Shown here in pieces: positions 1-64,000 of a stretch of 64,000 nucleotides of DNA. A program made the translations under genes and the position numbers. Under the pieces are notes generated by a model that saw nothing but the letters and a program-made list of their open reading frames with translations, did no database searches and was not told where the DNA came from. The DNA comes from Mumia xiangluensis. Its GTDB lineage: Bacteria; Actinomycetota; Actinomycetes; Propionibacteriales; Nocardioidaceae. How positions within the stretch are numbered: the first letter of the stretch is position 1; the number at the start of each line of letters is the position of its first letter. The stretch lies in NCBI RefSeq assembly GCF_010994095.1, contig NZ_WJYO01000001.1, positions 1,178,001 to 1,242,000 of the forward strand, in the 5' to 3' direction.

Positions 1-1253
1 GGCTGAGCGTGGCCGACAACATCTTCCTCGGCCACGAGCGGAGCCGCTTCGGCTTCTCCCGCGTGTCCGACTCCAACCGCGCCGCCCGCGAGCTCCTCGT
101 GTCGCTGGGCCACCCCGAGATCCGCCCCTCCCGCGAGACGGGCAGCCTGTCGGCAGCAGGCAAGCAGATCGTGTCGATGGCGCGGGCTCTGTCGCGCCAG
201 GCGCAGGTCATCGTCATGGACGAGCCGTCGGCCGTCCTGGACCCCGACGAGGTCGGCGGGCTCTTCCGCGTGATCGAGGACCTCCGCGCCTCCGGCAAGG
301 CGATCGTCTACATCTCCCACCGCCTCGAGGAGATCCGCCGGATCGGTGACCGGCTCACGGTGCTCAAGGACGGCCGCACCGTCGCCGCAGACCTCCCGGC
401 CCGCGAGACCCCCACGTCCGAGCTCATCGCGCTGATGACCGGCCGTGAGGTGTCCGCCGAGTACCCACGCCGTACGACCCCGCTGCCCGACGCCGAGCCC
501 CTGCTCGTCGTCGACGGCCTGGGTCGCACGGACGAGTTCGAGGACGTCTCGTTCTCGGTCCGCCCCGGCGAGATCGTCGGCCTCGCGGGCCTCGTCGGCG
601 CCGGCCGCAGCGAGATCGTCGAGACTGTGTACGGCGCGCGCCGGGCCGATCGCGGCACGGTGACCGTGGACGGCAGGACCCTGCGTCGCGGCTCCGTCGA
701 TGCCGCGGTCGCCGCCGGTCTCGGCCTCTGCCCCGAGGAGCGCAAGTCGCAGGGTCTGGTGCTGGACGAGGCGGTCTACCGCAACATCTCGCTCGCGAGC
801 CTGCCGCGGTTCTCGCGCTTCGGCGCGACCCGCGACTCCGCCGAGCGCAGCGCCGCGCACGAGGCGTCCCGCACCGTCGACGTACGCCCCGACGATCCCG
901 ACCGCGTCGTCCGGACGCTGTCCGGCGGCAACCAGCAGAAGGTCGTCCTGGCGCGGTGGCTGCTCAGGTCGTGCCGCGTGCTGCTGCTCGACGAGCCGAC
1001 CCGAGGTGTGGACGTCGGGGCCCGCAGCGAGATCTACACGCTCATCCGCACCCTCGCCGACGAGGGGCTCGCCGTGGTCGTGGTCTCCAGCGACATCGAC
1101 GAGGTCCTCGGTCTGTCCGACCGCGTCCTCGTCGTCGCGGACGGGCGGGTCGTGCACTCCGGCCCGTCGGCCGAGATCGACGCCCACAACGTCCTCGACC
1201 GCATCCTCGCCAGCAACGAGTCAAGTCACGAATCGGAAGGTGACGCCGCGTGA
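1..1253 (+). CDS. Sugar ABC transporter ATP-binding protein, CUT2/RbsA type (5' truncated by window)
   Basis: This is the double ATPase subunit of a ribose/galactose-type (CUT2) importer; it hydrolyses ATP on the cytoplasmic side to drive sugar uptake. The reading frame is open from base 3, and the first residues (LSVADNIFLG) match the middle of the first ATPase domain of RbsA proteins, so roughly the first 90 residues lie outside the window. Visible parts are the first signature (LSAAGKQ, about codon 49), Walker B (VIVMDEPS), a second domain with the degenerate GAGRSE loop usual in this family (about codon 194), the signature LSGGNQQK (about codon 305) and LLLDEPTRGVDVG. The stop overlaps the permease start by 4 bp. 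The identity of the sugar cannot be read from the sequence. Confidence 0.95.
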   Translation, partial: LSVADNIFLGHERSRFGFSRVSDSNRAARELLVSLGHPEIRPSRETGSLSAAGKQIVSMARALSRQAQVIVMDEPSAVLDPDEVGGLFRVIEDLRASGKAIVYISHRLEEIRRIGDRLTVLKDGRTVAADLPARETPTSELIALMTGREVSAEYPRRTTPLPDAEPLLVVDGLGRTDEFEDVSFSVRPGEIVGLAGLVGAGRSEIVETVYGARRADRGTVTVDGRTLRRGSVDAAVAAGLGLCPEERKSQGLVLDEAVYRNISLASLPRFSRFGATRDSAERSAAHEASRTVDVRPDDPDRVVRTLSGGNQQKVVLARWLLRSCRVLLLDEPTRGVDVGARSEIYTLIRTLADEGLAVVVVSSDIDEVLGLSDRVLVVADGRVVHSGPSAEIDAHNVLDRILASNESSHESEGDAA

Positions 1254-2263
1254 GTACCCCATCGGTGACCGGAGACACCCAGACGACGGAGGCCGCCCCC
1301 GCAAAGCGGGCGGGCTCGATGGGAGTCGCCCGCAACCTCGGCCTGGTGGTCGCCCTGGTCATCCTGTGCGGGGTCGGCCTGATCACCGCCGGCGACCGGT
1401 TCGCGAGCACCAACAACATCATCACCGTGCTCAGCCTGGCCTCGGCGATCGGCGTCGTGGCGATCGGCATGACGTTCGTCATCACCGGCGGCGGCATCGA
1501 CCTCTCGGTCGGTGCGATCGTCGCGCTCGCCTCGGTGTGGGCGTCGACGACCGGCACCCAGGCGATGGCGGAGAGCGTCGGCTGGATCGTCATCGTGACG
1601 ACGGCGATCGGCGTCGGTATCGCGTGCGGCGTGATCAACGGCCTCCTCATCGCCTACGGCAAGATCGTGCCGTTCATCGCGACCCTCGCGATGCTGGCCA
1701 GCGCCCGTGGGCTCGCCGAGATCATCGCCGACCGCAAGACGCAGATCATCCGCGACCAGGGCTTCCGCGACGCGCTCGGCGCCCGGCCGTTCGGTGTCCC
1801 GGTGATCGTCTACATCTTCGCGATCGTCGTGATCGTCGGCTGGTTCCTGCTCAACCGCACGACCTTCGGCCGGCGGACCTTCGCTGTCGGCGGCAACCCC
1901 GAGGCCGCGCGCCTCGCCGGCATCAAGGTCCAGCGGCACACGGTCTACCTGTACGCCCTGCTGGGCGCCACGTGCGGCCTGGCTGCCGTGATGCTCATGT
2001 CGAGGACGCAGACGGGCTCGTCCACCCACGGCCTCATGTGGGAGCTCGACGCCATCGCGGCGGTCGTCATCGGCGGCACGCTGCTCAGTGGCGGCCGCGG
2101 CACCGTGATCGGGACCCTCCTGGGGGTCCTGATCTTCACCACCCTCACCAATGTCTTCACGCTCAACAACTTGTCGACGTCCGTCCAGGCCGTCGCCAAG
2201 GGCGTGATCATCGTCGTCGCTGTGCTCCTCCAGCAGCGTCTGGCGAACCGCAGCAGCACCTAA
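1250..2263 (+). CDS. Sugar ABC transporter permease, RbsC-like
   Basis: This integral membrane subunit forms the channel of the CUT2 importer. It has 337 residues, the normal length, with a hydrophilic N-terminus of about 30 residues and then eight to ten hydrophobic segments. The family signature between the central helices (GGNPEAARLAGI) is present. The GTG start shares GTGA with the stop of the ATPase gene, so translation is probably coupled, and the lipoprotein gene follows after 22 bp. The three genes make one importer. The family is clear; the substrate is unknown. Confidence 0.95.
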   Translation: MSTPSVTGDTQTTEAAPAKRAGSMGVARNLGLVVALVILCGVGLITAGDRFASTNNIITVLSLASAIGVVAIGMTFVITGGGIDLSVGAIVALASVWASTTGTQAMAESVGWIVIVTTAIGVGIACGVINGLLIAYGKIVPFIATLAMLASARGLAEIIADRKTQIIRDQGFRDALGARPFGVPVIVYIFAIVVIVGWFLLNRTTFGRRTFAVGGNPEAARLAGIKVQRHTVYLYALLGATCGLAAVMLMSRTQTGSSTHGLMWELDAIAAVVIGGTLLSGGRGTVIGTLLGVLIFTTLTNVFTLNNLSTSVQAVAKGVIIVVAVLLQQRLANRSST

Positions 2264-2285
2264 CACCACCCCACGAGGAGACGGC

Positions 2286-3335
2286 ATGTCCACCACCACC
2301 CCGCGCCGCCGGCTGCTGGCCCTCGCCGGCGTCGCCGCCGCAGCCAGCCTGGCACTGACGGCCTGTACGAACAGCTCCGACGGAGACGACGACACAGCGA
2401 ACGTCTCCAACACCGGCTCCGGCGACAACGCCGAGGCCGGCGACACGGTCACCATCGGCTTCTCGGCCCCGGCGGCCGACCACGGCTGGATGGGCGCGAT
2501 CTCCAGCGCCGCCGTCGAGCAGGCGGAGGCGTTCGAGGACGTCGAGCTGGTCAACGCCGAGGGCACGAACGACGTGAACCTGCAGATCTCGCAGGTGGAG
2601 ACCTTCATCAACGACAAGGTCGACGCGATCGTGCTCCTGCCGTTCGACGGTGCTGCGATGACCGACGTCGCCACCCGTGCGATGGAGGCAGGCATCCCGG
2701 TGATCAACGTCGACCGTGAGTTCGACTCGCCGTTCGCCGCCCGGACGACCATCCTCGGCGACAACTACGGCATGGGTGTCTCCGCCGGCCGCTACGTCTG
2801 CGAGCAGGCCGACGGCAACACCGACGCCGTGGTCGCGGAGATCGCGGGCATCGACTCGCTCCCGCTGACGCAGGACCGTTCGCAGGGCTTCGCCGACGCG
2901 CTGGAGGACTGCGGTCTGAAGGTCTCCAACCGGGTCGCGGCCGAGTTCACGGTCGAGTCCGGTGAGCGCGCTGCCGCGAACCTGCTTCAGGCTGCTCCGA
3001 AGATCGACTACCTCTGGAACCACGACGACGACCAGGGCGTCGGCGTCCTGGCCGCCATCGAGAACGCCGGCCGCGACGAGTTCGTGATGATCGGCGGCGC
3101 CGGCTCGGCGAACGTCATGCGCTCCATCGAGGCCGACGACACGGTCCTCAAGGCCACGGTCATCTACCCGTCCACGCAGGGTGCCGACGGCATCAAGCTC
3201 GCGCGCCTCATCGCGCAGGGCAAGTCGATGTCGGACCTGGCCGAGGTCGAGGTGCCGCGCAAGATCCAGCTGGCGGCGCCGATCGTGACCAAGGACAACG
3301 TCGACCAGTACATGGACTCCGCGTTCGAGTCCTGA
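2286..3335 (+). CDS. Sugar-binding lipoprotein of the CUT2 importer (periplasmic-binding-protein-like domain)
   Basis: This extracytoplasmic receptor hands sugar to the permease. It has 349 residues. The N-terminus has three arginines (residues 7-9), a hydrophobic stretch and the lipobox LTAC with Cys27, so it should be a membrane-anchored lipoprotein; the Arg-rich start could also suit Tat export. A Ser/Asp/Gly/Asn-rich linker follows, then a RbsB-type domain (VTIGFSAPAADHGWM; DAIVLLPFDGAAMTDV; GIPVINVDREF). A GAGGAG ribosome-binding site lies before the ATG. It is the third gene of the transport operon. A GC-rich hairpin just after the stop may separate its mRNA level from that of the catabolic genes. 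Confidence 0.93.
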   Translation: MSTTTPRRRLLALAGVAAAASLALTACTNSSDGDDDTANVSNTGSGDNAEAGDTVTIGFSAPAADHGWMGAISSAAVEQAEAFEDVELVNAEGTNDVNLQISQVETFINDKVDAIVLLPFDGAAMTDVATRAMEAGIPVINVDREFDSPFAARTTILGDNYGMGVSAGRYVCEQADGNTDAVVAEIAGIDSLPLTQDRSQGFADALEDCGLKVSNRVAAEFTVESGERAAANLLQAAPKIDYLWNHDDDQGVGVLAAIENAGRDEFVMIGGAGSANVMRSIEADDTVLKATVIYPSTQGADGIKLARLIAQGKSMSDLAEVEVPRKIQLAAPIVTKDNVDQYMDSAFES

Positions 3336-3342
3336 CAGACGG

Positions 3343-3383
3343 CGGTGCGCTTCGCTCCGACCCCTTCGGGGCGGGGCGCACCG
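3343..3383 (+). terminator. GC-rich hairpin between transport and catabolic genes
   Basis: An imperfect stem has outer arms CGGTGCGC (3343-3350) and GCGCACCG (3376-3383) and an inner CCCC-TTCG-GGG tip. It sits 8 bp after the lipoprotein stop and has no T-run, so partial termination or 3'-end protection of the upstream mRNA is more likely than full termination. Confidence 0.45.
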
Positions 3384-3423
3384 CACCCAGCGCAGACGCT
3401 CCCCCTCGGACCGAAGGATTCTC

Positions 3424-4662
3424 ATGTCAGACACGTCTCGCGAGCTCCGCGTCGGCCAGGTGGGCTACGCCTTCATGGGCGCGGCGCACTCCCAGGCCTG
3501 GCGCACCGCACCCTCCTTCTTCGACCTCCCGCTGAAGCCCCGTCTCACCGCGTTGTGCGGTCGTGACGAGTCCGCTGCGGGCGTCGTGGCCGAGCGGTTC
3601 GGCTGGGAGTCGGTCGAGACGGACTGGCGCGCGCTGATCGAGCGCGACGACATCGACCTGATCGACATCTGCACGCCGGGCAGCACGCACGTCGAGATCG
3701 CCGTGGCCGCGCTCCGGGCCGGCAAGCACGTGATGTGCGAGAAGCCGCTGGCCAACACGGTCGAGGAGGCCGAGGAGATGGCCGCCGCGGCTGCGGAGGC
3801 CGCCGCCGAGGGCGTCTTCGCGATGGTCGGCTTCACCTACCGCCGTACGCCCGCGCTGTCGTACGCGCGCCAGCTCGTCCGTGAAGGTCGGCTGGGCACC
3901 ATCCACCACGTCCGCTGCCAGTACCTCCAGGACTGGCTGGTGGATCCCGACAGCCCTCTGACCTGGCGGCTCGACAAGTCCCTCGCGGGCTCCGGTGCAC
4001 TCGGGGACATCGGAGCGCACGTCGTGGACGCGGCGCAGTTCGTCACCGGCGCGTCGATCACGTCGGTCAGCGGTGTGCTGCAGACCTTCGTCGACAGCCG
4101 CCCGGTCGCAGGCGAGCACGCGACGCTCGGGGGCAGCGGCAGCGCGTCCGCCGAGCGTGGCCCGGTGACGGTCGACGACGCGGCGGCCTTCACCGCGCGC
4201 TTCGACAACGGGGCGCTCGGCGTCTTCGAGGCGACCCGCTTCGCGACGGGTCGCAAGAACGCGATGAGGATCGAGGTCAGCGGCTCCGACGGCGCGCTGG
4301 CCTTCGACTTCGAGGAGATGAACATCCTCCGGTTCTACGACGCGACGGAGCCGGCGGAGACCGCAGGCTTCCGGAGGATCGTCGTGACCGAGGCCAGCCA
4401 CCCGTACGTCGACGCGTGGTGGCCGGCCGGTCATGGGCTCGGCTACGAGCACGGCTTCACCCACCAGGTCGTCGACATCGTCAGGGCCATCGCGGCCGGC
4501 GAGCAGCCGACCCCGTCGTTCGCCGACGGGCTCGCCGTGCAGCGCGTCCTCGCTGCGGTCGAGGCGAGCTCTGAGGACGACTCCCGTCAGCAGAAGGTGC
4601 CGCACGACGCGGTCACCGTACGAGCAGGTGCGCCCGCGGCGCGAGAAGGAGAGGCATCATGA
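3424..4662 (+). CDS. Gfo/Idh/MocA family NAD(P)-dependent oxidoreductase
   Basis: This is a predicted sugar or cyclitol dehydrogenase (412 residues). The N-terminal Rossmann domain starts [17 protein letters not shown], where AFMGAAH replaces the usual GxGxxG end; the family hallmark EKPL is present (CEKPLANT). The C-terminal alpha/beta domain carries [21 protein letters not shown] with the conserved Gly-Asp-x-Gly-x-His. A GAAGGA ribosome-binding site precedes ATG 3424, 88 bp after the importer genes. The 3' end overlaps the isomerase gene by 4 bp. It probably oxidises the imported sugar, or its derivative, to a keto-sugar for the next enzyme; that role is inferred from context. Confidence 0.9.
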
Positions 4663-5666
4663 CGCGACCGATCACGCTCTTCACCGGCCAGTGGGCCGAC
4701 CTGCCGTTCGAGGAGGTCGCGCGGCTGGCGTCCGGGTGGGGCTACGACGGTCTCGAGATCGCATGCTGGGGCGACCACTTCGACCCGTGGGCCGCGGTCG
4801 AGGAGGACGGCTACGTCCAGGCGAAGCTCGACCTGCTCGACAAGTACGGGCTGAAGGTCTACGCGATCTCCAACCACCTGAAGGGCCAGGCGGTCTGCGA
4901 CGACCCGATCGACCAGCGGCACCGCGACATGCTGCCGGACCGCATCTGGGGTGACGGCGATGCCGAGGGCGTCCGGCAGCGGGCCGCCGAGGAGCTCAAG
5001 AACACCGCGCGTGCGGCACGGATGCTCGGCGTCGACACCGTGGTCGGGTTCACCGGCTCGTCGATCTGGAAGTACGTCGCGATGTTCCCGCCGGCGAGCC
5101 AGGAGCTGGTGGATGCCGGGTACGAGGACTTCGCGAACCGCTGGAACCCGATCCTCGACGTGTTCGACTCCGAGGGCGTGCGGTTCGCGCACGAGGTCCA
5201 CCCGAGCGAGATCGCGTACGACTACTGGACGACCGTCCGCACGCTGGAGGCGATCGGCCACCGCGAGGCGTTCGGGCTCAACTGGGACCCCTCGCACTTC
5301 GTCTGGCAGGACCTCGACCCGCTGGGGTTCCTCTGGGACTTCAAGGACCGGATCTACCACGTCGACTGCAAGGACGCGAAGAAGCAGGTCGGCAACGGAC
5401 GCAACGGCCGGCTCGGGTCGCACCTCGCCTGGGCGGACCCGCGGCGCGGCTGGGACTTCGTGTCGACCGGGCGTGGTGACGTGCCGTGGGAGGCGTGCTT
5501 CCGGATGCTCAACACGATCGGCTACGAGGGGCCGATCTCGATCGAGTGGGAGGACGCCGGCATGGACCGCCTCCTCGGTGCACCTGAGGCCCTGGCGTTC
5601 GTGAAGGCCAACCTGTTCGACGCGCCGGAGGCTGCGTTCGACGCGGCGTTCAGCACGAAGGAGTAG
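4659..5666 (+). CDS. Sugar phosphate isomerase/epimerase (xylose-isomerase-like TIM barrel)
   Basis: This is a cytoplasmic metal-dependent sugar isomerase or epimerase of 335 residues. Likely metal ligands are seen in order: Glu in FAHEVHPSE, Asp/His in GLNWDPSHF, His/Asp in YHVDCKD and the final Glu in ISIEWED. The ATG lies inside the stop of the oxidoreductase (ATGA), so the two are translationally coupled. This oxidoreductase-isomerase pair next to a CUT2 importer is common in actinobacterial catabolic operons that work through keto-sugars or inositols, but no substrate can be assigned. It is the last gene of the operon. Confidence 0.88.
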
Positions 5667-5670
5667 CCGG

Positions 5671-5708
5671 CGCTCGGGATCAGGCGTCCTCGACGCGGAT
5701 CCCGAGCG
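5671..5708. terminator. Convergent hairpin at the isomerase/pentapeptide-protein junction
   Basis: There are perfect 11-bp arms CGCTCGGGATC (5671-5681) and GATCCCGAGCG (5698-5708). The hairpin lies directly after the isomerase stop and covers the last codons of the opposite gene, so it could end transcription from both sides. There is no T-run. Confidence 0.5.
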
Positions 5709-6288
5709 AGTCGGCGAGCAGGGGAGCCAGCAAGGCGAGTTGGAGCGGGCTGATCGTCATCCCTCGCAGCGACGTCACGCCGACGATCTCGCGAAGCTCG
5801 GCGCCCCGGAGGTCGACGTCGGTCGACGCGGTGTGCTGGACGTCGAGGCGCGCGATCGTGCATCCGGCGAAGCTCACGCGGACCGCGGTCGCCTGCACCA
5901 GGTCGAGCTCGTCGATGACGCAGTCCTCGAAGACCACGTCGCGCAGCTTCGCTCCTCGGAGGTTGACGAAGGACAGCTTGCACCCGGTGATCCGTACGGA
6001 GTCCCACTCGCTGTCGTACAGGTCGGCCGACCCGATCCGGCCCCCGTCGATCCGGACGTCGCGCAGCACCGCACGCGGTCCTCGCAGGACGGCGACGTTG
6101 ACGCGTTCGAGGAGCGACTCGCGCAACCGCGCGCCTGCGAGGTCCACGGTGTCGACCGTGAGGTCACGGAACGCCTGGCTCTCGAGGTCTGCCGACGGCC
6201 TGATCTCCTCGACGGCGCCGTCCTCGAGGTGCTCGACGGGGAGCGGGTCCAGCTGTGGTGCGCGGGTCGTCCGACGTGTCGTGCCCAC
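5680..6288 (-). CDS. Pentapeptide-repeat protein
   Basis: This 202-residue protein is made of tandem five-residue repeats of the A(D/N)Lxx kind, for example ADLYDSEW, VNLRGAKLRDVVFEDC and VDLRGAELREIV, so it should fold as a right-handed quadrilateral beta-helix. Such proteins have varied roles, including gyrase protection, and none can be assigned here. The GTG at 6288 was chosen because GAGAGG lies just before it and because longer in-frame versions would run across the promoter and start of the divergent nucleotidase gene. There is no signal peptide. It is a single gene, convergent with the sugar operon. Confidence 0.8.
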   Translation of the reverse strand: MGTTRRTTRAPQLDPLPVEHLEDGAVEEIRPSADLESQAFRDLTVDTVDLAGARLRESLLERVNVAVLRGPRAVLRDVRIDGGRIGSADLYDSEWDSVRITGCKLSFVNLRGAKLRDVVFEDCVIDELDLVQATAVRVSFAGCTIARLDVQHTASTDVDLRGAELREIVGVTSLRGMTISPLQLALLAPLLADSLGIRVEDA

Positions 6289-6427
6289 AGGTGATCCTCT
6301 CGGTAGGCCGACGTCGCCGGCGCGCGTCCTCGCAGCGTACGGACGAGGACCGACAACGAATCCGGGACCGGGGCCGGTCAGGTCGTAGGCGGGGACCGCG
6401 TCAGAGCGCCCTGGTAGGAATCTCCTC

Positions 6428-7015
6428 ATGAGGAAGCTGCGGGTGGGGTTCGACGTCGACGAGGTGCTGTACCCATGGGTCGAGACCTTCCGGCACCACC
6501 TCCACACGACCCAGGGCTGGACGGTCGACCGGATGCCTGACCCGACGCGCTACGCCTTCGGGCCCGAGTGGGGCATCGCCGAGGAGCGCGAGTTCCTCGA
6601 CCACGCCGTGGCAGCCGCACGCAGCGGCCTCCTCCACTCGTACGGCGCGCCGATCGCGGGCGCTTCGGAGGTCACGCGCCGTCTCGTGGACGCCGGTCAC
6701 ACCGTCCACATCGTGACCGCTCGCCGCTACGACGACAGCTACGGCGTCAACGACGTCCTTATGAGCTCGACGCGGCGCTGGCTCGACCAGCACGGCATCG
6801 CGTTCACGACGCTCGACTTCGAGACCGACAAGACGGCCGTGCCGACCGACGTCTACATCGACGACCGTCCTGAGAACGTCGATGCGATCTGCGCTGCCGG
6901 TGCCGTCGGCGTGCTCATGGACGCGTCCCACAACCAGGACCCGGCCTGCGTGCGCCGCCGCGTCACCTCCCTCGCTGCGTACGCCCAGATCGTCGACGAG
7001 GTCGCCACAGCCTGA
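6428..7015 (+). CDS. HAD-superfamily 5'(3')-deoxyribonucleotidase-like protein (NT5C type)
   Basis: This is a predicted cytoplasmic phosphatase of (deoxy)nucleoside monophosphates, 195 residues. The nucleophile motif is FDVDEVLYPW near the N-terminus (Asp9, Asp11), the second motif is HIVTAR, and the last acidic motif is VYIDDRPENVDAI. This matches the NT5C type rather than a general HAD phosphatase, and the length fits. A TAGGAA box lies 7 nt before the ATG, which could give a leaderless mRNA, although its last base departs from TANNNT. It is a single gene; related proteins are often encoded by actinophages, but nothing else phage-like is nearby. Confidence 0.82.
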   Translation: MRKLRVGFDVDEVLYPWVETFRHHLHTTQGWTVDRMPDPTRYAFGPEWGIAEEREFLDHAVAAARSGLLHSYGAPIAGASEVTRRLVDAGHTVHIVTARRYDDSYGVNDVLMSSTRRWLDQHGIAFTTLDFETDKTAVPTDVYIDDRPENVDAICAAGAVGVLMDASHNQDPACVRRRVTSLAAYAQIVDEVATA

Positions 7016-7039
7016 CGGCGACGTCTGACGACCGGACGG

Positions 7040-7073
7040 GCGACGCCCCGGCGGGAGGTTGCCGGGGCGTCGC
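7040..7073. terminator. Strong convergent terminator hairpin
   Basis: A perfect 13-bp stem (arms 7040-7052 and 7061-7073, GCGACGCCCCGGC and its complement) has an 8-nt loop. It lies between the stops of the nucleotidase and the cutinase-like gene and probably serves both. There is no T-run, as is usual for actinobacterial terminators. Confidence 0.75.
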
Positions 7074-7099
7074 TGTCGGGAGGGGGACCGGTCCGCAGA

Positions 7100-7957
7100 T
7101 CAGGCCGGGCAGGTGTTGCGGTACTCCGAGAGCTGCGTCGAGACGGTCGACGGCAGCGGGCAGAGGATCGACGAGTAGCGCGTGTCGTTGTCGAGGTAGC
7201 GCTTGAGCCAGCTGACCATCAGCGCACCCTGGTCATTGGGGTTGGTGTTCGCGGCCAGGTGGTCCTCACCGGAGAGCTCGGCGTACGCCTTCTCGGGGGC
7301 GCCGGACAGGGTGCCGTAGAACGACTCGGAGTGAGAGCCGACCGGCGCGATCGTGTCGCCCTGTGCGCCGATGATCATCGTCGGGATGTCGATGCCGCCC
7401 CAGGTCTTGTCGGTGTGCCAGGGCTGGAGCGCGACGGCGGCCTTGATGTTCGAGCCACCGTTCTCCGCGGCATAGAGCGTGCCGCCGCCACCCATCGAGT
7501 GACCGGCGACCGCGACCCGGGAGGTGTCGATCCGGGTGCGGATCGAGCTGCGCTGGGTGAGGTAGGTGACCCCGGAGAGGATCTGACGGCCACGGCTGTC
7601 GGGCTGGTCGAGCGTGGTGTTGGTGTCGATGACCATCACCACGAACCCGTGGGAGGCGACGCGCCGTGCGAGGCCGGAGTACATGCTGGCGTACGCCGTG
7701 AAGCCGGGTGAGAAGACGACGGCTCCGTAGCCGCTACCCGTCGACGGGTAGTAGATGTCGCCGCCACCGAAGCCGGTGACGAGCAGGCTCGACACCGAGG
7801 TGTTGCTCACGCTGTAGGAGCCGTTGCCCAAGATGTTCGAGGGAGTGGGGGCGGGACCGTTCTCGACCGCGTTCGCCGCTGGTGCGGTGACGCCGACAAA
7901 GGGGAGGGCCACGATCGCGAGGGGGGCCACGATCCTGACCGCGAGATGCTTCAACAT
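7100..7957 (-). CDS. Secreted polyester/PET-hydrolase-like cutinase (alpha/beta hydrolase)
   Basis: This 285-residue esterase closely resembles the Thermobifida cutinase / LCC / PETase group. Residues 1-30 look like a Sec signal peptide ending ANA. Catalytic parts are Ser154 in GHSMGGGG, Asp201 in DTIAPVGSHS and His233. The oxyanion and aromatic clamp residues Phe86 (SPGF) and Met155 and the substrate tryptophan Trp180 (PWH) are kept, as is ASHGFVVMVIDT. Two C-terminal cysteines (266, 283) can form the family's disulfide. Compared from memory with thermophilic cutinases, two calcium-site acids look replaced (Ser229, Asn257) and the usual HFAPN around the histidine reads HLAAN. GAAGGAG precedes the ATG. 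It is likely to act on natural polyesters or triglycerides outside the cell; PET activity is only possible. Confidence 0.9.
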   Translation of the reverse strand: MLKHLAVRIVAPLAIVALPFVGVTAPAANAVENGPAPTPSNILGNGSYSVSNTSVSSLLVTGFGGGDIYYPSTGSGYGAVVFSPGFTAYASMYSGLARRVASHGFVVMVIDTNTTLDQPDSRGRQILSGVTYLTQRSSIRTRIDTSRVAVAGHSMGGGGTLYAAENGGSNIKAAVALQPWHTDKTWGGIDIPTMIIGAQGDTIAPVGSHSESFYGTLSGAPEKAYAELSGEDHLAANTNPNDQGALMVSWLKRYLDNDTRYSSILCPLPSTVSTQLSEYRNTCPA

Positions 7958-8100
7958 CCTCGTTCTCCTTCTCGTTCTGCGGCTCCGAGAACGCCTCGAC
8001 GGTCGAGGTTGCCGCTGGGTGGCACGGGACGTTAACGACTCTGAGACATACCCCGCAACAAACCCGGAGGACTTTTTGTCACGGCCGGTGACGAGGTGAC

Positions 8101-8114
8101 TAAGCGCTTGCTTA
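8101..8114. promoter_or_regulatory. TetR-operator-like palindrome upstream of the cutinase-like gene
   Basis: The sequence TAAGCGCTTGCTTA has perfect 5-bp arms TAAGC/GCTTA around GCTT. Such TAAGC-type palindromes are typical targets of actinobacterial TetR regulators of lipid or ester metabolism. It is 144 bp before the hydrolase start; no TetR gene is in the window. Confidence 0.45.
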
Positions 8115-8151
8115 CCGCGAAGGGAAGGAAAGATTCTCTCGCAGAACAGGC

Positions 8152-8209
8152 AGTTGACCGAACACTGTTATGCCGGGGAATTGCTATGCCGATAGTTGTC
8201 CGGTCAACT
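8152..8209. repeat. 9-bp perfect inverted repeat with 40-bp spacer
   Basis: The arms AGTTGACCG (8152-8160) and CGGTCAACT (8201-8209) are exact complements. The spacer contains TATGCC twice. It could be a paired operator or the base of a large stem-loop in the epimerase 3' region. Function is unknown. Confidence 0.55.
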
Positions 8210-8272
8210 TCTGAGCGCCTGTGAGACGGGTCACTTTGGCGCGCCGGCGCGGCCACCACGCGACGACGCGAG

Positions 8273-9295
8273 TCAGGGAAACGTGGGGTCGGGATGGAGG
8301 GGCGGCATCCCTGAGCCGGCTCCTGACCGCGCACCGCTGATCATCGCCTCCAACGCGTCGGCGGCGGAGTGCTGCGGCTGCCACCCGAGCTCCTCCTTGG
8401 CGCGCGCGGTCGACATGACCGGAAGACGCATCAGCGCGTCGTACAGGTCGCCCGGTGCACCGACCAGCCGCGCCCGCCAGGCGGCTTCGACGGCTGCCCG
8501 CACGAGTCGCCGAGGGACCTCGGCCGTCCTGGCGTCGAGGATGCGTCCCAGGTCCTCGCGTCGCAGCACGTCGTCTGCGGCGATGTTGAACGCGCCGTGG
8601 ACCGGTCGCTCGAGCGCCTGGGCGTACGCGCGGGCCAGGTCGCCGGTGTGCACGGCCTGCAGCCGCAGACCTTGCGGGACGGGCACCGCGGGGATGAAAC
8701 GACGGTCGAGCATCCACGGCCGCAGGGCAGGCGCTCCGAAGATCCGTCGTTGCTCGGAGGCCGCGGAGCGCTGGAACACGAAGGCAGGTCTCATGCGCAC
8801 CACCCGGAGGTCGGGTCGTTCCGCCTCGAGGGCATCGAGCAGGCGCTCGGCGTACGCCTTCTCTCGGCAGTACGCCGCGGAGGACGGGCCATCGGTCGGC
8901 CAGGTCTCGTCGACCGGCTCGTCGTCGACCGCCGGCGAGTACGCAGCGATCGAGGACGCGGAGATGACGATCGGGACCCGGCTCCGTGCCGCCGAGTGCA
9001 GGGCCCTCCGCGTCCCGACGGCGTTGGCCTCCCAGGTCCGGTCGGGGTCGTGGGTCGGCTGGAACATCCAGGCCAGATGGACGAGCGCGTCGCAGCCTTC
9101 GAGGGCTGGGTCCAGGTTGTCCCGCCCGACGTCGGCGGCGTGCCACCGCACCGACGCGATGTCGGCGTCTTCGACATCCTGGAGGCCGTCCGGGACGCGA
9201 CGCGCCACAGCGATGACGTCGTGGCCGCGACTGCCGAGCTCCCGCAGCAGTGCACTGCCGACATTCCCACTGGCACCGGTCACTGCTACGCGCAC
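8273..9295 (-). CDS. NAD(P)-dependent epimerase/dehydratase (extended SDR)
   Basis: This 340-residue protein is an extended short-chain dehydrogenase. The cofactor loop is GASGNVG (residues 7-13) and the catalytic pair is in a YxxxK motif (AYCREKAYAERLL), with ISASSIAAY carrying the active-site serine region. The family acts on nucleotide sugars, sterols or small aldehydes, and the substrate cannot be told. GTG 9295 follows a GGAGGGAG ribosome-binding site by 6 nt. It stands alone. The downstream intergenic region holds inverted repeats that may affect its 3' end. Confidence 0.85.
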   Translation of the reverse strand: MRVAVTGASGNVGSALLRELGSRGHDVIAVARRVPDGLQDVEDADIASVRWHAADVGRDNLDPALEGCDALVHLAWMFQPTHDPDRTWEANAVGTRRALHSAARSRVPIVISASSIAAYSPAVDDEPVDETWPTDGPSSAAYCREKAYAERLLDALEAERPDLRVVRMRPAFVFQRSAASEQRRIFGAPALRPWMLDRRFIPAVPVPQGLRLQAVHTGDLARAYAQALERPVHGAFNIAADDVLRREDLGRILDARTAEVPRRLVRAAVEAAWRARLVGAPGDLYDALMRLPVMSTARAKEELGWQPQHSAADALEAMISGARSGAGSGMPPLHPDPTFP

Positions 9296-9485
9296 GAGCT
9301 GCTCCCTCCGACCGTCGAGGGGTACCCGCGCGGCCGGACGGTCAAACCGAGGCCCGCCTCCCGGCGCTACCTGCTCGAGCCGGCGGCGGCCGGCGTGACT
9401 CGAAACAGCGGATCCGGGAGTTCGGAGAGGTGCTCGACGGGACGCCGGGTACCCCCGGGATCTGTCAGGTCTAGGGTCGTAGCGC

Positions 9486-10433
9486 CTAGACGAGGACGAG
9501 GTTCGTCCCGTCGGGCGCGTGGTCGGCCATCGCGACGCTGCGGATCGCCGGGTCGTCGTACGTGTTCCAGTAGTAGGTCGTCGTCCGTGACGAGAAGAGC
9601 CCGGTGTAGATGGTCTTCTCGAACTCGCCCGAGCCCATGGCCGCGCAGCCGTCCACCATCGCCACCTGCTGCAGCGTGTGGAACGCGCGGCTCACGTTCT
9701 CCTCCTCGGTCGCCTTGTCCGGGTAGTGCGTGTTGACATAGGCCGCACGCACGAACCGGGACGGCGAGTAGTAGTCGCCGGGGACCCCGCGCATGTGCGA
9801 CCCCGAGCCGAACGGGCTCAGATGTGCCCGCCCGAGCACGATCTCCTCGGGGAACTCGGGCGACAGATTGAGATAGTTGCGAAGGTTCTCGTGGTGCCAC
9901 GCGAAGCCGGGCTGGTTCGCCAGGACGTCGACGTCGTCGTCGAAGACCTGCATGCCGTCGCTCGTGGACTCCACCACGATGGCGCGCGTCGAGTCGCCGA
10001 TGATCCAGTGGAGCAGCGAGCTCGGGTACTTCTCGTTGATCGGCCTGTCGACGATGACGACATCGCCGAGTGCGGCCTCGACGTCGTCGACCTTGGTGAA
10101 CTGGGAGGCCACCCAGAGCGGGAACTCGAAGGCGGCGACGTTCGTCGCACCCTCGACCGGTTCCTGTGCGTAGCTCGCGTAGCCCGGGAAGTTGAGGCCG
10201 GCAACGGCCAGGCCCGCGTCGTTCCCGCAGTCGAAGTACAGCGGCGTGTCCTCCTCGACGATGCCCATGCCGATCACGGCGTGCCCGATACGCGGAACCG
10301 CGCCGAACGGCGATCTCGTGGCGTACCCGGTGGGCGTAAGCACCACGCGCTCCCCGTAACCGCTCGTCCAGTCGAGGTTGCGTGCGAGATAGAGATTGCT
10401 GCTGCCGTCCGAGAACCTGATGCTCGTACACAT
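9486..10433 (-). CDS. Linear amide C-N hydrolase, choloylglycine hydrolase / penicillin V acylase family
   Basis: This is an Ntn-hydrolase of 315 residues. Met1 would be removed to expose Cys2 as nucleophile (MCTSIRF). All other active-site residues of bile salt hydrolase are at near-identical positions: Arg18 and Asp21 (ARNLDW), Asn81 (GLNFPGY), Asn173 (ANQPGF) and Arg226 (SRFVR). There is no signal peptide. GGGGGAAG lies just before the ATG, which fixes the start: longer in-frame versions would hide the catalytic cysteine. In a probable soil or marine actinomycete the natural substrate may be penicillin V-like amides or N-acyl homoserine lactones rather than bile salts; this is inference. 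Confidence 0.92.
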   Translation of the reverse strand: MCTSIRFSDGSSNLYLARNLDWTSGYGERVVLTPTGYATRSPFGAVPRIGHAVIGMGIVEEDTPLYFDCGNDAGLAVAGLNFPGYASYAQEPVEGATNVAAFEFPLWVASQFTKVDDVEAALGDVVIVDRPINEKYPSSLLHWIIGDSTRAIVVESTSDGMQVFDDDVDVLANQPGFAWHHENLRNYLNLSPEFPEEIVLGRAHLSPFGSGSHMRGVPGDYYSPSRFVRAAYVNTHYPDKATEEENVSRAFHTLQQVAMVDGCAAMGSGEFEKTIYTGLFSSRTTTYYWNTYDDPAIRSVAMADHAPDGTNLVLV

Positions 10434-10800
10434 GTCGCTTCCCCCTGCTGTGCGACGGCGCTGCATGAACGCCCGCCGTCGGCCTCGCTCGTCCCGTACG
10501 CCCGAGCCAGTCGGGCCACGAGTAGTTCCGCTCCTCGATCTTGGCCCGGGGCGCCGCGATCGGCACGTCGATGCGGTGGCGCACGCCGGTCGGGGGCCGA
10601 TCGCACCGATGCCGACGCGCCCACGTCGACCCGCCGGAGTCCAGGCCCGCTTCGACGCAGACTGAGGAGCGCCTCGCAGGCGACCAGCCGACGGAGAGCC
10701 GCCGCTGTCCGTCATACTGGGCGCCAGGATCAGCCGCATCGGGCCCCTGAACCACACGGGAGCTGTCCCGAGGGTTCTCCCGACTAGTTCCTGATCCCCC
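10434..10800. other. 367-bp region without a recognisable gene
   Basis: This region lies between the start of the amide hydrolase and tRNA-Lys. Frames stay open on both strands because of the GC content, but none shows recognisable protein sequence or a ribosome-binding site. It presumably carries the promoters of the hydrolase (a TATGAC box on the minus strand, far from the start) and of the tRNA. Confidence 0.6.
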
Positions 10801-10873
10801 GGGCCTCTAGCTCAATTGGCAGAGCAGCGGACTTTTAATCCGCGGGTTGTGGGTTCGATCCCCACGGGGCCCA
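10801..10873 (+). tRNA. tRNA-Lys (anticodon TTT)
   Basis: A full cloverleaf of 73 nt can be drawn. The acceptor pairs GGGCCTC (10801-10807) with GGGGCCC (10866-10872) through one G-T pair. The D-stem is GCTC/GAGC, the anticodon stem GCGGA/TCCGC around loop CTTTTAA, the variable region GGGTT, and the T-stem GTGGG/CCCAC around TTCGATC. The discriminator base is A10873. The CCA end is not encoded. The 3' 12 nt plus two following bases recur at 11464-11477. Confidence 0.97.
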
Positions 10874-10875
10874 CA
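10862..10875 (+). repeat. Left copy of a 14-bp direct repeat (tRNA 3' end; att-like)
   Basis: CCACGGGGCCCACA covers the last 12 nt of tRNA-Lys and the next two bases. An identical copy lies 602 bp downstream at 11464-11477. Repeats of a tRNA 3' end are the usual mark of site-specific integration, in which the tRNA stays intact on one side. Confidence 0.7.
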
Positions 10876-10941
10876 GAGTTCGGACCCCCCACGTCCTCGT
10901 CGTCGGGCGGGGCGGCGGCGGGCAGCTCAGTCAGCCGCGTC

Positions 10942-11445
10942 CTACCCGCTCGCCCCGAAGCCACGGAAGACGCCGTCGGACTGCACATTGTCCGCGAAGT
11001 CGCGGAAGTCCATGTTCGCGATCGCGAGATTGGACTCGACGGAACCGAACTCGCGAACTGCGCACCTGAACGTGCGGCCGAACGACTCCGACATCTTCGG
11101 GTCCACGTCCCCCTCGACGGAGAGGTCCACGTACGCAACGGTCAGCTCAGCGCCGCTAGCTGCCTCGTGCATGGAGCGAGCGTCCGCCACGACGATGAAT
11201 CCACTGAGTCGACGGTAGAGCGCGGCGGAGGCCCTCACGAGCGTGTCCCCCGTGGCACCCTCGAACTCTGGGTGGTCGAACGCAGTGACGTTGGGCGTGT
11301 AGGTGCCGTCCGAAGAACCGCCGAAGTCGGTCGGCTGCGTCACCTCTGCGATCACGCGACTCCAAGCCTCGTCATCAGCGAAGTCGGTACGCAGCAAGGG
11401 AGTGCCGCAGGCTTCGAACGTGTCGGCCAGGATTGAGAGGTCCAC
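10942..11445 (-). CDS. Hypothetical protein, DUF6924-like, enclosed by tRNA-derived repeats
   Basis: This 167-residue acidic protein begins MDLSILADTFEACGTPLLRTDFADDEAWSRV; the LLRTDF-DDEAW block recalls small DUF6924-type proteins of actinobacteria, though I rely on memory for that. A second block, FIVVADARSM, resembles the same fold. There is no signal peptide or membrane segment. It is the only gene between the 14-bp repeats 10862-10875 and 11464-11477 and runs opposite to both neighbours. To the eye its base use is more AT-rich than the flanking genes. Function is unknown; single-gene accessory cargo is one reading. Confidence 0.75.
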   Translation of the reverse strand: MDLSILADTFEACGTPLLRTDFADDEAWSRVIAEVTQPTDFGGSSDGTYTPNVTAFDHPEFEGATGDTLVRASAALYRRLSGFIVVADARSMHEAASGAELTVAYVDLSVEGDVDPKMSESFGRTFRCAVREFGSVESNLAIANMDFRDFADNVQSDGVFRGFGASG

Positions 11446-11463
11446 GACGGGCGATTATCGCAG

Positions 11464-11477
11464 CCACGGGGCCCACA
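11464..11477 (+). repeat. Right copy of the 14-bp direct repeat (att-like)
   Basis: This is an exact copy of CCACGGGGCCCACA from the tRNA-Lys 3' end. No other tRNA part precedes it: the T-arm and anticodon arm are absent, so it is not a second tRNA gene. It sits 42 bp before the start of the DUF2252 gene. Confidence 0.7.
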
Positions 11478-11518
11478 ATGATCGGGCCGACCACGCGCGT
11501 CTGCGCGATGCTGGCGTC

Positions 11519-12934
11519 GTGACGACCACACGAAGCGGCGTGCGACAGCACCCCACCGTCGAGGAGCGCAGAGAGCGCGGAGCGGCCGCGCGCCGCGAGG
11601 TGCCGCGCTCGCGGCTGGCGGAGTGGGATCCGCCGGCAGACAGGTTCGACCCCGTCCAGCTGCTCGAGTCGCAGGCCGTCTCGCGGATCCAGGATCTCGT
11701 CCCGATCCGGTACGGCCGGATGCTGGCGTCGCCGTTCGCCTTCTACCGAGGCGCTGCGGCGATCATGGCTGCCGACCTCGCGGCGAGCCCGACGTCGGGC
11801 ATCACCGTCCAGGCGTGCGGCGACGCCCATCTCTCGAACTTCGGGCTCTACGCCTCGCCGGCGCGCACCCTCGTGTTCGACCTCAACGACTTCGACGAAA
11901 CGCTGCCGGCACCGTGGGAGTGGGACGTCAAACGGCTGACCGCGAGCCTGGAGATCGCCGGAAGGAACAACGGGTTCGGGCGGAAGGATCGGCGCCGCAT
12001 CGTGCGCGCAGCGGCGGCCGGCTATCGGACGACGATGCGAGACTTCGCGGAGAAGCCGAACCTCGAGGTCTGGTACTCCCGTTCGACGGTGCAGAAGCAC
12101 ATGCCCGTCATGAAGCAGATGCTGACGCCGAAGGACTTCGCGCAGGCGGAGAAGGTCGTGACGAAGGCGATGGCGCAGGACAGCTCGCGGGCGGCGTCCC
12201 GCCTCACCCGGGTCGTGGACGGGCAGCGACGGATCGTCCACGACCCGCCGCTGATCGAGCCGATGGAGATGCTGGGGTCGGCCGACGAGGCGGCTCGTGT
12301 CAGCGGCGCGATGCACGAGATGATCAACGACTACCGCCAGACCCTCAGCCTCGAGTCCCGGTACGTCCTCGAGTCCTTCCGCTACGTCCACCTGGCTCGG
12401 AAGGTGGTCGGAGTCGGCAGCGTCGGCACCCGCGCATGGATCATCCTCATGACGGGTCGCGACGACGAGGACGTGCTGCTGCTCCAGGCCAAGGAGGCGC
12501 AGGCCTCGGTCCTCGCGCCGTACGCGGAGGCCAGCCAGTTCGACAACCAGGGGCAACGGGTGGTCGAGGGACAGCGCTTGATGCAGGCCAGCGGCGACAT
12601 CTTCCTGGGCTGGCACCGGGCCGAAGGCATCGACGGCCAGCTGCGCGACTACTACATCCGCCAGCTGCGCGACTGGAAGGGGTCCTGGGATCCCGCGGCG
12701 ATGAGCCCGCACGCGATGGTGGTCTACGGGAGCCTCTGCGGTGCGGTCCTCGCTCGCGCCCACGCCCGGTCCGGCGACCGGATCGCGATCGCGTCCTACC
12801 TCGGGTCCAGCGACCGCGCCGACCGTGCGCTCGTCGACTTCGCCGAGGCGTACGCCGACCAGAACGAGCGGGACTGCGCTGCACTCCGCCGAGCGGTCGA
12901 GGACGGGCGTTGCGCTGCCACGACCGGTGTCTGA
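11519..12934 (+). CDS. DUF2252 family protein
   Basis: This 471-residue cytoplasmic protein matches the DUF2252 family, common in actinobacteria and probably related to protein-kinase-like phosphotransferases. Family blocks seen are RYGRMLASPFAFYRGAA, CGDAHLSNFGLYASP, VFDLNDFDETLPAPWEWD and, near the C-terminus, GDRIAIASYLG with SDRADRALVDFAEAYADQ. The HLSNFG and FDLNDFDE blocks resemble the catalytic HGDxxxxN and DxD of aminoglycoside-kinase folds. GTG 11519 was chosen as the start giving the normal family length; no clear ribosome-binding site is seen. Without the repeat-bounded unit it would directly follow tRNA-Lys. Function is not established. Confidence 0.88.
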   Translation: MTTTRSGVRQHPTVEERRERGAAARREVPRSRLAEWDPPADRFDPVQLLESQAVSRIQDLVPIRYGRMLASPFAFYRGAAAIMAADLAASPTSGITVQACGDAHLSNFGLYASPARTLVFDLNDFDETLPAPWEWDVKRLTASLEIAGRNNGFGRKDRRRIVRAAAAGYRTTMRDFAEKPNLEVWYSRSTVQKHMPVMKQMLTPKDFAQAEKVVTKAMAQDSSRAASRLTRVVDGQRRIVHDPPLIEPMEMLGSADEAARVSGAMHEMINDYRQTLSLESRYVLESFRYVHLARKVVGVGSVGTRAWIILMTGRDDEDVLLLQAKEAQASVLAPYAEASQFDNQGQRVVEGQRLMQASGDIFLGWHRAEGIDGQLRDYYIRQLRDWKGSWDPAAMSPHAMVVYGSLCGAVLARAHARSGDRIAIASYLGSSDRADRALVDFAEAYADQNERDCAALRRAVEDGRCAATTGV

Positions 12935-13142
12935 GCAGGAGGTACGTTTTCGATCGACCGGTCGAGATATGCAACGGATGTCGTCGTCTCAAGGTCGAAT
13001 GACGGGGGATCGGCGGCATGGCTGGAGGTTTTGAGACCTGCATCCGTCGTCTTTCCGCCGATTCGTCGATCCGAGGTACGCAACCACCGCCGAACCCGTA
13101 ACCTGAATATGAACTGCTGTTCGACGACGCGCGAAGGAGACC

Positions 13143-13313
13143 GTGGTGGCATCGCCCGAACCACTGGACGTCCGTCTCCGTGATCAGGACGTGCTCGACG
13201 AGATCGAGATGACGAGCAACCTGATGATCGCGGCGTCGGCAGCCTCGGGGCGCCTGAGCCAGCACGTTGTCGACGAGATTCTCGGAGTGCGCCCGCGCCG
13301 CAGCGTCGCGTGA
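13143..13313 (+). CDS. Small conserved-looking protein, 56 aa
   Basis: This short ORF has good initiation signals: GAAGGAGA ends 5 nt before GTG 13143, and a TAACCT box lies at 13099-13104. The acidic, helical product contains LDEIEMTSNLMIAASAASGRL and ends HVVDEILGVRPRRSVA. Small proteins with a similar core (LDEIxLTxxLMIAAS) occur in other actinomycetes as far as I recall, with no known role. The second codon is also GTG, so the start may be 13146. It is followed by a small hairpin (arms CCACCTC 13314-13320 and GAGGTGG 13332-13338). Confidence 0.65.
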   Translation: MVASPEPLDVRLRDQDVLDEIEMTSNLMIAASAASGRLSQHVVDEILGVRPRRSVA

Positions 13314-13340
13314 CCACCTCCAGATGAACGTGAGGTGGCT

Positions 13341-13364
13341 CACGCGCGCGCACGCGCACGCGTA
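13341..13364. repeat. 24-nt alternating pyrimidine-purine tract
   Basis: CACGCGCGCG...CGCGTA alternates perfectly for 24 nt just upstream of a TAGGGT box (13363-13368), ahead of the DUF47-Pit operon. Such tracts can adopt Z-DNA under negative supercoiling. A regulatory role is speculative. Confidence 0.5.
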
Positions 13365-13440
13365 GGGTGAGATGCGCGTGGTGGGGACCCAGGACCTACC
13401 ATTGACCCGGCCTTACCCCACCCCTGACGGGAGTCTTGTC

Positions 13441-14058
13441 GTGCGGTTGAAATTCCGACCGGCTGATACATCGTTCTACGATCTCTTCACCGAACTTGCC
13501 GGCCACCTCGTGGACGGCGCGAACCTGCTTGCGAAGATGCTCGACGAGTCGTCCGACCGTGACGCGATCGCCAAGCAGCTCAGTGAGGTCGAGCACGCCG
13601 CCGACGACACGACCCACGCGATCATCAACCGCGTCAACCAGACCTTCGTGACGCCGTTCGACCGTGAGGACATCTACAAGCTCGCCAGCAGCCTCGATGA
13701 CGTCATGGACTTCATCGACGAGGCCGGCGACCTGGTCGTGCTCTACGAGCTCGACGCGCTTCCGTCGCGCATGGCGTCGATGGTCGAGGTCATCCAGCGC
13801 GGCTGTGAGCTGACCGCCGAGGCCATGCCGCGGCTGCGGACCATGACCGACCTCGCCGAGTACTGGATCGAGATCAACCGTCTCGAGAACCAGGCCGACC
13901 GCGACTACCGTCGCATCCTCGCCAAGCTCTTCTCCGGCGAGTACAAGGCGCTCGAGGTCCTCAAGCTCAAGGACGTCGTCGAGTCCCTCGAGGATGCCGT
14001 CGACGCCCTCGAGTCCGTGGCCAACACGGTCGAGCAGATCGCAGTCAAGGAGTCCTGA
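13441..14058 (+). CDS. DUF47 family (PhoU-like) protein, partner of Pit
   Basis: This 205-residue all-helical protein is a PhoU-like DUF47 member, usually encoded just before a Pit phosphate transporter and thought to control it. The N-terminus VRLKFRPADTSFYDLFTELA and the internal VNQTFVTPFDREDIYKLASSLDDVMDFID are typical, the latter carrying the acidic metal-binding helix. GTG 13441 is preceded by GGGAG and gives the standard length; earlier in-frame starts would add unrelated residues. The pit gene follows after 2 bp, so the two form an operon. Confidence 0.9.
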   Translation: MRLKFRPADTSFYDLFTELAGHLVDGANLLAKMLDESSDRDAIAKQLSEVEHAADDTTHAIINRVNQTFVTPFDREDIYKLASSLDDVMDFIDEAGDLVVLYELDALPSRMASMVEVIQRGCELTAEAMPRLRTMTDLAEYWIEINRLENQADRDYRRILAKLFSGEYKALEVLKLKDVVESLEDAVDALESVANTVEQIAVKES

Positions 14059-14060
14059 GG

Positions 14061-15071
14061 GTGGATCTCACCCTGCTCATGGTGATCGGCGTCGTCGCCC
14101 TCGCCCTCGCGTTCGACTACACCAACGGCTTCCACGACGCGGCCAACGCGATCGCGACGTCGGTGTCCACCCGTGCGCTCACCCCACGGATCGCACTCGT
14201 CATGGCCGCGATCATGAACTTCATCGGCGCGTTCCTCGGGACGGAGGTCGCCGACACCGTCGGCAGCATCATCTCCGAAGGCGTCGAGGGGGAGGGCAAC
14301 CACGGACTCACCGTGGTCCTGGCCGCACTCGTCGGCGCGATCGTCTGGAACCTCATCACCTGGTACTTCGGGCTCCCGTCCTCCTCGTCGCACGCCCTGA
14401 TCGGCGGCCTCGTCGGGGCCGGTGTCGCCTCGGCGAGCACGGTCAACTGGACAACCGTGGTCGACAAGGTCGCGATCCCGATGGTCGTCTCACCGCTGAT
14501 CGGCTTCAGCGGCGCGTTCCTGCTCATGCTGTCGATCATGTGGATCTTCAAGAACCGCAACCCGCAGCGGACGATGCGCGGCTTCCGGCTCGCGCAGACC
14601 GTGTCCGCGGCGGCGATGGCCCTCGGCCACGGCCTCCAGGACGCCCAGAAGACGATGGGTGTCATGTTCCTCGCGCTCCTCGCGGGCGGCTACGTCACCG
14701 AAGGCGACGACATCCCGGTCTGGGTCATGGTCAGCGCTGCGGCCGCGATCTCGCTCGGCACGTACTCCGGTGGTTGGCGCATCATGAGGACGCTCGGCCG
14801 ACGGATCATCCACCTCGACCCGGCTCGCGGTTTCGCCTCGGAGGCGGTTGCTGCATCCGTCCTCTACGTGATGGCGATCGGGCTCCACGCTCCCGTCTCG
14901 ACGACCCACACCATCACGTCGTCGATCATGGGCGCGGGCGCGACCAAGCGGTTCAGCGCGGTCCGCTGGGGTGTCGCTCGCGGCATCGTGACCGCCTGGA
15001 TCGTGACGATCCCGGCCGCGGCCACCGTCGCCGCGATCACCTACTGGATCTGCGCGCTGTTCCTGCCGTAA
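14061..15071 (+). CDS. pit: Low-affinity inorganic phosphate transporter, Pit family
   Basis: This is an integral membrane symporter of metal-phosphate (336 residues, about ten hydrophobic helices). Both Pit repeats are visible: FDYTNGFHDAANAIATSVSTRAL near the N-terminus and GHGLQDAQKTMGVMFLAL in the second half, together with SSSHALIGGLVGAG and APVSTTHTITSSIMGAG. The GTG start follows the DUF47 stop by 2 bp. It complements the high-affinity Pst system encoded convergently downstream, with a hairpin between them. No PHO box is seen in front of this operon, in keeping with constitutive low-affinity uptake. Confidence 0.95.
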   Translation: MDLTLLMVIGVVALALAFDYTNGFHDAANAIATSVSTRALTPRIALVMAAIMNFIGAFLGTEVADTVGSIISEGVEGEGNHGLTVVLAALVGAIVWNLITWYFGLPSSSSHALIGGLVGAGVASASTVNWTTVVDKVAIPMVVSPLIGFSGAFLLMLSIMWIFKNRNPQRTMRGFRLAQTVSAAAMALGHGLQDAQKTMGVMFLALLAGGYVTEGDDIPVWVMVSAAAAISLGTYSGGWRIMRTLGRRIIHLDPARGFASEAVAASVLYVMAIGLHAPVSTTHTITSSIMGAGATKRFSAVRWGVARGIVTAWIVTIPAAATVAAITYWICALFLP

Positions 15072-15107
15072 CCGCCTCGCGCCTTGCTTCCCAGCAGGCG
15101 AGATCGT

Positions 15108-15152
15108 ACGAAGGGCGCCCACCGACCCCCGCGTCGGATGGGCGCCCTTCGT
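15108..15152. terminator. Convergent terminator between pit and pstB
   Basis: A 14-bp perfect arm pair (ACGAAGGGCGCCCA 15108-15121 with 15139-15152) extends inward by CCGAC/GTCGG around one bulged base. GTTTG follows on the plus strand. It lies between the stops of pit and pstB and probably serves both. Confidence 0.75.
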
Positions 15153-15179
15153 GTTTGGGGATCACCAGTGCTTCAGGGA

Positions 15180-16052
15180 TCAGCCGAAGCGGCCGGTGAT
15201 GTAGGCCTCGGTCGACGGGTTGTCCGGGTTGGAGAAGATCTTCGTGGTCGGCCCTGACTCGATGAGCTGACCCGGCTCGCCGACGCCGGCGAGGTTGAAG
15301 AACGCCGTCTCGTCGGACACGCGGGCGGCCTGCTGCATGTTGTGGGTGACGATCACGATCGTGTACTCGTCCTTGAGCTGGCCGATCAGGTCCTCGATCG
15401 CGCTCGTCGAGATCGGGTCGAGCGCCGAGCACGGCTCGTCCATGAGGAGGACCTGCGGCTCGACGGCGATCGCGCGGGCGATGCACAGGCGCTGCTGCTG
15501 ACCGCCCGAGAGGCCGGCGCCGGGCCGGTTGAGCCGGTCCTTGACCTCGTCCCACAGGTTGGCGCCGCGCAGCGACCGCTCGGCGATCGTGTCGGCCTCG
15601 TCCTTCTTGAGGCGGGTGCCGTTCAGGCGTACGCCCGCGAGGACGTTGTCCTTGATCGACATCGTCGGGAACGGGTTGGGGCGCTGGAAGACCATCCCGA
15701 TCTCCCGGCGCACGAGCACCGGGTCGACGCCGGGGGCGTACAGGTCACGTCCGTCGACCCGGACCGTGCCCTCGACGCGGGCGCCCGGGGCGACCTCGTG
15801 CATGCGGTTCAGCGACCGGAGGAAGGTCGACTTGCCGCAGCCCGACGGGCCGATGATCGAGGTGACCGACTGCGCCTGGATGGCGAGCGTGATGCCGCGG
15901 ACGGCGTGGACGTCGCCGTAGTAGATGTCGAGGTCCTCGACATCGATGCCGATGGCCGGCCGGCGCGAGGCCGGACCGTCGGCCGCGGTCGCGGACGTGG
16001 TGCGGGCAGCCGTCGTCGGGACGGAGTCGCGGAGTACGGATCGCATGCTCAT
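15180..16052 (-). CDS. pstB: Phosphate ABC transporter ATP-binding protein PstB
   Basis: This is the cytoplasmic ATPase of the high-affinity phosphate importer, 290 residues. Walker A is GPSGCGKST, the signature [14 protein letters not shown], and Walker [14 protein letters not shown]; PstB-specific [16 protein letters not shown] and the FQRPNPFP Q-loop are present. The N-terminus carries about 30 extra low-complexity residues before the conserved part; the true start may be internal, but ATG 16052 overlaps the pstA stop by 4 bp (ATGA), which favours it. It is the last gene of pstSCAB. Confidence 0.95.
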
Positions 16053-17134
16053 CGCTTGTCCTTGGGAGAGAAGAAGTAGGTCACGAGGCGCGCCACGAGA
16101 TTGAGAACCATGACGATCAGCATCAGCACGAGTGCGGCACCCCAGGCCCGTGCGATGGAGGGCTCCGGCGGGACGCCGGGGCTCATGATGGAGCTGTAGG
16201 TGAACACCGGCAGCGTCGCCATGCGTCCGTCGAACAGGTTGAAGTTCGTCGAGTCGGTGATCCCGACGGTGATGAGGAGCGGCGCGGTCTCACCGATGAC
16301 GCGGGCGACCGCCAGCGTGATGCCGGTGACCAGGCCTGCCATCGCGGTCGGCAGCACCACCTTGACGATGGTCCGCCAGCGGGGGACACCGAGCGCGTAC
16401 GCCGCCTCGCGCAGCTCGTTCGGCACGAGCTGGAGCATCTCCTCCGACGAGCGGACGACGACCGGCGTCATCAGCACCGTCAACGCGACCGCACCGGCGA
16501 TCCCCATCCGGACGCCGGGTCCGAAGAACACCACGAAGAGGGCGTACGCGAAGAGGCCGGCGACGATCGACGGGATGCCCGTCATGACGTCGACGAGGAA
16601 GCGGATGGTCTTCGCGAGGCGACCGTCGCCGCCGTACTCGACGAGGTAGATCGCGGTGAGCAGGCCGAGCGGCACCGACATCACGGCCGTGGCCGCGGTG
16701 ATGAGGACCGTGCCCCAGATCGCGTGGTAGATGCCACCGCCCTCGCCCACGACGTTGCGCATCGAGTAGGAGAAGAACTCCGGAGTGAGGACCGGCAGAC
16801 CGTTCTTGAGGACGGTCCACAGGATCGACACGAGCGGGATCATCGCCAGCGCGAAGGCGCTCGAGACGATGACGGTGATCAACCGGTCGAACGCCTTGCG
16901 TCGGCCTTCGACGGCGTACGAGAGGACCGGGAGCCCGATGACGACGACTGCCCATCCGGCCAGGATCGCCGGGACGAGGGCCAGGCCGATGCCCGCGTGA
17001 AGCGCGGACGTGAGGACGACGGCGATGACGAGGGCGGCCAGGCCCGAGCGCCGAGGCAGCTGCGGGTGGTGCCAGCTGCGCAGCTGCGCAGGAGCGTCGT
17101 CGCGCTTCGGTGCCGGGGGTGCGGTCGTGCTCAT
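16049..17134 (-). CDS. pstA: Phosphate ABC transporter permease PstA
   Basis: This is one of the two channel subunits of the Pst importer, 361 residues. A hydrophilic N-terminus is followed by about seven membrane helices and the permease signature [25 protein letters not shown]-type block (here [19 protein letters not shown]). ATG 17134 is chosen because AAGGAAGG lies 8 nt before it; a longer in-frame version would run into the repetitive spacer. It lies 85 bp downstream of pstC and overlaps pstB by 4 bp. Confidence 0.93.
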
Positions 17135-17219
17135 GCGATGCCTTCCTTGCCTGAGCGCTGCGGTACCTCGCTGCGGCACGCCTCGTACCTCGGCGTACCT
17201 CCGCTGCGGTTCCTCGCGC
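17135..17219 (-). repeat. Repetitive 85-bp spacer between pstC and pstA
   Basis: Read on the coding (minus) strand, the spacer holds near-copies of GAGGTAC and of CCGCAGC three times each, and its ends GAGCGC and GCGCTC are complementary. It can fold in the mRNA and could set the ratio of the two permeases. The other pst genes are much closer or overlapping. Confidence 0.45.
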
Positions 17220-18185
17220 TCATGCGTTGGCTCCCGAGAACTCCTTGCGCCGGTTCACGATGGCGCGTGCGGCGAAGTTGACCGCGAACGTGATGACGAA
17301 GAGCACCAGGCCGGACGCGATGAGCGCGTTCACGGTGAGCCCGGAGGCCTCGTTAAACTGCAGCGCGATGTTGGCGGGGATGGTGCTCGGGTTCGTCGAG
17401 CTGATCAGGTTGAACGTCACGACACCGGACGCGGAGAGAACCATCGCGACGGCCATCGTCTCGCCGAGCGCGCGACCGAGGCCGAGCATCGCGCCGCCGA
17501 TCATGCCCGAGCGGCCGTGGGGCAGGACGACCGTCCGGATCATCTCCCAGCGGGTCGCGCCGAGCGCGAGGGCTGCCTCTTCGAGCAGGACCGGCGTCTG
17601 GCGGAAGACCTCGCGAGCGATCGCGGTGATGATCGGCATGATCATCACGGCGAGCACGATCCCCGCCGTGAGGATCGTGCGGCCGGTCGCGGAAGCGGGG
17701 CCCGCGAAGAACGGGAGGAAGCCGAGGTGCGCCTCGAGCCACTCGTACGGACCGACGAGCTTCCCGGCGAGCACGCGCATGCCCCAGAGCCCGAAGACGA
17801 CCGAGGGCACGGCGGCGAGAAGGTCGATCACGTAGCCGAGGGTGTGGCCGAGCCGGCGCGGGACGTAGTAGGTCACGAAGAGCGCGACCGCCACCGCGAG
17901 CGGCAGAGCGATCACGAGCGCCAGCGTCGCGCTCCACAGCGTGCCGAAGACGAGCGGCAGCACGAAGGCCAGGAACGTCTCGCCGCTCTTGACCTCGTCA
18001 GGCGAGGCGGTGATGCCGGGGATTCCTTCGGCGGTCAGGAAGATCGCGACCCCGGCGAGGATCGCGACGATCGCCAGAGCGGCGCCCTTCGACAGTCCCA
18101 GGAACACGCGGTCGGCGAGCCGGCGCTTCGCAGGGCCTTGCTCGGCAGCACCCCGTGGTGGGGACGGTGTGGAGGTGTCGGTCAC
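17220..18185 (-). CDS. pstC: Phosphate ABC transporter permease PstC
   Basis: This is the second channel subunit of the Pst importer, 321 residues from GTG 18185. That start is preceded by AGAGGA; an in-frame ATG 30 nt upstream is possible but has a poorer site. Six to seven membrane segments are visible, with VFLGLSKGAALAIVAILAGVAIF first, and the permease loop EEAALALGATRWEMIRTVVLP. It follows pstS by 88 bp and is co-directional with pstA and pstB. Confidence 0.93.
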   Translation of the reverse strand: MTDTSTPSPPRGAAEQGPAKRRLADRVFLGLSKGAALAIVAILAGVAIFLTAEGIPGITASPDEVKSGETFLAFVLPLVFGTLWSATLALVIALPLAVAVALFVTYYVPRRLGHTLGYVIDLLAAVPSVVFGLWGMRVLAGKLVGPYEWLEAHLGFLPFFAGPASATGRTILTAGIVLAVMIMPIITAIAREVFRQTPVLLEEAALALGATRWEMIRTVVLPHGRSGMIGGAMLGLGRALGETMAVAMVLSASGVVTFNLISSTNPSTIPANIALQFNEASGLTVNALIASGLVLFVITFAVNFAARAIVNRRKEFSGANA

Positions 18186-18273
18186 TGAGTGGTCCTCTGG
18201 TGGTGAAGTCGGACGGGGCATACCTGCGGGCGGCACACCGATCCCCCGATTCGGGGTGCCACCCGCAGGAGCA

Positions 18274-19371
18274 TCACTTCGCCGAGATGCCCTCGACGAT
18301 GCCCGAGATGCGCTCCTCGAGAGCGCTCGTGAGCGGCGCGGAGCCAGCGCCCGAGGCGGCTGCCTGCTGGCCGTCAGAGCTGGCGACGTAGGTCATCCAG
18401 CCCTTGACGAGGTCAGCCTTGGCCTCGTCGTCGTACTGCAGGCACGCGATCTGGTACGACACCAGGACGGCCGGGTAGACGCCGGCCTCGGTCGTCTTGT
18501 GGTCGATGTCCATGACGATGTGCGTGTCGCCGCGGCCCTCGAGCGGCGCGGACGCCTCGAGGATCTTGGCGGCCGCCTCCGGGCTCGGGCCGACGAACTC
18601 GTCACCGACCTTGAGCGAGGCGACACCGAGCTCGCCGGCCTGGCTGGCGTCGGCGTAGCCGATCGTGCCCTCGCCACCCTGGACGGCTGCGACGACGCCG
18701 GACGTGCCCTGCGCGCCCTCGCCGCCCTTGATCGGCCAGGTCTCGACCTCGCCCTCGGTCCAGGACTCCGGAGCCGCTGCCGCCATGTAGGCGGTGAAGT
18801 TCTCCGTGGTGCCCGAGTCGTCCGAGCGGTGGACGGGCGTGATCTTCGAGGACGGGAGGTCGGCGTCCGGGTTGTCGGCCTTGATCGCGGCGTCGTCCCA
18901 GGTGGTGATCGTGCCGGCGAAGATCTTGCCGAGCGTGTCGGGCGAGAGGTTCAGCGCGTCCACGCCGGGGAGGTTGAAGATGACGGCGATCGGGCTGACG
19001 TAGGTGGGGACCTCGATGACGTCGCTGGCGCAACGCTCCTCGGCCTTGGCCAGCTCCTCGTCGTCGAGGTAGGCGTCGGAGCCTGCGAAGTCGGTGCCGC
19101 CGGCGATGAACTGCTCACGGCCCGCGCCGGAGCCGGCCGGGTCGTAGTTCACGGTCACGTCGGGGTTCGCGGTCTGGAAGCCCTGCTGCCACGAACCGAC
19201 GGCTGCCTCCTGCGAGCTGGCGCCGGCTCCGTTGAGCGTGCCGCTCAGCGAGCTGGAAGTGGCGTTGTCGTCCGCGCCGGCCTCGTTGTCTGCGCCGCAG
19301 GCGGACAGGCCCAGGGCCACGGTCGCTGCGAGCGCCAGGGGGGCGGCAGCGCGGAGCTTGTTGCGGTTCAC
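18274..19371 (-). CDS. pstS: Phosphate-binding lipoprotein PstS
   Basis: This is the extracytoplasmic phosphate receptor of the Pst system, 365 residues. The signal peptide ends in the lipobox LSAC (Cys25). The phosphate-binding loops are recognisable: GAGASSQ, DPAGSGAGREQF, DFAGSDAYL and HRSDDSGTTENFTAYM, the last with the Ser-Gly-Thr phosphate clamp. GTG 19371 has GAGAGGGAAG upstream. It heads the operon pstS-pstC-pstA-pstB and lies behind a PHO box, so it should be induced by PhoP when phosphate is scarce. Confidence 0.96.
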   Translation of the reverse strand: MNRNKLRAAAPLALAATVALGLSACGADNEAGADDNATSSSLSGTLNGAGASSQEAAVGSWQQGFQTANPDVTVNYDPAGSGAGREQFIAGGTDFAGSDAYLDDEELAKAEERCASDVIEVPTYVSPIAVIFNLPGVDALNLSPDTLGKIFAGTITTWDDAAIKADNPDADLPSSKITPVHRSDDSGTTENFTAYMAAAAPESWTEGEVETWPIKGGEGAQGTSGVVAAVQGGEGTIGYADASQAGELGVASLKVGDEFVGPSPEAAAKILEASAPLEGRGDTHIVMDIDHKTTEAGVYPAVLVSYQIACLQYDDEAKADLVKGWMTYVASSDGQQAAASGAGSAPLTSALEERISGIVEGISAK

Positions 19372-19424
19372 TGTGTTCTTCCCTCTCTGGGAAACGTCGT
19401 GTCAGATCTGTGCTTTCGACGGCG

Positions 19425-19479
19425 ACGTTAGGCAGCAGAGGTGAAGCGGTAGGCGGACGCAGGTGAACCCGAGGTGAAC
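19425..19479 (-). promoter_or_regulatory. PHO box (PhoP operator) and -10 of pstS
   Basis: Two exact units GGTGAAC stand at 19462-19468 and 19473-19479, 11 bp apart; a third, GGTGAAG at 19440-19446, is two further 11-bp periods away, with a degenerate unit between. On the coding strand these are GTTCACC direct repeats, the known actinobacterial PhoP site. A TAACGT -10 lies at 19425-19430, 9 bp beyond the proximal unit, so PhoP would sit over the -35 region. Confidence 0.85.
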
Positions 19480-19521
19480 GCTGCCTGACGAGTTCGGGCA
19501 GCCGCGGCGAGTCTTCCGTGG

Positions 19522-19908
19522 TCAGACGGGCTCTGCGGCGCCCACGAGGGCGCTGTGCTCGGTGTGTTCGAGGTAGTGGCGCACGGTGTCCCGGCTCTTC
19601 GTCAGGCAGGCGATCTTGTCGTTGAGGGTGGTCAGCTCGCCGTACAGCATCTCGGCGAACGCCGTGCTGCACGAAGGTGAACGCTCGTCGTCAGCGAGCG
19701 CCTCGATGTCGAGGACGACCCGCACGAGGCGGGTCGGGAGGCCTGAGGCGATCAGGCTGCGGACGGTGCGCACGCGCTCCACGTCTGCCTCCTCGAAGGC
19801 CCGATACCCGTTGTCCTGACGGGTCGATGCGATCAGCCCCTGCTCCTCGTAGTAGCGGAGCATCCGCGGGGCGACCCCGGTGCGGTCCGCCAGCTCTCCG
19901 ACGCGCAT
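19522..19908 (-). CDS. MerR-family transcriptional regulator
   Basis: This 128-residue DNA-binding protein starts with a MerR winged helix: MRVGELADRTGVAPRMLRYYEEQGLIASTRQDNGYR. A helical dimerisation and effector region follows, containing two cysteines (Cys residues in SPSCST and IACLTK) that could sense metal or oxidant but do not form a classic metal motif. ATG 19908 has AGAAGGAG 8 nt upstream. It is divergent from the MFS exporter; the 63-bp gap contains a palindrome set in a 20-bp promoter spacer, the standard MerR target, so it probably controls the exporter and perhaps itself. Confidence 0.88.
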   Translation of the reverse strand: MRVGELADRTGVAPRMLRYYEEQGLIASTRQDNGYRAFEEADVERVRTVRSLIASGLPTRLVRVVLDIEALADDERSPSCSTAFAEMLYGELTTLNDKIACLTKSRDTVRHYLEHTEHSALVGAAEPV

Positions 19909-19933
19909 AGAACGAGCTCCTTCTGGATTCGGC

Positions 19934-19965
19934 TTGACCTTGACACAGATGTCAACGTCTACGGT
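19934..19965 (+). promoter_or_regulatory. MerR-type long-spacer promoter and operator of the MFS gene
   Basis: The -35 TTGACC (19934-19939) and -10 TACGGT (19960-19965) are 20 bp apart, too long for normal sigma binding. The spacer holds the perfect inverted repeat TTGACA-CAGA-TGTCAA (19940-19955). This is the geometry of MerR-activated promoters. The -10 is 6 nt before ATG 19972, so the mRNA should be leaderless. Confidence 0.8.
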
Positions 19966-19971
19966 CCGATC

Positions 19972-21210
19972 ATGACACGAAAGACATGGATAGCGCTGGT
20001 GACGCTCGCGGGTGCGGCGTTCGCAACGGTGACGGTCGAGCTGCTCCCCGCAGGGCTGCTCGCGATGATGGCCGACGAGCTCGGCGTCTCTGAAGGACGG
20101 ATCGGACTGCTGGTGACGGCGTGGGCGCTCACCGTGGCGGCCCTGAGCCTGCCGCTCGAGCGGGCGACCCGACGCCTCCCGCGTCGGACGGTGATGGTCG
20201 TCGCGGTGCTGGTCAGCGCCGGGGCAGCGTTGCTGGCGGCCTTCGCGCCGGCGTACGGGGTGCTGGTGGTGGCGCGCGTCGTGGGCGCCGCGGGCCACGG
20301 ACTGCTGTGGTCGCTCCTGGTCCCGTACGCGGCGTCGCTGGTCGACGAGCGTCACCTCGGTCGCGCGGTGTCGGTCGTCCTCGTCGGACCGACCGCCGCA
20401 GGGGTGGTGGGCGTCCCCCTCGGTACGGCGCTGGCGGGCGTCGCCGGCTGGCGCGCGGTGCTCGTGGGGGCGGGCGTCCTGCTCGGCGTCGCGGCATGGG
20501 CCCTCGTCCGCGTGCTGCCGTCAGCCGCCGCGAGCACGGCTCCGGCTGTCGCCCCCACGTCCGACGACTCCCGCCCCGTACGCGACGGCACGCTCGTCCC
20601 CGTCGTCGTCACCGCGACGCTCGGCGCCCTCGTTCTCGTCGGCCACTTCCAGCTGTTCACCTTCGTCGCGCCGATCGTCACCGACGTCGCCGGCTTCGAC
20701 GCCGCTGCGCTCGGCGGGATCCTCGCGCTGTTCGGGGCGACCGGGGCGCTCGGCCTGGCGATCGCCGGTCCGCTCTCCGACCGCTACCCGCGTACGGCGC
20801 TGCCGGCGACCGCTGTCGTCTTCGCCGCGACCGCGCTGGCGCTGGTGGCGGTCGATCGCAGCGTCGTCGTGGCGCTCATCGTCATCGGCGTCTGGGGCGT
20901 GATGATCGGACTCTTCCCGCCGGTCTTCCAGGCGACGATCATGCGGATCGCCTCCGAACGCAGCCGTGGCACGGCGGGCGCCGTCGTCGTGACGGCGCTG
21001 AACATCGGGATCGCTGCCGGAGCCGCATCGGGCGCGTGGCTCCTCCAGGAGGTGGGCGTGGGATGGCTCGCGCCGGTCGCGGCCGTGCAGATCGGGCTCG
21101 CCGCTCTCGGTCTGACGATCAGTGCGGTGCGTGGTGCTCGACCGCGTGGACCTCGCCCCGCCGATGGTGCACGACCACCAGCCCGGCCGGAGCCAGCGGA
21201 TCGGCGCTGA
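19972..21210 (+). CDS. MFS transporter (probable drug or metabolite exporter)
   Basis: This 412-residue membrane protein has about twelve hydrophobic segments in two halves and the typical loops ERATRRLPRRT and GPLSDRYPRTALPA. It resembles the AraJ/SotB/CmlR-type drug:H+ antiporters (12 TM): the first helix reads AFATVTVELLPAGLLAMMADELGVSEGRIG. It is divergent from the MerR gene. Transcription is predicted to start at the ATG itself. The Arg/Pro-rich tail of about 30 residues overlaps the end of convergent mutT1 by 92 bp. Confidence 0.87.
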   Translation: MTRKTWIALVTLAGAAFATVTVELLPAGLLAMMADELGVSEGRIGLLVTAWALTVAALSLPLERATRRLPRRTVMVVAVLVSAGAALLAAFAPAYGVLVVARVVGAAGHGLLWSLLVPYAASLVDERHLGRAVSVVLVGPTAAGVVGVPLGTALAGVAGWRAVLVGAGVLLGVAAWALVRVLPSAAASTAPAVAPTSDDSRPVRDGTLVPVVVTATLGALVLVGHFQLFTFVAPIVTDVAGFDAAALGGILALFGATGALGLAIAGPLSDRYPRTALPATAVVFAATALALVAVDRSVVVALIVIGVWGVMIGLFPPVFQATIMRIASERSRGTAGAVVVTALNIGIAAGAASGAWLLQEVGVGWLAPVAAVQIGLAALGLTISAVRGARPRGPRPADGARPPARPEPADRR

Positions 21211-22036
21211 CCGACTCGGCGTCGACGCCGGCCGCGGCGAGCATCCGCGGGATGACGGTTCGGTGCCCGCACACCGCCACGGGCTGCTTGCGGGCGAGAT
21301 CCTCCGCCATCGCCTCGGCGATGGGACGGTTCTTCACCGGACCGCCGTCTCGCGGCTCGTCGAGGCGGTGGTCGACGGTGATCGACCGGTTGGCGGCATC
21401 GGCATACGGAGCGACGGTCTGGACGCACCGCAGTGCGCCGCTGGAGTGGACGTGGCGCACGGCATAGGCGGCGAGAAGGGACCTCAGCCGGTGCGCGTCC
21501 CGCTTCCCCTCGGCCGTCAGAGGTCGTGCCAGGGCGTCCTTGCGCCAGTGGGACCGCGACCGGGCGGACGCGTGCCGGACGACGATCAGGGTCCTCGAGC
21601 GGTGGCTCCCGGCCTCCATCCGCTCGAGGAAGGCGTCGAGCACCATCCGGTCGGTGTCGTACGAGACGTGCTTGGCAGCCTTCTGCAACGGGACCCAGGC
21701 GACCGCGTCGATCTCGCGGTTCGGGACGTACGCGTCGGCGTTGCCGCCGATCGGCCGCCCTGCCCAGTAGGCGACGTTCTTGAGCCGGCCCTTGGCGAAC
21801 TCGTACTCCAGCTCGATCAGCGGGACCCCGAGGCGGGCCAGGACACCGGTCTCTTCCTCGACCTCGCGTACGGCGGCGGCGGGCCGTGTCTCTCCACGCT
21901 CGACGGTGCCCTTCGGGACCGTCCAGTCGTCGTGGCGAGGGCGGTGCACGAGAAGCACCTCGAGCTCGCGCTTCGTGCCGGGGTGCGCGGGGCGCCACAC
22001 GAGGGCGCCGGCCGACATCCGGGCGGGGGCGCTCAC
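21119..22036 (-). CDS. mutT1: MutT1-like Nudix hydrolase fused to a histidine phosphatase
   Basis: This two-domain protein has 305 residues. The N-terminal Nudix domain has the box [22 protein letters not shown] (residues 43-64) and the C-terminal domain starts with the phosphatase motif LIVVRHASA. Mycobacterial MutT1 has the same fusion and degrades 8-oxo-GTP and diadenosine polyphosphates; there too it neighbours ppk1. GTG 22036 overlaps the ppk1 stop by 4 bp (GTGA), which sets the start and implies coupling. Its 3' end overlaps the convergent MFS gene. Confidence 0.9.
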
Positions 22037-24237
22037 ACGATCCCGCTGAAGGCTGCCCGGTCCTTCGCCTCGGCCCGCGCGCGTGCACGTCTCGCCCTCG
22101 TCAGGGCGATGGTCGTGTGCTGGAGGTCCACCAGCGGAGCGTCGTCGGTCGTCTGCCGCGTCCACGTGCCGTCGGCGCCGAGGTTCCAGGCGTCGGTCGT
22201 CGGGTCCGTGGCGAGGTCGAGCATTGCCCCGATCTGGACGATGTGCTCGCGCCGGTCGAGCCGGACGAGCACCTCGACGCGGCGATCGAGGTTGCGGTGC
22301 ATGAGGTCAGCAGAGCCGATCCACACCTGCGGCTCGCCCCCGTCGGCGAACCAGAACACGCGACTGTGCTCGAGGTACCGGCCGAGGACGCTGCGTACGA
22401 CGATGTTGTCGCTCATCCCCGGCACGCCCGGGCGGAGCGCGCAGATGCCGCGGACGACCAACTGCACCGGCACCCCGGCCTGCGAGGCGCGGTACAGCGC
22501 ATCGATGACCTCCTCGTCGACGATCGAGTTGACCTTGATGCGGATGCCGGCCGGGCGGCCCGCGCGTTGGTGCTCGATCTCACGCTCGATCTGCTCGACG
22601 ATCCCTGGACGGAGTCCGGCCGGGGCGACCATGAGCTGCCGGTACGACTCGCGGCGGGAGTAGCCGGACAGGTTGTTGAAGAGGTCCGTGAGGTCGTCGG
22701 CGATCTCCGTGTTGGTCGTGAGCAGCCCGTAGTCCTCGTACAGGCGGGCGGTCTTGGGGTTGTAGTTGCCGGTGCCGATGTGCGCGTAGCGCCGCAGCCC
22801 GTCGGGCTCGTCGCGGACCACGAGGCACAGCTTGCAGTGGGTCTTGAGGCCGAGCAGGCCGTACACCACGTGGCAGCCCGCCCGCTCCAGCTTGCGGGCC
22901 CAGCGGATGTTGGCCTGCTCGTCGAAGCGCGCCTTGATCTCGACGAGGACGAGCACCTGCTTGCCGGCGCGGGCGGCGTCGATGAGCGAGTCGATGATCG
23001 GCGAGTCCCCGGACGTCCGGTAGAGCGTCTGCTTGATCGCGAGCACCTGCGGGTCGGCGGCAGCCTGCTCGACGAACCGCTGGACGCTGGTCGCGAAGGA
23101 GTCGTACGGGTGGTGCAGCAGGACGTCGCGGTCGCGCAGCGCCGAGAACATGTCGACGGGGCTGGCCGACTCCACCTCGGCGAGATCGGGGTGGGTCGTC
23201 GGCACGAACGGCTCGTACTGGAGCTCGGGGCGGTCCAGGTCGGCGATCTGGTGGAGGCTGGCGAGATCGAGCGGAGCCGGGAGCGCGAACACCTCGTGGC
23301 GGGTGATGTCGAGCTCGGTGACGAGCAGCTCCAGCACGTGGTCGTCCATCGTGTCCTCGACCTCGAGCCGCACGGGCGGGCCGAACTTGCGTCGCAGCAG
23401 CTCCTGCTCGAGCGCCTTGAGGAGGTTCTCGGCGTCGTCCTCCTCGACCTCGAGGTCCTCGTTGCGGGTGACGCGGAACGTGTGGTGGGCCTCGATGTCC
23501 ATGCCCGGGAACAACGCGTCCAGGTGTGCGGCGATGACCTCCTCCAGCGGGACGAACCGCTGCGGGCCGACCGGGACCCAGCGGTCGAAGATCGGCGGCA
23601 CCTTGACGCGGGCGAAGTGGGACTTGCCGGTGACCGGGTTCCGCATGACGACCGCGAGGTTGAGCGAGAGGCCGGAGATGTAGGGGAACGGGTGCGCAGG
23701 GTCGACCGCGAGCGGCGTGAGGACCGGGAACACGCGCGTACGGAAGACCTCCGAGGCGTCCGCCCGCTCGTCGTCCTCGAGGTCGTCCCAGTGGAGCAGC
23801 GCGATGCCGTGCTCGTCGAGGGCGCCCTTGAGGCTGTCGGTGAGCAGCGCGCCCTGTCGGCGCATCAGCTGGTGGCTGGTCTGGAGGCTCTCTCCCCAGA
23901 CCTCCCGCGGCTGCATGCCGCTCGCGCGCCGTGATGCCAGGCCGGTGGCGATGCGGCGCTTGAGGCCGGCGATGCGGACCATGAAGAACTCGTCGAGGTT
24001 GCCGGAGAAGATCGCCGCGAAGCGGACCCGCTCGAGCAGCGGCACCGTCGGGTCCTCGGCCAGCTCGAGCACGCGCTGGTTGAACGCGAGCCACGACAGC
24101 TCGCGATCGCTGAACCGGCCCTCTGGCAGGTCGGGCTCGTGATCGACGAAGGGCGGGTCCACGTCGAACGAGTCCGGCGACTGGGGCTGGTCCTCGGTCA
24201 CGGTGCCCCCGACGCCTGCGGGAAAGTCATCGGCCAT
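22033..24237 (-). CDS. ppk1: Polyphosphate kinase 1
   Basis: This enzyme makes inorganic polyphosphate from ATP reversibly, 734 residues. The N-terminal helical domain begins [22 protein letters not shown] and contains [17 protein letters not shown]. The catalytic histidines are His467 (LKTHCKL, predicted phospho-histidine) and His486 ([10 protein letters not shown]); [13 protein letters not shown] and [15 protein letters not shown] are further family blocks. Upstream lie PHO-box-like repeats, so it should belong to the phosphate-starvation regulon. mutT1 is coupled downstream. Confidence 0.97.
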
Positions 24238-24243
24238 TCCCGA

Positions 24244-24276
24244 ATCGTGCCACGCAAAGGTGACCAGCAGGTGACG
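24244..24276 (-). promoter_or_regulatory. PHO-box-like repeats and -10 of ppk1
   Basis: GGTGACC (24259-24265) and GGTGACG (24270-24276) are 11 bp apart; on the coding strand they read as GTCACC repeats close to the PhoP consensus. A CACGAT -10 (24244-24249) is 9 bp from the proximal repeat, the same spacing as at pstS, and 6 nt from the ATG, predicting a leaderless PhoP-dependent mRNA. Confidence 0.65.
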
Positions 24277-24282
24277 CGCCGC

Positions 24283-24930
24283 TCAGCGGCTGAAGCCCAC
24301 CCACAGGCGGTGGTGCTCGCCGACCGGGATCTCGGCGGCCTGGACGAATCCGGCCTCCTCGAGGATCGCCACCCGCTCGGGTTCGAAGGCGACGGCGGCA
24401 GCAGTCCCGTCGCGCTCCTCCAGCGCCCGGACGGCACAGGCGACGAGCAGCCTGTCGCGCACGGGGCGCGGGAGGCGCGGGTCGGCGGCGAGCCCGGTCA
24501 GGAGCGCGTCCGGTTGGAGCGCCTCGAGGTGGTCGCCGATCTGCGGGGTCGCGGCGGCGAGCACCGAACGGACCTCCGCTCCCGGGTCGAGCGCGGCCTG
24601 GACCGTCGACGGGTCGAGCTCACGGGCGACGACCCCGCTGAGGTCGTCCACCTGCGTGATTGCGGTGGTCGGCACCCAGATCGACGCCGCGCGTACGACG
24701 CCGCCGAGGTCGGCGACCCACATCTCACCGTGCTGGAGCACGACGTGACTGAGCGCCAGCCGGGTGACCGAGGCGGCGACCACCGGGTCGGCGGGCCCGT
24801 CGATCGTCCCGTCCCCGTCGAGGTCGAGCCGCGGCGCCGAGGACTCGAGGAGTCGCGTGACGTGGGTGACGTCGGCGATCCCGCCCCGACGGACGGCGTA
24901 CGTGGTGTCGAGCTCGAGCTGGGTGGTCAT
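24283..24930 (-). CDS. GNAT-like protein with a degenerate acetyl-CoA loop
   Basis: This 215-residue protein has the layout of small GNAT acetyltransferases: an N-terminal YAVRRGGIADVTHVTRLL, a central GEMWVADLGGVVRAASIWVP, and a C-terminal EPERVAILEEAGFVQAAEIPVGEHHRLWVGF that matches the usual last strand-helix-strand. However, where RxxGxG/A should bind acetyl-CoA, it reads ADPRLPRPVRDRLL. It may be an inactive or altered relative. ATG 24930 was preferred over a start 9 codons earlier. It lies between mshD and ppk1, all on the same strand, but the gap of 57 bp does not prove one operon. Confidence 0.7.
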   Translation of the reverse strand: MTTQLELDTTYAVRRGGIADVTHVTRLLESSAPRLDLDGDGTIDGPADPVVAASVTRLALSHVVLQHGEMWVADLGGVVRAASIWVPTTAITQVDDLSGVVARELDPSTVQAALDPGAEVRSVLAAATPQIGDHLEALQPDALLTGLAADPRLPRPVRDRLLVACAVRALEERDGTAAAVAFEPERVAILEEAGFVQAAEIPVGEHHRLWVGFSR

Positions 24931-24987
24931 GACATCAACACTGACAACCCTGTCCAAGTCCGCAGCCGATCCACGTGCGGCGCCGGT

Positions 24988-25818
24988 TCAGACGGCGTAC
25001 AGGACGTCGCGCGCGGCCTCGCTGAAGCCGAGCCCTCGGTACGTCGCCAGTGCGGGGGTGTTGTCGCCCTCGACGTAGAGGTCGATCCGGCGGACTCCGG
25101 AGGAGGTCAGGTGGTGCAGACCGCGCAGCGTCAGGGCCTTCCCGAGGCCCCGTCCCTGCTCGGACGGGTCCACGCCGACGACGTACACCTCGCCGACCTC
25201 GCCGCCGTCAGCCGTGGGCGGGTCGATCTTCGTCCAGTGGAAGCCGACGACCTCGCCTGCCCGCTCGGCCACGAACAGGCCCTGGGGATCGAACCAGGAC
25301 TGGCCCATCCGGGCGCGGAGGTCGGCGTCGTCCATCGCGCCCTGCTCGGGGTGCGACGCGAAGGCGCGGGCGTTCACGGCGACCAGTCCCGCTGCGTCGG
25401 CGTCCTGCCAGGTCCGGATCGTGACGCCCTCGACGTCGCGCTCTGCGGGCAGGGGCGTGGTGGCGTCGCGCTCCAGCACGAGGAGTGTGCGGACGGGTTC
25501 GAGTCCGGCGGTGCGGGCGAGCGACCGGGCCGCTGGCAGGTCGCCGTGGGCCCAGAACTGTCGCTCGCCGCGGCGGAGCAGCTCCTCGAGGAGGGCTCGG
25601 CCGGTGCCGTTGCGTCGGCGCGCAGGGTCGACGTACAGCTCGACGGGGGAGTCTCCGGCGGCGTACGCGGCTCCGACGACGTCGTCGCCGTCCCGCACGA
25701 CCTCGTCGACGCGGGCCACCTCGCCCGCAGCGATCGCGATCCGGCTGGCCTCGTTGAGCGGTGAGACACCGTCTGCGGAGGCGACCCGCTCGGCGAGCGC
25801 GATGCGTGGATCGGTCAT
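24988..25818 (-). CDS. mshD: Mycothiol synthase (two GNAT domains)
   Basis: This enzyme acetylates Cys-GlcN-Ins with acetyl-CoA, the last step of mycothiol synthesis, the main thiol of actinobacteria. It has 276 residues, shorter than mycobacterial MshD (about 315). The degenerate N-terminal GNAT half contains ELYVDPARRRNGTGRALLEELL and the active C-terminal half VVGVDPSEQGRGLGKALTLRGL with the QGRGLG loop, then IDLYVEGDNTPALATYRGLGF. ATG 25818 overlaps the carboxyltransferase stop by 4 bp. It defines the host as an actinomycete. Confidence 0.9.
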   Translation of the reverse strand: MTDPRIALAERVASADGVSPLNEASRIAIAAGEVARVDEVVRDGDDVVGAAYAAGDSPVELYVDPARRRNGTGRALLEELLRRGERQFWAHGDLPAARSLARTAGLEPVRTLLVLERDATTPLPAERDVEGVTIRTWQDADAAGLVAVNARAFASHPEQGAMDDADLRARMGQSWFDPQGLFVAERAGEVVGFHWTKIDPPTADGGEVGEVYVVGVDPSEQGRGLGKALTLRGLHHLTSSGVRRIDLYVEGDNTPALATYRGLGFSEAARDVLYAV

Positions 25819-27269
25819 GAGCGTCCTCCGCTGGCGGTGCCGGCGGACCTCAGCCCGCGGACCTGGATCGCGACCTCGGCGGCGACGGCGGCCGCGAGGG
25901 CGCCGGGGTCCGCCTCGTCGCCGTCGAGCTCGGGGACGAGGACGTGGACCTTGCCGGCGGCGTACAGGTCGGCCGCGCCGACGCGCTGCGCCCGTGCCAT
26001 CTCCGCAGCGTGGTCCGCGTTGCCGTGCACGATCGCCGACGCCCCCTCCGGTGGGAGAGGGGACAGCCAGGCGTTCTGCGTCGCGACGACGACGTCCGCC
26101 GGGAAGAGCGCGAGCGCCCCGCCCCCGCAACCCTCGCCGAGGAGGACGGAGACGGTCGGCACGGTCATCGTGGCCATCGACGCGATGCAACGCGCGATCT
26201 CGCCGGCGATCGCGCCCTCTTCGGCGGACTGCGACAGCTCCGCGCCGGGCGTGTCGATGATCGAGACGAGCGGGAGGCCGAGCTCGTTGGCCAGCCGCAT
26301 CCCGCGTCGTGCCTCGCGCAGTGCGCCCGGCCCCATCGGTGCGCGGGCCTGTGCTCTGCGGTCCTGGCCGACCACGACGCACGGCTCCCCGTCGAGGCGG
26401 GTCAGCGCCACGATCATCGCGCTGTCGCGCTCGCCCTCATCGGTCCCCTGGAGTCGGATCGTGTCCGCGCCCCCGACGCGGAGCACGTCGCGGACGCCCA
26501 CACGGTGCGGCGCCCGGGTGCGCTCGATCGACGCCCAGGTGTCGAGCTCCGCAGCGGTGACCGGCTCGCGGTGCTGGAGCGACGACGGCTTCGGCGGATC
26601 GACGAGGATGCCGAGCGTCCGGTCGACGAGGGCGGGCAGGTCCTCGGCGGAGACGACCGCGTCGAGGATCCCGTGGTGCGCGAGGTTCTCGGCGGTCTGC
26701 ACACCGTCGGGGAACGGCCGGTGATTGAGCACCTCGTACACCTTGGGGCCGAGGAAACCGACGAGCGCGTCGGGCTCGGCGACGGTCACGTGACCCAGCG
26801 AGCCCCACGAGGCGAAGACTCCGCCGGTCGTCGGGTGTCCGAGGTGGACGAGGTAGGGGAGGCCTGCCGCCTTGTGGTCCATGATCGCCCGGGAGATGTC
26901 GATCATCCGAAGGAACGCGGGTGTGCCCTCCTGCATCCGGGTGCCACCGGACGCGGTCGTCGCGAGCACCGGGATGCCCTCGGAGGTGGCGCGACGGACG
27001 GCGGACACGATGCGCAGTGCGGCGTCCTCGCCGATGGACCCGGCCAGGAAGCGGAACTCGCTGGCGACGACGGCGACCGGCCGGCCGCGCACCGTTGCGC
27101 GCCCTGTGATGACCGACTCGTCGCAGCCCGAGCGCTCGGCGGCCCGGACGAGCTCACGCTGGTACGACTCCGGCCACCGCCCGATGTCGATCGGCGAGTC
27201 CCACGACGTGAACGAGTCGGCGTCGAGGACGAGCTCGACGAGGTCCGACGCCGTACGGCGTGCACTCAT
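25815..27269 (-). CDS. Acyl-CoA carboxylase carboxyltransferase, fused beta-alpha (AccD3-like)
   Basis: This carboxyltransferase moves CO2 from biotin to acetyl-CoA or another acyl-CoA. It has 484 residues and two crotonase-like halves: the beta half with ATTASGGTRMQEGTPAFLRM and HPTTGGVFASWGSLGHV, and the alpha half with SIIDTPGAELSQSAEEGAIAGEIARC and LLGEGCGGGALAL. No zinc ribbon precedes the beta half. This layout is that of mycobacterial AccD3. GAGAGGAC lies before ATG 27269. The biotin-carrier subunit is not in the window. It is coupled to mshD downstream, an arrangement with no obvious metabolic link. Confidence 0.88.
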   Translation of the reverse strand: MSARRTASDLVELVLDADSFTSWDSPIDIGRWPESYQRELVRAAERSGCDESVITGRATVRGRPVAVVASEFRFLAGSIGEDAALRIVSAVRRATSEGIPVLATTASGGTRMQEGTPAFLRMIDISRAIMDHKAAGLPYLVHLGHPTTGGVFASWGSLGHVTVAEPDALVGFLGPKVYEVLNHRPFPDGVQTAENLAHHGILDAVVSAEDLPALVDRTLGILVDPPKPSSLQHREPVTAAELDTWASIERTRAPHRVGVRDVLRVGGADTIRLQGTDEGERDSAMIVALTRLDGEPCVVVGQDRRAQARAPMGPGALREARRGMRLANELGLPLVSIIDTPGAELSQSAEEGAIAGEIARCIASMATMTVPTVSVLLGEGCGGGALALFPADVVVATQNAWLSPLPPEGASAIVHGNADHAAEMARAQRVGAADLYAAGKVHVLVPELDGDEADPGALAAAVAAEVAIQVRGLRSAGTASGGRS

Positions 27270-27341
27270 GGGCGGGTCCTCTCGGCCGGTTGCGCTCGGT
27301 CTCCCGATCCAAGCACAGCCCGCGGAGCGGTGCGATGACGG

Positions 27342-28106
27342 TCAGCGGGGGACGCGGACCCCGACGCCCGCGCGAGCGTGCTCCGAGTCGTCGCTCGTGC
27401 TGTCGTTCGCGCCTGTGTCGCGGCGGTCACGCGACTGCGCGACGAACCGGTAGCCGACGTTGCGGACGGTCCCGATCAAGGTCTCGTTGTCCGGGCCGAG
27501 CTTCGCGCGGAGGCGGCGCACGTGGACGTCGACCGTCCGGGTGCCGCCGAAGTAGTCGTAGCCCCAGACCTCCTGCAGCAGCTGCTGGCGGGTGAAGACG
27601 CGGCCCGGGTGCTGCGCGAGGAACTTGAGGAGCTCGAACTCCTTGAATGTGAGGTCGAGCGAGCGGCCGTCGAGACGTGCCGTGTAGGTGACGTCGTCGA
27701 CGGTGAGACCGCCCGACTTGATCACGTGGGCGTCCGGGTCGTTGCCGGACTCGGCCGACACGCGACCGATCGCGAGACGCAGGCGCGCCTCGACCTCGGC
27801 GGGGCCGGCCGCGGTGAGGATGACGTCGTCCATGCCCCAGTCGGCAGCGACCACGGCAAGACCGCCCTCGGTCACGATCAGCACGAGCGGAGAGTCGACA
27901 CCGGTGGTCCTGAGGAGGCGGGTGAGGCCGCGCGCCTGGGCCAGATCGGTGCGGCCGTCGATCAGGACGGCGTCGCAGGACGGCGCATCGAGGAGCGCAC
28001 TGGCCTCGGGCGGGAGGATCTTCACGTGGTGCGGGAGGAGGGCGAGCGCAGGTAGTACTTCGATGGACGACTGCGTGCTCGGTGTCAGCAGGAGCAAGGT
28101 GGACAT
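27342..28106 (-). CDS. glnR: GlnR-type orphan OmpR-family regulator of nitrogen metabolism
   Basis: This DNA-binding regulator of 254 residues matches actinobacterial GlnR along its length: [68 protein letters not shown], and a winged helix with [23 protein letters not shown]. The receiver has the aspartate (Asp50) but lacks the other acidic residues of a phosphorylation pocket, as in known GlnR proteins, which work without a partner kinase. It should activate or repress ammonium assimilation and transport genes. AGAAGGG precedes ATG 28106. A strong palindrome lies 29-51 bp upstream. Confidence 0.94.
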
Positions 28107-28134
28107 CGCGTAACCCTTCTGCAGGTACAAAGAA

Positions 28135-28157
28135 AGCCCAGGGCTGTGCCCTGGGCT
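28135..28157. promoter_or_regulatory. Perfect 10-bp palindrome between glnR and the MoaD-like gene (hairpin or operator)
   Basis: Arms AGCCCAGGGC (28135-28144) and GCCCTGGGCT (28148-28157) flank TGT. On the minus strand the stem is followed by TTTCTTTG, the form of an intrinsic terminator pointing into glnR 29 bp before its start. It could be an attenuator in the glnR leader, or a DNA operator shared with the divergent gene. Confidence 0.65.
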
Positions 28158-28183
28158 CCGTTGCTTGCTCCACAATAGTCCAC

Positions 28184-28615
28184 GTGACGGAAGCATCAAC
28201 TTCGGGTAACCGCGACGCGGACGGCAGTGCTGCCGTCACGGTCCGGTACTGGGCGGCCGCACGCGCCGCCGCAGGTCGTGACGTGGATCACGTCGCGCCA
28301 GGCACGGTCGCCGACATCCTCGATGCGGTGACCGCGTTGCATGCCGGCAACGACCGGTTCATGCGCGTGCTCGAGATCTGCTCGATCCTGGTCGGCGAGG
28401 AGCCTCTCGGGGGCACCGATCCGGCGTCGGTCGCGGTGCCGGCGGGTGGGCAGCTGGAGCTGTTGCCGCCCTTCGCCGGAGGCGATGGTCGGCTGAGCGC
28501 CGGAGGCGCCGGCGGCGGCGGTCGGCTGAGCGCCGGAAACAGCATCGCCGTACGCGCTGCCGCACGCGGCGTGGTCCTGTCCGACGGGGGACGCGGGCGA
28601 CGAGACCGTCGGTGA
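28184..28615 (+). CDS. MoaD/ThiS-like sulfur-carrier protein with a C-terminal extension
   Basis: The first 100 residues form a ubiquitin-like MoaD domain ([33 protein letters not shown]) ending LLPPFAGG, where normal carriers stop so that the Gly-Gly can be adenylated and thiolated. Here 43 further residues follow, with the repeat [14 protein letters not shown] and a basic end. An out-of-frame TGA sits just after the GG (28494-28496), so a one-base indel could have created the tail; on the other hand its stop overlaps the next start by 4 bp. CACAAT 7 nt before GTG 28184 suggests a leaderless mRNA. No molybdopterin or thiamine gene is nearby. Total length 143. Confidence 0.75.
28487..28537 (+). 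repeat. 18-bp direct repeat within the MoaD-like gene tail
   Basis: GGTCGGCTGAGCGCCGGA occurs at 28487-28504 and 28520-28537, 33 bp apart and in frame, so it encodes the same peptide twice. It looks like a recent tandem duplication just after the Gly-Gly codons. Confidence 0.8.
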
Positions 28616-29436
28616 GCCGCATCCGCGAGGAGGCGCGCTCGCCCCTCGGGCTGACGTCCATCGCGCCCTCCGTGATGACGTGCCTGGTGGCGGGGCTGCT
28701 GGTCCTCGCAGCACTCGCCGGACCGTTCGCGGTGGCTGCGGCCGTGCTCGTGGCGCAGCTGACGCTCGCCGCCGTGCCTTCCCCGACGGGGATCAGCCGT
28801 ACGCCGGTGCGGGCGCCGAAAGCGGCCCCCATCGCGGTCGCAGGGATCGTGGCCTCGCTCGTCACGCTGGCGCCCGCTCTCGTCGTGGGGGCAGACGGCA
28901 CCCGCGCCACCGCGTCGGCCGACGTCGCCAGCGGGTCGCTGGTCGGTGTCGGCCTGGCACTGCCGGTGCTCGTCCTCACGGCGCTGTTCGGCCAGTTGCG
29001 ACGACCAGCACCGCGGCCGGACGTGGTGCTGGCGCTCGGCGAGGTCGTGGTCACCGGCACGATCGCGCTCCTGGCCACCGGATGGGTCGCGGCCGCGATC
29101 TCGCCGGTCGGCCGTCCCGCGGTGATCGTTGCAGCTGTCGTGACGGCCGTGGTGGTGCTCGCGGACCGCGCCGAGCGCATCCGTCCGCTCGCGCTGGTCT
29201 GGGCGCTCGCGCTCGGCGCACTGACCGGCATCGTCCTCGCCGCGCTCGAGGACGCCAACTCGGTAGTCGGTGGGGTCGCGGCGGTCGCGATCGGTGGTGC
29301 GGCCGCGCTCGGCGGTGCGGTCGGCCGACGCTGGCGTCCGCTCCCGCCGAACCGGTGGGCCGTCGAGGCGGTCGCGCCGATCGCCTTCGCCGGGCCGGTC
29401 GTGTTCATCGCCTCGCTGCTCTGGGCCGGGCTCTGA
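28612..29436 (+). CDS. Hypothetical multi-spanning membrane protein
   Basis: This 274-residue protein has about seven hydrophobic segments, the first two separated by only a short loop (SVMTCLVAGLLVLAALAGPF), and short basic loops. I recognise no family. GTG 28612 overlaps the stop of the MoaD-like gene by 4 bp (GTGA), so both are made from one mRNA. It ends 10 bp before the convergent AlkD-like gene. It is probably located in the cytoplasmic membrane. Confidence 0.75.
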   Translation: MSRIREEARSPLGLTSIAPSVMTCLVAGLLVLAALAGPFAVAAAVLVAQLTLAAVPSPTGISRTPVRAPKAAPIAVAGIVASLVTLAPALVVGADGTRATASADVASGSLVGVGLALPVLVLTALFGQLRRPAPRPDVVLALGEVVVTGTIALLATGWVAAAISPVGRPAVIVAAVVTAVVVLADRAERIRPLALVWALALGALTGIVLAALEDANSVVGGVAAVAIGGAAALGGAVGRRWRPLPPNRWAVEAVAPIAFAGPVVFIASLLWAGL

Positions 29437-29446
29437 CGAGGGCCGG

Positions 29447-30190
29447 TCAGCGGGCCCTGTACGCGGCGGCGATCAACGGGTCGCCGCCGGCGGGATCCAT
29501 CCGGCGTACGGCCTCGCGTACCGCGAGCACGGGCACCCGCCCGGGACGGTCGGCGATCCACGCCGCGACGATCTCCGGCCGCTTCTTCGCGGTCTCGCGG
29601 AGCACCCAGCCGATCGCCTTGCGGACGAAGAACTCGCGCTCGTCCAGCATCGCGTCGGCGTAGCGTCCGAAGCGCGCCCAGTCGCCGCGCCCCCTGCGCA
29701 AGGGCGGCATCAGTGCGAGCAGCGCGGCGCGCCGTACCCAGAAGTCGTCGTCGACGGCCCAACGATCCAGGGTGTCTCCGCAGCGCACGCCGTCGGCACC
29801 GTCGTCGCTGACGACGGCGGCGACCTCGGTGGCGAGCGGGTCGACGAGCGCCCAGGTGCCGGCGGTACGCACCAGCTCCTCGACGAGAGCGAGGTCGTCG
29901 CAACCGAGGCCGCCGGCGCCGTCGGCGAGCACCACCACCGCGGCGAGCAGGTGCTCGTGGACCGGCGAGGCCCAGAGCGTCCTGGCCACGGCCAGCCTGG
30001 TCGTACGGTCGGTGGCCGCGCTGCCCGCCAGCGCGGCGCGAGTGATGCTGCGCGTCGCCGGAACCCCGACGCCGAGGTGCGTACGGCTGCTCTTGAGATA
30101 GCGCGCCTCGGCCGCGGCGCGCTCGGGGCGTGCATGCTCGGCGAGCGCCCGGGTGATCGCAGCCGCCACGGAGACGGCATCGTCCGTCAT
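29447..30190 (-). CDS. DNA alkylation repair protein, AlkD-like HEAT-repeat glycosylase
   Basis: This 247-residue all-helical protein resembles the AlkC/AlkD family, which removes 3- and 7-alkylpurines from DNA using HEAT-like repeats. Typical blocks are YLKSSRTHLGVGVPATR, DPLATEVAAVV, WVRRAALLALMPPLRRG and FFVRKAIGWVLRETAKKRPEIVAAWI, where Trp, Asp and Arg residues of the binding cleft are expected. ATG 30190 has no ribosome-binding site but a TACGGT box 6 nt before it, so the mRNA should be leaderless. It is divergent, with a 22-bp gap, from the thioredoxin gene. Confidence 0.87.
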   Translation of the reverse strand: MTDDAVSVAAAITRALAEHARPERAAAEARYLKSSRTHLGVGVPATRSITRAALAGSAATDRTTRLAVARTLWASPVHEHLLAAVVVLADGAGGLGCDDLALVEELVRTAGTWALVDPLATEVAAVVSDDGADGVRCGDTLDRWAVDDDFWVRRAALLALMPPLRRGRGDWARFGRYADAMLDEREFFVRKAIGWVLRETAKKRPEIVAAWIADRPGRVPVLAVREAVRRMDPAGGDPLIAAAYRAR

Positions 30191-30212
30191 GGCCGCACCG
30201 TACCCTTGAGGT
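30191..30212. promoter_or_regulatory. Bidirectional leaderless promoter with overlapping -10 boxes
   Basis: The 22-bp gap contains TACGGT on the minus strand (30202-30197, 6 nt before ATG 30190) and TACCCT on the plus strand (30201-30206, 6 nt before GTG 30213). The two boxes share the self-complementary TA at 30201-30202. Both genes would start transcription at their first codon. Confidence 0.7.
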
Positions 30213-30698
30213 GTGCCCCTCGGTGTCTCCGTCCTCCTCGTCGTGCTCGTGCTGACCGCTGCGTTCGCCGCTGTCCGCAAGCGCAACGACGGGCGCGTAC
30301 GCACCGTGGCGGCGGCACCGGTCCCGGCGGAGGCTGCCGAGCGAGACACCTCCTCGCGTGGTGCTGGACACGTGCTGACCCCGGAGGACATCGGTGCCGA
30401 GCTCGGATCCGGGGCGACGCTCGTGCAGGTGTCGAGCGCGTTCTGCGCCCCGTGCCGGTCGGCGCGCGTGCTCCTCACGCAGGTGGCGCAGCGGCGCGAC
30501 GACGTCGCGTACGTCGACGTGGACGCGGAGTCGCACCTCGAGCTGGTGCGCAGGCTGGACGTCATGCGGACGCCCACGATCCTCGTGCTCGACCGCGCTG
30601 GCGCGGTCGTCGGGCGCGCGTCCGGCGTCCCGCGCATGCCCGAGATCGAGGCAGTTCTCGACAGCGTGACCTCAACGCCTGTCTCAGATGTCGGATAG
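30213..30698 (+). CDS. Membrane-anchored thioredoxin-like protein
   Basis: This 161-residue protein has one N-terminal membrane segment (residues 3-20) and a thioredoxin domain with the active site CAPC (Cys78, Cys81) and the cis-proline in MRTPT. A linker of about 30 residues separates them, so the domain probably faces outward, though topology is not certain. The position just before a sulfurtransferase operon resembles mycobacterial thiX (Rv0816c) next to cysA2/sseC2, from memory. GTG 30213 is predicted to be leaderless. Confidence 0.85.
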   Translation: MPLGVSVLLVVLVLTAAFAAVRKRNDGRVRTVAAAPVPAEAAERDTSSRGAGHVLTPEDIGAELGSGATLVQVSSAFCAPCRSARVLLTQVAQRRDDVAYVDVDAESHLELVRRLDVMRTPTILVLDRAGAVVGRASGVPRMPEIEAVLDSVTSTPVSDVG

Positions 30699-30746
30699 AT
30701 GTCTCGCGATACGAGACGCGAACGTGACCGTCCGGGAAACGCCCCC

Positions 30747-30758
30747 TACTCTGGCGTC
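30747..30758 (+). promoter_or_regulatory. -10 box of the cysteine leader peptide transcript
   Basis: TACTCT at 30747-30752 is 6 nt before ATG 30759 and there is no ribosome-binding site, so the peptide should be translated from the 5' end of the mRNA. Confidence 0.7.
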
Positions 30759-30839
30759 ATGCCCCGCACGACACACCTGACCAAGCGACGCGCAGTGGAC
30801 CACTGCCGCGTCCGCTCGGCACTGTGTCGAATGCGCTGA
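30759..30839 (+). CDS. Cysteine-containing leader peptide (26 aa) upstream of a sulfur operon
   Basis: The peptide has Cys16 and Cys23, and its RRAVDHCRVRSALC core matches the actinobacterial class of putative leader peptides with an RRHVDLxRVSSALC-like end found before sulfur genes. In mycobacteria, such leaderless Cys-rich upstream ORFs are known to attenuate downstream genes according to cysteinyl-tRNA supply. Here it is leaderless (TACTCT-N6-ATG) and ends 55 bp before the DUF4395 gene. Slow decoding of the Cys codons when cysteine is scarce would be expected to raise expression of the operon. It is too short to have another function on its own. Confidence 0.82.
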   Translation: MPRTTHLTKRRAVDHCRVRSALCRMR

Positions 30840-30894
30840 ACGAACCCATCTCCCCGCCGCCGTCGCGCGGCACCGTTCTGCGCCTGGAGTCTCG

Positions 30895-31380
30895 ATGTCC
30901 GCCCAACACCTGCCTGAAGCGCGCCCTGCCGCCCGTGCCGACCGACCAGCCGGTCAGGTCGATCCGCGCGGCCAGCGCTTCGCCGCCGCCCTGACGTCCG
31001 CCGTCCTGGCGGTCGTGCTCGTCACGATCGGCACGCCGTTCGCGACGGTCCTCATCGCGGTCCAGCTGGCGATCTTCGCGGTCGGGGTCACGCTCGGCCC
31101 GGCACGCACCCCGTACGCACGGCTGTTCGCCCGTGTCGTGCGACCGCGCATCGGGGCGCCCAGCGAGACCGAGGACGCTCGCCCGCCGCGCTTCGCCCAG
31201 GCGGTCGGAGGAGTCTTCGCGCTGGTCGGACTGCTGGCCCTGCTTGCCGGCGCCGTGCCGCTCGCCGCGGTCGCCGTGGGCTTCGCGCTCGCTGCCGCCC
31301 TGCTCAACGCAGTCACGGGGTTCTGCCTCGGCTGCGAGATGTACCTGGTCGTCCGACGCGTCGCACCACAGCGCGCCTGA
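30895..31380 (+). CDS. DUF4395 membrane protein
   Basis: This 161-residue protein has four hydrophobic helices (residues about 31-48, 49-66, 104-120, 121-142) and the family motif FCLGCEMY with Cys144 and Cys147 in the last helix. DUF4395 proteins are regularly encoded beside rhodaneses and thioredoxins and are thought to handle sulfur or disulfides at the membrane; the exact role is unknown. CTGGAG lies before ATG 30895. It follows the leader peptide and precedes the sulfurtransferase by 65 bp. Confidence 0.9.
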   Translation: MSAQHLPEARPAARADRPAGQVDPRGQRFAAALTSAVLAVVLVTIGTPFATVLIAVQLAIFAVGVTLGPARTPYARLFARVVRPRIGAPSETEDARPPRFAQAVGGVFALVGLLALLAGAVPLAAVAVGFALAAALLNAVTGFCLGCEMYLVVRRVAPQRA

Positions 31381-31445
31381 CACCGCTCCCTGCACAGATC
31401 ACCCATCCCTACCCGCAGCCTGACAACAACCGTGGAGGTAAACCC

Positions 31446-32294
31446 ATGAGCCGCGACACTGCGCTCGTCACCGCCGACTGGGTCGAGGAGCACCTGTCCG
31501 ACGCGGGCGTCGTGCTCGTCGAGGTCGACGAGGACACGACGGCCTACGACAAGGGCCACATCGCCGGAGCCATCAAGCTCGACTGGAAGAACGACCTGCA
31601 GGACCCGGTCCGCCGCGACTTCGTCAACAAGGCGCAGTTCGAGGCGCTCCTGTCCGAGCGCGGCGTGAGCAACGACGACACCGTCGTGCTCTACGGCGGC
31701 AACAACAACTGGTTCGCCGCCTACGCCTACTGGTACTTCAAGCTCTACGGCCACACTGACGTCAAGCTGCTCGACGGCGGCCGCAAGAAGTGGGAGCTCG
31801 ACAGCCGCGAGCTCGTCGAGGAGATCCCGACCCGCGCGACGACGTCGTACACGGCGTCGGAGCAGGACACCTCGATCCGCGCCTTCCGCGACGAGGTCGT
31901 CGAGGCCATCGGCGTCCAGAACCTCATCGACGTCCGCAGCCCCGACGAGTTCGCCGGCCGCCTCCTGGCACCAGCCCACCTCCCGCAGGAGCAGGCGCAG
32001 CGTGGGGGCCACATCCCGACCGCCGGCAACGTCCCGTGGAGCAAGGCGGCCAACGACGACGGCACCTTCCGCAGCAACGAGGAGCTCGAGGCGCTGTACG
32101 CCGAGGCCGGCCTCGACCGCAGCAAGGACACCATCGCGTACTGCCGCATCGGCGAGCGCTCCTCGCACACCTGGTTCGTGCTGGCCGAGCTCCTCGAGGT
32201 GAGCAACGTCAAGAACTACGACGGCTCCTGGACCGAGTACGGCTCGCTCATCGGCGTGCCGGTCGCGCTCGGTGACGAGCCCGGGGAGGCCTGA
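31446..32294 (+). CDS. Thiosulfate sulfurtransferase (two-domain rhodanese)
   Basis: This enzyme transfers sulfane sulfur from thiosulfate or mercaptopyruvate to an acceptor; it is a 282-residue cytoplasmic protein. The inactive N-terminal rhodanese domain has the typical YDKGHIAGAIKLDWKNDLQ and LYGGNNNWFAAYAYWYF, and the C-terminal domain has the active loop CRIGERSS with Cys233. It corresponds to mycobacterial CysA2/CysA3/SseA-type proteins. GGAGG precedes ATG 31446. The DUF1416 gene follows after 2 bp, a pairing kept across actinobacteria. Confidence 0.94.
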   Translation: MSRDTALVTADWVEEHLSDAGVVLVEVDEDTTAYDKGHIAGAIKLDWKNDLQDPVRRDFVNKAQFEALLSERGVSNDDTVVLYGGNNNWFAAYAYWYFKLYGHTDVKLLDGGRKKWELDSRELVEEIPTRATTSYTASEQDTSIRAFRDEVVEAIGVQNLIDVRSPDEFAGRLLAPAHLPQEQAQRGGHIPTAGNVPWSKAANDDGTFRSNEELEALYAEAGLDRSKDTIAYCRIGERSSHTWFVLAELLEVSNVKNYDGSWTEYGSLIGVPVALGDEPGEA

Positions 32295-32296
32295 GC

Positions 32297-32602
32297 ATGT
32301 GCGGCGCGACCCGTGGCGGACCGAGCCTCGACGGTGTCGATCTGGAGAAGGAGACCGTCATCCAGGGCATCGTGACCAAGGAGGGCGAGCCGGTCGGCAA
32401 CGCGTACGTGCGGCTGCTCGACGCGACCGGTGAGTTCACCGCCGAGGTCCCGACGTCGGCGACGGGCCAGTTCCGGTTCTTCGCGGCCCCCGGTGACTGG
32501 ACGCTGCGCACGCTCGCGCCGCGTGCCGCGACCGTCGACCGGGTCGTCAGCGCTCAGCGTGGCTCCGCGGTCGACGTCGAGGTGGCCCTCGCAGCCGTCT
32601 GA
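32297..32602 (+). CDS. DUF1416 protein (SseC-like)
   Basis: This 101-residue protein has the conserved N-terminus MCGA (Cys2) and a carboxypeptidase-regulatory-like beta sandwich (VIQGIVTKEGEPVGNAYVRLLDATGEF; GQFRFFAAPGDWTLRTL). It always accompanies the sulfurtransferase and may accept or deliver sulfur through Cys2, which is inference. Translation probably depends on the GGGGAGG at the end of the preceding gene. It is the last gene of the leader-controlled operon. Confidence 0.92.
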   Translation: MCGATRGGPSLDGVDLEKETVIQGIVTKEGEPVGNAYVRLLDATGEFTAEVPTSATGQFRFFAAPGDWTLRTLAPRAATVDRVVSAQRGSAVDVEVALAAV

Positions 32603-32611
32603 CGATGCTCT

Positions 32612-32727
32612 CCCCGCTGGTTGAGCGAGCGTAGCGAGTCGAAACTCGAAGCCCCCGTCCGGTTATCCGGGCGGGGGCTTCGTCGTACGGGTGGTTTCGA
32701 CTCGCTTCGCTCGCTCAACCAGCGGGG
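32612..32727. repeat. Long inverted repeat of a dispersed actinobacterial palindrome
   Basis: Arms of 34 nt (32612-32645 and 32694-32727) match with a single mismatch. Each contains TGGTTGAGCGAGCG and GAGTCGAAAC; this motif recurs between genes in many Nocardioides-like genomes as far as I recall. The two arms enclose a terminator. The unit could be a REP-like or mobile hairpin element. Confidence 0.85.
32647..32682. terminator. Terminator hairpin inside the inverted repeat
   Basis: A 16-bp stem (32647-32662 with 32667-32682, rich in CCCCC/GGGGG) with loop TTAT lies between the DUF1416 and LCP genes, which converge here. One T-G pair is included. It should stop both transcripts. Confidence 0.75.
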
Positions 32728-32740
32728 GGCGGGGGGAGGT

Positions 32741-33853
32741 TCAGTCGACCTCGGTCTCCGCGCCCAGCTTCTCCGCGTCGGGGTTGAGGCGGAGGTACTT
32801 CTTGACCTTGTCGTTGCGGACCATCCGCCACAGGTCTTCGCTCTTCGCCTCATCGATGATGACGATGCTCTGCCCGTTGGGAGCCTTGCCGTAGCGGGGC
32901 TCGGCCATGGGGACGGTCATGAAGTCGACGTTGTCGACGCTGACGCCCCGGATGTTCCAGGCGAGGTCGGTGATCGTGCTGGTCGTGAACTTGTCGTCGA
33001 CGGTGAGGTTCTGGGCGACCGAGGAGACCGTCTTCTGGAGCGAGAGCGGGTTGCTGAGGTTGCTGCCGCTCATCATCTCCTTGAGCAGCAGGCGGATGAA
33101 GTTCTGCTGGCGCTGGATGCGCCCGAAGTCACCGTCGGTGAGGCCGTAGCGGGTCCGGACGTACTGGAGGGCGCGCTTGCCCTTGAGGTTGTGCCAGCCC
33201 TCCTCCCAGGTGACCTTCTGGGAGGAGTCGTAGAACGTCTCGGGGATGAAGACCTTCACGCCTCCGACCGCAGCGGTCATGTCCTTAAAGCCGTCCCAGT
33301 CCATGATCACCATGTGGTCCATGCGGAGGTCGGTGAGGTGCTCGACCGTCGAGATTGCTCCGTTCGGGCCGTAGTTGGCGAACGCAGCGTTGATCTTGTC
33401 CTCGCCGCGGACCTCGCCCTGCTCGTCGTAGATCGGGACGTAGGAGTCGCGCGGGATCGAGATCACGGAGACTTGCTTACGGTTGGCCGAGATGTGGGCG
33501 ACCATGATCGTGTCGCTCCGGTGGATCCTGCCCTCTTTCCAGAGGCCATCCTCGTTGAGGTCGGACTTGATCGACGACGTGTTGTTGTTGCCGTCTGCCT
33601 CGGCGTCGGCGCCGAGGACCAGGATGTTGAGGGCCTCGCCCGGTGCGGGGTCGGGACGGTTCTCGTCCTTGAGCACCGCGGTCTGGAACTTGTCGACGTC
33701 CTTGAGGCTGTTCATCAGGCCCCAGGCGTAGGCGCCGCCGCCGATGAGGACGATGGAGAGCACGGATGCGATGGACACACTGACCCAGTGGCGGCGCATC
33801 CAGCCGCGCGGCTTCTCGGCGCGTCGCTTGCCGGCGCCGTCGTAGTCGCTCAT
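32741..33853 (-). CDS. LytR-CpsA-Psr (LCP) family protein
   Basis: This membrane-anchored enzyme of 370 residues joins glycopolymers such as arabinogalactan-like chains, teichoic acids or capsule to peptidoglycan. A basic N-terminus, one membrane helix (about residues 23-44) and an extracellular LCP domain are seen, with the conserved Asp/Arg blocks IHRSDTIMVAHI, ISIPRDSYVPI, NAAFANYG and LQYVRTRYGLTDGDFGRIQRQQNF. Some C-terminal residues beyond the domain are acidic. AGGGAGAG precedes ATG 33853. The exopolysaccharide cluster starting 2 kb downstream is a possible source of substrate. Confidence 0.93.
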   Translation of the reverse strand: MSDYDGAGKRRAEKPRGWMRRHWVSVSIASVLSIVLIGGGAYAWGLMNSLKDVDKFQTAVLKDENRPDPAPGEALNILVLGADAEADGNNNTSSIKSDLNEDGLWKEGRIHRSDTIMVAHISANRKQVSVISIPRDSYVPIYDEQGEVRGEDKINAAFANYGPNGAISTVEHLTDLRMDHMVIMDWDGFKDMTAAVGGVKVFIPETFYDSSQKVTWEEGWHNLKGKRALQYVRTRYGLTDGDFGRIQRQQNFIRLLLKEMMSGSNLSNPLSLQKTVSSVAQNLTVDDKFTTSTITDLAWNIRGVSVDNVDFMTVPMAEPRYGKAPNGQSIVIIDEAKSEDLWRMVRNDKVKKYLRLNPDAEKLGAETEVD

Positions 33854-33930
33854 TGCTCTCCCTGTCCAACATGGCGGCAGCCCGGACACCTGGCCGGGGC
33901 TGCATCCCGCCTATTCTGCCTCATGGTTGG

Positions 33931-34395
33931 TCATCGGCCCAGGCGACGTACGTCTCCTCGTCGCAGCTCGGCACTGTCGAGGACCAGCGTCACCGGCCCG
34001 TCGTTGACCAGCTCGACCGCCATGTCGGCCCCGAACACTCCACGTTCGACGTGCGCTCCGAGTTCCCGTAGCGCAGCGCAGAACTCCTCGTACAGGGGTT
34101 CTGAGACCGGGCCGGGCGCTGCGTCGCCCCACGAGGGGCGACGGCCCTTGCGGACGTCGGCGTACAGCGTGAACTGGCTGATCACCAGCAGCGGCGCGCC
34201 GAGGTCGGAGGCGGAGCATTCGTCACGAAGAATCCGGAGACCCCAGATCTTGGCGGCCATGGCAGCGGCGTCGTCGGCGCTGTCCGCATGCGTGACGCCG
34301 AGGAGGACGAGGAGCCCAGGCTGCTCGATCGCACCGACGACCTCGTCGTCGACGCGGACCGATGCGGAGTTCACCCTCTGGACCACGGCACGCAT
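33931..34395 (-). CDS. dtd: D-aminoacyl-tRNA deacylase
   Basis: This enzyme removes D-amino acids and glycine mischarged onto tRNA. From ATG 34395 it has 154 residues and starts in the standard way ([15 protein letters not shown]). The substrate-pocket motifs [17 protein letters not shown] and NDGPVTL (cross-subunit Gly-Pro) are intact. ATG 34395 is preferred to GTG 34401 because CAGAAT lies exactly 6 nt before it, predicting a leaderless start. It is divergent from the nitrobindin gene. Confidence 0.94.
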
Positions 34396-34450
34396 CCGCA
34401 CATTCTGACGTGTCGGGTCCTGGCGTCAAACCCCCACCTAGACTGGAGGC

Positions 34451-34960
34451 ATGCCGTTCGAGATCCCCGAAGACCTCCATCCTGACATCCTCGGATTCGC
34501 GTGGCTGCTGGGCCAGTGGCACGGCAACGGTCGCGGCGACTATCCGACGATCGAGCCGTTCAGCTTCGAGCAGGACGTCGCCTTCGCCCACGACGGTCGC
34601 CCGTTCCTCCACTACTTCAGCCGGACGTGGATCACCGACGAGTCCGGCGAGCGTGTCCGTCCCGGCGCCCTCGAGACCGGGTTCCTTCGCCCGGGCGGCC
34701 CGATCGACAAGGCCAAGGGCCCGGTGGAGCTGATGCTCACCCACCCGACGGGGTTCGTCGAGGTCTACTTCGGCGAGATCGACGGCCCGCGACTGACGCT
34801 GCAGACCGACGCTGTCGTGCGCACGCCGACCGCCAAGGAGTACACCGCCGGTCAGCGGATGTACGGCCTGGTCGACGGCGACCTGATGTACGCCTACGAC
34901 ATGGCGGCGCAGGGGCAGTCGATGCAGTCGCACCTGTGGGGGCAGCTGAAGCGTGTCTGA
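34451..34960 (+). CDS. Nitrobindin-like heme-binding beta-barrel protein
   Basis: This 169-residue protein has the fatty-acid-binding-protein-like ten-strand barrel of nitrobindins. The signature GxWxGxG reads GQWHGNG (residues 21-27) and the proximal heme histidine is His161 in the C-terminal SHLWGQLKRV. Related mycobacterial Rv0813c binds ferric heme and can isomerise peroxynitrite. TAGACT is 6 nt before the ATG; the intervening GGAGGC also looks like a ribosome-binding site but is too close to act as one. It overlaps ygfZ by 8 bp. Confidence 0.9.
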   Translation: MPFEIPEDLHPDILGFAWLLGQWHGNGRGDYPTIEPFSFEQDVAFAHDGRPFLHYFSRTWITDESGERVRPGALETGFLRPGGPIDKAKGPVELMLTHPTGFVEVYFGEIDGPRLTLQTDAVVRTPTAKEYTAGQRMYGLVDGDLMYAYDMAAQGQSMQSHLWGQLKRV

Positions 34961-35948
34961 TCTCGAGCTCGACCAGCAGGCGGCCGTGCGCCGCAGTCCT
35001 CTCCTCGACCTTCCCGGCGCCGTCGAGGGTGAGGGTCCCGACCGTGGCGTCGCGGCCCATTACGGTGCGATCGGCCCGGAGCAGCGTTCTCTGGAGGCCG
35101 GCACCGCGTTCGTCGACCTCTCGCATCGCGACGTCGTCACGATCACGGGCGCCGACCGCCTCGGATGGCTCCACTCGCTGACGACGCAGGCGCTCGAGTC
35201 GCTGGCTCCCGGCACGCCGACGCAAGCCTTGGTGCTGTCACCGCAGGGGCGCGTCGAGCACGCGTTCCACGGCGTCGACGACGGCGAGACGTTCTGGGCG
35301 CACACCGAGCCTGGCCGCGGCGCCGCACTGGCGACGTACCTGGACCGGATGCGATTCATGATGCGCGTCGAGGTCGTCGACGCGTCCGACACGTACGCGG
35401 TTCTCGGTCTGACCGGGCTGGCGACCACGATCGTGCCCCGCGCCGACCTCGCCGCGGCACCGGCGACGTACGGCACTCCTGTCGGCACCTGGGCATGGGA
35501 AGCGCTGCGGATCGCGGCGGGTGTCCCGCGGTTCGGGCTGGACACGGACGACAAGGCGATCCCCAACGAATACGGCTGGCAGTACGACGCCTCGACCGGC
35601 ACCTCGGACCTGATGCAGGCGGTCCACCTGGCCAAGGGCTGCTACCGCGGTCAGGAGACCGTCGCACGCATCCACAACCTCGGGCGTCCTCCGCGGCGCG
35701 CGGTGCTGCTGCACCTCGACGGGTCAGTCGAGCATCTGCCGGTGCACGGAGCCGAGGTAACCCTCGACGGCCGGACGATCGGGTTCGTCGGATCGACCGC
35801 CCGCCACCACGAGCTGGGCCCCATCGCACTCGCTGTCGTCAAGCGCAACGTGCCTGTCGACGCCACGCTCCTTGCCGACGGAGTCGCCGCCGCACAGGAG
35901 GTCCTCGTCGACCCCGAGGTCGGGCTGCACGTCCGTCCGGCGCTCTGA
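34953..35948 (+). CDS. ygfZ: Folate-binding YgfZ/GcvT-like protein
   Basis: This 331-residue protein resembles the T-protein of glycine cleavage and carries the YgfZ signature KGCYRGQE (about residues 228-235) with its conserved cysteine. YgfZ proteins use tetrahydrofolate and support repair or assembly of certain Fe-S enzymes. Other blocks are FVDLSHRDVVTITGADRLGWLHSLTTQ and LGRPPRRAVLLHLDG. GTG 34953 lies within the end of the nitrobindin gene, so the two are co-translated. The pairing with a heme/RNS protein fits a shared stress role, which is inference. Confidence 0.92.
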   Translation: MSDLELDQQAAVRRSPLLDLPGAVEGEGPDRGVAAHYGAIGPEQRSLEAGTAFVDLSHRDVVTITGADRLGWLHSLTTQALESLAPGTPTQALVLSPQGRVEHAFHGVDDGETFWAHTEPGRGAALATYLDRMRFMMRVEVVDASDTYAVLGLTGLATTIVPRADLAAAPATYGTPVGTWAWEALRIAAGVPRFGLDTDDKAIPNEYGWQYDASTGTSDLMQAVHLAKGCYRGQETVARIHNLGRPPRRAVLLHLDGSVEHLPVHGAEVTLDGRTIGFVGSTARHHELGPIALAVVKRNVPVDATLLADGVAAAQEVLVDPEVGLHVRPAL

Positions 35949-35972
35949 CGCCGGATTGCTAAGGTCGCCCGC

Positions 35973-37286
35973 ATGCAGATCTCGGTCATCGGCTGTTCCT
36001 ACCTGGGCGCCGTCACGTCGTCCTGCCTGGCCGCTCTCGGCCACGACGTGGTCGGAGTCGATATCAACGAGCGGATCGTCGCCGAGCTCTCGGCTGGTCG
36101 GGCGCCTTTTTTCGAGCCGGGGCTGCAGGAGATCCTGAGCGAGCAGGGCTCCACCGGACGGCTCCGCTACACGACCGACCCGTCGGCCGTCGCTGGCAGC
36201 GCCGTCCACTTCGTCTGTGTAGGCACGCCTCAGCGAGCCGGTGAGAACGCCGCTGACCTCCGGCAGGTGGACAGCGCGGTCGAGGGTCTGCTGCCGCACC
36301 TCCGCCCGGGCGACGTCGTCGTCGGCAAGTCGACGGTCCCCGTCGGTACGGCGGCCCGGCTCGCCGCGCGCATCGCCGAGGTCGAGCCGGAGGCGACGCT
36401 CGTCTGGAACCCGGAGTTCCTCCGCGAGGGCTTCGCCGTCGAGGACACGTTGCACCCGGACCGGATCGTTTACGGCGTCCCCGACGGGCCCGCTGGAGAG
36501 CGTGCGCGGGCGATCCTCGACGAGGTGTACGCGGCGCCGCTCTCCGACGGCACGCCGCTCGTCGTGACCGACTACCCGACGGCCGAGCTCGTCAAGGTCG
36601 CCGCGAACTCGTTCCTTGCCACCAAGATCTCCTTCATCAACGCGATGGCCGAGCTGTGCGAGGTCGCCGGGGGCGACGTGACCGCGCTCGCTGACGCGAT
36701 CGGCCACGACGACCGGATCGGGCGCAAGTTCCTCAACGCCGGCCTCGGGTTCGGCGGCGGCTGCCTCCCGAAGGACATCCGCGCATTCATGGCACGCGCA
36801 GGAGAGTTGGGTGCCGACGAGGCACTGACCTTCCTCCGTGAGGTCGACACGATCAACCTGCGCCGCCGTGACCGTGTTGTCGAGATGGCGAGGCAGATCC
36901 TGGGCGGGGCGGTCGCGGACCGTCGGATCGCCGTTCTCGGTGCCGCATTCAAGCCCAACAGCGACGACGTGCGCGACTCGCCGGCGCTGGACGTCGCTGC
37001 GCGTCTTGATCAGCACGGCGCCGACGTCCGGGTCACCGACCCTCACGCGATCCCCAACGCACGTGCCATCCATCCCCACCTGACGTATGTGACGTCGGTC
37101 GACGAGGCCGTCGACGGCTCCGACCTGGTGCTCCTGGTCACCGAGTGGCGCGAGTACGCGACGCTCGACCCAGCTGCGCTGGCGCAGAAGGTCCGCGGTG
37201 CGGCGATCATCGACGCCCGCAACGTCCTCGACCCGGTCGCCTGGCGGGGCGCGGGGTGGACCTATCGAGGTCTCGGCCGACCGTAG
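35973..37286 (+). CDS. ugd: UDP-glucose 6-dehydrogenase
   Basis: This enzyme oxidises UDP-glucose to UDP-glucuronate with two NAD+. It has 437 residues. The Rossmann loop is atypical (VIGCSYLG in place of GxGYVG), the catalytic cysteine is Cys264 in GGGCLPKDIRAF, and VGKSTVPVGT, NPEFLREGFAVEDTLHPDRIVYG and the C-terminal FKPNSDDVRDSPALD are typical. TAAGGT lies 7 nt before ATG 35973 (leaderless). It is the first gene of the polysaccharide region and its stop directly abuts that of the convergent kinase gene. It should supply glucuronate residues for the polymer. Confidence 0.95.
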   Translation: MQISVIGCSYLGAVTSSCLAALGHDVVGVDINERIVAELSAGRAPFFEPGLQEILSEQGSTGRLRYTTDPSAVAGSAVHFVCVGTPQRAGENAADLRQVDSAVEGLLPHLRPGDVVVGKSTVPVGTAARLAARIAEVEPEATLVWNPEFLREGFAVEDTLHPDRIVYGVPDGPAGERARAILDEVYAAPLSDGTPLVVTDYPTAELVKVAANSFLATKISFINAMAELCEVAGGDVTALADAIGHDDRIGRKFLNAGLGFGGGCLPKDIRAFMARAGELGADEALTFLREVDTINLRRRDRVVEMARQILGGAVADRRIAVLGAAFKPNSDDVRDSPALDVAARLDQHGADVRVTDPHAIPNARAIHPHLTYVTSVDEAVDGSDLVLLVTEWREYATLDPAALAQKVRGAAIIDARNVLDPVAWRGAGWTYRGLGRP

Positions 37287-38699
37287 TCAGCCGCGGTGCT
37301 TCACGGGATCGACCCCGTCGCGCGGATGCGGGGTGCCCGGCGGCTCGGCGTGCCCGTAGCCGTAGCCGTAGCCCGACCAGGTGCCTTCCTGCGACCGCGT
37401 CGACGCCATCGTGAGCACAGTGCCGAGCAGGCGCGCGCCGACGTTGGCCAGACGCTCCACAGAGTGGCCGACCTGGTCACGAGTCGCCTTCTTCGCGCCG
37501 ACTACGAGGATCGCGCCGTCGCACTGTGAGGCCAGCACGGCAGCATCCGTGATCGGGAGCAGCGGCGGTGCGTCGATGAGCACGATGTCGTACGTCGCTC
37601 GGAGCTCGCGCAAGCTCTCGACCATGGCCTGGCTCTGGAGGAGCTCAGCGGGGTTCGGGGGGATAGGGCCGCTGGTGAGCACGTCGAGGAACGTGTTGGT
37701 GGTCTGCTGGACGGCCTCCGTGAGAGTCCTGCGGCCGATCATCACGGAGGTGAGTCCGACTCCGTGCTGCAGGCCCATGTAGTCGGCGATGCGCGGTCGC
37801 CGGAGGTCGCCTTCGACCAGCACGACGCGGTGCTGAGCGATAGCGAGGGTGAGGGCGAGGTTGATCGCGGTCGTCGTCTTGCCCTCCTCCGGGATCGAGC
37901 TCGTCACCACGATGACCTTGCGGCTCGCGTCCACGTCGACGAACTGCAGGTTCGTCCGGAGCACGCGGAACGCCTCGGTCCGGGGCGCGAGCAGGCCGAT
38001 CTGGGTCACGAGCGGACTCTTGGCGGCGGTGGAGTCGTACGGGATGGCGCCCAGCGCCGGAGCGTCGGTCAGCGCCTCCAGGTCGTCGCTCGTGCGGACC
38101 GACGTGTCCAGGGTCTCGCGGAGGAGTGCGGCGCCGACGCCGACGAGCAGCCCGAGGAGGAGCGCCAGGCCGAGAGTGCGGGGGATGTCGGGAGTGGTGG
38201 GTGACTCGGGGAGGGTGGCGCTGTCGACGACGGTCGCCTTGATCGGAGGACCGTCGTCGCTGCCCGACGTCTCCAGCTCGCCGACGTACGCGGTGAACTC
38301 CTCGGCGGTCGCCGCGGCGATCGCCTGTGCCTGCTCGGGGTCAGGGTCTCTGGCCTGCACCTCGAGGATGACGGTCTCGGGGACGACGGTGGCGCTGATC
38401 TTCTCGGAGATCTCGCTCGGGGACTCGTCGAGGTCCAGACGGTCGACCACCCGTTTCGCGACGGCTTCGCCGGTGAGGAGGGTCGCATACGAGGCGACGC
38501 GCTGCTGCGAGAACAGCCCACCCTGGTAGGCGTCGGTGCCGTCCGCCTGCGGCGTCGAGACGAACAAGCGGGTCGTCGAGGTGTACTCGGGGGTGGCACG
38601 CACCAGGAGCACGCCCGCGACCGCGAGCGCGACGACGACACAGCCGGTGATCAACAACCACCGCCTGCGCAGGACCTGCAGGAGCTCGCGGACTCCCAA
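37287..38699 (-). CDS. Wzz/Wzc-like chain-length regulator and bacterial tyrosine kinase
   Basis: This 470-residue fused protein controls polymer length and export. The N-terminal Wzz domain lies between two membrane helices (about 14-33 and 175-195). The BY-kinase has Walker A SSIPEEGKTTTAINLA (about 268-283), A' VEGDLRRPR and Walker B IVLIDAPPLL, and a C-terminal tyrosine cluster GYGYGYG for autophosphorylation. The start appears to be TTG 38699, preceded by AGGGGGA; no better in-frame start is nearby. It is divergent from the main exopolysaccharide operon, with which it should act. A TACTGT -10 lies at 38735-38730. Confidence 0.93.
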   Translation of the reverse strand: MGVRELLQVLRRRWLLITGCVVVALAVAGVLLVRATPEYTSTTRLFVSTPQADGTDAYQGGLFSQQRVASYATLLTGEAVAKRVVDRLDLDESPSEISEKISATVVPETVILEVQARDPDPEQAQAIAAATAEEFTAYVGELETSGSDDGPPIKATVVDSATLPESPTTPDIPRTLGLALLLGLLVGVGAALLRETLDTSVRTSDDLEALTDAPALGAIPYDSTAAKSPLVTQIGLLAPRTEAFRVLRTNLQFVDVDASRKVIVVTSSIPEEGKTTTAINLALTLAIAQHRVVLVEGDLRRPRIADYMGLQHGVGLTSVMIGRRTLTEAVQQTTNTFLDVLTSGPIPPNPAELLQSQAMVESLRELRATYDIVLIDAPPLLPITDAAVLASQCDGAILVVGAKKATRDQVGHSVERLANVGARLLGTVLTMASTRSQEGTWSGYGYGYGHAEPPGTPHPRDGVDPVKHRG

Positions 38700-38833
38700 C
38701 CGTCCCCCTCGGCTCGTCGGTGCTTCCTCACAGTAGGGCAGGTCGGCGAAGACGGCGACCGACGCGATTACGACATGCCGATGTCTTGTTACGCCGCTAA
38801 TGTCCGATAAGGCAATCGTGGGGATGTGGTCGC
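38700..38833. promoter_or_regulatory. Divergent promoter region of the exopolysaccharide cluster
   Basis: This 134-bp gap separates the kinase gene (minus) from the dehydratase gene (plus). Candidate -10 boxes are TACTGT on the minus strand (38735-38730) and TAATGT on the plus strand about 30 bp before the dehydratase. The gap is visibly richer in A/T than the genes around it. I found no clear palindrome. Confidence 0.5.
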
Positions 38834-40660
38834 GTGGCGGGAATTCGCCGTGCTCTGCGGAGGCACCGGTCGGTGGTCCTCGTCGGATACGACGGGATCG
38901 CCTGGTTGGTCGCGACCTTCTGCGTCGTCGTCGCTCGATTCGACGGCGACCTCTCGCGGGTCAACATCGTCGGGACTGTGCTCCTGGCGGGCGTTCTCGC
39001 CGTGAGCTATCTCGCGTTCGGCACCGTGTTCCGGCTTCACAGCGGGCGCGCAGTGACGGGCAGCATCGAGGAGGTCGTCCTCGTCACGGCGATCGGCCTC
39101 AGCGCGGGCCTCGTCGGCTTCTCCCTCAACTTCCTCAGCGTCCCGCTATGGACTCCACGAGCCGTTCCCATCGGGGCGACGGTCGGCGCCGTGGCGATCA
39201 TCGCCTGGGGGCGCGTGGCGTGGCGGCGCTGGAAGGAGAGTGGGGAGCGGTACGACCACAGCGCCGCCTCACCGGTCCTCGTCGTCGGTGCAGGCGAGGG
39301 TGCGCGACAGCTCGTCCACGCGATCCACCGCGACGAGTCCGCCCGGTGGTGGCCGGTCGCATTGATCGACGACGACCCGCTCAAGCGGCACCTGCGGATC
39401 GAAGGAGTGCCGGTGGTCGGCGGGCGAGCAGCGATCGCCGACACGATCCGCGAGCGTGGAATCGAGGCGGTCATCGTCGCGATCCCCTCCGCGGGCCGCG
39501 ACCTCGTCCGCGACGTCGCCGACATCGCGGACAGTCTTGGCGTGACGGTCAAGGTCCTGCCACCGGTGACGGAGATCCTCGACGCTCGCGTCGGCGTCGA
39601 GGACGTCCGCGACCTGGCGATGAGCGACCTGCTCGGCCGCGCGCAGGTGCAGACCGACCTCCGAGCGATGTCGAGGTGTCTCACCGGCCGCCGCGTCCTG
39701 GTGACGGGCGCGGGTGGATCGATCGGCAGCGAGCTGTGCAGGCAGGTTCATCGTCTCGGCCCGTCGCAGCTCGTCATGCTCGACCGGGACGAGTCCGCAC
39801 TGCACACGACTCAGATGACGGTGTACGGCCGGGCGCCGATGGACACCGACGACGTCGTCCTCGCCGACATCCGCGACGCGGAGACCATCGAGGCCGTGTT
39901 CCGGTCGTGCCAGCCGGACGTGGTCTTCCACGCGGCGGCGCTGAAGCACCTGCCAGTCCTCGAGCGGTACCCGGGTGAGGCGGTCAAGACGAACATCTGG
40001 GGTACGAGGAACGTGCTCGACGCCGCGCGTTTCGCGGAGGTCGACCGGTTCGTCAACATCTCGACCGACAAGGCCGCGAACCCGATCAGTGTCCTCGGCT
40101 ACTCGAAGCGCGTCGCGGAGGGGCTCACTGCTGCGTGCGACCTCGAGGGCGGGGGCACCTTCTTGAGTGTCCGGTTCGGAAACGTGCTCGGCAGTCGAGG
40201 GTCGGTGATCACGGCCTTCGTGCGGCAGCTCTCCGAAGGTCGACCGGTGACCGTCACCCACCCGGAGGCGACGCGCTACTTCATGACGATCGAGGAGGCC
40301 GTGGGCCTCGTCGTCCAGGCGACGGCCATCGGCAGGGGAGGCGAGGTTCTCGTGCTCGACATGGGTGAACCGGTCAACATCCACGCGGTCGCACGCCGGC
40401 TCGTCGCGATGTCGCAGTCCGATTCCCCCATCGAGTTCATCGGCCTGCGCCCGGGCGAGAAGGTGCACGAGGAGCTGTTCGGCGAAGGCGAGGTCGACCA
40501 TCGCCCGGCGCATCCCGCCATCTCGCACGTGCCGGTCGCCCCGCTGCCGTTCTCGGCCGTGCAGGCGCTCGATCCGTGGGCTGCTCCGCCGGCAGTCATG
40601 CGCGGGTTGGAGCGTCTCGTCAGGCAACTGCGTCCCACCCTGGTCGAGGAGGTGGGATGA
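38834..40660 (+). CDS. Membrane-bound nucleotide-sugar 4,6-dehydratase (CapD/PglF type)
   Basis: This 608-residue protein has four or five N-terminal membrane helices (to about residue 135), a small Rossmann-like domain (VLVVGAGEGARQLVHAI) and a catalytic extended SDR domain with VLVTGAGGSIGSELCRQ (from about residue 290) and STDKAANPISVLGYSK. Such enzymes convert UDP-GlcNAc to the 4-keto-6-deoxy sugar while keeping the C5 configuration. With the aminotransferase gene that overlaps it, it should make a 4-amino-4,6-dideoxy sugar of bacillosamine type. GTG 38834 has GGGG-rich upstream sequence. It heads the plus-strand operon. Confidence 0.92.
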   Translation: MAGIRRALRRHRSVVLVGYDGIAWLVATFCVVVARFDGDLSRVNIVGTVLLAGVLAVSYLAFGTVFRLHSGRAVTGSIEEVVLVTAIGLSAGLVGFSLNFLSVPLWTPRAVPIGATVGAVAIIAWGRVAWRRWKESGERYDHSAASPVLVVGAGEGARQLVHAIHRDESARWWPVALIDDDPLKRHLRIEGVPVVGGRAAIADTIRERGIEAVIVAIPSAGRDLVRDVADIADSLGVTVKVLPPVTEILDARVGVEDVRDLAMSDLLGRAQVQTDLRAMSRCLTGRRVLVTGAGGSIGSELCRQVHRLGPSQLVMLDRDESALHTTQMTVYGRAPMDTDDVVLADIRDAETIEAVFRSCQPDVVFHAAALKHLPVLERYPGEAVKTNIWGTRNVLDAARFAEVDRFVNISTDKAANPISVLGYSKRVAEGLTAACDLEGGGTFLSVRFGNVLGSRGSVITAFVRQLSEGRPVTVTHPEATRYFMTIEEAVGLVVQATAIGRGGEVLVLDMGEPVNIHAVARRLVAMSQSDSPIEFIGLRPGEKVHEELFGEGEVDHRPAHPAISHVPVAPLPFSAVQALDPWAAPPAVMRGLERLVRQLRPTLVEEVG

Positions 40661-41835
40661 CGCCGCCGACCCGGATGCTTGCGACCCCGGTCCCGTTCGC
40701 GCGACCCGACATCACCGAGCGCGAGATCGAGGCTGTCGTCCGCACGTTACGAGGCGGGTGGGTCACCACGGGCCCTGCCGTTGCTGAGTTCGAGGAGGAG
40801 TTCGCCGCGTTTGTCGGCGGCGAGGTGTACTCGGTCGCCGTCAGTTCCGCCACTGCCGGGCTTCACCTAGCGCTAGAGGCGTGCGGAATCGGTCCCGGAG
40901 ACGAGGTGATCGTCCCGACGTGGACCTTCACTGCGACCGCCGAGGTCGTGCGGTATCTCGGTGCCGTGCCGGTGCTCGTGGACGTGGACCCCCTCACGCT
41001 CAATCTGGATCTCGCTGCGGTGGAGGGCGCGCTGAGCCCGCGGACGCGTGCGGTCGTGGTCGTCCACTTCGGTGGCCTGGCAGCGGATACCGCGGGGGTC
41101 GCGGATCTGGTCCGCGGACGGGGTATCCGAGTGGTGGAGGACGCCGCACACGCGCTGCCGACGCACGGACACGGTGAGCTCGTGGGGGCGGCGAGGCACT
41201 CCGACGCGGCCGTCTTCAGCTTCTACGCCACGAAGCCGGTGACCGCTGGCGAGGGCGGAATGCTGACTACGCGAGATCCGGCCATCGCGGAACGGGCGCG
41301 CGTCATGCGGCTCCACGGCATCGACCGCGACGCCTTCGACCGGTACCGGACCGACGTAGCCGGCTGGGAGTACGACGTGGTCGCACCGGGCTTCAAGTAC
41401 AACCTGCCGGACCCGGCCGCCGCCATCGGGCGCGTACAGCTTGCCCGGGCCCACGCGATGCGCGACCGGCGCCAGCGTGTCGCCGACTGGTACCTCCGCG
41501 AGTGGGCCGACCTTCCGCTGGAGCTGCCGGCCCCAGCGGAGGTCGGTGACCTCCACGCATGGCACCTCTTCCCAGTCCGGCTGAACGAGACCGCTGCCGT
41601 CGACCGCGACGGTTTCATCGATGCCCTGGCGGCACGCGGCGTCGGAACGAGTGTGCACTTCATCCCGCTGCACCGGCTGACCTACTGGCGCACGTCCCTC
41701 GGTCTTGCCGTCGCGCAGTTTCCCGTCGCAGAGGACGCATTCTCAAGGGTCGTGAGCGTGCCGCTGTACAGCGCGATGTCGGACGTCGAGGTGGAGCGCG
41801 TCGATTCGGTCGTACGCGAGGTGATGACGTCGTGA
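40657..41835 (+). CDS. DegT/DnrJ/EryC1 family sugar aminotransferase
   Basis: This PLP enzyme of 392 residues aminates a keto-sugar nucleotide, probably the product of the preceding dehydratase (PglE-like role). Typical blocks are FARPDITEREIEAVVRTLRGGWVTTGP, VSSATAGLHLALEACGIGPGDEVIVPTWTFTATA, VVEDAAHALPT and the PLP lysine in SFYATKPVTAGEGGM (about Lys192). GAGGAGG precedes ATG 40657, which overlaps the upstream stop (ATGA). The downstream gene starts inside its stop codon. Confidence 0.94.
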   Translation: MTPPTRMLATPVPFARPDITEREIEAVVRTLRGGWVTTGPAVAEFEEEFAAFVGGEVYSVAVSSATAGLHLALEACGIGPGDEVIVPTWTFTATAEVVRYLGAVPVLVDVDPLTLNLDLAAVEGALSPRTRAVVVVHFGGLAADTAGVADLVRGRGIRVVEDAAHALPTHGHGELVGAARHSDAAVFSFYATKPVTAGEGGMLTTRDPAIAERARVMRLHGIDRDAFDRYRTDVAGWEYDVVAPGFKYNLPDPAAAIGRVQLARAHAMRDRRQRVADWYLREWADLPLELPAPAEVGDLHAWHLFPVRLNETAAVDRDGFIDALAARGVGTSVHFIPLHRLTYWRTSLGLAVAQFPVAEDAFSRVVSVPLYSAMSDVEVERVDSVVREVMTS

Positions 41836-42425
41836 GGCGCCTCGTCGAAGCGGTGATGGCCCTGGCGTTGCTCGCCGCCCTCGCGCCGCTGCTAATCCTG
41901 ATTGGCGTTATCGTGCGCATCGAGTCGGGGCGGCCGGTGATCTTCCGCCAGGTGCGCGTAGGACGCGATGGTCGCGAGTTCGAGATCCTCAAGTTCCGCA
42001 CCATGCGACCAGAAGGCGGGACTGCGGAGGGGGCCGTCACGGTCGCCGGCGATCCGCGGATCACCGTGGTCGGCGGCGTCCTCCGGCGGACCAAGCTCGA
42101 CGAGTTGCCGCAGTTGGTCAACGTGCTCCGCGGCGACATGGCGTTCGTCGGCCCGCGTCCGGAGCTGCCCCGCTATGTCGCGCTGTGGCCAGACGAGCTC
42201 CGGTGGGAGATCCTCTCCGTCGCGCCCGGCATCACCGATCCCGCGTCGATCGCATTCCGCGACGAGCCGGCGCTCCTCGCGCAGCAGCGCGAGCCGGAGC
42301 GCTACTACCGTGAGATCGTCCTCCCGCAGAAGGCCACCATGTACGCCGAGTACGTCCGGGGGCGCTGTCTGCGCACCGACCTCCGCATCGTCGCCCGCAC
42401 GGTCGAGGCGTTGGTGGCCGGCTGA
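41832..42425 (+). CDS. Initiating sugar-phosphate transferase (monotopic phosphoglycosyltransferase, PglC-like)
   Basis: This 197-residue membrane enzyme moves a sugar-phosphate from UDP-sugar to undecaprenyl phosphate, starting the repeat unit. It has one N-terminal hydrophobic re-entrant helix (residues about 7-27) and the family motifs PVIFRQVRVGRDGREFEILKFRTM and TKLDELPQLVNVLRGDMAFVGPRPE with the Asp-Glu pair. The short form, without the four extra helices of WcaJ, is like PglC, which uses UDP-diNAc-bacillosamine; this fits the two genes before it. GTG 41832 overlaps the aminotransferase stop by 4 bp. Confidence 0.93.
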   Translation: MRRLVEAVMALALLAALAPLLILIGVIVRIESGRPVIFRQVRVGRDGREFEILKFRTMRPEGGTAEGAVTVAGDPRITVVGGVLRRTKLDELPQLVNVLRGDMAFVGPRPELPRYVALWPDELRWEILSVAPGITDPASIAFRDEPALLAQQREPERYYREIVLPQKATMYAEYVRGRCLRTDLRIVARTVEALVAG

Positions 42426-43681
42426 TGCGGATCGGCATCCTCTCGCAGTGGTTCGATCCCGAGCCCGGACCTGCACGGCTGCCTGGTGCGCTGGCCCACT
42501 CATTGGCGGAGCGCGGGCACGAGGTGCGGGTCCTGACCGGGTTCCCGAACTATCCGGACGGCGTCGTCCAGGACGGGTACCCGATCGCGTGGCGGCGGGA
42601 CGAGATCGACCGCGACCTCGTGATCCGGCGCGTGGCGCTGTATCCGAGCCATGACGCGTCGGCCGTGCGTCGGACGGCGAACTACGCATCGTTCGGGGTG
42701 TCAGCCGCGGTCGTCGGAGCGTCGGTTTTCAAGGGACTCGACGCCGTGTGGGTCTCCAACTCGCCCGTCACCGTCGGCCTCCCCGCGTGGCGGATCGCCC
42801 GCGCGATGCGCCTACCGGTCCTTCTGCACGTCCTCGATCTCTGGCCGGACAACATCGTGTCGTCCGAGGTCGTGACGTCCCGGCGGGCGACGGCGCTGCT
42901 CCTGTCGTCCGTGCACCGCTGGAACCGGTGGATGTACCGCACGGCGTCGCACGTCTCGGCGATCTCACCTGGGATCGCGCGGATCCTCGAGAGCCGCGGG
43001 GTATCCGCTGGGAAGCTGTCGTACGTGCCGCTGTGGGCCGACGAGCAGACCTTTCGCCCGTCGAGCGACGATGGCTTCCGCGCCACGATGGCTACGCCGC
43101 CGGACCGCGTCACCGTGCTGTACGCCGGCACGCTGGGTCGCGCCCAGGCGATCGACAGGCTCGTGGATGCGTGCAATCGCTATCCAAGGCACGAGCCGAG
43201 CATCGACGTGTGGATCGCGGGGAGCGGCGTCGAGGAGGAGGAACTGCGCAGGCGCGCCGAGCAGTCGCGGGCGCCCAACGTACGGGTGCGGTTCCTGGGG
43301 CGCGTGCCGACCGCCGAGATGCGCTCCGTGATGTCTGCCGCGGACATCCACTTCATCGGTCTGCGGGACGACGCGAACAGCACGGTCACGCTGCCGAGCA
43401 AGCTCCAGGCAACGATGGCCTCGGCGAAGCCGATCCTGCTCTCGGTCGCAGGAGATGCCCGCGCGATCGTGGACGAGGCGGGAGCCGGGTTCACCGCCGA
43501 GCCTGGCTCGTCGGACGCGCTGACCAGGGCGCTGGTCCAGGCGGCGCGCTCTGGACGGCCCCGCCTTTGCGAGATGGGGCACGCCAGCCGGACGGCGTAC
43601 GACCGCGACTTCTCGCTCGCGGCGGGGACGACGCGCATCGAGCGCATCCTCGACGGGCTGACTTCAGGGGCGCCGGCATGA
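42425..43681 (+). CDS. Glycosyltransferase family 4 (WbuB-like)
   Basis: This 418-residue GT-B glycosyltransferase has an acceptor half starting MRIGILSQWFDPEPGPA and a donor half with VLYAGTLGRAQAIDRLVDA, VRVRFLGRVPTAEMRSVMSAADIHFIGL and PSKLQATMASAKPIL. This N-terminal pattern is that of WbuB/WbjE-type enzymes, some of which transfer L-FucNAc; the capEFG genes two genes downstream make that donor, so L-FucNAc transfer is a reasonable inference. Its ATG shares one base with the preceding stop. Acts at the inner membrane face. Confidence 0.9.
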   Translation: MRIGILSQWFDPEPGPARLPGALAHSLAERGHEVRVLTGFPNYPDGVVQDGYPIAWRRDEIDRDLVIRRVALYPSHDASAVRRTANYASFGVSAAVVGASVFKGLDAVWVSNSPVTVGLPAWRIARAMRLPVLLHVLDLWPDNIVSSEVVTSRRATALLLSSVHRWNRWMYRTASHVSAISPGIARILESRGVSAGKLSYVPLWADEQTFRPSSDDGFRATMATPPDRVTVLYAGTLGRAQAIDRLVDACNRYPRHEPSIDVWIAGSGVEEEELRRRAEQSRAPNVRVRFLGRVPTAEMRSVMSAADIHFIGLRDDANSTVTLPSKLQATMASAKPILLSVAGDARAIVDEAGAGFTAEPGSSDALTRALVQAARSGRPRLCEMGHASRTAYDRDFSLAAGTTRIERILDGLTSGAPA

Positions 43682-44298
43682 CTGTCGTGACGGCCCGCCC
43701 CGCAGTGGTGGAGGATCTGTCGGCGATCGTCTCGGTGCACCGCGGTGCCTTCCCTGACTTCTTCCTGACGTCCCTGGGTTCCGGCTTCCTCCGCACGTTC
43801 TACCGCGGTCTGGTCGACGTGGACTCCGGCGTGCTGCTCGTCGCCGTCGGCGGAGGCGGAAGGATCTTGGGGTTCGTCGGTGGCTCGGAGGATCGGCGAG
43901 CCTTCTACCATACGCTGATCCGTCGACGCGGCTGGCGGTTCGCGATCGCCGCCCTGCCGGCGGTCGTACGGCATCCCTCGATGCTGCGACGCGTGGTGCG
44001 TGGTCGGCGGCGGGCGAGCGAGCACGAACCGATCCCCGGATCACTCATGTCGTTGGCCGTCGCGCCGGACTCCCGCTCCCTCGGGGTCGGCGAACGCCTC
44101 GTGTCGGCCTTCGAGCGCGAGCTTCGGCTGCGCGGCTGCTCGGCGTACGCCCTGACGACGGACGCGTCCGACAACGAAGCGGTGAATGCGTTCTACTCCC
44201 GCCTCGGGCTCGTCCGCTCGCGCGTGCTGGTCACGCCGGAAGGCCGCAGACTCAACGAGTACGCACGTATCTGGTCGGACGAGGAGGCAGCTCGATGA
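43678..44298 (+). CDS. GNAT acetyltransferase of the polysaccharide cluster
   Basis: This 206-residue acetyltransferase has an intact acetyl-CoA loop (SLAVAPDSRSLGVGERLVSAFERELRLRGC) and the terminal block TTDASDNEAVNAFYSRLGLV. An extended helical region between strands (HTLIRRRGWRFAIAALPAVVRHPSMLRRVV) is basic and amphipathic and may touch the membrane. In this setting it could acetylate the amino group of the 4-amino-6-deoxy sugar, replacing a PglD-type enzyme, or O-acetylate the lipid-linked sugar. ATG 43678 overlaps the upstream stop by 4 bp. Confidence 0.85.
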   Translation: MTVVTARPAVVEDLSAIVSVHRGAFPDFFLTSLGSGFLRTFYRGLVDVDSGVLLVAVGGGGRILGFVGGSEDRRAFYHTLIRRRGWRFAIAALPAVVRHPSMLRRVVRGRRRASEHEPIPGSLMSLAVAPDSRSLGVGERLVSAFERELRLRGCSAYALTTDASDNEAVNAFYSRLGLVRSRVLVTPEGRRLNEYARIWSDEEAAR

Positions 44299-45314
44299 GC
44301 TTCCGCTACCTGGTCACCGGGGGCACCGGGTCCTTCGGGTCGACGATGGTGCGCCATCTCCTCTCTGGCGGAGCCGCCGAGGTCCGTGTGCTGAGCCGCG
44401 ACGAGGCGAAGCAGGACGATCTGCGCCGCGCGATCGGCGATGATCGGCTGCGCTGCTTTTTGGGGGACGTCCGTGACCCGGCTAGTGTCCGCGAGGCGGT
44501 CGACGGCGTGGATCACGTCTTTCATGCCGCCGCGCTCAAGCAGGTCCCGAGCTGCGAGTTCTTCCCCATGCAGGCCGTCCGCACGAACGTGGAGGGAAGC
44601 AGCAACGTCGTCGAGGCCGCGAGTGCTGCCCGCGTGTCCTCAGTCGTGTGTTTGAGCACGGACAAGGCTGTCTACCCGATCAACGCGATGGGGATGTCAA
44701 AGGCGCTCATGGAGAGGGTGGCGCAGGCGTACGCACGGAGCCGCCCGAGCTCGCAGACAACGGTGAGCGTCACGCGGTACGGGAACGTCATGTACTCGCG
44801 CGGCTCGGTGATCCCGGTGTTCGTCGCGCAAGCGCTGGCCGGGGAGCCCATGACTGTCACCGACCCGACGATGACGCGGTTCCTCATGTCGCTCGAGGAC
44901 TCGGTCGACCTCGTCGGCTATGCCTTCGACCATGCACGCCCAGGGGATCTCTTCGTGCGGAAGGCGCCTTCGTGCACCATCGAGGTGCTGGCCCGTGCCG
45001 TCGCGTCGGTGCTCGGCGACGACGACCCGCGGATCAAAGTGCTCGGGGCGCGCCACGGCGAGAAGCTTTACGAGTCGCTTCTCGGTCGCGAGGAGCGGGC
45101 GCGGGCCCAGGACCTCGGCGCCTATTACCGGGTCCCGCTCGACGCGCGCGGCCTCGAGTACGAGCTGTTCGCCGACACCGGTGGGGGCTCCGACCTCGCG
45201 CTTGACGAGGACGACTACAACTCGCACAACACGACCCGTCTGGGCGTCGAGGAGGTCAAGGAGCTGCTGCTCTTGCTGCCCGAGATCCGCGCCGCACGAG
45301 AGGGAGCACGGTGA
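44295..45314 (+). CDS. capE: UDP-GlcNAc 4,6-dehydratase / 5-epimerase (CapE/WbjB type)
   Basis: This soluble SDR enzyme of 339 residues performs the first step to UDP-L-FucNAc: UDP-GlcNAc to the L-arabino 4-keto-6-deoxy sugar. The cofactor loop is VTGGTGSFGSTMV, and the CapE/FlaA1-like RDEAKQDDLR and STDKAVYPINAMGMSKALME are clear. Unlike the CapD/PglF-type gene at the cluster start it has no membrane part and belongs to the C5-inverting branch. capF and capG follow with 4-bp overlaps, which confirms the pathway. ATG 44295 overlaps the GNAT stop. Confidence 0.92.
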   Translation: MSFRYLVTGGTGSFGSTMVRHLLSGGAAEVRVLSRDEAKQDDLRRAIGDDRLRCFLGDVRDPASVREAVDGVDHVFHAAALKQVPSCEFFPMQAVRTNVEGSSNVVEAASAARVSSVVCLSTDKAVYPINAMGMSKALMERVAQAYARSRPSSQTTVSVTRYGNVMYSRGSVIPVFVAQALAGEPMTVTDPTMTRFLMSLEDSVDLVGYAFDHARPGDLFVRKAPSCTIEVLARAVASVLGDDDPRIKVLGARHGEKLYESLLGREERARAQDLGAYYRVPLDARGLEYELFADTGGGSDLALDEDDYNSHNTTRLGVEEVKELLLLLPEIRAAREGAR

Positions 45315-46438
45315 AAGTCGTCGTCACGGGTGCCAGCGGCTTTCTCGGGTGGCACCTTCGTTGCCGCTTGCGGGCGCTCGGCGGGTACGAGGTCGTGCCG
45401 GTCGCTCGCGCGACCTTCGGGGACCTCGACGAGGCGGTCCGAGGCGCCGATGCGGTGGTCCACGTCGCAGGTGTCAACCGGGCTGAGAGCGACCGCGAGA
45501 TCACGGAAGGAAACATCGACCTTGCGCGTCGGGTGCGAGGCGCCGTCGTCCGCGCTGGGCAGGCTCCGAGAATCGTGTTTGCCAACAGCGTGCAGGCCGG
45601 CAACGGCACTCCGTACGGCGAGGCGAAGGCGACGGCGTCGCAGGTGCTTCGCGACACTGCCGCGGCGGCGGGGTCGCCGTACGTCGACGTCGTACTCCCG
45701 AACCTCTTCGGTGAGCACGGCCGGCCGCACTACAACTCCTTCGTCGCCTCGTTCATCCAGCAGGTGGTCGCCGGTGACGCCCCGACGGTGCTCGACCGTG
45801 ACGTCGAGCTGCTCCACGCACAGGACGCGGCGGCAGCGCTCGTCGCCGCGCTGACTGGGCCGGCGCGGACGGAGCATCCGCCCGGAACCACCGTCGCAGT
45901 CACCGAGGTCCTTGCACGGCTGCAGGCGTACGACGCGTCGTACGCCTGCGGTGACTTGCCGGCGCTCGACACCCGATTCACGCGACAGCTCTTCAACACC
46001 TACCGTGCGGTCGCATTCGAGCGTCGCGGACCGTTTGCTCTCGACGTCCGTGCCGACGATCGCGGACCTCTGGTCGAGACCGTTCGCGCACACGGGGGTG
46101 GCGGGCAGTCCTTCGTCTCCACGACCGCGCCTGGAGCACGGCGCGGCGAGCACTTCCATCTCGAGAAGCTCGAACGATTCGTCGTCGTCCGCGGTCGTGG
46201 GCGCATCCGTCTCCGGCGGCTCTTCTCTGACGAGGTCGTGACTTACGACGTGACGGGCGACCACCCTGTGGCCGTCGACATGCCGACAATGTGGGCGCAC
46301 GACCTGACGAACGTCGGGGTGGACGACCTCGTGACAGCGTTCTGGTCCGACACCGTCTTCGACCCCCGTGACCCCGACACCTTCGCGGAGCCGGTCGACG
46401 TCGAAGTCGTGGGCACGACGGTGGGGAGCCGCTCGTGA
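45311..46438 (+). CDS. capF: CapF-like bifunctional epimerase/reductase with C-terminal cupin
   Basis: This 375-residue protein has an N-terminal extended SDR domain (VVVTGASGFLGWHLRCRL) and a C-terminal cupin from about residue 260 with the metal/epimerase block GEHFHLEKLERFVVVRG. In CapF the cupin carries out C3 epimerisation and the SDR domain the C4 reduction, giving UDP-N-acetyl-L-pneumosamine-type (L-talo) sugar. The GTG start shares GTGA with the capE stop, and capG follows in the same way. Domain order and neighbours make the assignment firm. Confidence 0.92.
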   Translation: MKVVVTGASGFLGWHLRCRLRALGGYEVVPVARATFGDLDEAVRGADAVVHVAGVNRAESDREITEGNIDLARRVRGAVVRAGQAPRIVFANSVQAGNGTPYGEAKATASQVLRDTAAAAGSPYVDVVLPNLFGEHGRPHYNSFVASFIQQVVAGDAPTVLDRDVELLHAQDAAAALVAALTGPARTEHPPGTTVAVTEVLARLQAYDASYACGDLPALDTRFTRQLFNTYRAVAFERRGPFALDVRADDRGPLVETVRAHGGGGQSFVSTTAPGARRGEHFHLEKLERFVVVRGRGRIRLRRLFSDEVVTYDVTGDHPVAVDMPTMWAHDLTNVGVDDLVTAFWSDTVFDPRDPDTFAEPVDVEVVGTTVGSRS

Positions 46439-47526
46439 AGGTCGTGACGATCGTGGGCACGCGTCCGGAGATCATCCGTCTCTCGTGCACGGTCAGCCTG
46501 CTCGACGACACTGTGGACCACGTGCTCGTCCACACCGGTCAGAACTATGACCACGGACTCAGTCAGGTGTTCTTCGACGAGCTCGGCCTCAGGCCGCCGG
46601 ACCACCATCTAGGCGTCGACACTTCGTCGCTCGGCCACGTCCTCGGCGAGACATTGATCGGCACCGAGCGCGTGCTGGCGGCCGAGCAGCCCGACGCCGT
46701 GCTGGTGCTCGGCGACACCAACAGCGCGATCGCTGCGGTGATGGCGCGGCGGATGCGGGTGCCGGTCTACCACATGGAAGCGGGCAACAGGAGCTTCGAC
46801 GACCGCGTGCCCGAAGAGACCAATCGTCATTTGGTCGACCACGTCGCCGACTACAACCTCGTCTACACCGAGCACGCCCGCCGTAATCTCCTCGCCGAGG
46901 GGATCCATCCGAGTCGGATCATGCTCACTGGTTCGCCGATGCGCGAGGTCCTCAACCGCTACCGCGCCGAGATCGACGCGTCCGACGTACTTGCGCGCCT
47001 CGGGCTCGACCGCGACGGCTACTTCATGGTCAGCGCGCACCGCGAAGAGAATGTGGACCCACCCCAACGGCTCGGCGGGCTGCTCGACTGTCTCGACGCA
47101 GTCGCTCGCGAGTGGGGCCTGCCGGTGCTGGTGTCCACCCATCCTCGTACCCGAGCCCGGCTGACCGAGTCAGGTCGCGTGTCCGACGAGCGTGTCCGCT
47201 TCGTCGAGCCCTTCGGCTTTCTCGACTACAACAGCCTGCAGCTCGGCGCGGCCTGCGTGCTCTCAGACTCCGGAACGGTCTCGGAGGAGTCGGCGATGCT
47301 CGGGTTCCCAGCCATCACGCTTCGTGAGGCGATCGAGCGGCCGGAGGCGATCGACGCCGGGACGATCGTCTTGACGGGGCTCGACCCGCAGCGGGTGGTC
47401 GAAGCCGTCGCGCTCGTCCGCAACGACCCGCAGAAGGCGACGGTCACATTGCCGGCCGAGTACGAGATCGCGGACACGTCGCGGCGCGTGGTCAGGTTCT
47501 TGCTGTCGACGGTGGGGCAGTTGTGA
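46435..47526 (+). CDS. capG: UDP-N-acetyl-sugar 2-epimerase, non-hydrolysing (CapG/WecB-like)
   Basis: This 363-residue GT-B-fold epimerase starts VKVVTIVGTRPEIIRLSCTVSLLD and contains GDTNSAIAAVMARRMRVPVYHMEAGNRSFD, SAHREENVDPP and LSDSGTVSEESAMLGFPAITLREAIERPE, all typical of WecB relatives. Placed after capE and capF it should convert the L-talo sugar to UDP-N-acetyl-L-fucosamine, rather than making UDP-ManNAc. It overlaps capF by 4 bp and the next glycosyltransferase by 4 bp. Confidence 0.92.
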   Translation: MKVVTIVGTRPEIIRLSCTVSLLDDTVDHVLVHTGQNYDHGLSQVFFDELGLRPPDHHLGVDTSSLGHVLGETLIGTERVLAAEQPDAVLVLGDTNSAIAAVMARRMRVPVYHMEAGNRSFDDRVPEETNRHLVDHVADYNLVYTEHARRNLLAEGIHPSRIMLTGSPMREVLNRYRAEIDASDVLARLGLDRDGYFMVSAHREENVDPPQRLGGLLDCLDAVAREWGLPVLVSTHPRTRARLTESGRVSDERVRFVEPFGFLDYNSLQLGAACVLSDSGTVSEESAMLGFPAITLREAIERPEAIDAGTIVLTGLDPQRVVEAVALVRNDPQKATVTLPAEYEIADTSRRVVRFLLSTVGQL

Positions 47527-48470
47527 TGGGCATCCGACCGAGGCGACTGTCCCACGGCGGAAGAGTTGTCGAGGACTCGCTGATAGCTGCCGGATTCTGT
47601 ACGACGTCTCCTCGCGTGTCGCTCATCGAGACCACGTTGCCGCTTCCCCGGAGGCGAGTGCTGGTCCAGAACGCATGGAACGTGGTCGACGAGGACGAGC
47701 TCGGGCGGTTACTCGCTCCCTACCCTTCTCGCATGCGCAGACGGATGCGTGTCAGGCGTGCAGTCGCCCAGGCGAATGTTGCGATGGCTGACGAGGCGTG
47801 GTGCCTCACCGACGCAGCGGCCGAGCTCGTTCGCGCAGGGTCGCGGGCAGCGACGGTCCGTGTGAGCCCGGTCGCTGGTCCGTGGGACCTGATGCGGCAC
47901 GAGCGGGTACCGGGCGGCGTGCCGCGATCCGATCAGGTGATCGTGCCGGGGACGATCACCTGGTATAAGCGGCCGGACGATGCGCTGCGCTGGATCTCCG
48001 AGAACCACGATCGTCTCGGTACCAGGCAAGTGCTCTTCGCCGGGGAGGACGACGGCTCGGGGTGCTGGCCGTACGTCTATGATCTCGCTGGCCAGATGGG
48101 CCTGACGGTGCGACGCCAGACTCTGGATCGGCCGCAACTCTACGCCGCGATGAGGCGAAGTGCGGCGGTTGTTGTGCCGAGCGCCCTCGAGACGCTGGGC
48201 TTCGCCCTCAGCGAAGCGCTGTGCCATGCGTCTACCGTGGTCGCCTCGCCCTTGGCCTCCCATCGCGAGGTCGCGAATCGCCTCGGTCGATTCCCCGAAT
48301 GGCTGGGGGAAGGGTCGTCGGAGCACCGCACATCGGAGCCCGCGCAAGTGAGTGATCGTCTCATCGGCGTGCAAGCGGCTTGGGTTGCGCTCGGTAGGTC
48401 TCTCGGCCTCCCTCGGCGAGCGGGCGATGCACGGACGTCGACATCGGCAGGAGTTCTCCGTGGCGGATGA
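47523..48470 (+). CDS. Glycosyltransferase (GT-B fold)
   Basis: This 315-residue protein looks like a family-4-like glycosyltransferase: an N-terminal half with VLVQNAWNVVDEDELGRLL and a donor half with VIVPGTITWYKRPDDALRW, RQVLFAGEDDGSGCWPYV and the nucleotide-sugar segment VVVPSALETLGFALSEALCHASTVVASPLASHREV. The start is GTG 47523 (GTGA overlap with capG) or ATG 47526. It probably adds one sugar of the repeat unit at the cytoplasmic face. The donor is unknown. The C-terminal tail overlaps the polymerase gene by 11 bp. Confidence 0.83.
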   Translation: MMGIRPRRLSHGGRVVEDSLIAAGFCTTSPRVSLIETTLPLPRRRVLVQNAWNVVDEDELGRLLAPYPSRMRRRMRVRRAVAQANVAMADEAWCLTDAAAELVRAGSRAATVRVSPVAGPWDLMRHERVPGGVPRSDQVIVPGTITWYKRPDDALRWISENHDRLGTRQVLFAGEDDGSGCWPYVYDLAGQMGLTVRRQTLDRPQLYAAMRRSAAVVVPSALETLGFALSEALCHASTVVASPLASHREVANRLGRFPEWLGEGSSEHRTSEPAQVSDRLIGVQAAWVALGRSLGLPRRAGDARTSTSAGVLRGG

Positions 48471-49728
48471 TCGCCGGATAGGCAACGTTGTGACTCCTGT
48501 CGCCGCCGGTACCGCCGCGGCGGCGGGCGCGCTGGCCGCGCTCCGTTCCGATCGAGCCCTCGAAGTTGTCGGCGCAGTGCTCGTCGCCCTCCTGGTGTGG
48601 ATGGCGCCGACGCGGATCGGCGTCGTGGTCGTCGTGGTCGCCTCCGTGGCGGCAGGCTTCCAGGTCCCGGGAGCACATCTCGCGCCCCTCCTCGCATGGG
48701 CCCTCGCCGTGCTCCTGTTCGCGCGACACGGAATGCTGTACCGCCCGAAGGTGAGGATGTTCCTTGCATTCGTCGCCCTGGGGGTGATCGCACACGCGTC
48801 CACGCTCCCGGTCACTGTGCCGCGGGGGCGAGAAGCGGTGGTCGTCTCGGTCGTCGCCCTGCTGCTCGCGGCCGTAGCCGTCCTCGCGGTGTCGGTTGCG
48901 GCGTCGCCGCCCGAGATCGTGGATGGCGTGCTCTGTGCAGGAGGGTTGGTCCTGGCGGCCTCGCTCGCACTAGGTGTGATCGTCCCTGAGGTCGCCGTCG
49001 AGATGGGTCGCCTCCGCGGTCCTTTCGTCAATGCGAACTCGCTGGGTCTCCTGTCCGCCGTACTTGTCGCGGGTGGGTTGACACGGCGTCACCGAATCGG
49101 TGTCCTTGTCGCCTCGATGGCAGCGGCCACGCTCGTCTGGAGCGGTAGCCGTGCATCCGTGACCGCCGCTCTCGCGGCGCTCCTGTGGATCGTCGCGCTC
49201 GCGGTGGTCAGAAGGCGCGCCTGGTGGATCGCCTGCGCCGCGTCGATCGTTGTCGCGGCGTCGACAGCGATTGTGACGGGACTAGCCGTACCCGACATCC
49301 CGTTGTTCAGATCGACCAATTCGCGCCTGGCCGGTATCGAGTACGCCGTCGGCAGCGTGCGTTTGGAATGGGTTGGAGGAGCGGGATTTGAGAGCTCCCC
49401 AGTCGAGATCGCCAGCACGCCCTTCCGCTGGTTGCATGACGGCGGGCTCATCGCACTTGTCTGCGTTCTTGCTGCCTATGCTCTGATGCTTGCCGTCGCC
49501 GTCGGCCGGCCCGGCCCGGCGGGTGCACTTCTGGTGGTCGGATTTGTGACATCGCTCTTCGAAGGTTGGCTGTTCTCGGGTGGAGGCACGATGTTCATCG
49601 CGTTCTGGTTGCTCTACCTCGGTCTGATCTCTGGCCCGGAGTCTCCCGCGCGCCAGCGACGTGTCGGCGTCGATGGCCAGGCACTCACCGTTCGAAGTGA
49701 CGTCTGGTTGCCGCACGACGCCAGGTAG
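48460..49728 (+). CDS. O-antigen polymerase/ligase-like membrane protein (Wzy candidate)
   Basis: This 422-residue protein has about ten to twelve hydrophobic segments. The region GRLRGPFVNANSLGLLSAVL and SGSRASVTAALAALL matches the N-A-x-G/S-R-x pattern around the large loop of O-antigen ligases and polymerases (Wzy_C type), and a soluble-looking loop follows (RSTNSRLAGIEYAVGSVRLEWVGGAGFESSP). GTG 48460 is chosen because CAGGAG lies 7 nt upstream. It should join lipid-linked repeat units on the outer face. Its last 115 bp overlap the convergent kinase-fold gene. Confidence 0.85.
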   Translation: MADDRRIGNVVTPVAAGTAAAAGALAALRSDRALEVVGAVLVALLVWMAPTRIGVVVVVVASVAAGFQVPGAHLAPLLAWALAVLLFARHGMLYRPKVRMFLAFVALGVIAHASTLPVTVPRGREAVVVSVVALLLAAVAVLAVSVAASPPEIVDGVLCAGGLVLAASLALGVIVPEVAVEMGRLRGPFVNANSLGLLSAVLVAGGLTRRHRIGVLVASMAAATLVWSGSRASVTAALAALLWIVALAVVRRRAWWIACAASIVVAASTAIVTGLAVPDIPLFRSTNSRLAGIEYAVGSVRLEWVGGAGFESSPVEIASTPFRWLHDGGLIALVCVLAAYALMLAVAVGRPGPAGALLVVGFVTSLFEGWLFSGGGTMFIAFWLLYLGLISGPESPARQRRVGVDGQALTVRSDVWLPHDAR

Positions 49729-50627
49729 GCGACGTTGATCAGCGCCGACGCGTCGACGGTCGGTTTGCGGAGATTGCCGTCGTGAAAGAACCACCGGTCG
49801 ACTTCTGCCGGCCCGTCTTCGCTCGCGTACTCCCAGTCGAAGATCCAGGTGTGTGATCCGTGCGACAGCATGTTGTGCGGCGCGAGGTCGCCGTGGACGA
49901 GGCCGACGGCGACACCGTCGGCCAACGCGCGATCGACTGCCCGGCGGAAGCTGTGGCCGTGGCTGTGGGTGACACGCATGAAGCCCTCCCACCAGCTGAG
50001 GTTGTCGACGTCGGAACGAGCGACGAACCGGACGGGGCCGCGATACGCCGTCACGGCGGCATCGGGATAGGCCGTCCGCTGCCGGCGAGAAGAGGCCTCA
50101 ACCGGCAGCGGCTCGAGGAGAAGGAGTGCGCTGTCCTTGTCGAGCAGATTGAGTCCGAGGCGCCGCGGGACGTGGAATTCCGGGGGGATGCGAGATGCCG
50201 CGAGCTCGGCCATCGCGGTTTCGTGCGCGAACGCTGCGCACGCTTCAGCACCGCGCCGGATCTTCCCGAAGGCGGTCGGTCTTTCGTCCCCGTCCAGGGC
50301 TATGAGGTAGAGCCTGCCCCGGCGATCCGGTGCGGGCCAGAAGAATGCCGTCCGGTCCAGCCGTGAACCGACTGGGGAGAGCAGTTCCGCGACACGGTGC
50401 CCTGAATCGCCCGGGAAGTCCGGCAGATCGTGAGTCGCCACCTTCTCGAACGGTGCTAGCCATGGGGGGAGCGCTGCGATGCCGCGAAGGAACGAACGAA
50501 CGAGCCTCCGACGGATCGTCGGCGTGAGATACGAGGCGACGGTTGCACGGCGCGTGGCGATGTCGACGTCTGCCGGTAGCGCGCAGATCGGTCTTTGTCC
50601 CAGTCGCACCACCTGGAACTGCGCCAC
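49614..50627 (-). CDS. Kinase-fold protein (aminoglycoside phosphotransferase-like) in the polysaccharide cluster
   Basis: This 337-residue protein has the catalytic loop GLVHGDLAPHN (His about residue 245) and the metal-binding IFDWEYA of the aminoglycoside/choline kinase fold. Upstream, LYLIALDGDERPTAFGKI resembles the ATP-lobe lysine strand. It therefore probably phosphorylates a small molecule or a sugar; I cannot tell which. GTG 50627 follows a GGGGGC stretch; longer versions would cross the promoter of the flippase gene. It runs against the cluster direction and overlaps the polymerase gene by 115 bp at its 3' end. Confidence 0.75.
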   Translation of the reverse strand: MAQFQVVRLGQRPICALPADVDIATRRATVASYLTPTIRRRLVRSFLRGIAALPPWLAPFEKVATHDLPDFPGDSGHRVAELLSPVGSRLDRTAFFWPAPDRRGRLYLIALDGDERPTAFGKIRRGAEACAAFAHETAMAELAASRIPPEFHVPRRLGLNLLDKDSALLLLEPLPVEASSRRQRTAYPDAAVTAYRGPVRFVARSDVDNLSWWEGFMRVTHSHGHSFRRAVDRALADGVAVGLVHGDLAPHNMLSHGSHTWIFDWEYASEDGPAEVDRWFFHDGNLRKPTVDASALINVAYLASCGNQTSLRTVSAWPSTPTRRWRAGDSGPEIRPR

Positions 50628-50672
50628 GTTCGGGCCCCCATTTGATTGAACGAACGATCGCCCGCTTGATGG

Positions 50673-50684
50673 TAGCCTCGCCGG
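50673..50684 (+). promoter_or_regulatory. -10 box of the flippase gene (leaderless)
   Basis: TAGCCT at 50673-50678 is 6 nt before GTG 50685, and no ribosome-binding site is present. The flippase thus has its own promoter, separate from the operon that begins at 38834. Confidence 0.6.
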
Positions 50685-51923
50685 GTGAGTCGGGCCTCCC
50701 GAACGAACCTCGTCGGTCCGCTGGTCGGGCGGCTCACCACGGCGGCAGTCGACCAATCCTTTGCCAGTCTGCGCAACTCGTTCCTGTTGCTCGCGGTCGC
50801 TGCATCCGCCGGCGTCGAGGTGTTCGGGGCCTTCGCCGTTGCATACACAGCCGTCTCCTTCGTCCTCGCAGTCGCACGCGCATACGTCGGGATCCCGCTC
50901 ACGATCGATCTACCCTTGGTAGGACAGGCCGGTTCGACGTCCTCCCTCACGGGTCACGCGATGTCACTGTCCCTAGCGGCGAGCGTGCCTGTGCTTGCGG
51001 TGCTTGCCCTCGCCGGTGCGATCGACTCCCAGCACGCCGGCATGCTGGTCGCGTTGGGACTCGTCGCGCCTGTCGTCCTCCTGCAGGACACCATCCGGTA
51101 CGTCGCGTCCGCGACGGGTCGACCCACCGCCGCCCTCGTCGCCGACGCTTGCTGGTTAGCCGCAGCGGTCGGTGTCCTCGCCCTCGGCGTCGCCGGGACG
51201 CAGTCGCCCGACGTGCTCGTCGCCCTGTGGGGCGCCGGGGGAGCCATCGCTCTCGTGGTCGGTTGGTGGGGAGTCGGGAGGCCGGTCCTGAGGATCGATG
51301 GCCTGCGCCGCGTTGTCGCTGAGGACCGTCGCCGCACACGGCTCGGAGCCGAGGGAGCCATCAGCGCATCGACGAGCCTGCTGACGGTAAACGGGATCGC
51401 GATCTTCGCGGGCGCCAGCGTGGTCGGGGAGGTCCGGGCGGCGACGACCCTTTTCGGACTCATGAGCGTCATGCTGGTGTTCCTCAGCTTCGGGCTGGGG
51501 CCCGAAATGGCGAAGATGCGGGTTGCGAGCCGTGTGACCGTGGCAGCCGCTGCGGCGGCGACCACGGCCGCCGTGGTGATCGTCTGGGGCCTCCTCGTCC
51601 TGTCCGACCCGTTCGGCGTCAGTAGTAGCCTCCTCGGTGCTTCGTGGGATGGTGCTAGGCCGCTGATTCCCTACCTGATCGCCGAAGGTGTCGGCCTCTG
51701 CCTCTGGGTCTCCTTCGGGACGATGCTCCGCGTGTCGGGGCGCACGTCCATCACGTTGCGCATCAGTGCTACCTACGCCGTGTGCTCTGTCGTATCGATC
51801 CTCGGCGTCGCGGCCGCGCTCGGGTCGTCGATTGCAATCGTGCGGACGATGTCGATCCTCGGCGTCGCGGTCGGGTGCGCGACAGTTGTGGCGGCGCGGC
51901 GCGCGCACCTCCCGCCGCAGTAA
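50685..51923 (+). CDS. Polysaccharide flippase-like membrane protein (Wzx/MATE-like)
   Basis: This 412-residue protein has about twelve hydrophobic helices with an N-terminus (RASRTNLVGPLVGRLTTAAVDQSFASLRNSFLLLAVA) of the kind seen in Wzx and MurJ-like transporters. It should flip the undecaprenyl-linked repeat unit to the outer face before polymerisation. GTG 50685 is the first codon of a predicted leaderless mRNA. It is convergent with the methyltransferase gene, with one base between the two stops. Confidence 0.82.
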   Translation: MSRASRTNLVGPLVGRLTTAAVDQSFASLRNSFLLLAVAASAGVEVFGAFAVAYTAVSFVLAVARAYVGIPLTIDLPLVGQAGSTSSLTGHAMSLSLAASVPVLAVLALAGAIDSQHAGMLVALGLVAPVVLLQDTIRYVASATGRPTAALVADACWLAAAVGVLALGVAGTQSPDVLVALWGAGGAIALVVGWWGVGRPVLRIDGLRRVVAEDRRRTRLGAEGAISASTSLLTVNGIAIFAGASVVGEVRAATTLFGLMSVMLVFLSFGLGPEMAKMRVASRVTVAAAAAATTAAVVIVWGLLVLSDPFGVSSSLLGASWDGARPLIPYLIAEGVGLCLWVSFGTMLRVSGRTSITLRISATYAVCSVVSILGVAAALGSSIAIVRTMSILGVAVGCATVVAARRAHLPPQ

Positions 51924-51924
51924 G

Positions 51925-52650
51925 TCACGCCAAACGAGCGACGTACATCTGGTTGCTCCCGAGGCGGGCGAGCTTCGATGTCGCGAACCAGTCCTCGGAC
52001 CGCTCGACCAGCCCGTGCGGCGCTGCGGCCGCGATACGGCCACCCCACAACCCGCAGCCTTCCACGCGTTCTGTGATGAGGCCAGCCTGCCGGCACATCT
52101 CCCTGATGGTGCGATCGCGGAGGAGAGTGACGGGCTCCTCGGTAGCGCGGAGGTGGTGGAGCGGGTAGAGGACCGCCCGGTGGCTCATGACGTTGCCGTG
52201 GTTGTTGAAGACCAGGATCGAGCGATCGTCGCGAAGGCGGCGCCTCAGAGCGGTGAGGGCGGCGGTCGCGAGCTCGCGGCGAGCGTTGAGGACGAAGCGG
52301 AACGCCGTGACGACGTCGTACTGCCGTTCGATGGCGGTGCCCGGCAATGTGATGTCGCGGATCGAGATCTCCGCTGTGGGGACGCGTGCCCGTGCGTGCG
52401 TAGCCATAGCGGCGGACGTGTCGATGCCGTAGGCCCGCCGTGCTCTCGGTGCGATGAGCTCAAGGACTCGACCGGTCCCTGTTGCGAAGTCGAGGTAGTC
52501 GCGCGGATGGTCCTGGCCGCTCCGTGCGAGGACGTCGAGCAGTTGGCGCCGCTCGACATCCCATAGCAGGGACGAGTAGGTTCCCGGCCCGTAGTGGTCG
52601 ACGTATCGCGCTACTGCTTCGTCCGTGGCGAAGTGGTTGACGTACCTCAT
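51925..52650 (-). CDS. Class I SAM-dependent methyltransferase
   Basis: This 241-residue protein has a Rossmann-like methyltransferase core: motif I DYLDFATGTGRVLELIA, the acidic strand AYGIDTSAAM, and YDVVTAFRFVLNARREL. It starts MRYVNHFATDEAVARYVDHYGPGTYSSLLW. It may modify a sugar of the polymer or the lipid carrier, judging only by position. GCGAGGACTG lies before ATG 52650. It is at the edge of the polysaccharide region and divergent from the helicase gene. Confidence 0.82.
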   Translation of the reverse strand: MRYVNHFATDEAVARYVDHYGPGTYSSLLWDVERRQLLDVLARSGQDHPRDYLDFATGTGRVLELIAPRARRAYGIDTSAAMATHARARVPTAEISIRDITLPGTAIERQYDVVTAFRFVLNARRELATAALTALRRRLRDDRSILVFNNHGNVMSHRAVLYPLHHLRATEEPVTLLRDRTIREMCRQAGLITERVEGCGLWGGRIAAAAPHGLVERSEDWFATSKLARLGSNQMYVARLA

Positions 52651-52802
52651 CAGTCCTCGCCGTCCCAGTGCGCTCGGCGTCTCATGCCATCAGCATCGCG
52701 GCGGCGCGCCCCTGACGCACCTCGGCGCTCTGCCTGCCGCGCTCAATATCACACCGTTACGATTCGTGGTCCACAGGGCCTGCCACTTAGACTTGACCAG
52801 TT

Positions 52803-54593
52803 ATGACTGATTCCGCGCCGAATGACGCGCACCCTACTTTTGCTGACCTCCTCTCCGACGAGCGACTGGTCCGCGCCCTTGCTGACGTCGGCTACGAATC
52901 GCCGTCCCCCATCCAGGCCGAGGCGATCCCCCCGCTCCTCGATGGCCACGACATCATCGGCATGGCGCAGACCGGCACCGGCAAGACCGCCGCCTTCGCG
53001 CTCCCGATTCTCTCTGGCATCGACGTGACGCGCCCGGAGACTCAGGCCCTCGTCCTCGCCCCTACCCGTGAGCTCGCGCTGCAGGTCGCCGAGGCGTTCG
53101 CCTCGTACGCGAAGCACCTGCCGGGCCTCAACGTGGTCCCCGTCTACGGTGGCGCCGGCTACACCGAGCAGCTTGCGGGTCTCCGCAAGGGTGCGCACGT
53201 GGTCGTCGGCACCCCGGGGCGTGTGATCGACCACCTCGAGCGCGGCCGGCTCGACCTCACGACCATCTCGAACCTCGTCCTCGACGAGGCTGACGAGATG
53301 CTCAAGATGGGGTTCGCGGACGACGTCGAGCGCATCCTGCGTGACACCCCGTCGACGAAGCAGGTCGCGCTGTTCTCGGCGACGATGCCGTCGACCATCC
53401 GCCGCCTGGCCAACCAGTACCTCACCGACCCCGTCGAGGTGAAGGTCCAGTCCCAGACGGTCACCGCCAAGAACGTCCGCCAGCGTTGGCTGCTGGTCCC
53501 GCACTTCCGCAAGCTCGACGCCCTCAGCCGCTTCCTCGAGGTCGAGCCCCACGAAGGCGTCATCGTCTTCGTCCGGACGAAGTCGGCCACCGAGGAGCTC
53601 GCCGAGCAGCTCCGCGTGCTCGGTCACACCGCCCAGGCGATCAACGGCGACCTCGTGCAGGCCCAACGTGAGCGCGCCGTCAACGCGCTCAAGAACGGCT
53701 CTCTCGACATCCTCGTCGCGACCGATGTCGCCGCGCGTGGCCTCGACGTCGACCGCGTCAGCCACGTCGTGAACTACGACATCCCGCATGACCCCGAGGC
53801 GTACGTCCACCGGATCGGCCGCACGGGCCGCGCAGGCCGCAGCGGTGACGCGATCCTGTTCGTCACGCCGCGCGAGCGCCGGCTCCTGAGCGTCATCGAG
53901 CGCACGACCGGGCAGCCGGTCACACCGATGGACATCCCGACCGCCGAGCAGGTCAACGCGCGCCGGGTGGAGCTGTTCGAGGAGGCGATCACGGACGCGC
54001 TCGCGAGCCGTGACGTCCACCTGTTCCGCGGCATGGTCGGCAAGTACGCGGAGGCGACCGGCGTCGATCCGCTCGACGTCGCGGCCGCCCTGGCCGTACG
54101 CGCGCACGACGGCCGGACGTTCCTTCTCGACGCCAAGGACGACATCCAGCTCTCCGAGCGCGACCGTCGTGACCGTGAACGCGGTGAGCGCGGTGACCGT
54201 CCCGAGCGGCCCCAGCGTCCCACCCCCGACGGCATGGCCGTCTACCGCCTCGCGGTCGGCAAGCGTCAGCGCGCCACCCCGAAGTCGATCATGGGCGCCC
54301 TTGCGAACGAGGGCGGCCTCGGCCGCTCCGACTTCGGCAACATCTCGATCCGGTTCGACCACTCGCTGGTCGAGCTGCCGGATCCGCTGCCGAACGGCGC
54401 CGAGAACGCGCTCAGCCGGACCCGGATCGGGGGCGAGCTGATCCACCTCGAGCGTGACCGCGGTCCGCGCGGCAGCGGGGGCAGTGGTGGACGCTCCGGT
54501 TCGAGCGGTCCTCGTCGCGGCGGCGGTCGTCCGTGGGACAACGCGGGCAAGGGCCCGGTACGGTCGGCCAGGGCACCGCGACGCAAGGGGTAG
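52803..54593 (+). CDS. DEAD-box ATP-dependent RNA helicase (DeaD/CsdA-like)
   Basis: This 596-residue RNA helicase has all core motifs: AQTGTGKTAAF, PTREL, GTPGR, VLDEADEM, SAT, VATDVAARGLDV and HRIGRTGRAGRSG. A C-terminal DbpA-like RNA-binding domain follows (MAVYRLAVGKRQRATPKSIMGALANEGGL) and the protein ends in a Gly/Arg/Ser-rich basic tail. It should act in ribosome assembly and mRNA turnover, especially in the cold. TAGACT is 9 nt before ATG 52803, so the leader would be at most a few bases. manA follows after 2 bp. Confidence 0.95.
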   Translation: MTDSAPNDAHPTFADLLSDERLVRALADVGYESPSPIQAEAIPPLLDGHDIIGMAQTGTGKTAAFALPILSGIDVTRPETQALVLAPTRELALQVAEAFASYAKHLPGLNVVPVYGGAGYTEQLAGLRKGAHVVVGTPGRVIDHLERGRLDLTTISNLVLDEADEMLKMGFADDVERILRDTPSTKQVALFSATMPSTIRRLANQYLTDPVEVKVQSQTVTAKNVRQRWLLVPHFRKLDALSRFLEVEPHEGVIVFVRTKSATEELAEQLRVLGHTAQAINGDLVQAQRERAVNALKNGSLDILVATDVAARGLDVDRVSHVVNYDIPHDPEAYVHRIGRTGRAGRSGDAILFVTPRERRLLSVIERTTGQPVTPMDIPTAEQVNARRVELFEEAITDALASRDVHLFRGMVGKYAEATGVDPLDVAAALAVRAHDGRTFLLDAKDDIQLSERDRRDRERGERGDRPERPQRPTPDGMAVYRLAVGKRQRATPKSIMGALANEGGLGRSDFGNISIRFDHSLVELPDPLPNGAENALSRTRIGGELIHLERDRGPRGSGGSGGRSGSSGPRRGGGRPWDNAGKGPVRSARAPRRKG

Positions 54594-54595
54594 GC

Positions 54596-55747
54596 ATGGA
54601 CGAGCTCGGGACGGTCGTACAGCACTACGACTGGGGCTCGACCACAGTTCTTCCGGCGATGCTCGGAGCACCGGCCGACGGGAGACCGTGGGCGGAGCTG
54701 TGGATGGGCACGCACCCCCTCGGTGAGTCGACCGTCGGTCTCGCCGACGGGTCGACCGTCCCGCTCAGTGAGGTCGTGGGGGAGCGCCTCCCGTACCTGC
54801 TCAAGATCCTGGCGATCGCCAAGCCGCTGTCGCTCCAGGTGCACCCCGAGGCCGTCATGGCTGAGCGTGGCTTCGTGCGCGAGAACGAGCGGGGTGTCTC
54901 GCTCGACGCCGCGCACCGCGTGTTCAAAGACCCGAACCACAAGCCGGAGATGGTCTACGCACTGACGCCGTTCGAGGGCCTGATCGCGTTCCGGCCGACG
55001 GCTGAGGTGTGGCACGTTCTCGAGGGTCTCGATTCGCCGCTGGCGCATCGGCTGAACGACGAGCTGCGCGCCGACCCGGGGTTCCCCGGTCTCGTGCGCA
55101 TGGTCGGCAGGTTGTTGTCCCCGTGGATGGGGCCGACGCGAGAGGAGCTCGACGGATTTGTCGCAGACTGCCGCGACAAGTACGAGTCCGGGGCTGACCG
55201 GCGACGGGCGTACGAGACGGTCTGCGAGCTCGCCCAGCACCACGGCAGTGATCCGGGCCTCGTCGTCGCTGCTCTCCTCAACCGGATCCGTCTCGACCCC
55301 GGCCAGGCCGCGTTCGTCGAGGTTGGCGTGCTGCACGCCTATCTGAGCGGGACGTGCGTCGAGGTGATGGCCGGGTCGGACAACGTCCTCCGCGCCGGCC
55401 TGACCTCCAAGCACGTCGAGCCTCAGGCTCTTGTGGACTGCGTCCGGATGGGCATGGCAGAGGCTCACGTCGTCACCCCGAAGGACGAAGGCGGCGTTCA
55501 GGTGTTCGCGCCTGGGGTGGAGGAGTTCGCGCTCGCCGCGGCGACAGTCGCCGACGGAGCTGAGGCGACACTGCCGGGTTCGGGGCCTCGGATCGTCCTC
55601 TGCGTCGACGGGACAGTCACCGTGTCCGCCGACCGAGGCTCCGTCGTCCTCACCCCAGGACGCTCGGCGTTCGTCGAGCACGACGACGGCATGGTCTCCG
55701 TGAAGGGCGCGGGCAAGGTCGTACAGGCCTACACACCAGCTTCGTAG
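54596..55747 (+). CDS. manA: Mannose-6-phosphate isomerase, class I
   Basis: This zinc enzyme interconverts mannose-6-phosphate and fructose-6-phosphate and so feeds GDP-mannose. It has 383 residues. Zinc ligands expected in LQVHP (Gln81, His83), HKPEMVYAL (Glu118) and VGVLHAYLSG are visible, as is GSDNVLRAGLTSKHV with the catalytic arginine. ATG 54596, 2 bp after the helicase stop, has AAGGGG upstream, so it is co-transcribed with the helicase gene. The link with that gene is not functional in any obvious way. Confidence 0.95.
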   Translation: MDELGTVVQHYDWGSTTVLPAMLGAPADGRPWAELWMGTHPLGESTVGLADGSTVPLSEVVGERLPYLLKILAIAKPLSLQVHPEAVMAERGFVRENERGVSLDAAHRVFKDPNHKPEMVYALTPFEGLIAFRPTAEVWHVLEGLDSPLAHRLNDELRADPGFPGLVRMVGRLLSPWMGPTREELDGFVADCRDKYESGADRRRAYETVCELAQHHGSDPGLVVAALLNRIRLDPGQAAFVEVGVLHAYLSGTCVEVMAGSDNVLRAGLTSKHVEPQALVDCVRMGMAEAHVVTPKDEGGVQVFAPGVEEFALAAATVADGAEATLPGSGPRIVLCVDGTVTVSADRGSVVLTPGRSAFVEHDDGMVSVKGAGKVVQAYTPAS

Positions 55748-55836
55748 GCAGATTGCATCCGCTCCGCGTTGAGCGGTTGCAAGCAACTCTGGTTAGTGTG
55801 ACGGCCAGAGCCCGCAGCCTTCGGCTTGGAGTCGCG

Positions 55837-56601
55837 ATGGCATCCAGCACTTCCGTGGTCCTTGAGAGTCTCGTCGACCTCTACCCTCACGCCCTGCGCC
55901 CGCGCCTGGCGGCGGACGTTCGCCGTCAGCGCTTCCAGGTCGACATGGTTCGTGCGCTTGCGCCGGGTGGCCGTCTGGTCGACATCGGGGGCGGCGTCGC
56001 CAGCTTCGCGGCGGCCTGTGCCGCGCTCGGGATGGACGCGACTGTCGTCGACGATTTCAGCGACCCGATCAACGCGCAGCACGGCGCCGACGCACTCAAG
56101 GCGCACCAGAGGTACGGTGTGTCGATCGTGGACCGCGATGTCATCGATGGCGGACTCGGGATGGCTCCCGGCTCCGTCGACGTCATCACGACCTTCGATT
56201 CGATGGAGCACTGGCACCACTCGCCCAAACGGCTGTTCGCGGAGGTTATGGCGGTGTTGCGGCCAGGGGGCTGGTTTCTCCTGGGGGTGCCGAACGCGGT
56301 CAATATCCGCAAGCGGCTGACGGTTCCGTTCGGCAAGGGAAAGTGGTCCCAGATGGTCGATTGGTACGAGCAGCCGGTGTTCCGCGGACACGTCCGCGAG
56401 CCGGACGTCGAAGACCTTCACTACATCGCGGACGACATGGCTCTCGAGAACCCCTCGGTCTTCGGCCGCAACTGGTTGGGCTACCGCAGCAAGAACGCCG
56501 TCGTGCGACGGCTAACTCCGCTCATCGACGGCGCGCTGCAGCACGCGCCCGGCCTCTGCTCGGACATCTACCTCCTCGGACAGAGGCCACACCGGGCGTA
56601 G
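55837..56601 (+). CDS. Class I SAM-dependent methyltransferase
   Basis: This 254-residue methyltransferase has motif I GRLVDIGGGVASFAAACAALG, the acidic VVDDFSD, and the post-motif VDVITTFDSMEHWHHSPKRLFAEVMAVLRPGGWFLLGVPN, which is the pattern of ubiE/COQ5-like Methyltransf_11/23 enzymes. ATG 55837 is preferred because TTGGAG lies just upstream and a TAGTGT box about 40 bp upstream would give a short leader; an in-frame ATG at 55753 exists. The substrate is unknown; a glycan or lipid in the polysaccharide pathway is possible. Confidence 0.83.
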   Translation: MASSTSVVLESLVDLYPHALRPRLAADVRRQRFQVDMVRALAPGGRLVDIGGGVASFAAACAALGMDATVVDDFSDPINAQHGADALKAHQRYGVSIVDRDVIDGGLGMAPGSVDVITTFDSMEHWHHSPKRLFAEVMAVLRPGGWFLLGVPNAVNIRKRLTVPFGKGKWSQMVDWYEQPVFRGHVREPDVEDLHYIADDMALENPSVFGRNWLGYRSKNAVVRRLTPLIDGALQHAPGLCSDIYLLGQRPHRA

Positions 56602-56614
56602 ATGGGTGCCCGTA

Positions 56615-56650
56615 CGAAGGCCCGGTCGGGAGTCCCCGGCCGGGCCTTCG
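56615..56650. terminator. Convergent terminator between the methyltransferase and cysN
   Basis: A 16-bp stem CGAAGGCCCGG... (56615-56630 with 56635-56650, one G-T pair) has a very short loop. It lies between the stops of the two convergent genes. It lacks a T-run. Confidence 0.75.
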
Positions 56651-56671
56651 TCGTACAGCGGTGGCTGCGCG

Positions 56672-57961
56672 TCAGCCGTTGATCATGCCCGCACCGACGG
56701 TGATGCCGGTGGCCTCGTCGATCAGGACGAACGACCCGGTCGTACGGTTCTTCTCGTACGGGTCGGTGAACAGCGGCGCTGTCGTGCGGAGCTTGACTCG
56801 CCCGATCTCGTTGAGGCCGAGCTCGCCGGTCTCCTGGTCGCGGTGCAGCGTGTTGATGTCCAGGCGGTACTGGATGTCCTTGACCAGGGCACGCGCGTTG
56901 CGGGTGGTGTGCTTGATCGCGAGCTTCTGGCGTGGGCGCAGCGGCTCGTTGGTCATCCAGCAGATCATCGCGTCGATGTCCTGCGTCGGGGTGGGCGCGT
57001 TCTGCGGTCGGCAGATCATGTCGCCCCGCGACACGTCGAGGTCGTCGGCGAGCCGGACCGTCACCGACATGGGCGGGAACGCTTCGGACACGGACTCGTC
57101 GAACAGGTCGATGGCCGCGATCGTCGTCTGGAACCCGCTCGGCAGGACCTGGACGGTGTCACCCGGCTTGAGGACGCCACCGGCGACCTGGCCGGCGTAG
57201 CCGCGGTAGTCGTGGAACTCGTCCGACTTCGGGCGCACGACGTACTGCACCGGGAAGCGCGTGTCGACGAGGTCGCGGTCCGAGGAGACGTGCACGTTCT
57301 CCAGGTGGTGGAGCAGGGAGGTGCCCTGGTACCACGGCATGTTCGTGCTGCGCTCGACCACGTTGTCGCCCTGGAGCGCCGAGATCGGGATGATCGTCAG
57401 GTCCGGGATGGTGAGCTTGGCAGCGAACGTGTCGAACTCGTCGCGGATCTTCTCGTAGATGGCCTGGTCGTAGTCGACGAGGTCCATCTTGTTGACCGCG
57501 AGCACCAGGTGAGGGACCCGCAGCAGCGAGAGGATCACGGCATGACGGCGGCTCTGCTCGGTGAGGCCCGTGCGGGCGTCGACGAGCACGAGACCCAGGT
57601 CCGCGGTCGAGGCGCCGGTGACCATGTTGCGCGTGTACTGAACGTGGCCCGGGGTGTCCGCAATGATGAACTTGCGGCGCGGCGTCGCGAAGTAGCGGTA
57701 GGCCACGTCGATCGTGATGCCCTGCTCACGCTCGGACCGGAGCCCGTCGGTGAGAAGTGCCAGGTCGGTGTAGTCGTAGCCCTTGTCCGCCGACGTGCGC
57801 TCGACGGCCTCGAGCTGGTCCTCGAAGATCGCCTTCGAGTCGAGCAGGAGGCGGCCGATCAGCGTGGACTTGCCGTCGTCGACGGAGCCCGCGGTCGCGA
57901 AGCGCAGGAGGTCCATGCGCGGCGTCTGCGTGTCGGTGGTCTCGGTGGCGGTCGCGGCCAT
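56672..57961 (-). CDS. cysN: Sulfate adenylyltransferase subunit 1 (GTPase), CysN
   Basis: This GTP-driven subunit of ATP sulfurylase has 429 residues and no fused APS kinase. The EF-Tu-like G motifs are present: GSVDDGKST (residues 25-33), the switch EREQGITIDVAYRYF, DTPGH and NKMDLVD; beta-barrel domains follow. With CysD it makes adenosine 5'-phosphosulfate from sulfate and ATP. Its ATG shares one base with the cysD stop. It is the last gene of the minus-strand sulfate operon. Confidence 0.96.
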   Translation of the reverse strand: MAATATETTDTQTPRMDLLRFATAGSVDDGKSTLIGRLLLDSKAIFEDQLEAVERTSADKGYDYTDLALLTDGLRSEREQGITIDVAYRYFATPRRKFIIADTPGHVQYTRNMVTGASTADLGLVLVDARTGLTEQSRRHAVILSLLRVPHLVLAVNKMDLVDYDQAIYEKIRDEFDTFAAKLTIPDLTIIPISALQGDNVVERSTNMPWYQGTSLLHHLENVHVSSDRDLVDTRFPVQYVVRPKSDEFHDYRGYAGQVAGGVLKPGDTVQVLPSGFQTTIAAIDLFDESVSEAFPPMSVTVRLADDLDVSRGDMICRPQNAPTPTQDIDAMICWMTNEPLRPRQKLAIKHTTRNARALVKDIQYRLDINTLHRDQETGELGLNEIGRVKLRTTAPLFTDPYEKNRTTGSFVLIDEATGITVGAGMING

Positions 57962-58872
57962 CAGAAGTAGCCTTCCTTCTTGCGGTCTTCCATGGCCGCC
58001 TCGCTGAACCTGTCGTCACCGCGGGTCGCGCCGCGCTCGGTGACGCGCGCGATCGCGATCTCGTCGATGATCTCGCCCGTGGTGGCCGCGGCGGAGTCGA
58101 CGCAGCCGGTCAGGGTCATGTCACCGACGGTGCGGAAGCGTACGAGGCGCTCCTCGACCGTCTCGCCCGACTTCAGCGTGAGGTGGTCGCCGGCGGACAG
58201 CAGCATGCCGTCGCGCTCGACGATCTCGCGCTTGTGGGCGAAGTAGATCGAGGGGATCTCGATCTTCTCGCGGTGGATGTAGTGCCAGATGTCGAGCTCG
58301 GTCCAGTTGGACAGCGGGAAGATCCGCATGTGCTCGCCACCGGAGATGCGGCCGTTGTAGAGGCTCCACAGCTCGGGTCGCTGCATCTTGGGGTCCCACT
58401 GGCCGAACTCGTCACGGTGGGAGTAGACACGCTCCTTGGCGCGAGCCTTCTCCTCGTCACGGCGCCCGCCGCCGAAGGCAGCGGTGAAGCCGTGCTCCTC
58501 GATCGCGTTGAGCAGCGTGCCGATCTGGAGGCGGTTGCGGCTCGTCTTGCCGTCGTCGACGACGATGCCGTCGGCGATCGCCTGGTCGACGGACGCGACG
58601 ATCATCCGAAGTCCGAGCCGTTCGACCCAGTTGTCCCGGGTCTGGAGGACCTCGGGGAAGTCGAAACCGGTGTCGACCTGCATCACAGGGAACGGGACGC
58701 GCGCCGGGTAGAAGGCCTTCTCGGCGAGCCGGAGCATCACGATCGAGTCCTTGCCGCCGGAGAACAGCAGCACCGGCTTCTCGAACTCGGCGGCCACCTC
58801 GCGGAAGATGTGGATGGACTCGGCCTCCAGCTGGTCGAGCTGGCTGAGCCGGTAGTCGTGCATGGGGGTCAC
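57961..58872 (-). CDS. cysD: Sulfate adenylyltransferase subunit 2, CysD
   Basis: This ATP pyrophosphatase subunit has the PP-loop SGGKDS (residues 38-43), AAFGGGRRDEEKARAKERVYS and NWTELDIWHYI, all typical of CysD. Starting at GTG 58872 gives 303 residues, the usual length; GGGAG precedes it. An ATG at 58926 would add 18 residues without similarity and overlaps a TAGGAT box (58925-58930) that may be a promoter internal to the operon. It works with CysN. Confidence 0.95.
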   Translation of the reverse strand: MTPMHDYRLSQLDQLEAESIHIFREVAAEFEKPVLLFSGGKDSIVMLRLAEKAFYPARVPFPVMQVDTGFDFPEVLQTRDNWVERLGLRMIVASVDQAIADGIVVDDGKTSRNRLQIGTLLNAIEEHGFTAAFGGGRRDEEKARAKERVYSHRDEFGQWDPKMQRPELWSLYNGRISGGEHMRIFPLSNWTELDIWHYIHREKIEIPSIYFAHKREIVERDGMLLSAGDHLTLKSGETVEERLVRFRTVGDMTLTGCVDSAAATTGEIIDEIAIARVTERGATRGDDRFSEAAMEDRKKEGYF

Positions 58873-58927
58873 CAGGGGTTCTCCCGTCGTTCCTGGGTTG
58901 TGCGGGTCTTTGGCGCGAACGTTCATC

Positions 58928-59587
58928 CTATCGAGCCTTCTCAACGGCAGAAAACGGCGCCGTATCGTGGATGGCCTCCGAGCGGTTGCGTCGGACGATT
59001 CCGAGGGCGAGCAGGAGCTCTGCCACGAGGTAGGTCACCATCACCCAGACGTCGCCGGGCTCCGGACGGGCGACGTCCGCGATATCCATGGCGATCAGGG
59101 TGTCGGACAGCAGGAAGAGCGCGCCGCCGATGCCCGCCATGATGCTGACGCCGAACGCCGTGATCGCGGTGGCCGTCAGCAGGAGGGAGTAGGCCAAGAT
59201 CGGGACCTGGAGCTCCGGGGCCTCCTCGCCGAGCGGCCCCCAGAGCACGGCGATCGTGCCGGCCCAGGCGACGAACCCGGCGACCACAGCCCACCAGCGG
59301 CGCCGCAGACCCTCGAGGGCACCGTGACGGACGAACCACGTCACGAAGCACACGTGCGCGGCGCCGAAGCCTGCCATCCCGAGGATGAAGAGTCCGTCGA
59401 TCTCGAGCGCGACGTCGCCGACCCACGAGAAGAAGAGCGCGGCAACCAGCAGCCTGGGCCCGCCTTGGCGGACGACCCACAGCGCCAGCGCTGGCATCAG
59501 CAGCGCCTTGGTGATCGACGCGGCGAGGCCGGCATCGAGGCCGACCAGCGCGATGTGGACAACGCTCAGGGCGACGAAGAGGATCAT
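58928..59587 (-). CDS. YhhN/TMEM86 family membrane protein (lysoplasmalogenase-like)
   Basis: This 219-residue protein has about eight short hydrophobic helices and the YhhN family features: KALLMPALALWV in helix 2, FSWVGDVAL in helix 3 with a conserved Gly-Asp, and FLLSDTLIAMD in helix 6 with Ser-Asp. Known members hydrolyse the vinyl ether of lysoplasmalogens. ATG 59587 overlaps the TauE gene stop by 4 bp, and cysD follows after 55 bp, so it is embedded in the sulfate operon. Why it belongs there is unclear. Confidence 0.85.
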   Translation of the reverse strand: MILFVALSVVHIALVGLDAGLAASITKALLMPALALWVVRQGGPRLLVAALFFSWVGDVALEIDGLFILGMAGFGAAHVCFVTWFVRHGALEGLRRRWWAVVAGFVAWAGTIAVLWGPLGEEAPELQVPILAYSLLLTATAITAFGVSIMAGIGGALFLLSDTLIAMDIADVARPEPGDVWVMVTYLVAELLLALGIVRRNRSEAIHDTAPFSAVEKAR

Positions 59588-60540
59588 GCGCGGTCCTCGC
59601 TGGCTCGTCGGGCGCGTTCGATGTCAACCTTCTCGGCGAACAGGTCGACGCCTTCGGGGACGCCGATCCGGGACCGAATCAGCGCCCACGCGATCGGGCC
59701 GAGGATCACCATGCCGGCGGCGATGATCCCGACCGCGACCGGCGGGACGCCGAGCAGCGTGAGGCCGGTGAGGCTGAGGACGACGACGATGCCGCGTCGG
59801 ACGATGCCCTGCGGGACCCGGTTGGCGATCCGGGCGCCGAGGTAGGTGCCGGGGGTCCCGCCGAGGATCAGCGGGATCAGGATCTCGAAGTCGACGCCGG
59901 TCACCATGACGTGGGTGATCGCGGCGGACAGCACGAGCGGGACGGCCTGGACGAGGTCGGTGCCGACGAGGCGGACGGCGGTGAGCGTTGGGTAGAGCAG
60001 GAGCAGCGACACCATGATCAGCGAGCCGGATCCGACGGAGGTCACCCCGACGAGGAGGCCGCCGATCGCGCCGACGAGGACGGTGGCCACCGGGCGGATG
60101 TGGGGGTCGTCGGTCGACGGCGGGTTGCCGAGACGGGTCGCCCGGACGTTGAGGTAGGACCGCAGCGTGTACGTCGCGGCGGTCAGCAGGAGCGCCACGC
60201 CGATCGCGGTCTTCACGAAGGCGGTCTGGTCCTCGTCGGCGCCCATCGCCTCGATGATGAAGGCGCCGGCGGCTGCCGTCGGTACGGACCCGACCATCAA
60301 CCAGCCGGCGAGACGCCAGTTGGGGGAGCCTTCGCGAGCGTGCACGGCTGCACCGACCGACTTGTTGACGGAGGCCGCCACGAGGTCGTTGGCGACCGCC
60401 GCCGTGGGATTGATGCCGAGGAAGATCAGCGCCGGCGTCATGAGGGCGCCGCCTCCCATGCCGGTGAGGCCGACGACGATCCCCACGCCGAAGCTCACGG
60501 CGAGGATCGACAGCGCGCCGTAGGTGACGAGATCGGTCAT
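59584..60540 (-). CDS. TauE/SafE family sulfite/sulfate transporter-like permease
   Basis: This 318-residue membrane protein has about eight helices and both TauE repeats: GLTGMGGGALMTPALIFLGINPTAAVANDLVAAS in the first half and LLVGVTSVGSGSLIMVSLLLLYPTLTAVRLVGTDLVQAVPL in the second. The family moves sulfite, sulfate, sulfoacetate or related organosulfur anions. Enclosed by cysC and cysDN and overlapping cysC by 4 bp, it is likely to import sulfate or to relieve sulfite build-up; no sulfate ABC importer is in the window. A short polar tail follows the last helix. Confidence 0.9.
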   Translation of the reverse strand: MTDLVTYGALSILAVSFGVGIVVGLTGMGGGALMTPALIFLGINPTAAVANDLVAASVNKSVGAAVHAREGSPNWRLAGWLMVGSVPTAAAGAFIIEAMGADEDQTAFVKTAIGVALLLTAATYTLRSYLNVRATRLGNPPSTDDPHIRPVATVLVGAIGGLLVGVTSVGSGSLIMVSLLLLYPTLTAVRLVGTDLVQAVPLVLSAAITHVMVTGVDFEILIPLILGGTPGTYLGARIANRVPQGIVRRGIVVVLSLTGLTLLGVPPVAVGIIAAGMVILGPIAWALIRSRIGVPEGVDLFAEKVDIERARRASEDRA

Positions 60541-61694
60541 GCCTCGCTCCAGAGTCCGGCGTCGACCAACGCGCGTACGACCTCGGCGAGGACGTCGGCG
60601 ACGGTGCGGCCCGTGGTGTCCACGGAGACGAGCGCATCGCTCGGCACCTCGTACGGCGAGGAGATGCCGGTGAACTCGGGGATCACGCCGGCGCGTGCCT
60701 TCGCGTACAGGCCCTTGCGGTCACGCCGCTCGCATTCCTCGAGCGGCGTGGCGACGTGGACGAGGGCGAACGAGGCGCCGGCCTCCTCGACCATCGCGCG
60801 CACCTGCTCGCGCGTCGAGGCGAACGGGGCGATCGGCGAGCAGATCGCGACGCCGCGGTGGCGCCCGATCTCCGCGGCGACCCAGCCGATGCGGGCGATG
60901 TTGGTCTCGCGGTCCTCCTTGGAGAACCCCAGGCCCTTGCTGAGGTGGTGGCGTACGACGTCGCCGTCGAGGCTGGTGACGGTACGGCGGCCGTCCTCGA
61001 GCACGAGGTCGTACAGCGCGCGGGCGATGGTCGACTTGCCCGAGCCGGAGAGGCCGGTGAAGAAGACGACGAGGCCGCGCTCGTCGAGCGGAGGCTGGTC
61101 GGCGGCCACGATCGCGGCGACCGCGTCCGTGAGCGTTCCCGTACCGGGGACTGCCAGGATCTCGTCGGCGTAGGCGGTGAGGACGGCGGCCGTCAGGTCC
61201 GCGTCGTCGGCCGGGTCAGCGCGGCGTGCGAGGGCGACGGCGACGACGTCGCGGTCGGGCATCGCTGCGCGCGCCGCACGGATCAGGGCAGGCACCGAGA
61301 GCGTACGGCGAGGGTCGGGGCCGGTGCGCGCGAGCAGCACGGCCCGTCGGCCGGTGCGGTCCTCGGCGTCCGCGATCGCGGCCACGTCGTCGACGGAGAG
61401 GGGCTGCTCGACGAGCACGGCGAGCGCGTCGGGATGAGCGGCGCGGACCTCGGCCGGTGCGAGGTGCAGGCGGCGGAAGGGCCCGTACGCCGGGGCGTCG
61501 AGCGCGTCGACCTTGCCGGTCTCCGGGTCGTACGCAGCAAGCGGGAGGCCCTCGGGGTCGAGGAGTTCGACGGGGGCGGTGAGATCGCTCGGCACGGCGA
61601 CGTCGAGGCGGCGGTCGCCGGGCCAGGCGCCCAGCAGTGAGAGCTCGAGGTCCGCGAGCTCGCGTGCGTCGGGGGTCCACTGGGCTCGGTTCAC
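60537..61694 (-). CDS. cysC: Adenylylsulfate kinase with an additional N-terminal domain
   Basis: The C-terminal 180 residues are APS kinase, making PAPS: P-loop GLSGSGKST (214-222), SLDGDVVRHHLSKGLGFSKEDRETNIARIGWVA and KGLYAKARAGVIPEFTGISSPYE. The first 200 residues are a separate domain that includes AYDPETGKVDALDAPAYGPFRRLHLAP and resembles the PUA-like/ATP-sulfurylase-like part seen ahead of some actinobacterial APS kinases, without a complete sulfurylase site. GTG 61694 follows a CACAAT box by 7 nt, so the operon mRNA may be leaderless. It is divergent from the XRE regulator and heads cysC-tauE-yhhN-cysD-cysN. Confidence 0.9.
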   Translation of the reverse strand: MNRAQWTPDARELADLELSLLGAWPGDRRLDVAVPSDLTAPVELLDPEGLPLAAYDPETGKVDALDAPAYGPFRRLHLAPAEVRAAHPDALAVLVEQPLSVDDVAAIADAEDRTGRRAVLLARTGPDPRRTLSVPALIRAARAAMPDRDVVAVALARRADPADDADLTAAVLTAYADEILAVPGTGTLTDAVAAIVAADQPPLDERGLVVFFTGLSGSGKSTIARALYDLVLEDGRRTVTSLDGDVVRHHLSKGLGFSKEDRETNIARIGWVAAEIGRHRGVAICSPIAPFASTREQVRAMVEEAGASFALVHVATPLEECERRDRKGLYAKARAGVIPEFTGISSPYEVPSDALVSVDTTGRTVADVLAEVVRALVDAGLWSEA

Positions 61695-61759
61695 GAACGC
61701 GATTGTGTCACGCGAGATTGAAAACATTTCGGGGCATGGGAACGTCTGATGCTCCCAGC

Positions 61760-61788
61760 TTGCATTTGCTTGCAGTTGCAAGCACTAT
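61760..61788 (+). promoter_or_regulatory. Promoter and palindromic operator of the XRE regulator
   Basis: -35 TTGCAT (61760-61765) and -10 CACTAT (61783-61788) are 17 bp apart. The perfect inverted repeat TGCTTGC-AGTT-GCAAGCA (61767-61784) fills the spacer and overlaps the -10, as expected for an autorepressor. The -10 is 6 nt before GTG 61795. Confidence 0.65.
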
Positions 61789-61794
61789 GGAGGT

Positions 61795-62199
61795 GTGGCA
61801 CGAATCAGCATGGGAAAGACCGTGGGTGACCTCGGTGGCTACCTCAGGGACCAGCGTCGCCAGGCGCAGCTCTCTCTGCGTCAGCTCGCCGACCTGACCG
61901 GTGTCTCCAACCCCTACCTGAGCCAGATCGAGCGCGGACTCCGACGACCGTCCGCAGAGGTCCTCCAGCAGATCGCGAAGGCGCTGCGGATCTCTGCCGA
62001 GTCCGTGTACGTCCAGGCGGGCCTGCTCGATCCCGACGACTCGGTCACCGGCGGCGGCGTCGAAGCCGCCATCGCAGCCGACCCCCGCCTCGAGGACCCG
62101 CAACGGCGCGCCCTGCTCGAGATCTACCGCTCTTTCGTCGGTGAGGCGCCCCCGGCGCCGACCGACGCCGAACACCTAGAGAAGGAGGCTTCATCATGA
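61795..62199 (+). CDS. XRE-family transcriptional regulator upstream of the HbhA-like gene
   Basis: This 134-residue protein has one Cro/CI helix-turn-helix ([55 protein letters not shown], about residues 13-67) and a short C-terminal part with an acidic helix. Gene order XRE-hbhA-DUF2516 matches M. tuberculosis Rv0474-Rv0475-Rv0476 from memory, so it probably regulates that group. GTG 61795 is adjacent to GGAGGT, which is either a very close ribosome-binding site or part of a leaderless start; ATG 61810 is an alternative. It overlaps the next gene by 4 bp. Confidence 0.9.
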
Positions 62200-62891
62200 G
62201 CATCCAGGACAGCATCACCAAGACCATCACCGGACTCCCCGCCACGGCCACGGCGCTCGTGGGCCAGGCGCAGGCCACCGCGACCGCGCTCGTCGGCCAG
62301 CTCGCCGAGCTCGACCTCGACGACCTCCAGAAGAAGGTCGAGGCCGACGCGAAGGCGCTCCCCGGCCAGGCCACCGCGCTGTACGCCGATGTCGTCAATC
62401 GCGTGAAGGGCATCGACGTCGACGACCTCTTCGACGGCCTCGAGGAGAAGATCGAGGGCAAGCTCGAGGACATCGCCGAGGACGTCAAGGAGCTCGTCGT
62501 CATGCTGGCCGCGGTCGCGCGGAACGCCGCGACCGATGTGGCGGCGTCGTCGCCCCTGGCGAAGAAGGCCCCGGCCAAGAAGGCGCCGGTGAAGAAGGCG
62601 TCTGCCGACGCTGCGCCGACCGCTCCGACCGCTCCGACCGCTCCGGCGGCCAAGAAGGCCCCGGCGAAGAAGGCCCCGGCCAAGAAGACCACCGCCAAGA
62701 AGGCTGCGCCGGCCGCGAAGAAGGCCCCGGTCAAGAAGACGACCGCCAAGAAGGCTGCGCCTGCTGCTCCGGCGGCGAAGAAGGCGACCGCCAAGAAGGC
62801 TGCTCCGGCAGCGAAGAAGGCCCCGGCCAAGAAGGCGGCGACCGAGACGGCTCCCGTCGATAAGCCTGCGCCGTCCTCCGACGCCAGCTGA
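62196..62891 (+). CDS. HbhA-like lysine-rich surface or membrane-associated protein
   Basis: This 231-residue protein has an N-terminal helical, coiled-coil-like half ([60 protein letters not shown]) and, from about residue 115, a long tail of [14 protein letters not shown] repeats. Mycobacterial HbhA has the same plan and uses its lysine tail to bind heparan sulfate; in non-pathogens such proteins may bind the cell wall, DNA or lipid bodies. The tail codons are very repetitive, so length probably varies between strains. It is coupled to the XRE gene by a 4-bp overlap. Confidence 0.88.
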
Positions 62892-62965
62892 CTCCCGCGG
62901 GCTCGGTCGACGAGCATGCATCGACGAGCACCGTCAGGACCTGTCTCTCGGGATAGGCTCTGACG

Positions 62966-63253
62966 GTGTTCGTTCTCTTTACCGTGCAGTCGCTCGTCGA
63001 GGCACTGATCACGCTGCTGATGGTGGGCGCGAAGGCGTTCGCGATGATCGACGCCGTCTCGCGCACCCCGCAGGCCTTCGTGGCCGCCGACAAGCAGACG
63101 AAGCCGTTCTGGCTCATCGTGCTCGGGCTGTCCCTGGTGGCGAACCTTCTCATCTGGTACCCGCTCAGCATCCTCAACCTCGCAGGCATCGTCGCGGCGC
63201 TCGTCTACCTCGCGGACGCGCGGCCGGCGCTGCAGCAGGTCAGCGGGCGGTGA
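62966..63253 (+). CDS. DUF2516 family small membrane protein
   Basis: This 95-residue protein has two or three hydrophobic helices with the conserved block FWLIVLGLSLVANLLIWYP and a helical N-terminus containing ALITLLMVGAKAFAMIDAVSR. It is the usual downstream neighbour of hbhA in actinobacteria, of unknown function. TAGGCT is 6 nt before GTG 62966, so it has its own leaderless promoter. It overlaps the following gene by 4 bp. Confidence 0.88.
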   Translation: MFVLFTVQSLVEALITLLMVGAKAFAMIDAVSRTPQAFVAADKQTKPFWLIVLGLSLVANLLIWYPLSILNLAGIVAALVYLADARPALQQVSGR

Positions 63254-63609
63254 CCGCGCAGCGACCTTCGCCGGAGTCCCCGCCGCAGCACGTCGGGCCT
63301 CTCGATCTCCTCGCGTTCACCTGCGAGCTCGCCGCCCTGGTCCTGCTCGCGCTCGCCGGGTGGTCCCTGGGGGACGGCTGGTGGCGCGGGTTGGTGCTTG
63401 CTGCCGCGCTGGTCGGCGTGGCCGTCTGGTTCTGGGGTCGCTGGCTCGCCCCGACCTCGCCCCGCCGTGTCGCGATGCCGCGGCGGCTCGTGGTGAAGGC
63501 CGGCTTCTACGTGGCCGTCGCCGTCGTCGGTGCTCTCGCCGGCTACGCGGTGTGGGCGGCCGTGCTCGTCGTCGTGGCAGTGACCACGTCCGCGGTGCGC
63601 CGCGACTGA
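63250..63609 (+). CDS. DUF2568 (YrdB-like) small membrane protein
   Basis: This 119-residue protein has four hydrophobic segments and the DUF2568 features LAFTCELAALVLLALAGWSLGDGWW and RWLAPTSPRRVAMPRRLVVKAGFY. Function is unknown. GTG 63250 shares GTGA with the DUF2516 stop, so both are made from one mRNA. It ends 65 bp before alkB. Confidence 0.85.
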   Translation: MTAQRPSPESPPQHVGPLDLLAFTCELAALVLLALAGWSLGDGWWRGLVLAAALVGVAVWFWGRWLAPTSPRRVAMPRRLVVKAGFYVAVAVVGALAGYAVWAAVLVVVAVTTSAVRRD

Positions 63610-63674
63610 CCGCGGTCGACACGCCGTACGCAACTCGTCGAACGTCTGTTCGATCGCTGGCGTAGGGTCGGACC

Positions 63675-64000
63675 ATGTCCGTGACATTCCAGGGGTCGCT
63701 GTTCGACTCCTCCGACGAGCCCGCGCTCGGTCCGCTGGCCGGCCACGTCGTTCGCCACGAGCTGTCGGCCGGGGCCTGGATCGACGTCCGGCCGCGGTGG
63801 ATCGACGGCGCCGACGACCTCTTCGCCCACCTGCACGACACCGTCGCGTGGCGTGCGGACGAGCGCGAGATGTACGAGCGGGTGGTGGCCGTTCCGCGTC
63901 TGCTCGCGTGGTTCGGGGAGCGCGCTGCGTGGCCGCACGCGGTCCTCGACGAGGCTCGGGAGCGGCTCGGCGACCACTACGAGCCTGAGCTCGGGGAGCG
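63675..64000 (+). CDS. alkB: AlkB-like 2-oxoglutarate/Fe(II) dioxygenase (3' truncated by window)
   Basis: Only the first 108 codons are inside the window. They read like the N-terminus of actinobacterial AlkB proteins: SLFDSSDEPALGPLAGH, GAWIDVRPRWIDGADDLFAHL, VAWRADEREMYERVVAVPRLLAWFGE and AVLDEARERLGDHYEPE. The catalytic HxD...H residues lie beyond the end. AlkB repairs 1-methyladenine and 3-methylcytosine by oxidative demethylation. TAGGGT is 6 nt before ATG 63675 and there is no ribosome-binding site, so the mRNA should be leaderless. Together with the AlkD-like gene at 29.4 kb, the window encodes two alkylation repair proteins. Confidence 0.85.
   Translation, partial: MSVTFQGSLFDSSDEPALGPLAGHVVRHELSAGAWIDVRPRWIDGADDLFAHLHDTVAWRADEREMYERVVAVPRLLAWFGERAAWPHAVLDEARERLGDHYEPELGE

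Follow-up and report, generated by a model that had tools for sequence, protein, structure and literature searches.

In Nocardioidaceae, the 3′ end of tRNA-Lys(TTT) is an insertion hotspot for mobile elements, and at this tRNA in a Mumia genome a second copy of the tail closes a unit that carries a single gene. The stretch analysed here, referred to as the window, comprises 64,000 nucleotides (C1:1178001-1242000 of a 4.62-Mb genome). The pair of 14-bp repeats that bounds the unit is a real feature of the locus. Our preferred interpretation, to which we assign a probability of about one half, is that the unit is an integration relic at tRNA-Lys(TTT) and that the right copy of the repeat is the displaced tail of the tRNA.

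The repeat pair, the gene it encloses and the neighbouring interval

The 14-mer CCACGGGGCCCACA occurs twice in the same orientation with a spacing of 602 bp, and its left copy consists of the last 12 nt of tRNA-Lys(TTT) followed by CA (Table 1; the tRNA ends at 10874 according to ARAGORN and at 10873 according to Rfam model RF00005). A whole-genome search returned these two exact copies only, together with one more that has 1 mismatch. When the 3 kb downstream of the tRNA were resampled with a first-order Markov model, a 14-nt block of the tRNA 3′ end, with any block allowed, recurred in 2 of 4000 resamplings. The 46 tRNAs of the genome were also ranked by their longest 3′-end repeat within 3 kb; tRNA-Lys(TTT) came first and the runner-up reached 12 nt. 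The similarity extends imperfectly and rightward only, to 32 nt at 81% identity. The 15th base differs between the two copies and 12 of the 18 nt beyond the 14-mer match, a count found at 0.05% of window positions 5000-60000, while the best extension score past the 14-mer is equalled at 0.37% of the same positions. The initial annotation had reported an exact recurrence of the tRNA tail (12 nt plus two bases), an intact tRNA on the left and a right copy outside any other tRNA, and these observations are confirmed, with ARAGORN finding no second tRNA in the window.

Table 1. Features of the tRNA-Lys(TTT) locus, in window coordinates
Feature	Position	Strand	Basis
tRNA-Lys, anticodon TTT, intact; insertion hotspot in Nocardioidaceae	10801..10873	+	ARAGORN (to 10874), RF00005
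Left copy of CCACGGGGCCCACA, candidate tRNA-side attachment core	10862..10875	+	sequence match
Left noncoding end of unit, 66 bp; no arm repeats or inverted end found	10876..10941	.	repeat searches
DUF6924 gene, 167 aa, GTG start, sole gene between repeats	10942..11445	-	ORF list, Pfam, GC3
Right noncoding end of unit, 18 bp	11446..11463	.	coordinates
Right copy of CCACGGGGCCCACA, outside any tRNA; imperfect similarity on to 11495	11464..11477	+	sequence match, ARAGORN
DUF2252 gene, also absent here in G005	11519..12934	+	Pfam, congener comparison
Resumption of G005 synteny, leading into PhoU_div/DUF47 gene	12966..14055	+	Pfam, congener comparison

Both the ORF list and Pfam bear out the earlier description of the interior as one DUF6924-like gene on the opposite strand (PF21962, E 1.2e-34, 119.8 bits against a gathering score of 24.4). 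Homologues in two other family genomes are 46-48% identical, and because their alignments begin at residue 1, the gene is not cut at its start. With this genome counted in both sets, DUF6924 is present in 8 of the 120 genomes from the family and in 6 of the 396 from the phylum, and it is in none of five congeners, a patchy distribution that points to horizontal movement. The GC3 of the gene, 0.826, is the lowest among the 12 window genes for which it was computed. DUF6924-like proteins occur on 43 plasmid records, every one below 60% identity; phage records gave no match, and no match to viral contigs was confirmed. On the Gordonia plasmid pGKT3 (L312, 2960-4774), DUF6924-like sequence lies within the second half of a 604-aa ORF, a possible fusion. 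A comparison of the protein with solved structures gave one match that is not meaningful (E 0.91), and its single-sequence structure prediction was poor (mean pLDDT 40.1). No defence model matched DUF6924 or DUF2252, and a literature search found no paper naming DUF6924.

The initial annotation suggested looking in other genomes for the same ORF next to tRNA 3′-end repeats. DUF6924 is not habitually found at tRNAs: at the 12 other loci that carry most of the domain, scans of about 1.5 kb on each side (167 bp on one side of L073) revealed no tRNA, the same was true of a partial 13th locus (L186), and among 82 tRNA-Lys(TTT) loci the window alone contains DUF6924.

Searches for functional ends within the unit were negative. 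The best score for inverted ends was 7, against a shuffle mean of 7.5, and was equalled by 228 of 300 shuffles; terminal inverted repeats abutting a target duplication, as in an IS481-like transposon or a transposase-less derivative of one, were not found. Of the exact repeats of at least 8 nt, the 14-mer alone has its two copies close to the ends of the unit without either falling inside the gene, and no arm-type repeats inside both ends, of the kind that characterise an element moved in trans by a tyrosine integrase, were found. A near-repeat of 12 nt at 10991 and 11375 was considered as an arm and rejected, as it lies within the DUF6924 coding sequence. No integrase, arm site or larger ancestor of the unit was found.

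The unit stands in front of a DUF2252 gene, and the initial annotation predicted that some relatives would show tRNA-Lys followed directly by that gene. With tblastn, none of the 81 other tRNA-Lys(TTT) loci has this arrangement. The syntenic congener G005 has only 57 bp between its tRNA and the point from which it is collinear with the window (12966 onward). Both DUF6924 and DUF2252 are missing there, a 2.1-kb difference; the absence of DUF2252 had not been part of the earlier picture. The same interval holds a subtilase gene (PF00082) in G002 and G004 and MarR-family and beta-lactamase-family (PF00144) genes in G001, while in G003 none of 13 window genes used as queries had a match within 17 kb around the tRNA. 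Because its content differs among congeners, we regard the interval between tRNA-Lys and PhoU_div as a variable spot. At no other locus of either gene are DUF6924 and DUF2252 neighbours, in flanks of about 1.5 kb that are shorter where a contig ends; therefore they do not resemble a natural pair and look like separate arrivals. Given that G005 also lacks DUF2252, this gene arrived either separately from DUF6924 or jointly with it, and we consider a separate acquisition at this variable spot probable. A scan of 52 DUF2252 loci for tRNAs found one only at the window locus and at L020; at L020, in G010, a DUF2252-like gene of 26-29% identity lies in opposite orientation beside the 3′ end of tRNA-Lys(TTT). 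The state directly before insertion was seen in no genome, among the 81 other tRNA-Lys(TTT) loci and G005, and a comparison with tRNA-Lys flanks from other genomes gave the flank after the right copy no more similarity than a control.

Mobile elements at tRNA-Lys(TTT) across the family

We gathered 82 distinct tRNA-Lys(TTT) loci and kept the 75 with at least 800 bp downstream, dropping 7 shorter ones. The query, made up of the 30 nt that lead to the tRNA end and the 8 nt that follow it, was searched for exact repeats of at least 14 bp within 8 kb. Such a repeat is present at 6 of the 75 loci, the window included (Table 2), while the reversed query gave 0 of 75, with a longest match of 13. Three of the six repeat-bearing loci are transposon-type. 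With the 11 integrases of the window's own genome as queries, tyrosine-integrase matches were found within 3 kb of the tRNA at 5 of 76 loci searched (L227, L233, L244, L250 and L277). At L244, the tRNA has behind it an integrase-like ORF that may be truncated (210 aa), and the locus contains a direct repeat of at least 44 bp with copies 10.85 kb apart.

Table 2. tRNA-Lys(TTT) loci with a 3′-end repeat of at least 14 bp
Locus	Repeat	Spacing	Description
L101	30 bp	5.1 kb	from a metagenome assembly; left tRNA copy is odd (67 nt, ARAGORN); doubtful, little weight
L236 (G125)	27 bp	1641 bp	unit without integrase match
L280 (G051)	19 bp	1349 bp	transposon-type, 15-bp duplication
L281 (G042)	15 bp	131 bp	transposon-type
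L087 (G023)	15-16 bp	1386 bp	transposon-type
Window	14 bp	602 bp	DUF6924 unit

In the window's own genome, tRNA-Lys(CTT) (L003/L177, C7 near 58600) has a different tail and a tyrosine integrase gene close behind it.

The element at L280 encodes a DDE transposase with rve domains, lies at tRNA-Lys in opposite orientation and is flanked by the 15-bp duplication CCACGGGGCCCACCC, which shares its start base with the window repeat. A second lineage, whose transposase at L087 matches the IS481 leucine-zipper model PF13011, occurs at tRNA-Lys in G023 and G111 and at tRNA-Met in G023. The two duplications in G023 (L087 and L311) are GGCCTACGAACGATT and GCCCTACAACGCGTT, each 15 bp long and each opening with the last 7 nt of the tRNA as called by ARAGORN. 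The pair in G042 is in the same register as those in G023, with IS481-like sequence beyond it. In G062 (L308), a contig that carries a relative starts at the tRNA-Lys tail, and in G111 (L258) the right flank is unlike the left and no duplication was seen. Partial or offset cases are found in G040, where the tRNA-Lys locus has left-end similarity and the transposase copy lies about 100 bp from a tRNA-like tail, not at the tail, and in G077, where a partial transposase copy is near a contig end. Judged from these insertion points, the IS481-like lineage looks as though it targets tRNA tails; in a narrow literature search we recognised no paper on IS481-like insertion at tRNA 3′ ends.

The unit in G125 (about 3077360-3079060 of its C1) is of a different kind. 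It is 1.64 kb long and is bounded by perfect 27-bp repeats that begin in the T-loop and end 5 bp beyond the tRNA. Its left and right flanks are 90% and 86% identical to G131, where the right-flank sequence begins directly at the tRNA. Because two other relatives, G122 and G128, have some different sequence of about 300 bp at that place, G131 is a near-empty site and not a proven ancestral one. An integrase search of the unit gave no match, and neither Pfam nor the defence models of PADLOC matched its two largest plus-strand ORFs. A 20-bp direct repeat, AGTGGGCACAGAATGGGCAC, lies inside both ends, with the second arm 127 bp before the right core.

Arm-like sequence links this unit to G104. The shorter motif TGGGCAC-N4-TGGGCAC is found at offset +71 at the tRNA-Lys of both genomes. 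In G104, a gene for a tyrosine integrase (PF00589) lies within 3 kb of this tRNA, and a second copy of the motif stands 44 kb downstream; 124 bp after that copy comes GTTCGAGTCCCACGGGGCC, which matches the tRNA over 19 bp; from motif and core pair together, a 44-kb integrase island at this tRNA is probable. On its own the motif is not rare: it has 9 matches in 6 of 23 genomes, and the pattern read backwards has 6 matches in 6 genomes. Its weight is its position beside the cores, not its count. Elsewhere in its genome, G125 carries an integrase gene that shares 61% identity with the G104 integrase; 1 stop is reported within this match. Units such as the initial annotation imagined, small and served by an integrase in trans, thus probably exist at tRNA-Lys(TTT), as G125 suggests, and G125 is the clearer case: a small integrase-less unit that has its arm motif and offsets in common with a probable full island. 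With a defined unit, core, arms and candidate helper, G125 and G104 make helper-dependent packets at tRNA genes directly testable.

Origin of the 602-bp unit

We propose that incoming DNA would have recombined at or beside the tail of tRNA-Lys, keeping the tRNA whole on the left and displacing the old tail to 11464-11477. On this view, the element would once have been larger, with the acquired gene DUF6924 at its right end, and would have lost its integrase and arm sites by deletion. What is left would be a strongly reduced remnant, similar to a CIME, that forms a layer in front of DUF2252. We infer both the arrival by site-specific recombination and the formerly larger size. The initial annotation had called the locus a footprint of site-specific integration, for which the displaced tail, the patchy gene and the hotspot speak and against which the missing arms and the missing empty junction count. 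It offered two sources for so small a unit. The leftover of a lost island fits better, even with no larger ancestor found; the non-autonomous cassette moved in trans is not supported, since neither inverted ends nor attP-like arms were found and the noncoding ends measure 66 and 18 bp, and the unit therefore does not resemble a working cassette.

Several features sit poorly with an integration relic. Its 14 bp are short beside the 27-bp and 44-bp repeats at other tRNA-Lys(TTT) loci, the repeat has its start downstream of the T-loop, the point from which the cores in G104 and G125 run, and the 14-mer is perfect yet the similarity drops at once to the 12 of 18 nt described above. The start base shared with the L280 duplication points to transposition, the insertion type at half of the repeat-bearing loci.

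It is also conceivable, if unlikely, that linear DNA brought in DUF6924 and DUF2252 through homologous or illegitimate recombination and that the copy of the tail is a coincidence or a by-product of homology to the tRNA. Such a route would agree with the comparison to G005, where the two genes are missing as one difference, and with the 12966 boundary, since none of the three best matches listed is a tRNA-tail repeat near it. DUF6924 and DUF2252 are divergent and the 14-mer lies inside their 73-bp intergenic space, and tRNA genes are variable spots for many reasons. Against it, so long a block was rarely reproduced in the 3-kb resampling, the repeated block abuts the tRNA 3′ end, and repeats of this type are in excess at tRNA-Lys(TTT) throughout the family.

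Could the 602 bp be a true one-gene non-autonomous element, inserted by an integrase in trans as is likely for the G125 unit? The kind seems to exist at this tRNA, as suggested by the G125 unit, the arm offsets in G104 and the 61%-identical integrase gene, and the DUF6924 unit is compact and exactly bounded. We nevertheless regard this origin as improbable. In the elements examined at tRNA-Lys (L244, G104 and G125), arm-like repeats are set in from the left core by 57-71 bp and from the right core by about 125 bp; the ends of the window unit are therefore too short for arms positioned in this way. The window unit has no arms or repeated end motifs, the 18 bp between start codon and right core leave no room for an arm outside the gene, and DUF6924 stands beside no tRNA at its 12 other loci. 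Its repeat also begins 9 nt downstream of the G104 and G125 cores, which start in the T-loop. On sequence grounds, the 602-bp unit is probably not a helper-dependent unit of the G125 kind.

We are similarly doubtful that the 14-mer is the target-site duplication of a tRNA-tail transposon that was later replaced by DUF6924 or carried it. The 15-bp duplication at L280 shares the start base of the window repeat, and IS481-like elements of another lineage make 15-bp duplications at tRNA-Lys and tRNA-Met. The window unit, however, has no transposase and no terminal inverted repeats (the score of 7 noted above), its start codon is 18 bp from the right copy, which leaves no room for the usual IS end, and the 15th base is unequal between the copies.

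A wider proposal, that tRNA-Lys(TTT) of Nocardioidaceae hosts a general class of integrase-less hitcher units, from one gene in 0.6 kb (window) to a few genes in 1.64 kb (G125), that borrow the integrases of full-size islands at this site, appears quite improbable to us. If it were true, single genes would travel between genomes in tRNA-bounded packets, and the 602-bp unit would be among the smallest of these. The integration relic remains our preferred account, and under it the window locus shows how a tRNA gene can gather single genes layer upon layer.

Comparison with known systems

The nearest described class is the cis-mobilizable element (CIME), as presented in PMC5704250. Like the CIME described there, the window unit has att-like flanking repeats, lacks integration and transfer genes and is arranged in tandem with further acquired DNA at the 3′ end of a tRNA. 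Its direct repeats are attL-/attR-like, with one of them in the tRNA 3′ end, as in a CIME or another integrase-less remnant, and DUF6924 is alone inside; that integration or transfer genes were once present would follow from the proposed origin. Unlike the CIME of that account, it has 588 bp between its repeats, one gene, no recognisable att arms and no known parent ICE or IME. Neither derivation from a known ICE, IME or island nor a precise empty site in a relative was found for the unit.

The G125 unit shares with the window unit an intact tRNA-Lys(TTT) on the left, a displaced tail on the right, small cargo and the lack of an integrase match; it differs in its 27-bp repeats, the 20-bp repeat inside both ends and the near-empty site in G131. 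IS481-family transposons insert at the tRNA-Lys(TTT) tail with 15-bp duplications, and L280, which is rve-type and not tied to IS481 by PF13011, has the start base of the window repeat. These transposons carry a transposase and inverted ends, whereas neither was found in the window unit.

Actinomycete ICEs (AICEs) at tRNA-Lys, for example the tandem Frankia elements treated in PMC3218068, are full-size and equipped with recombination, replication and transfer genes, unlike the window unit. They do share with it the use of tRNA-Lys and tandem accretion in Actinomycetota, and tandem accretion and decay at tRNA genes are known from these same accounts (PMC5704250, PMC3218068).
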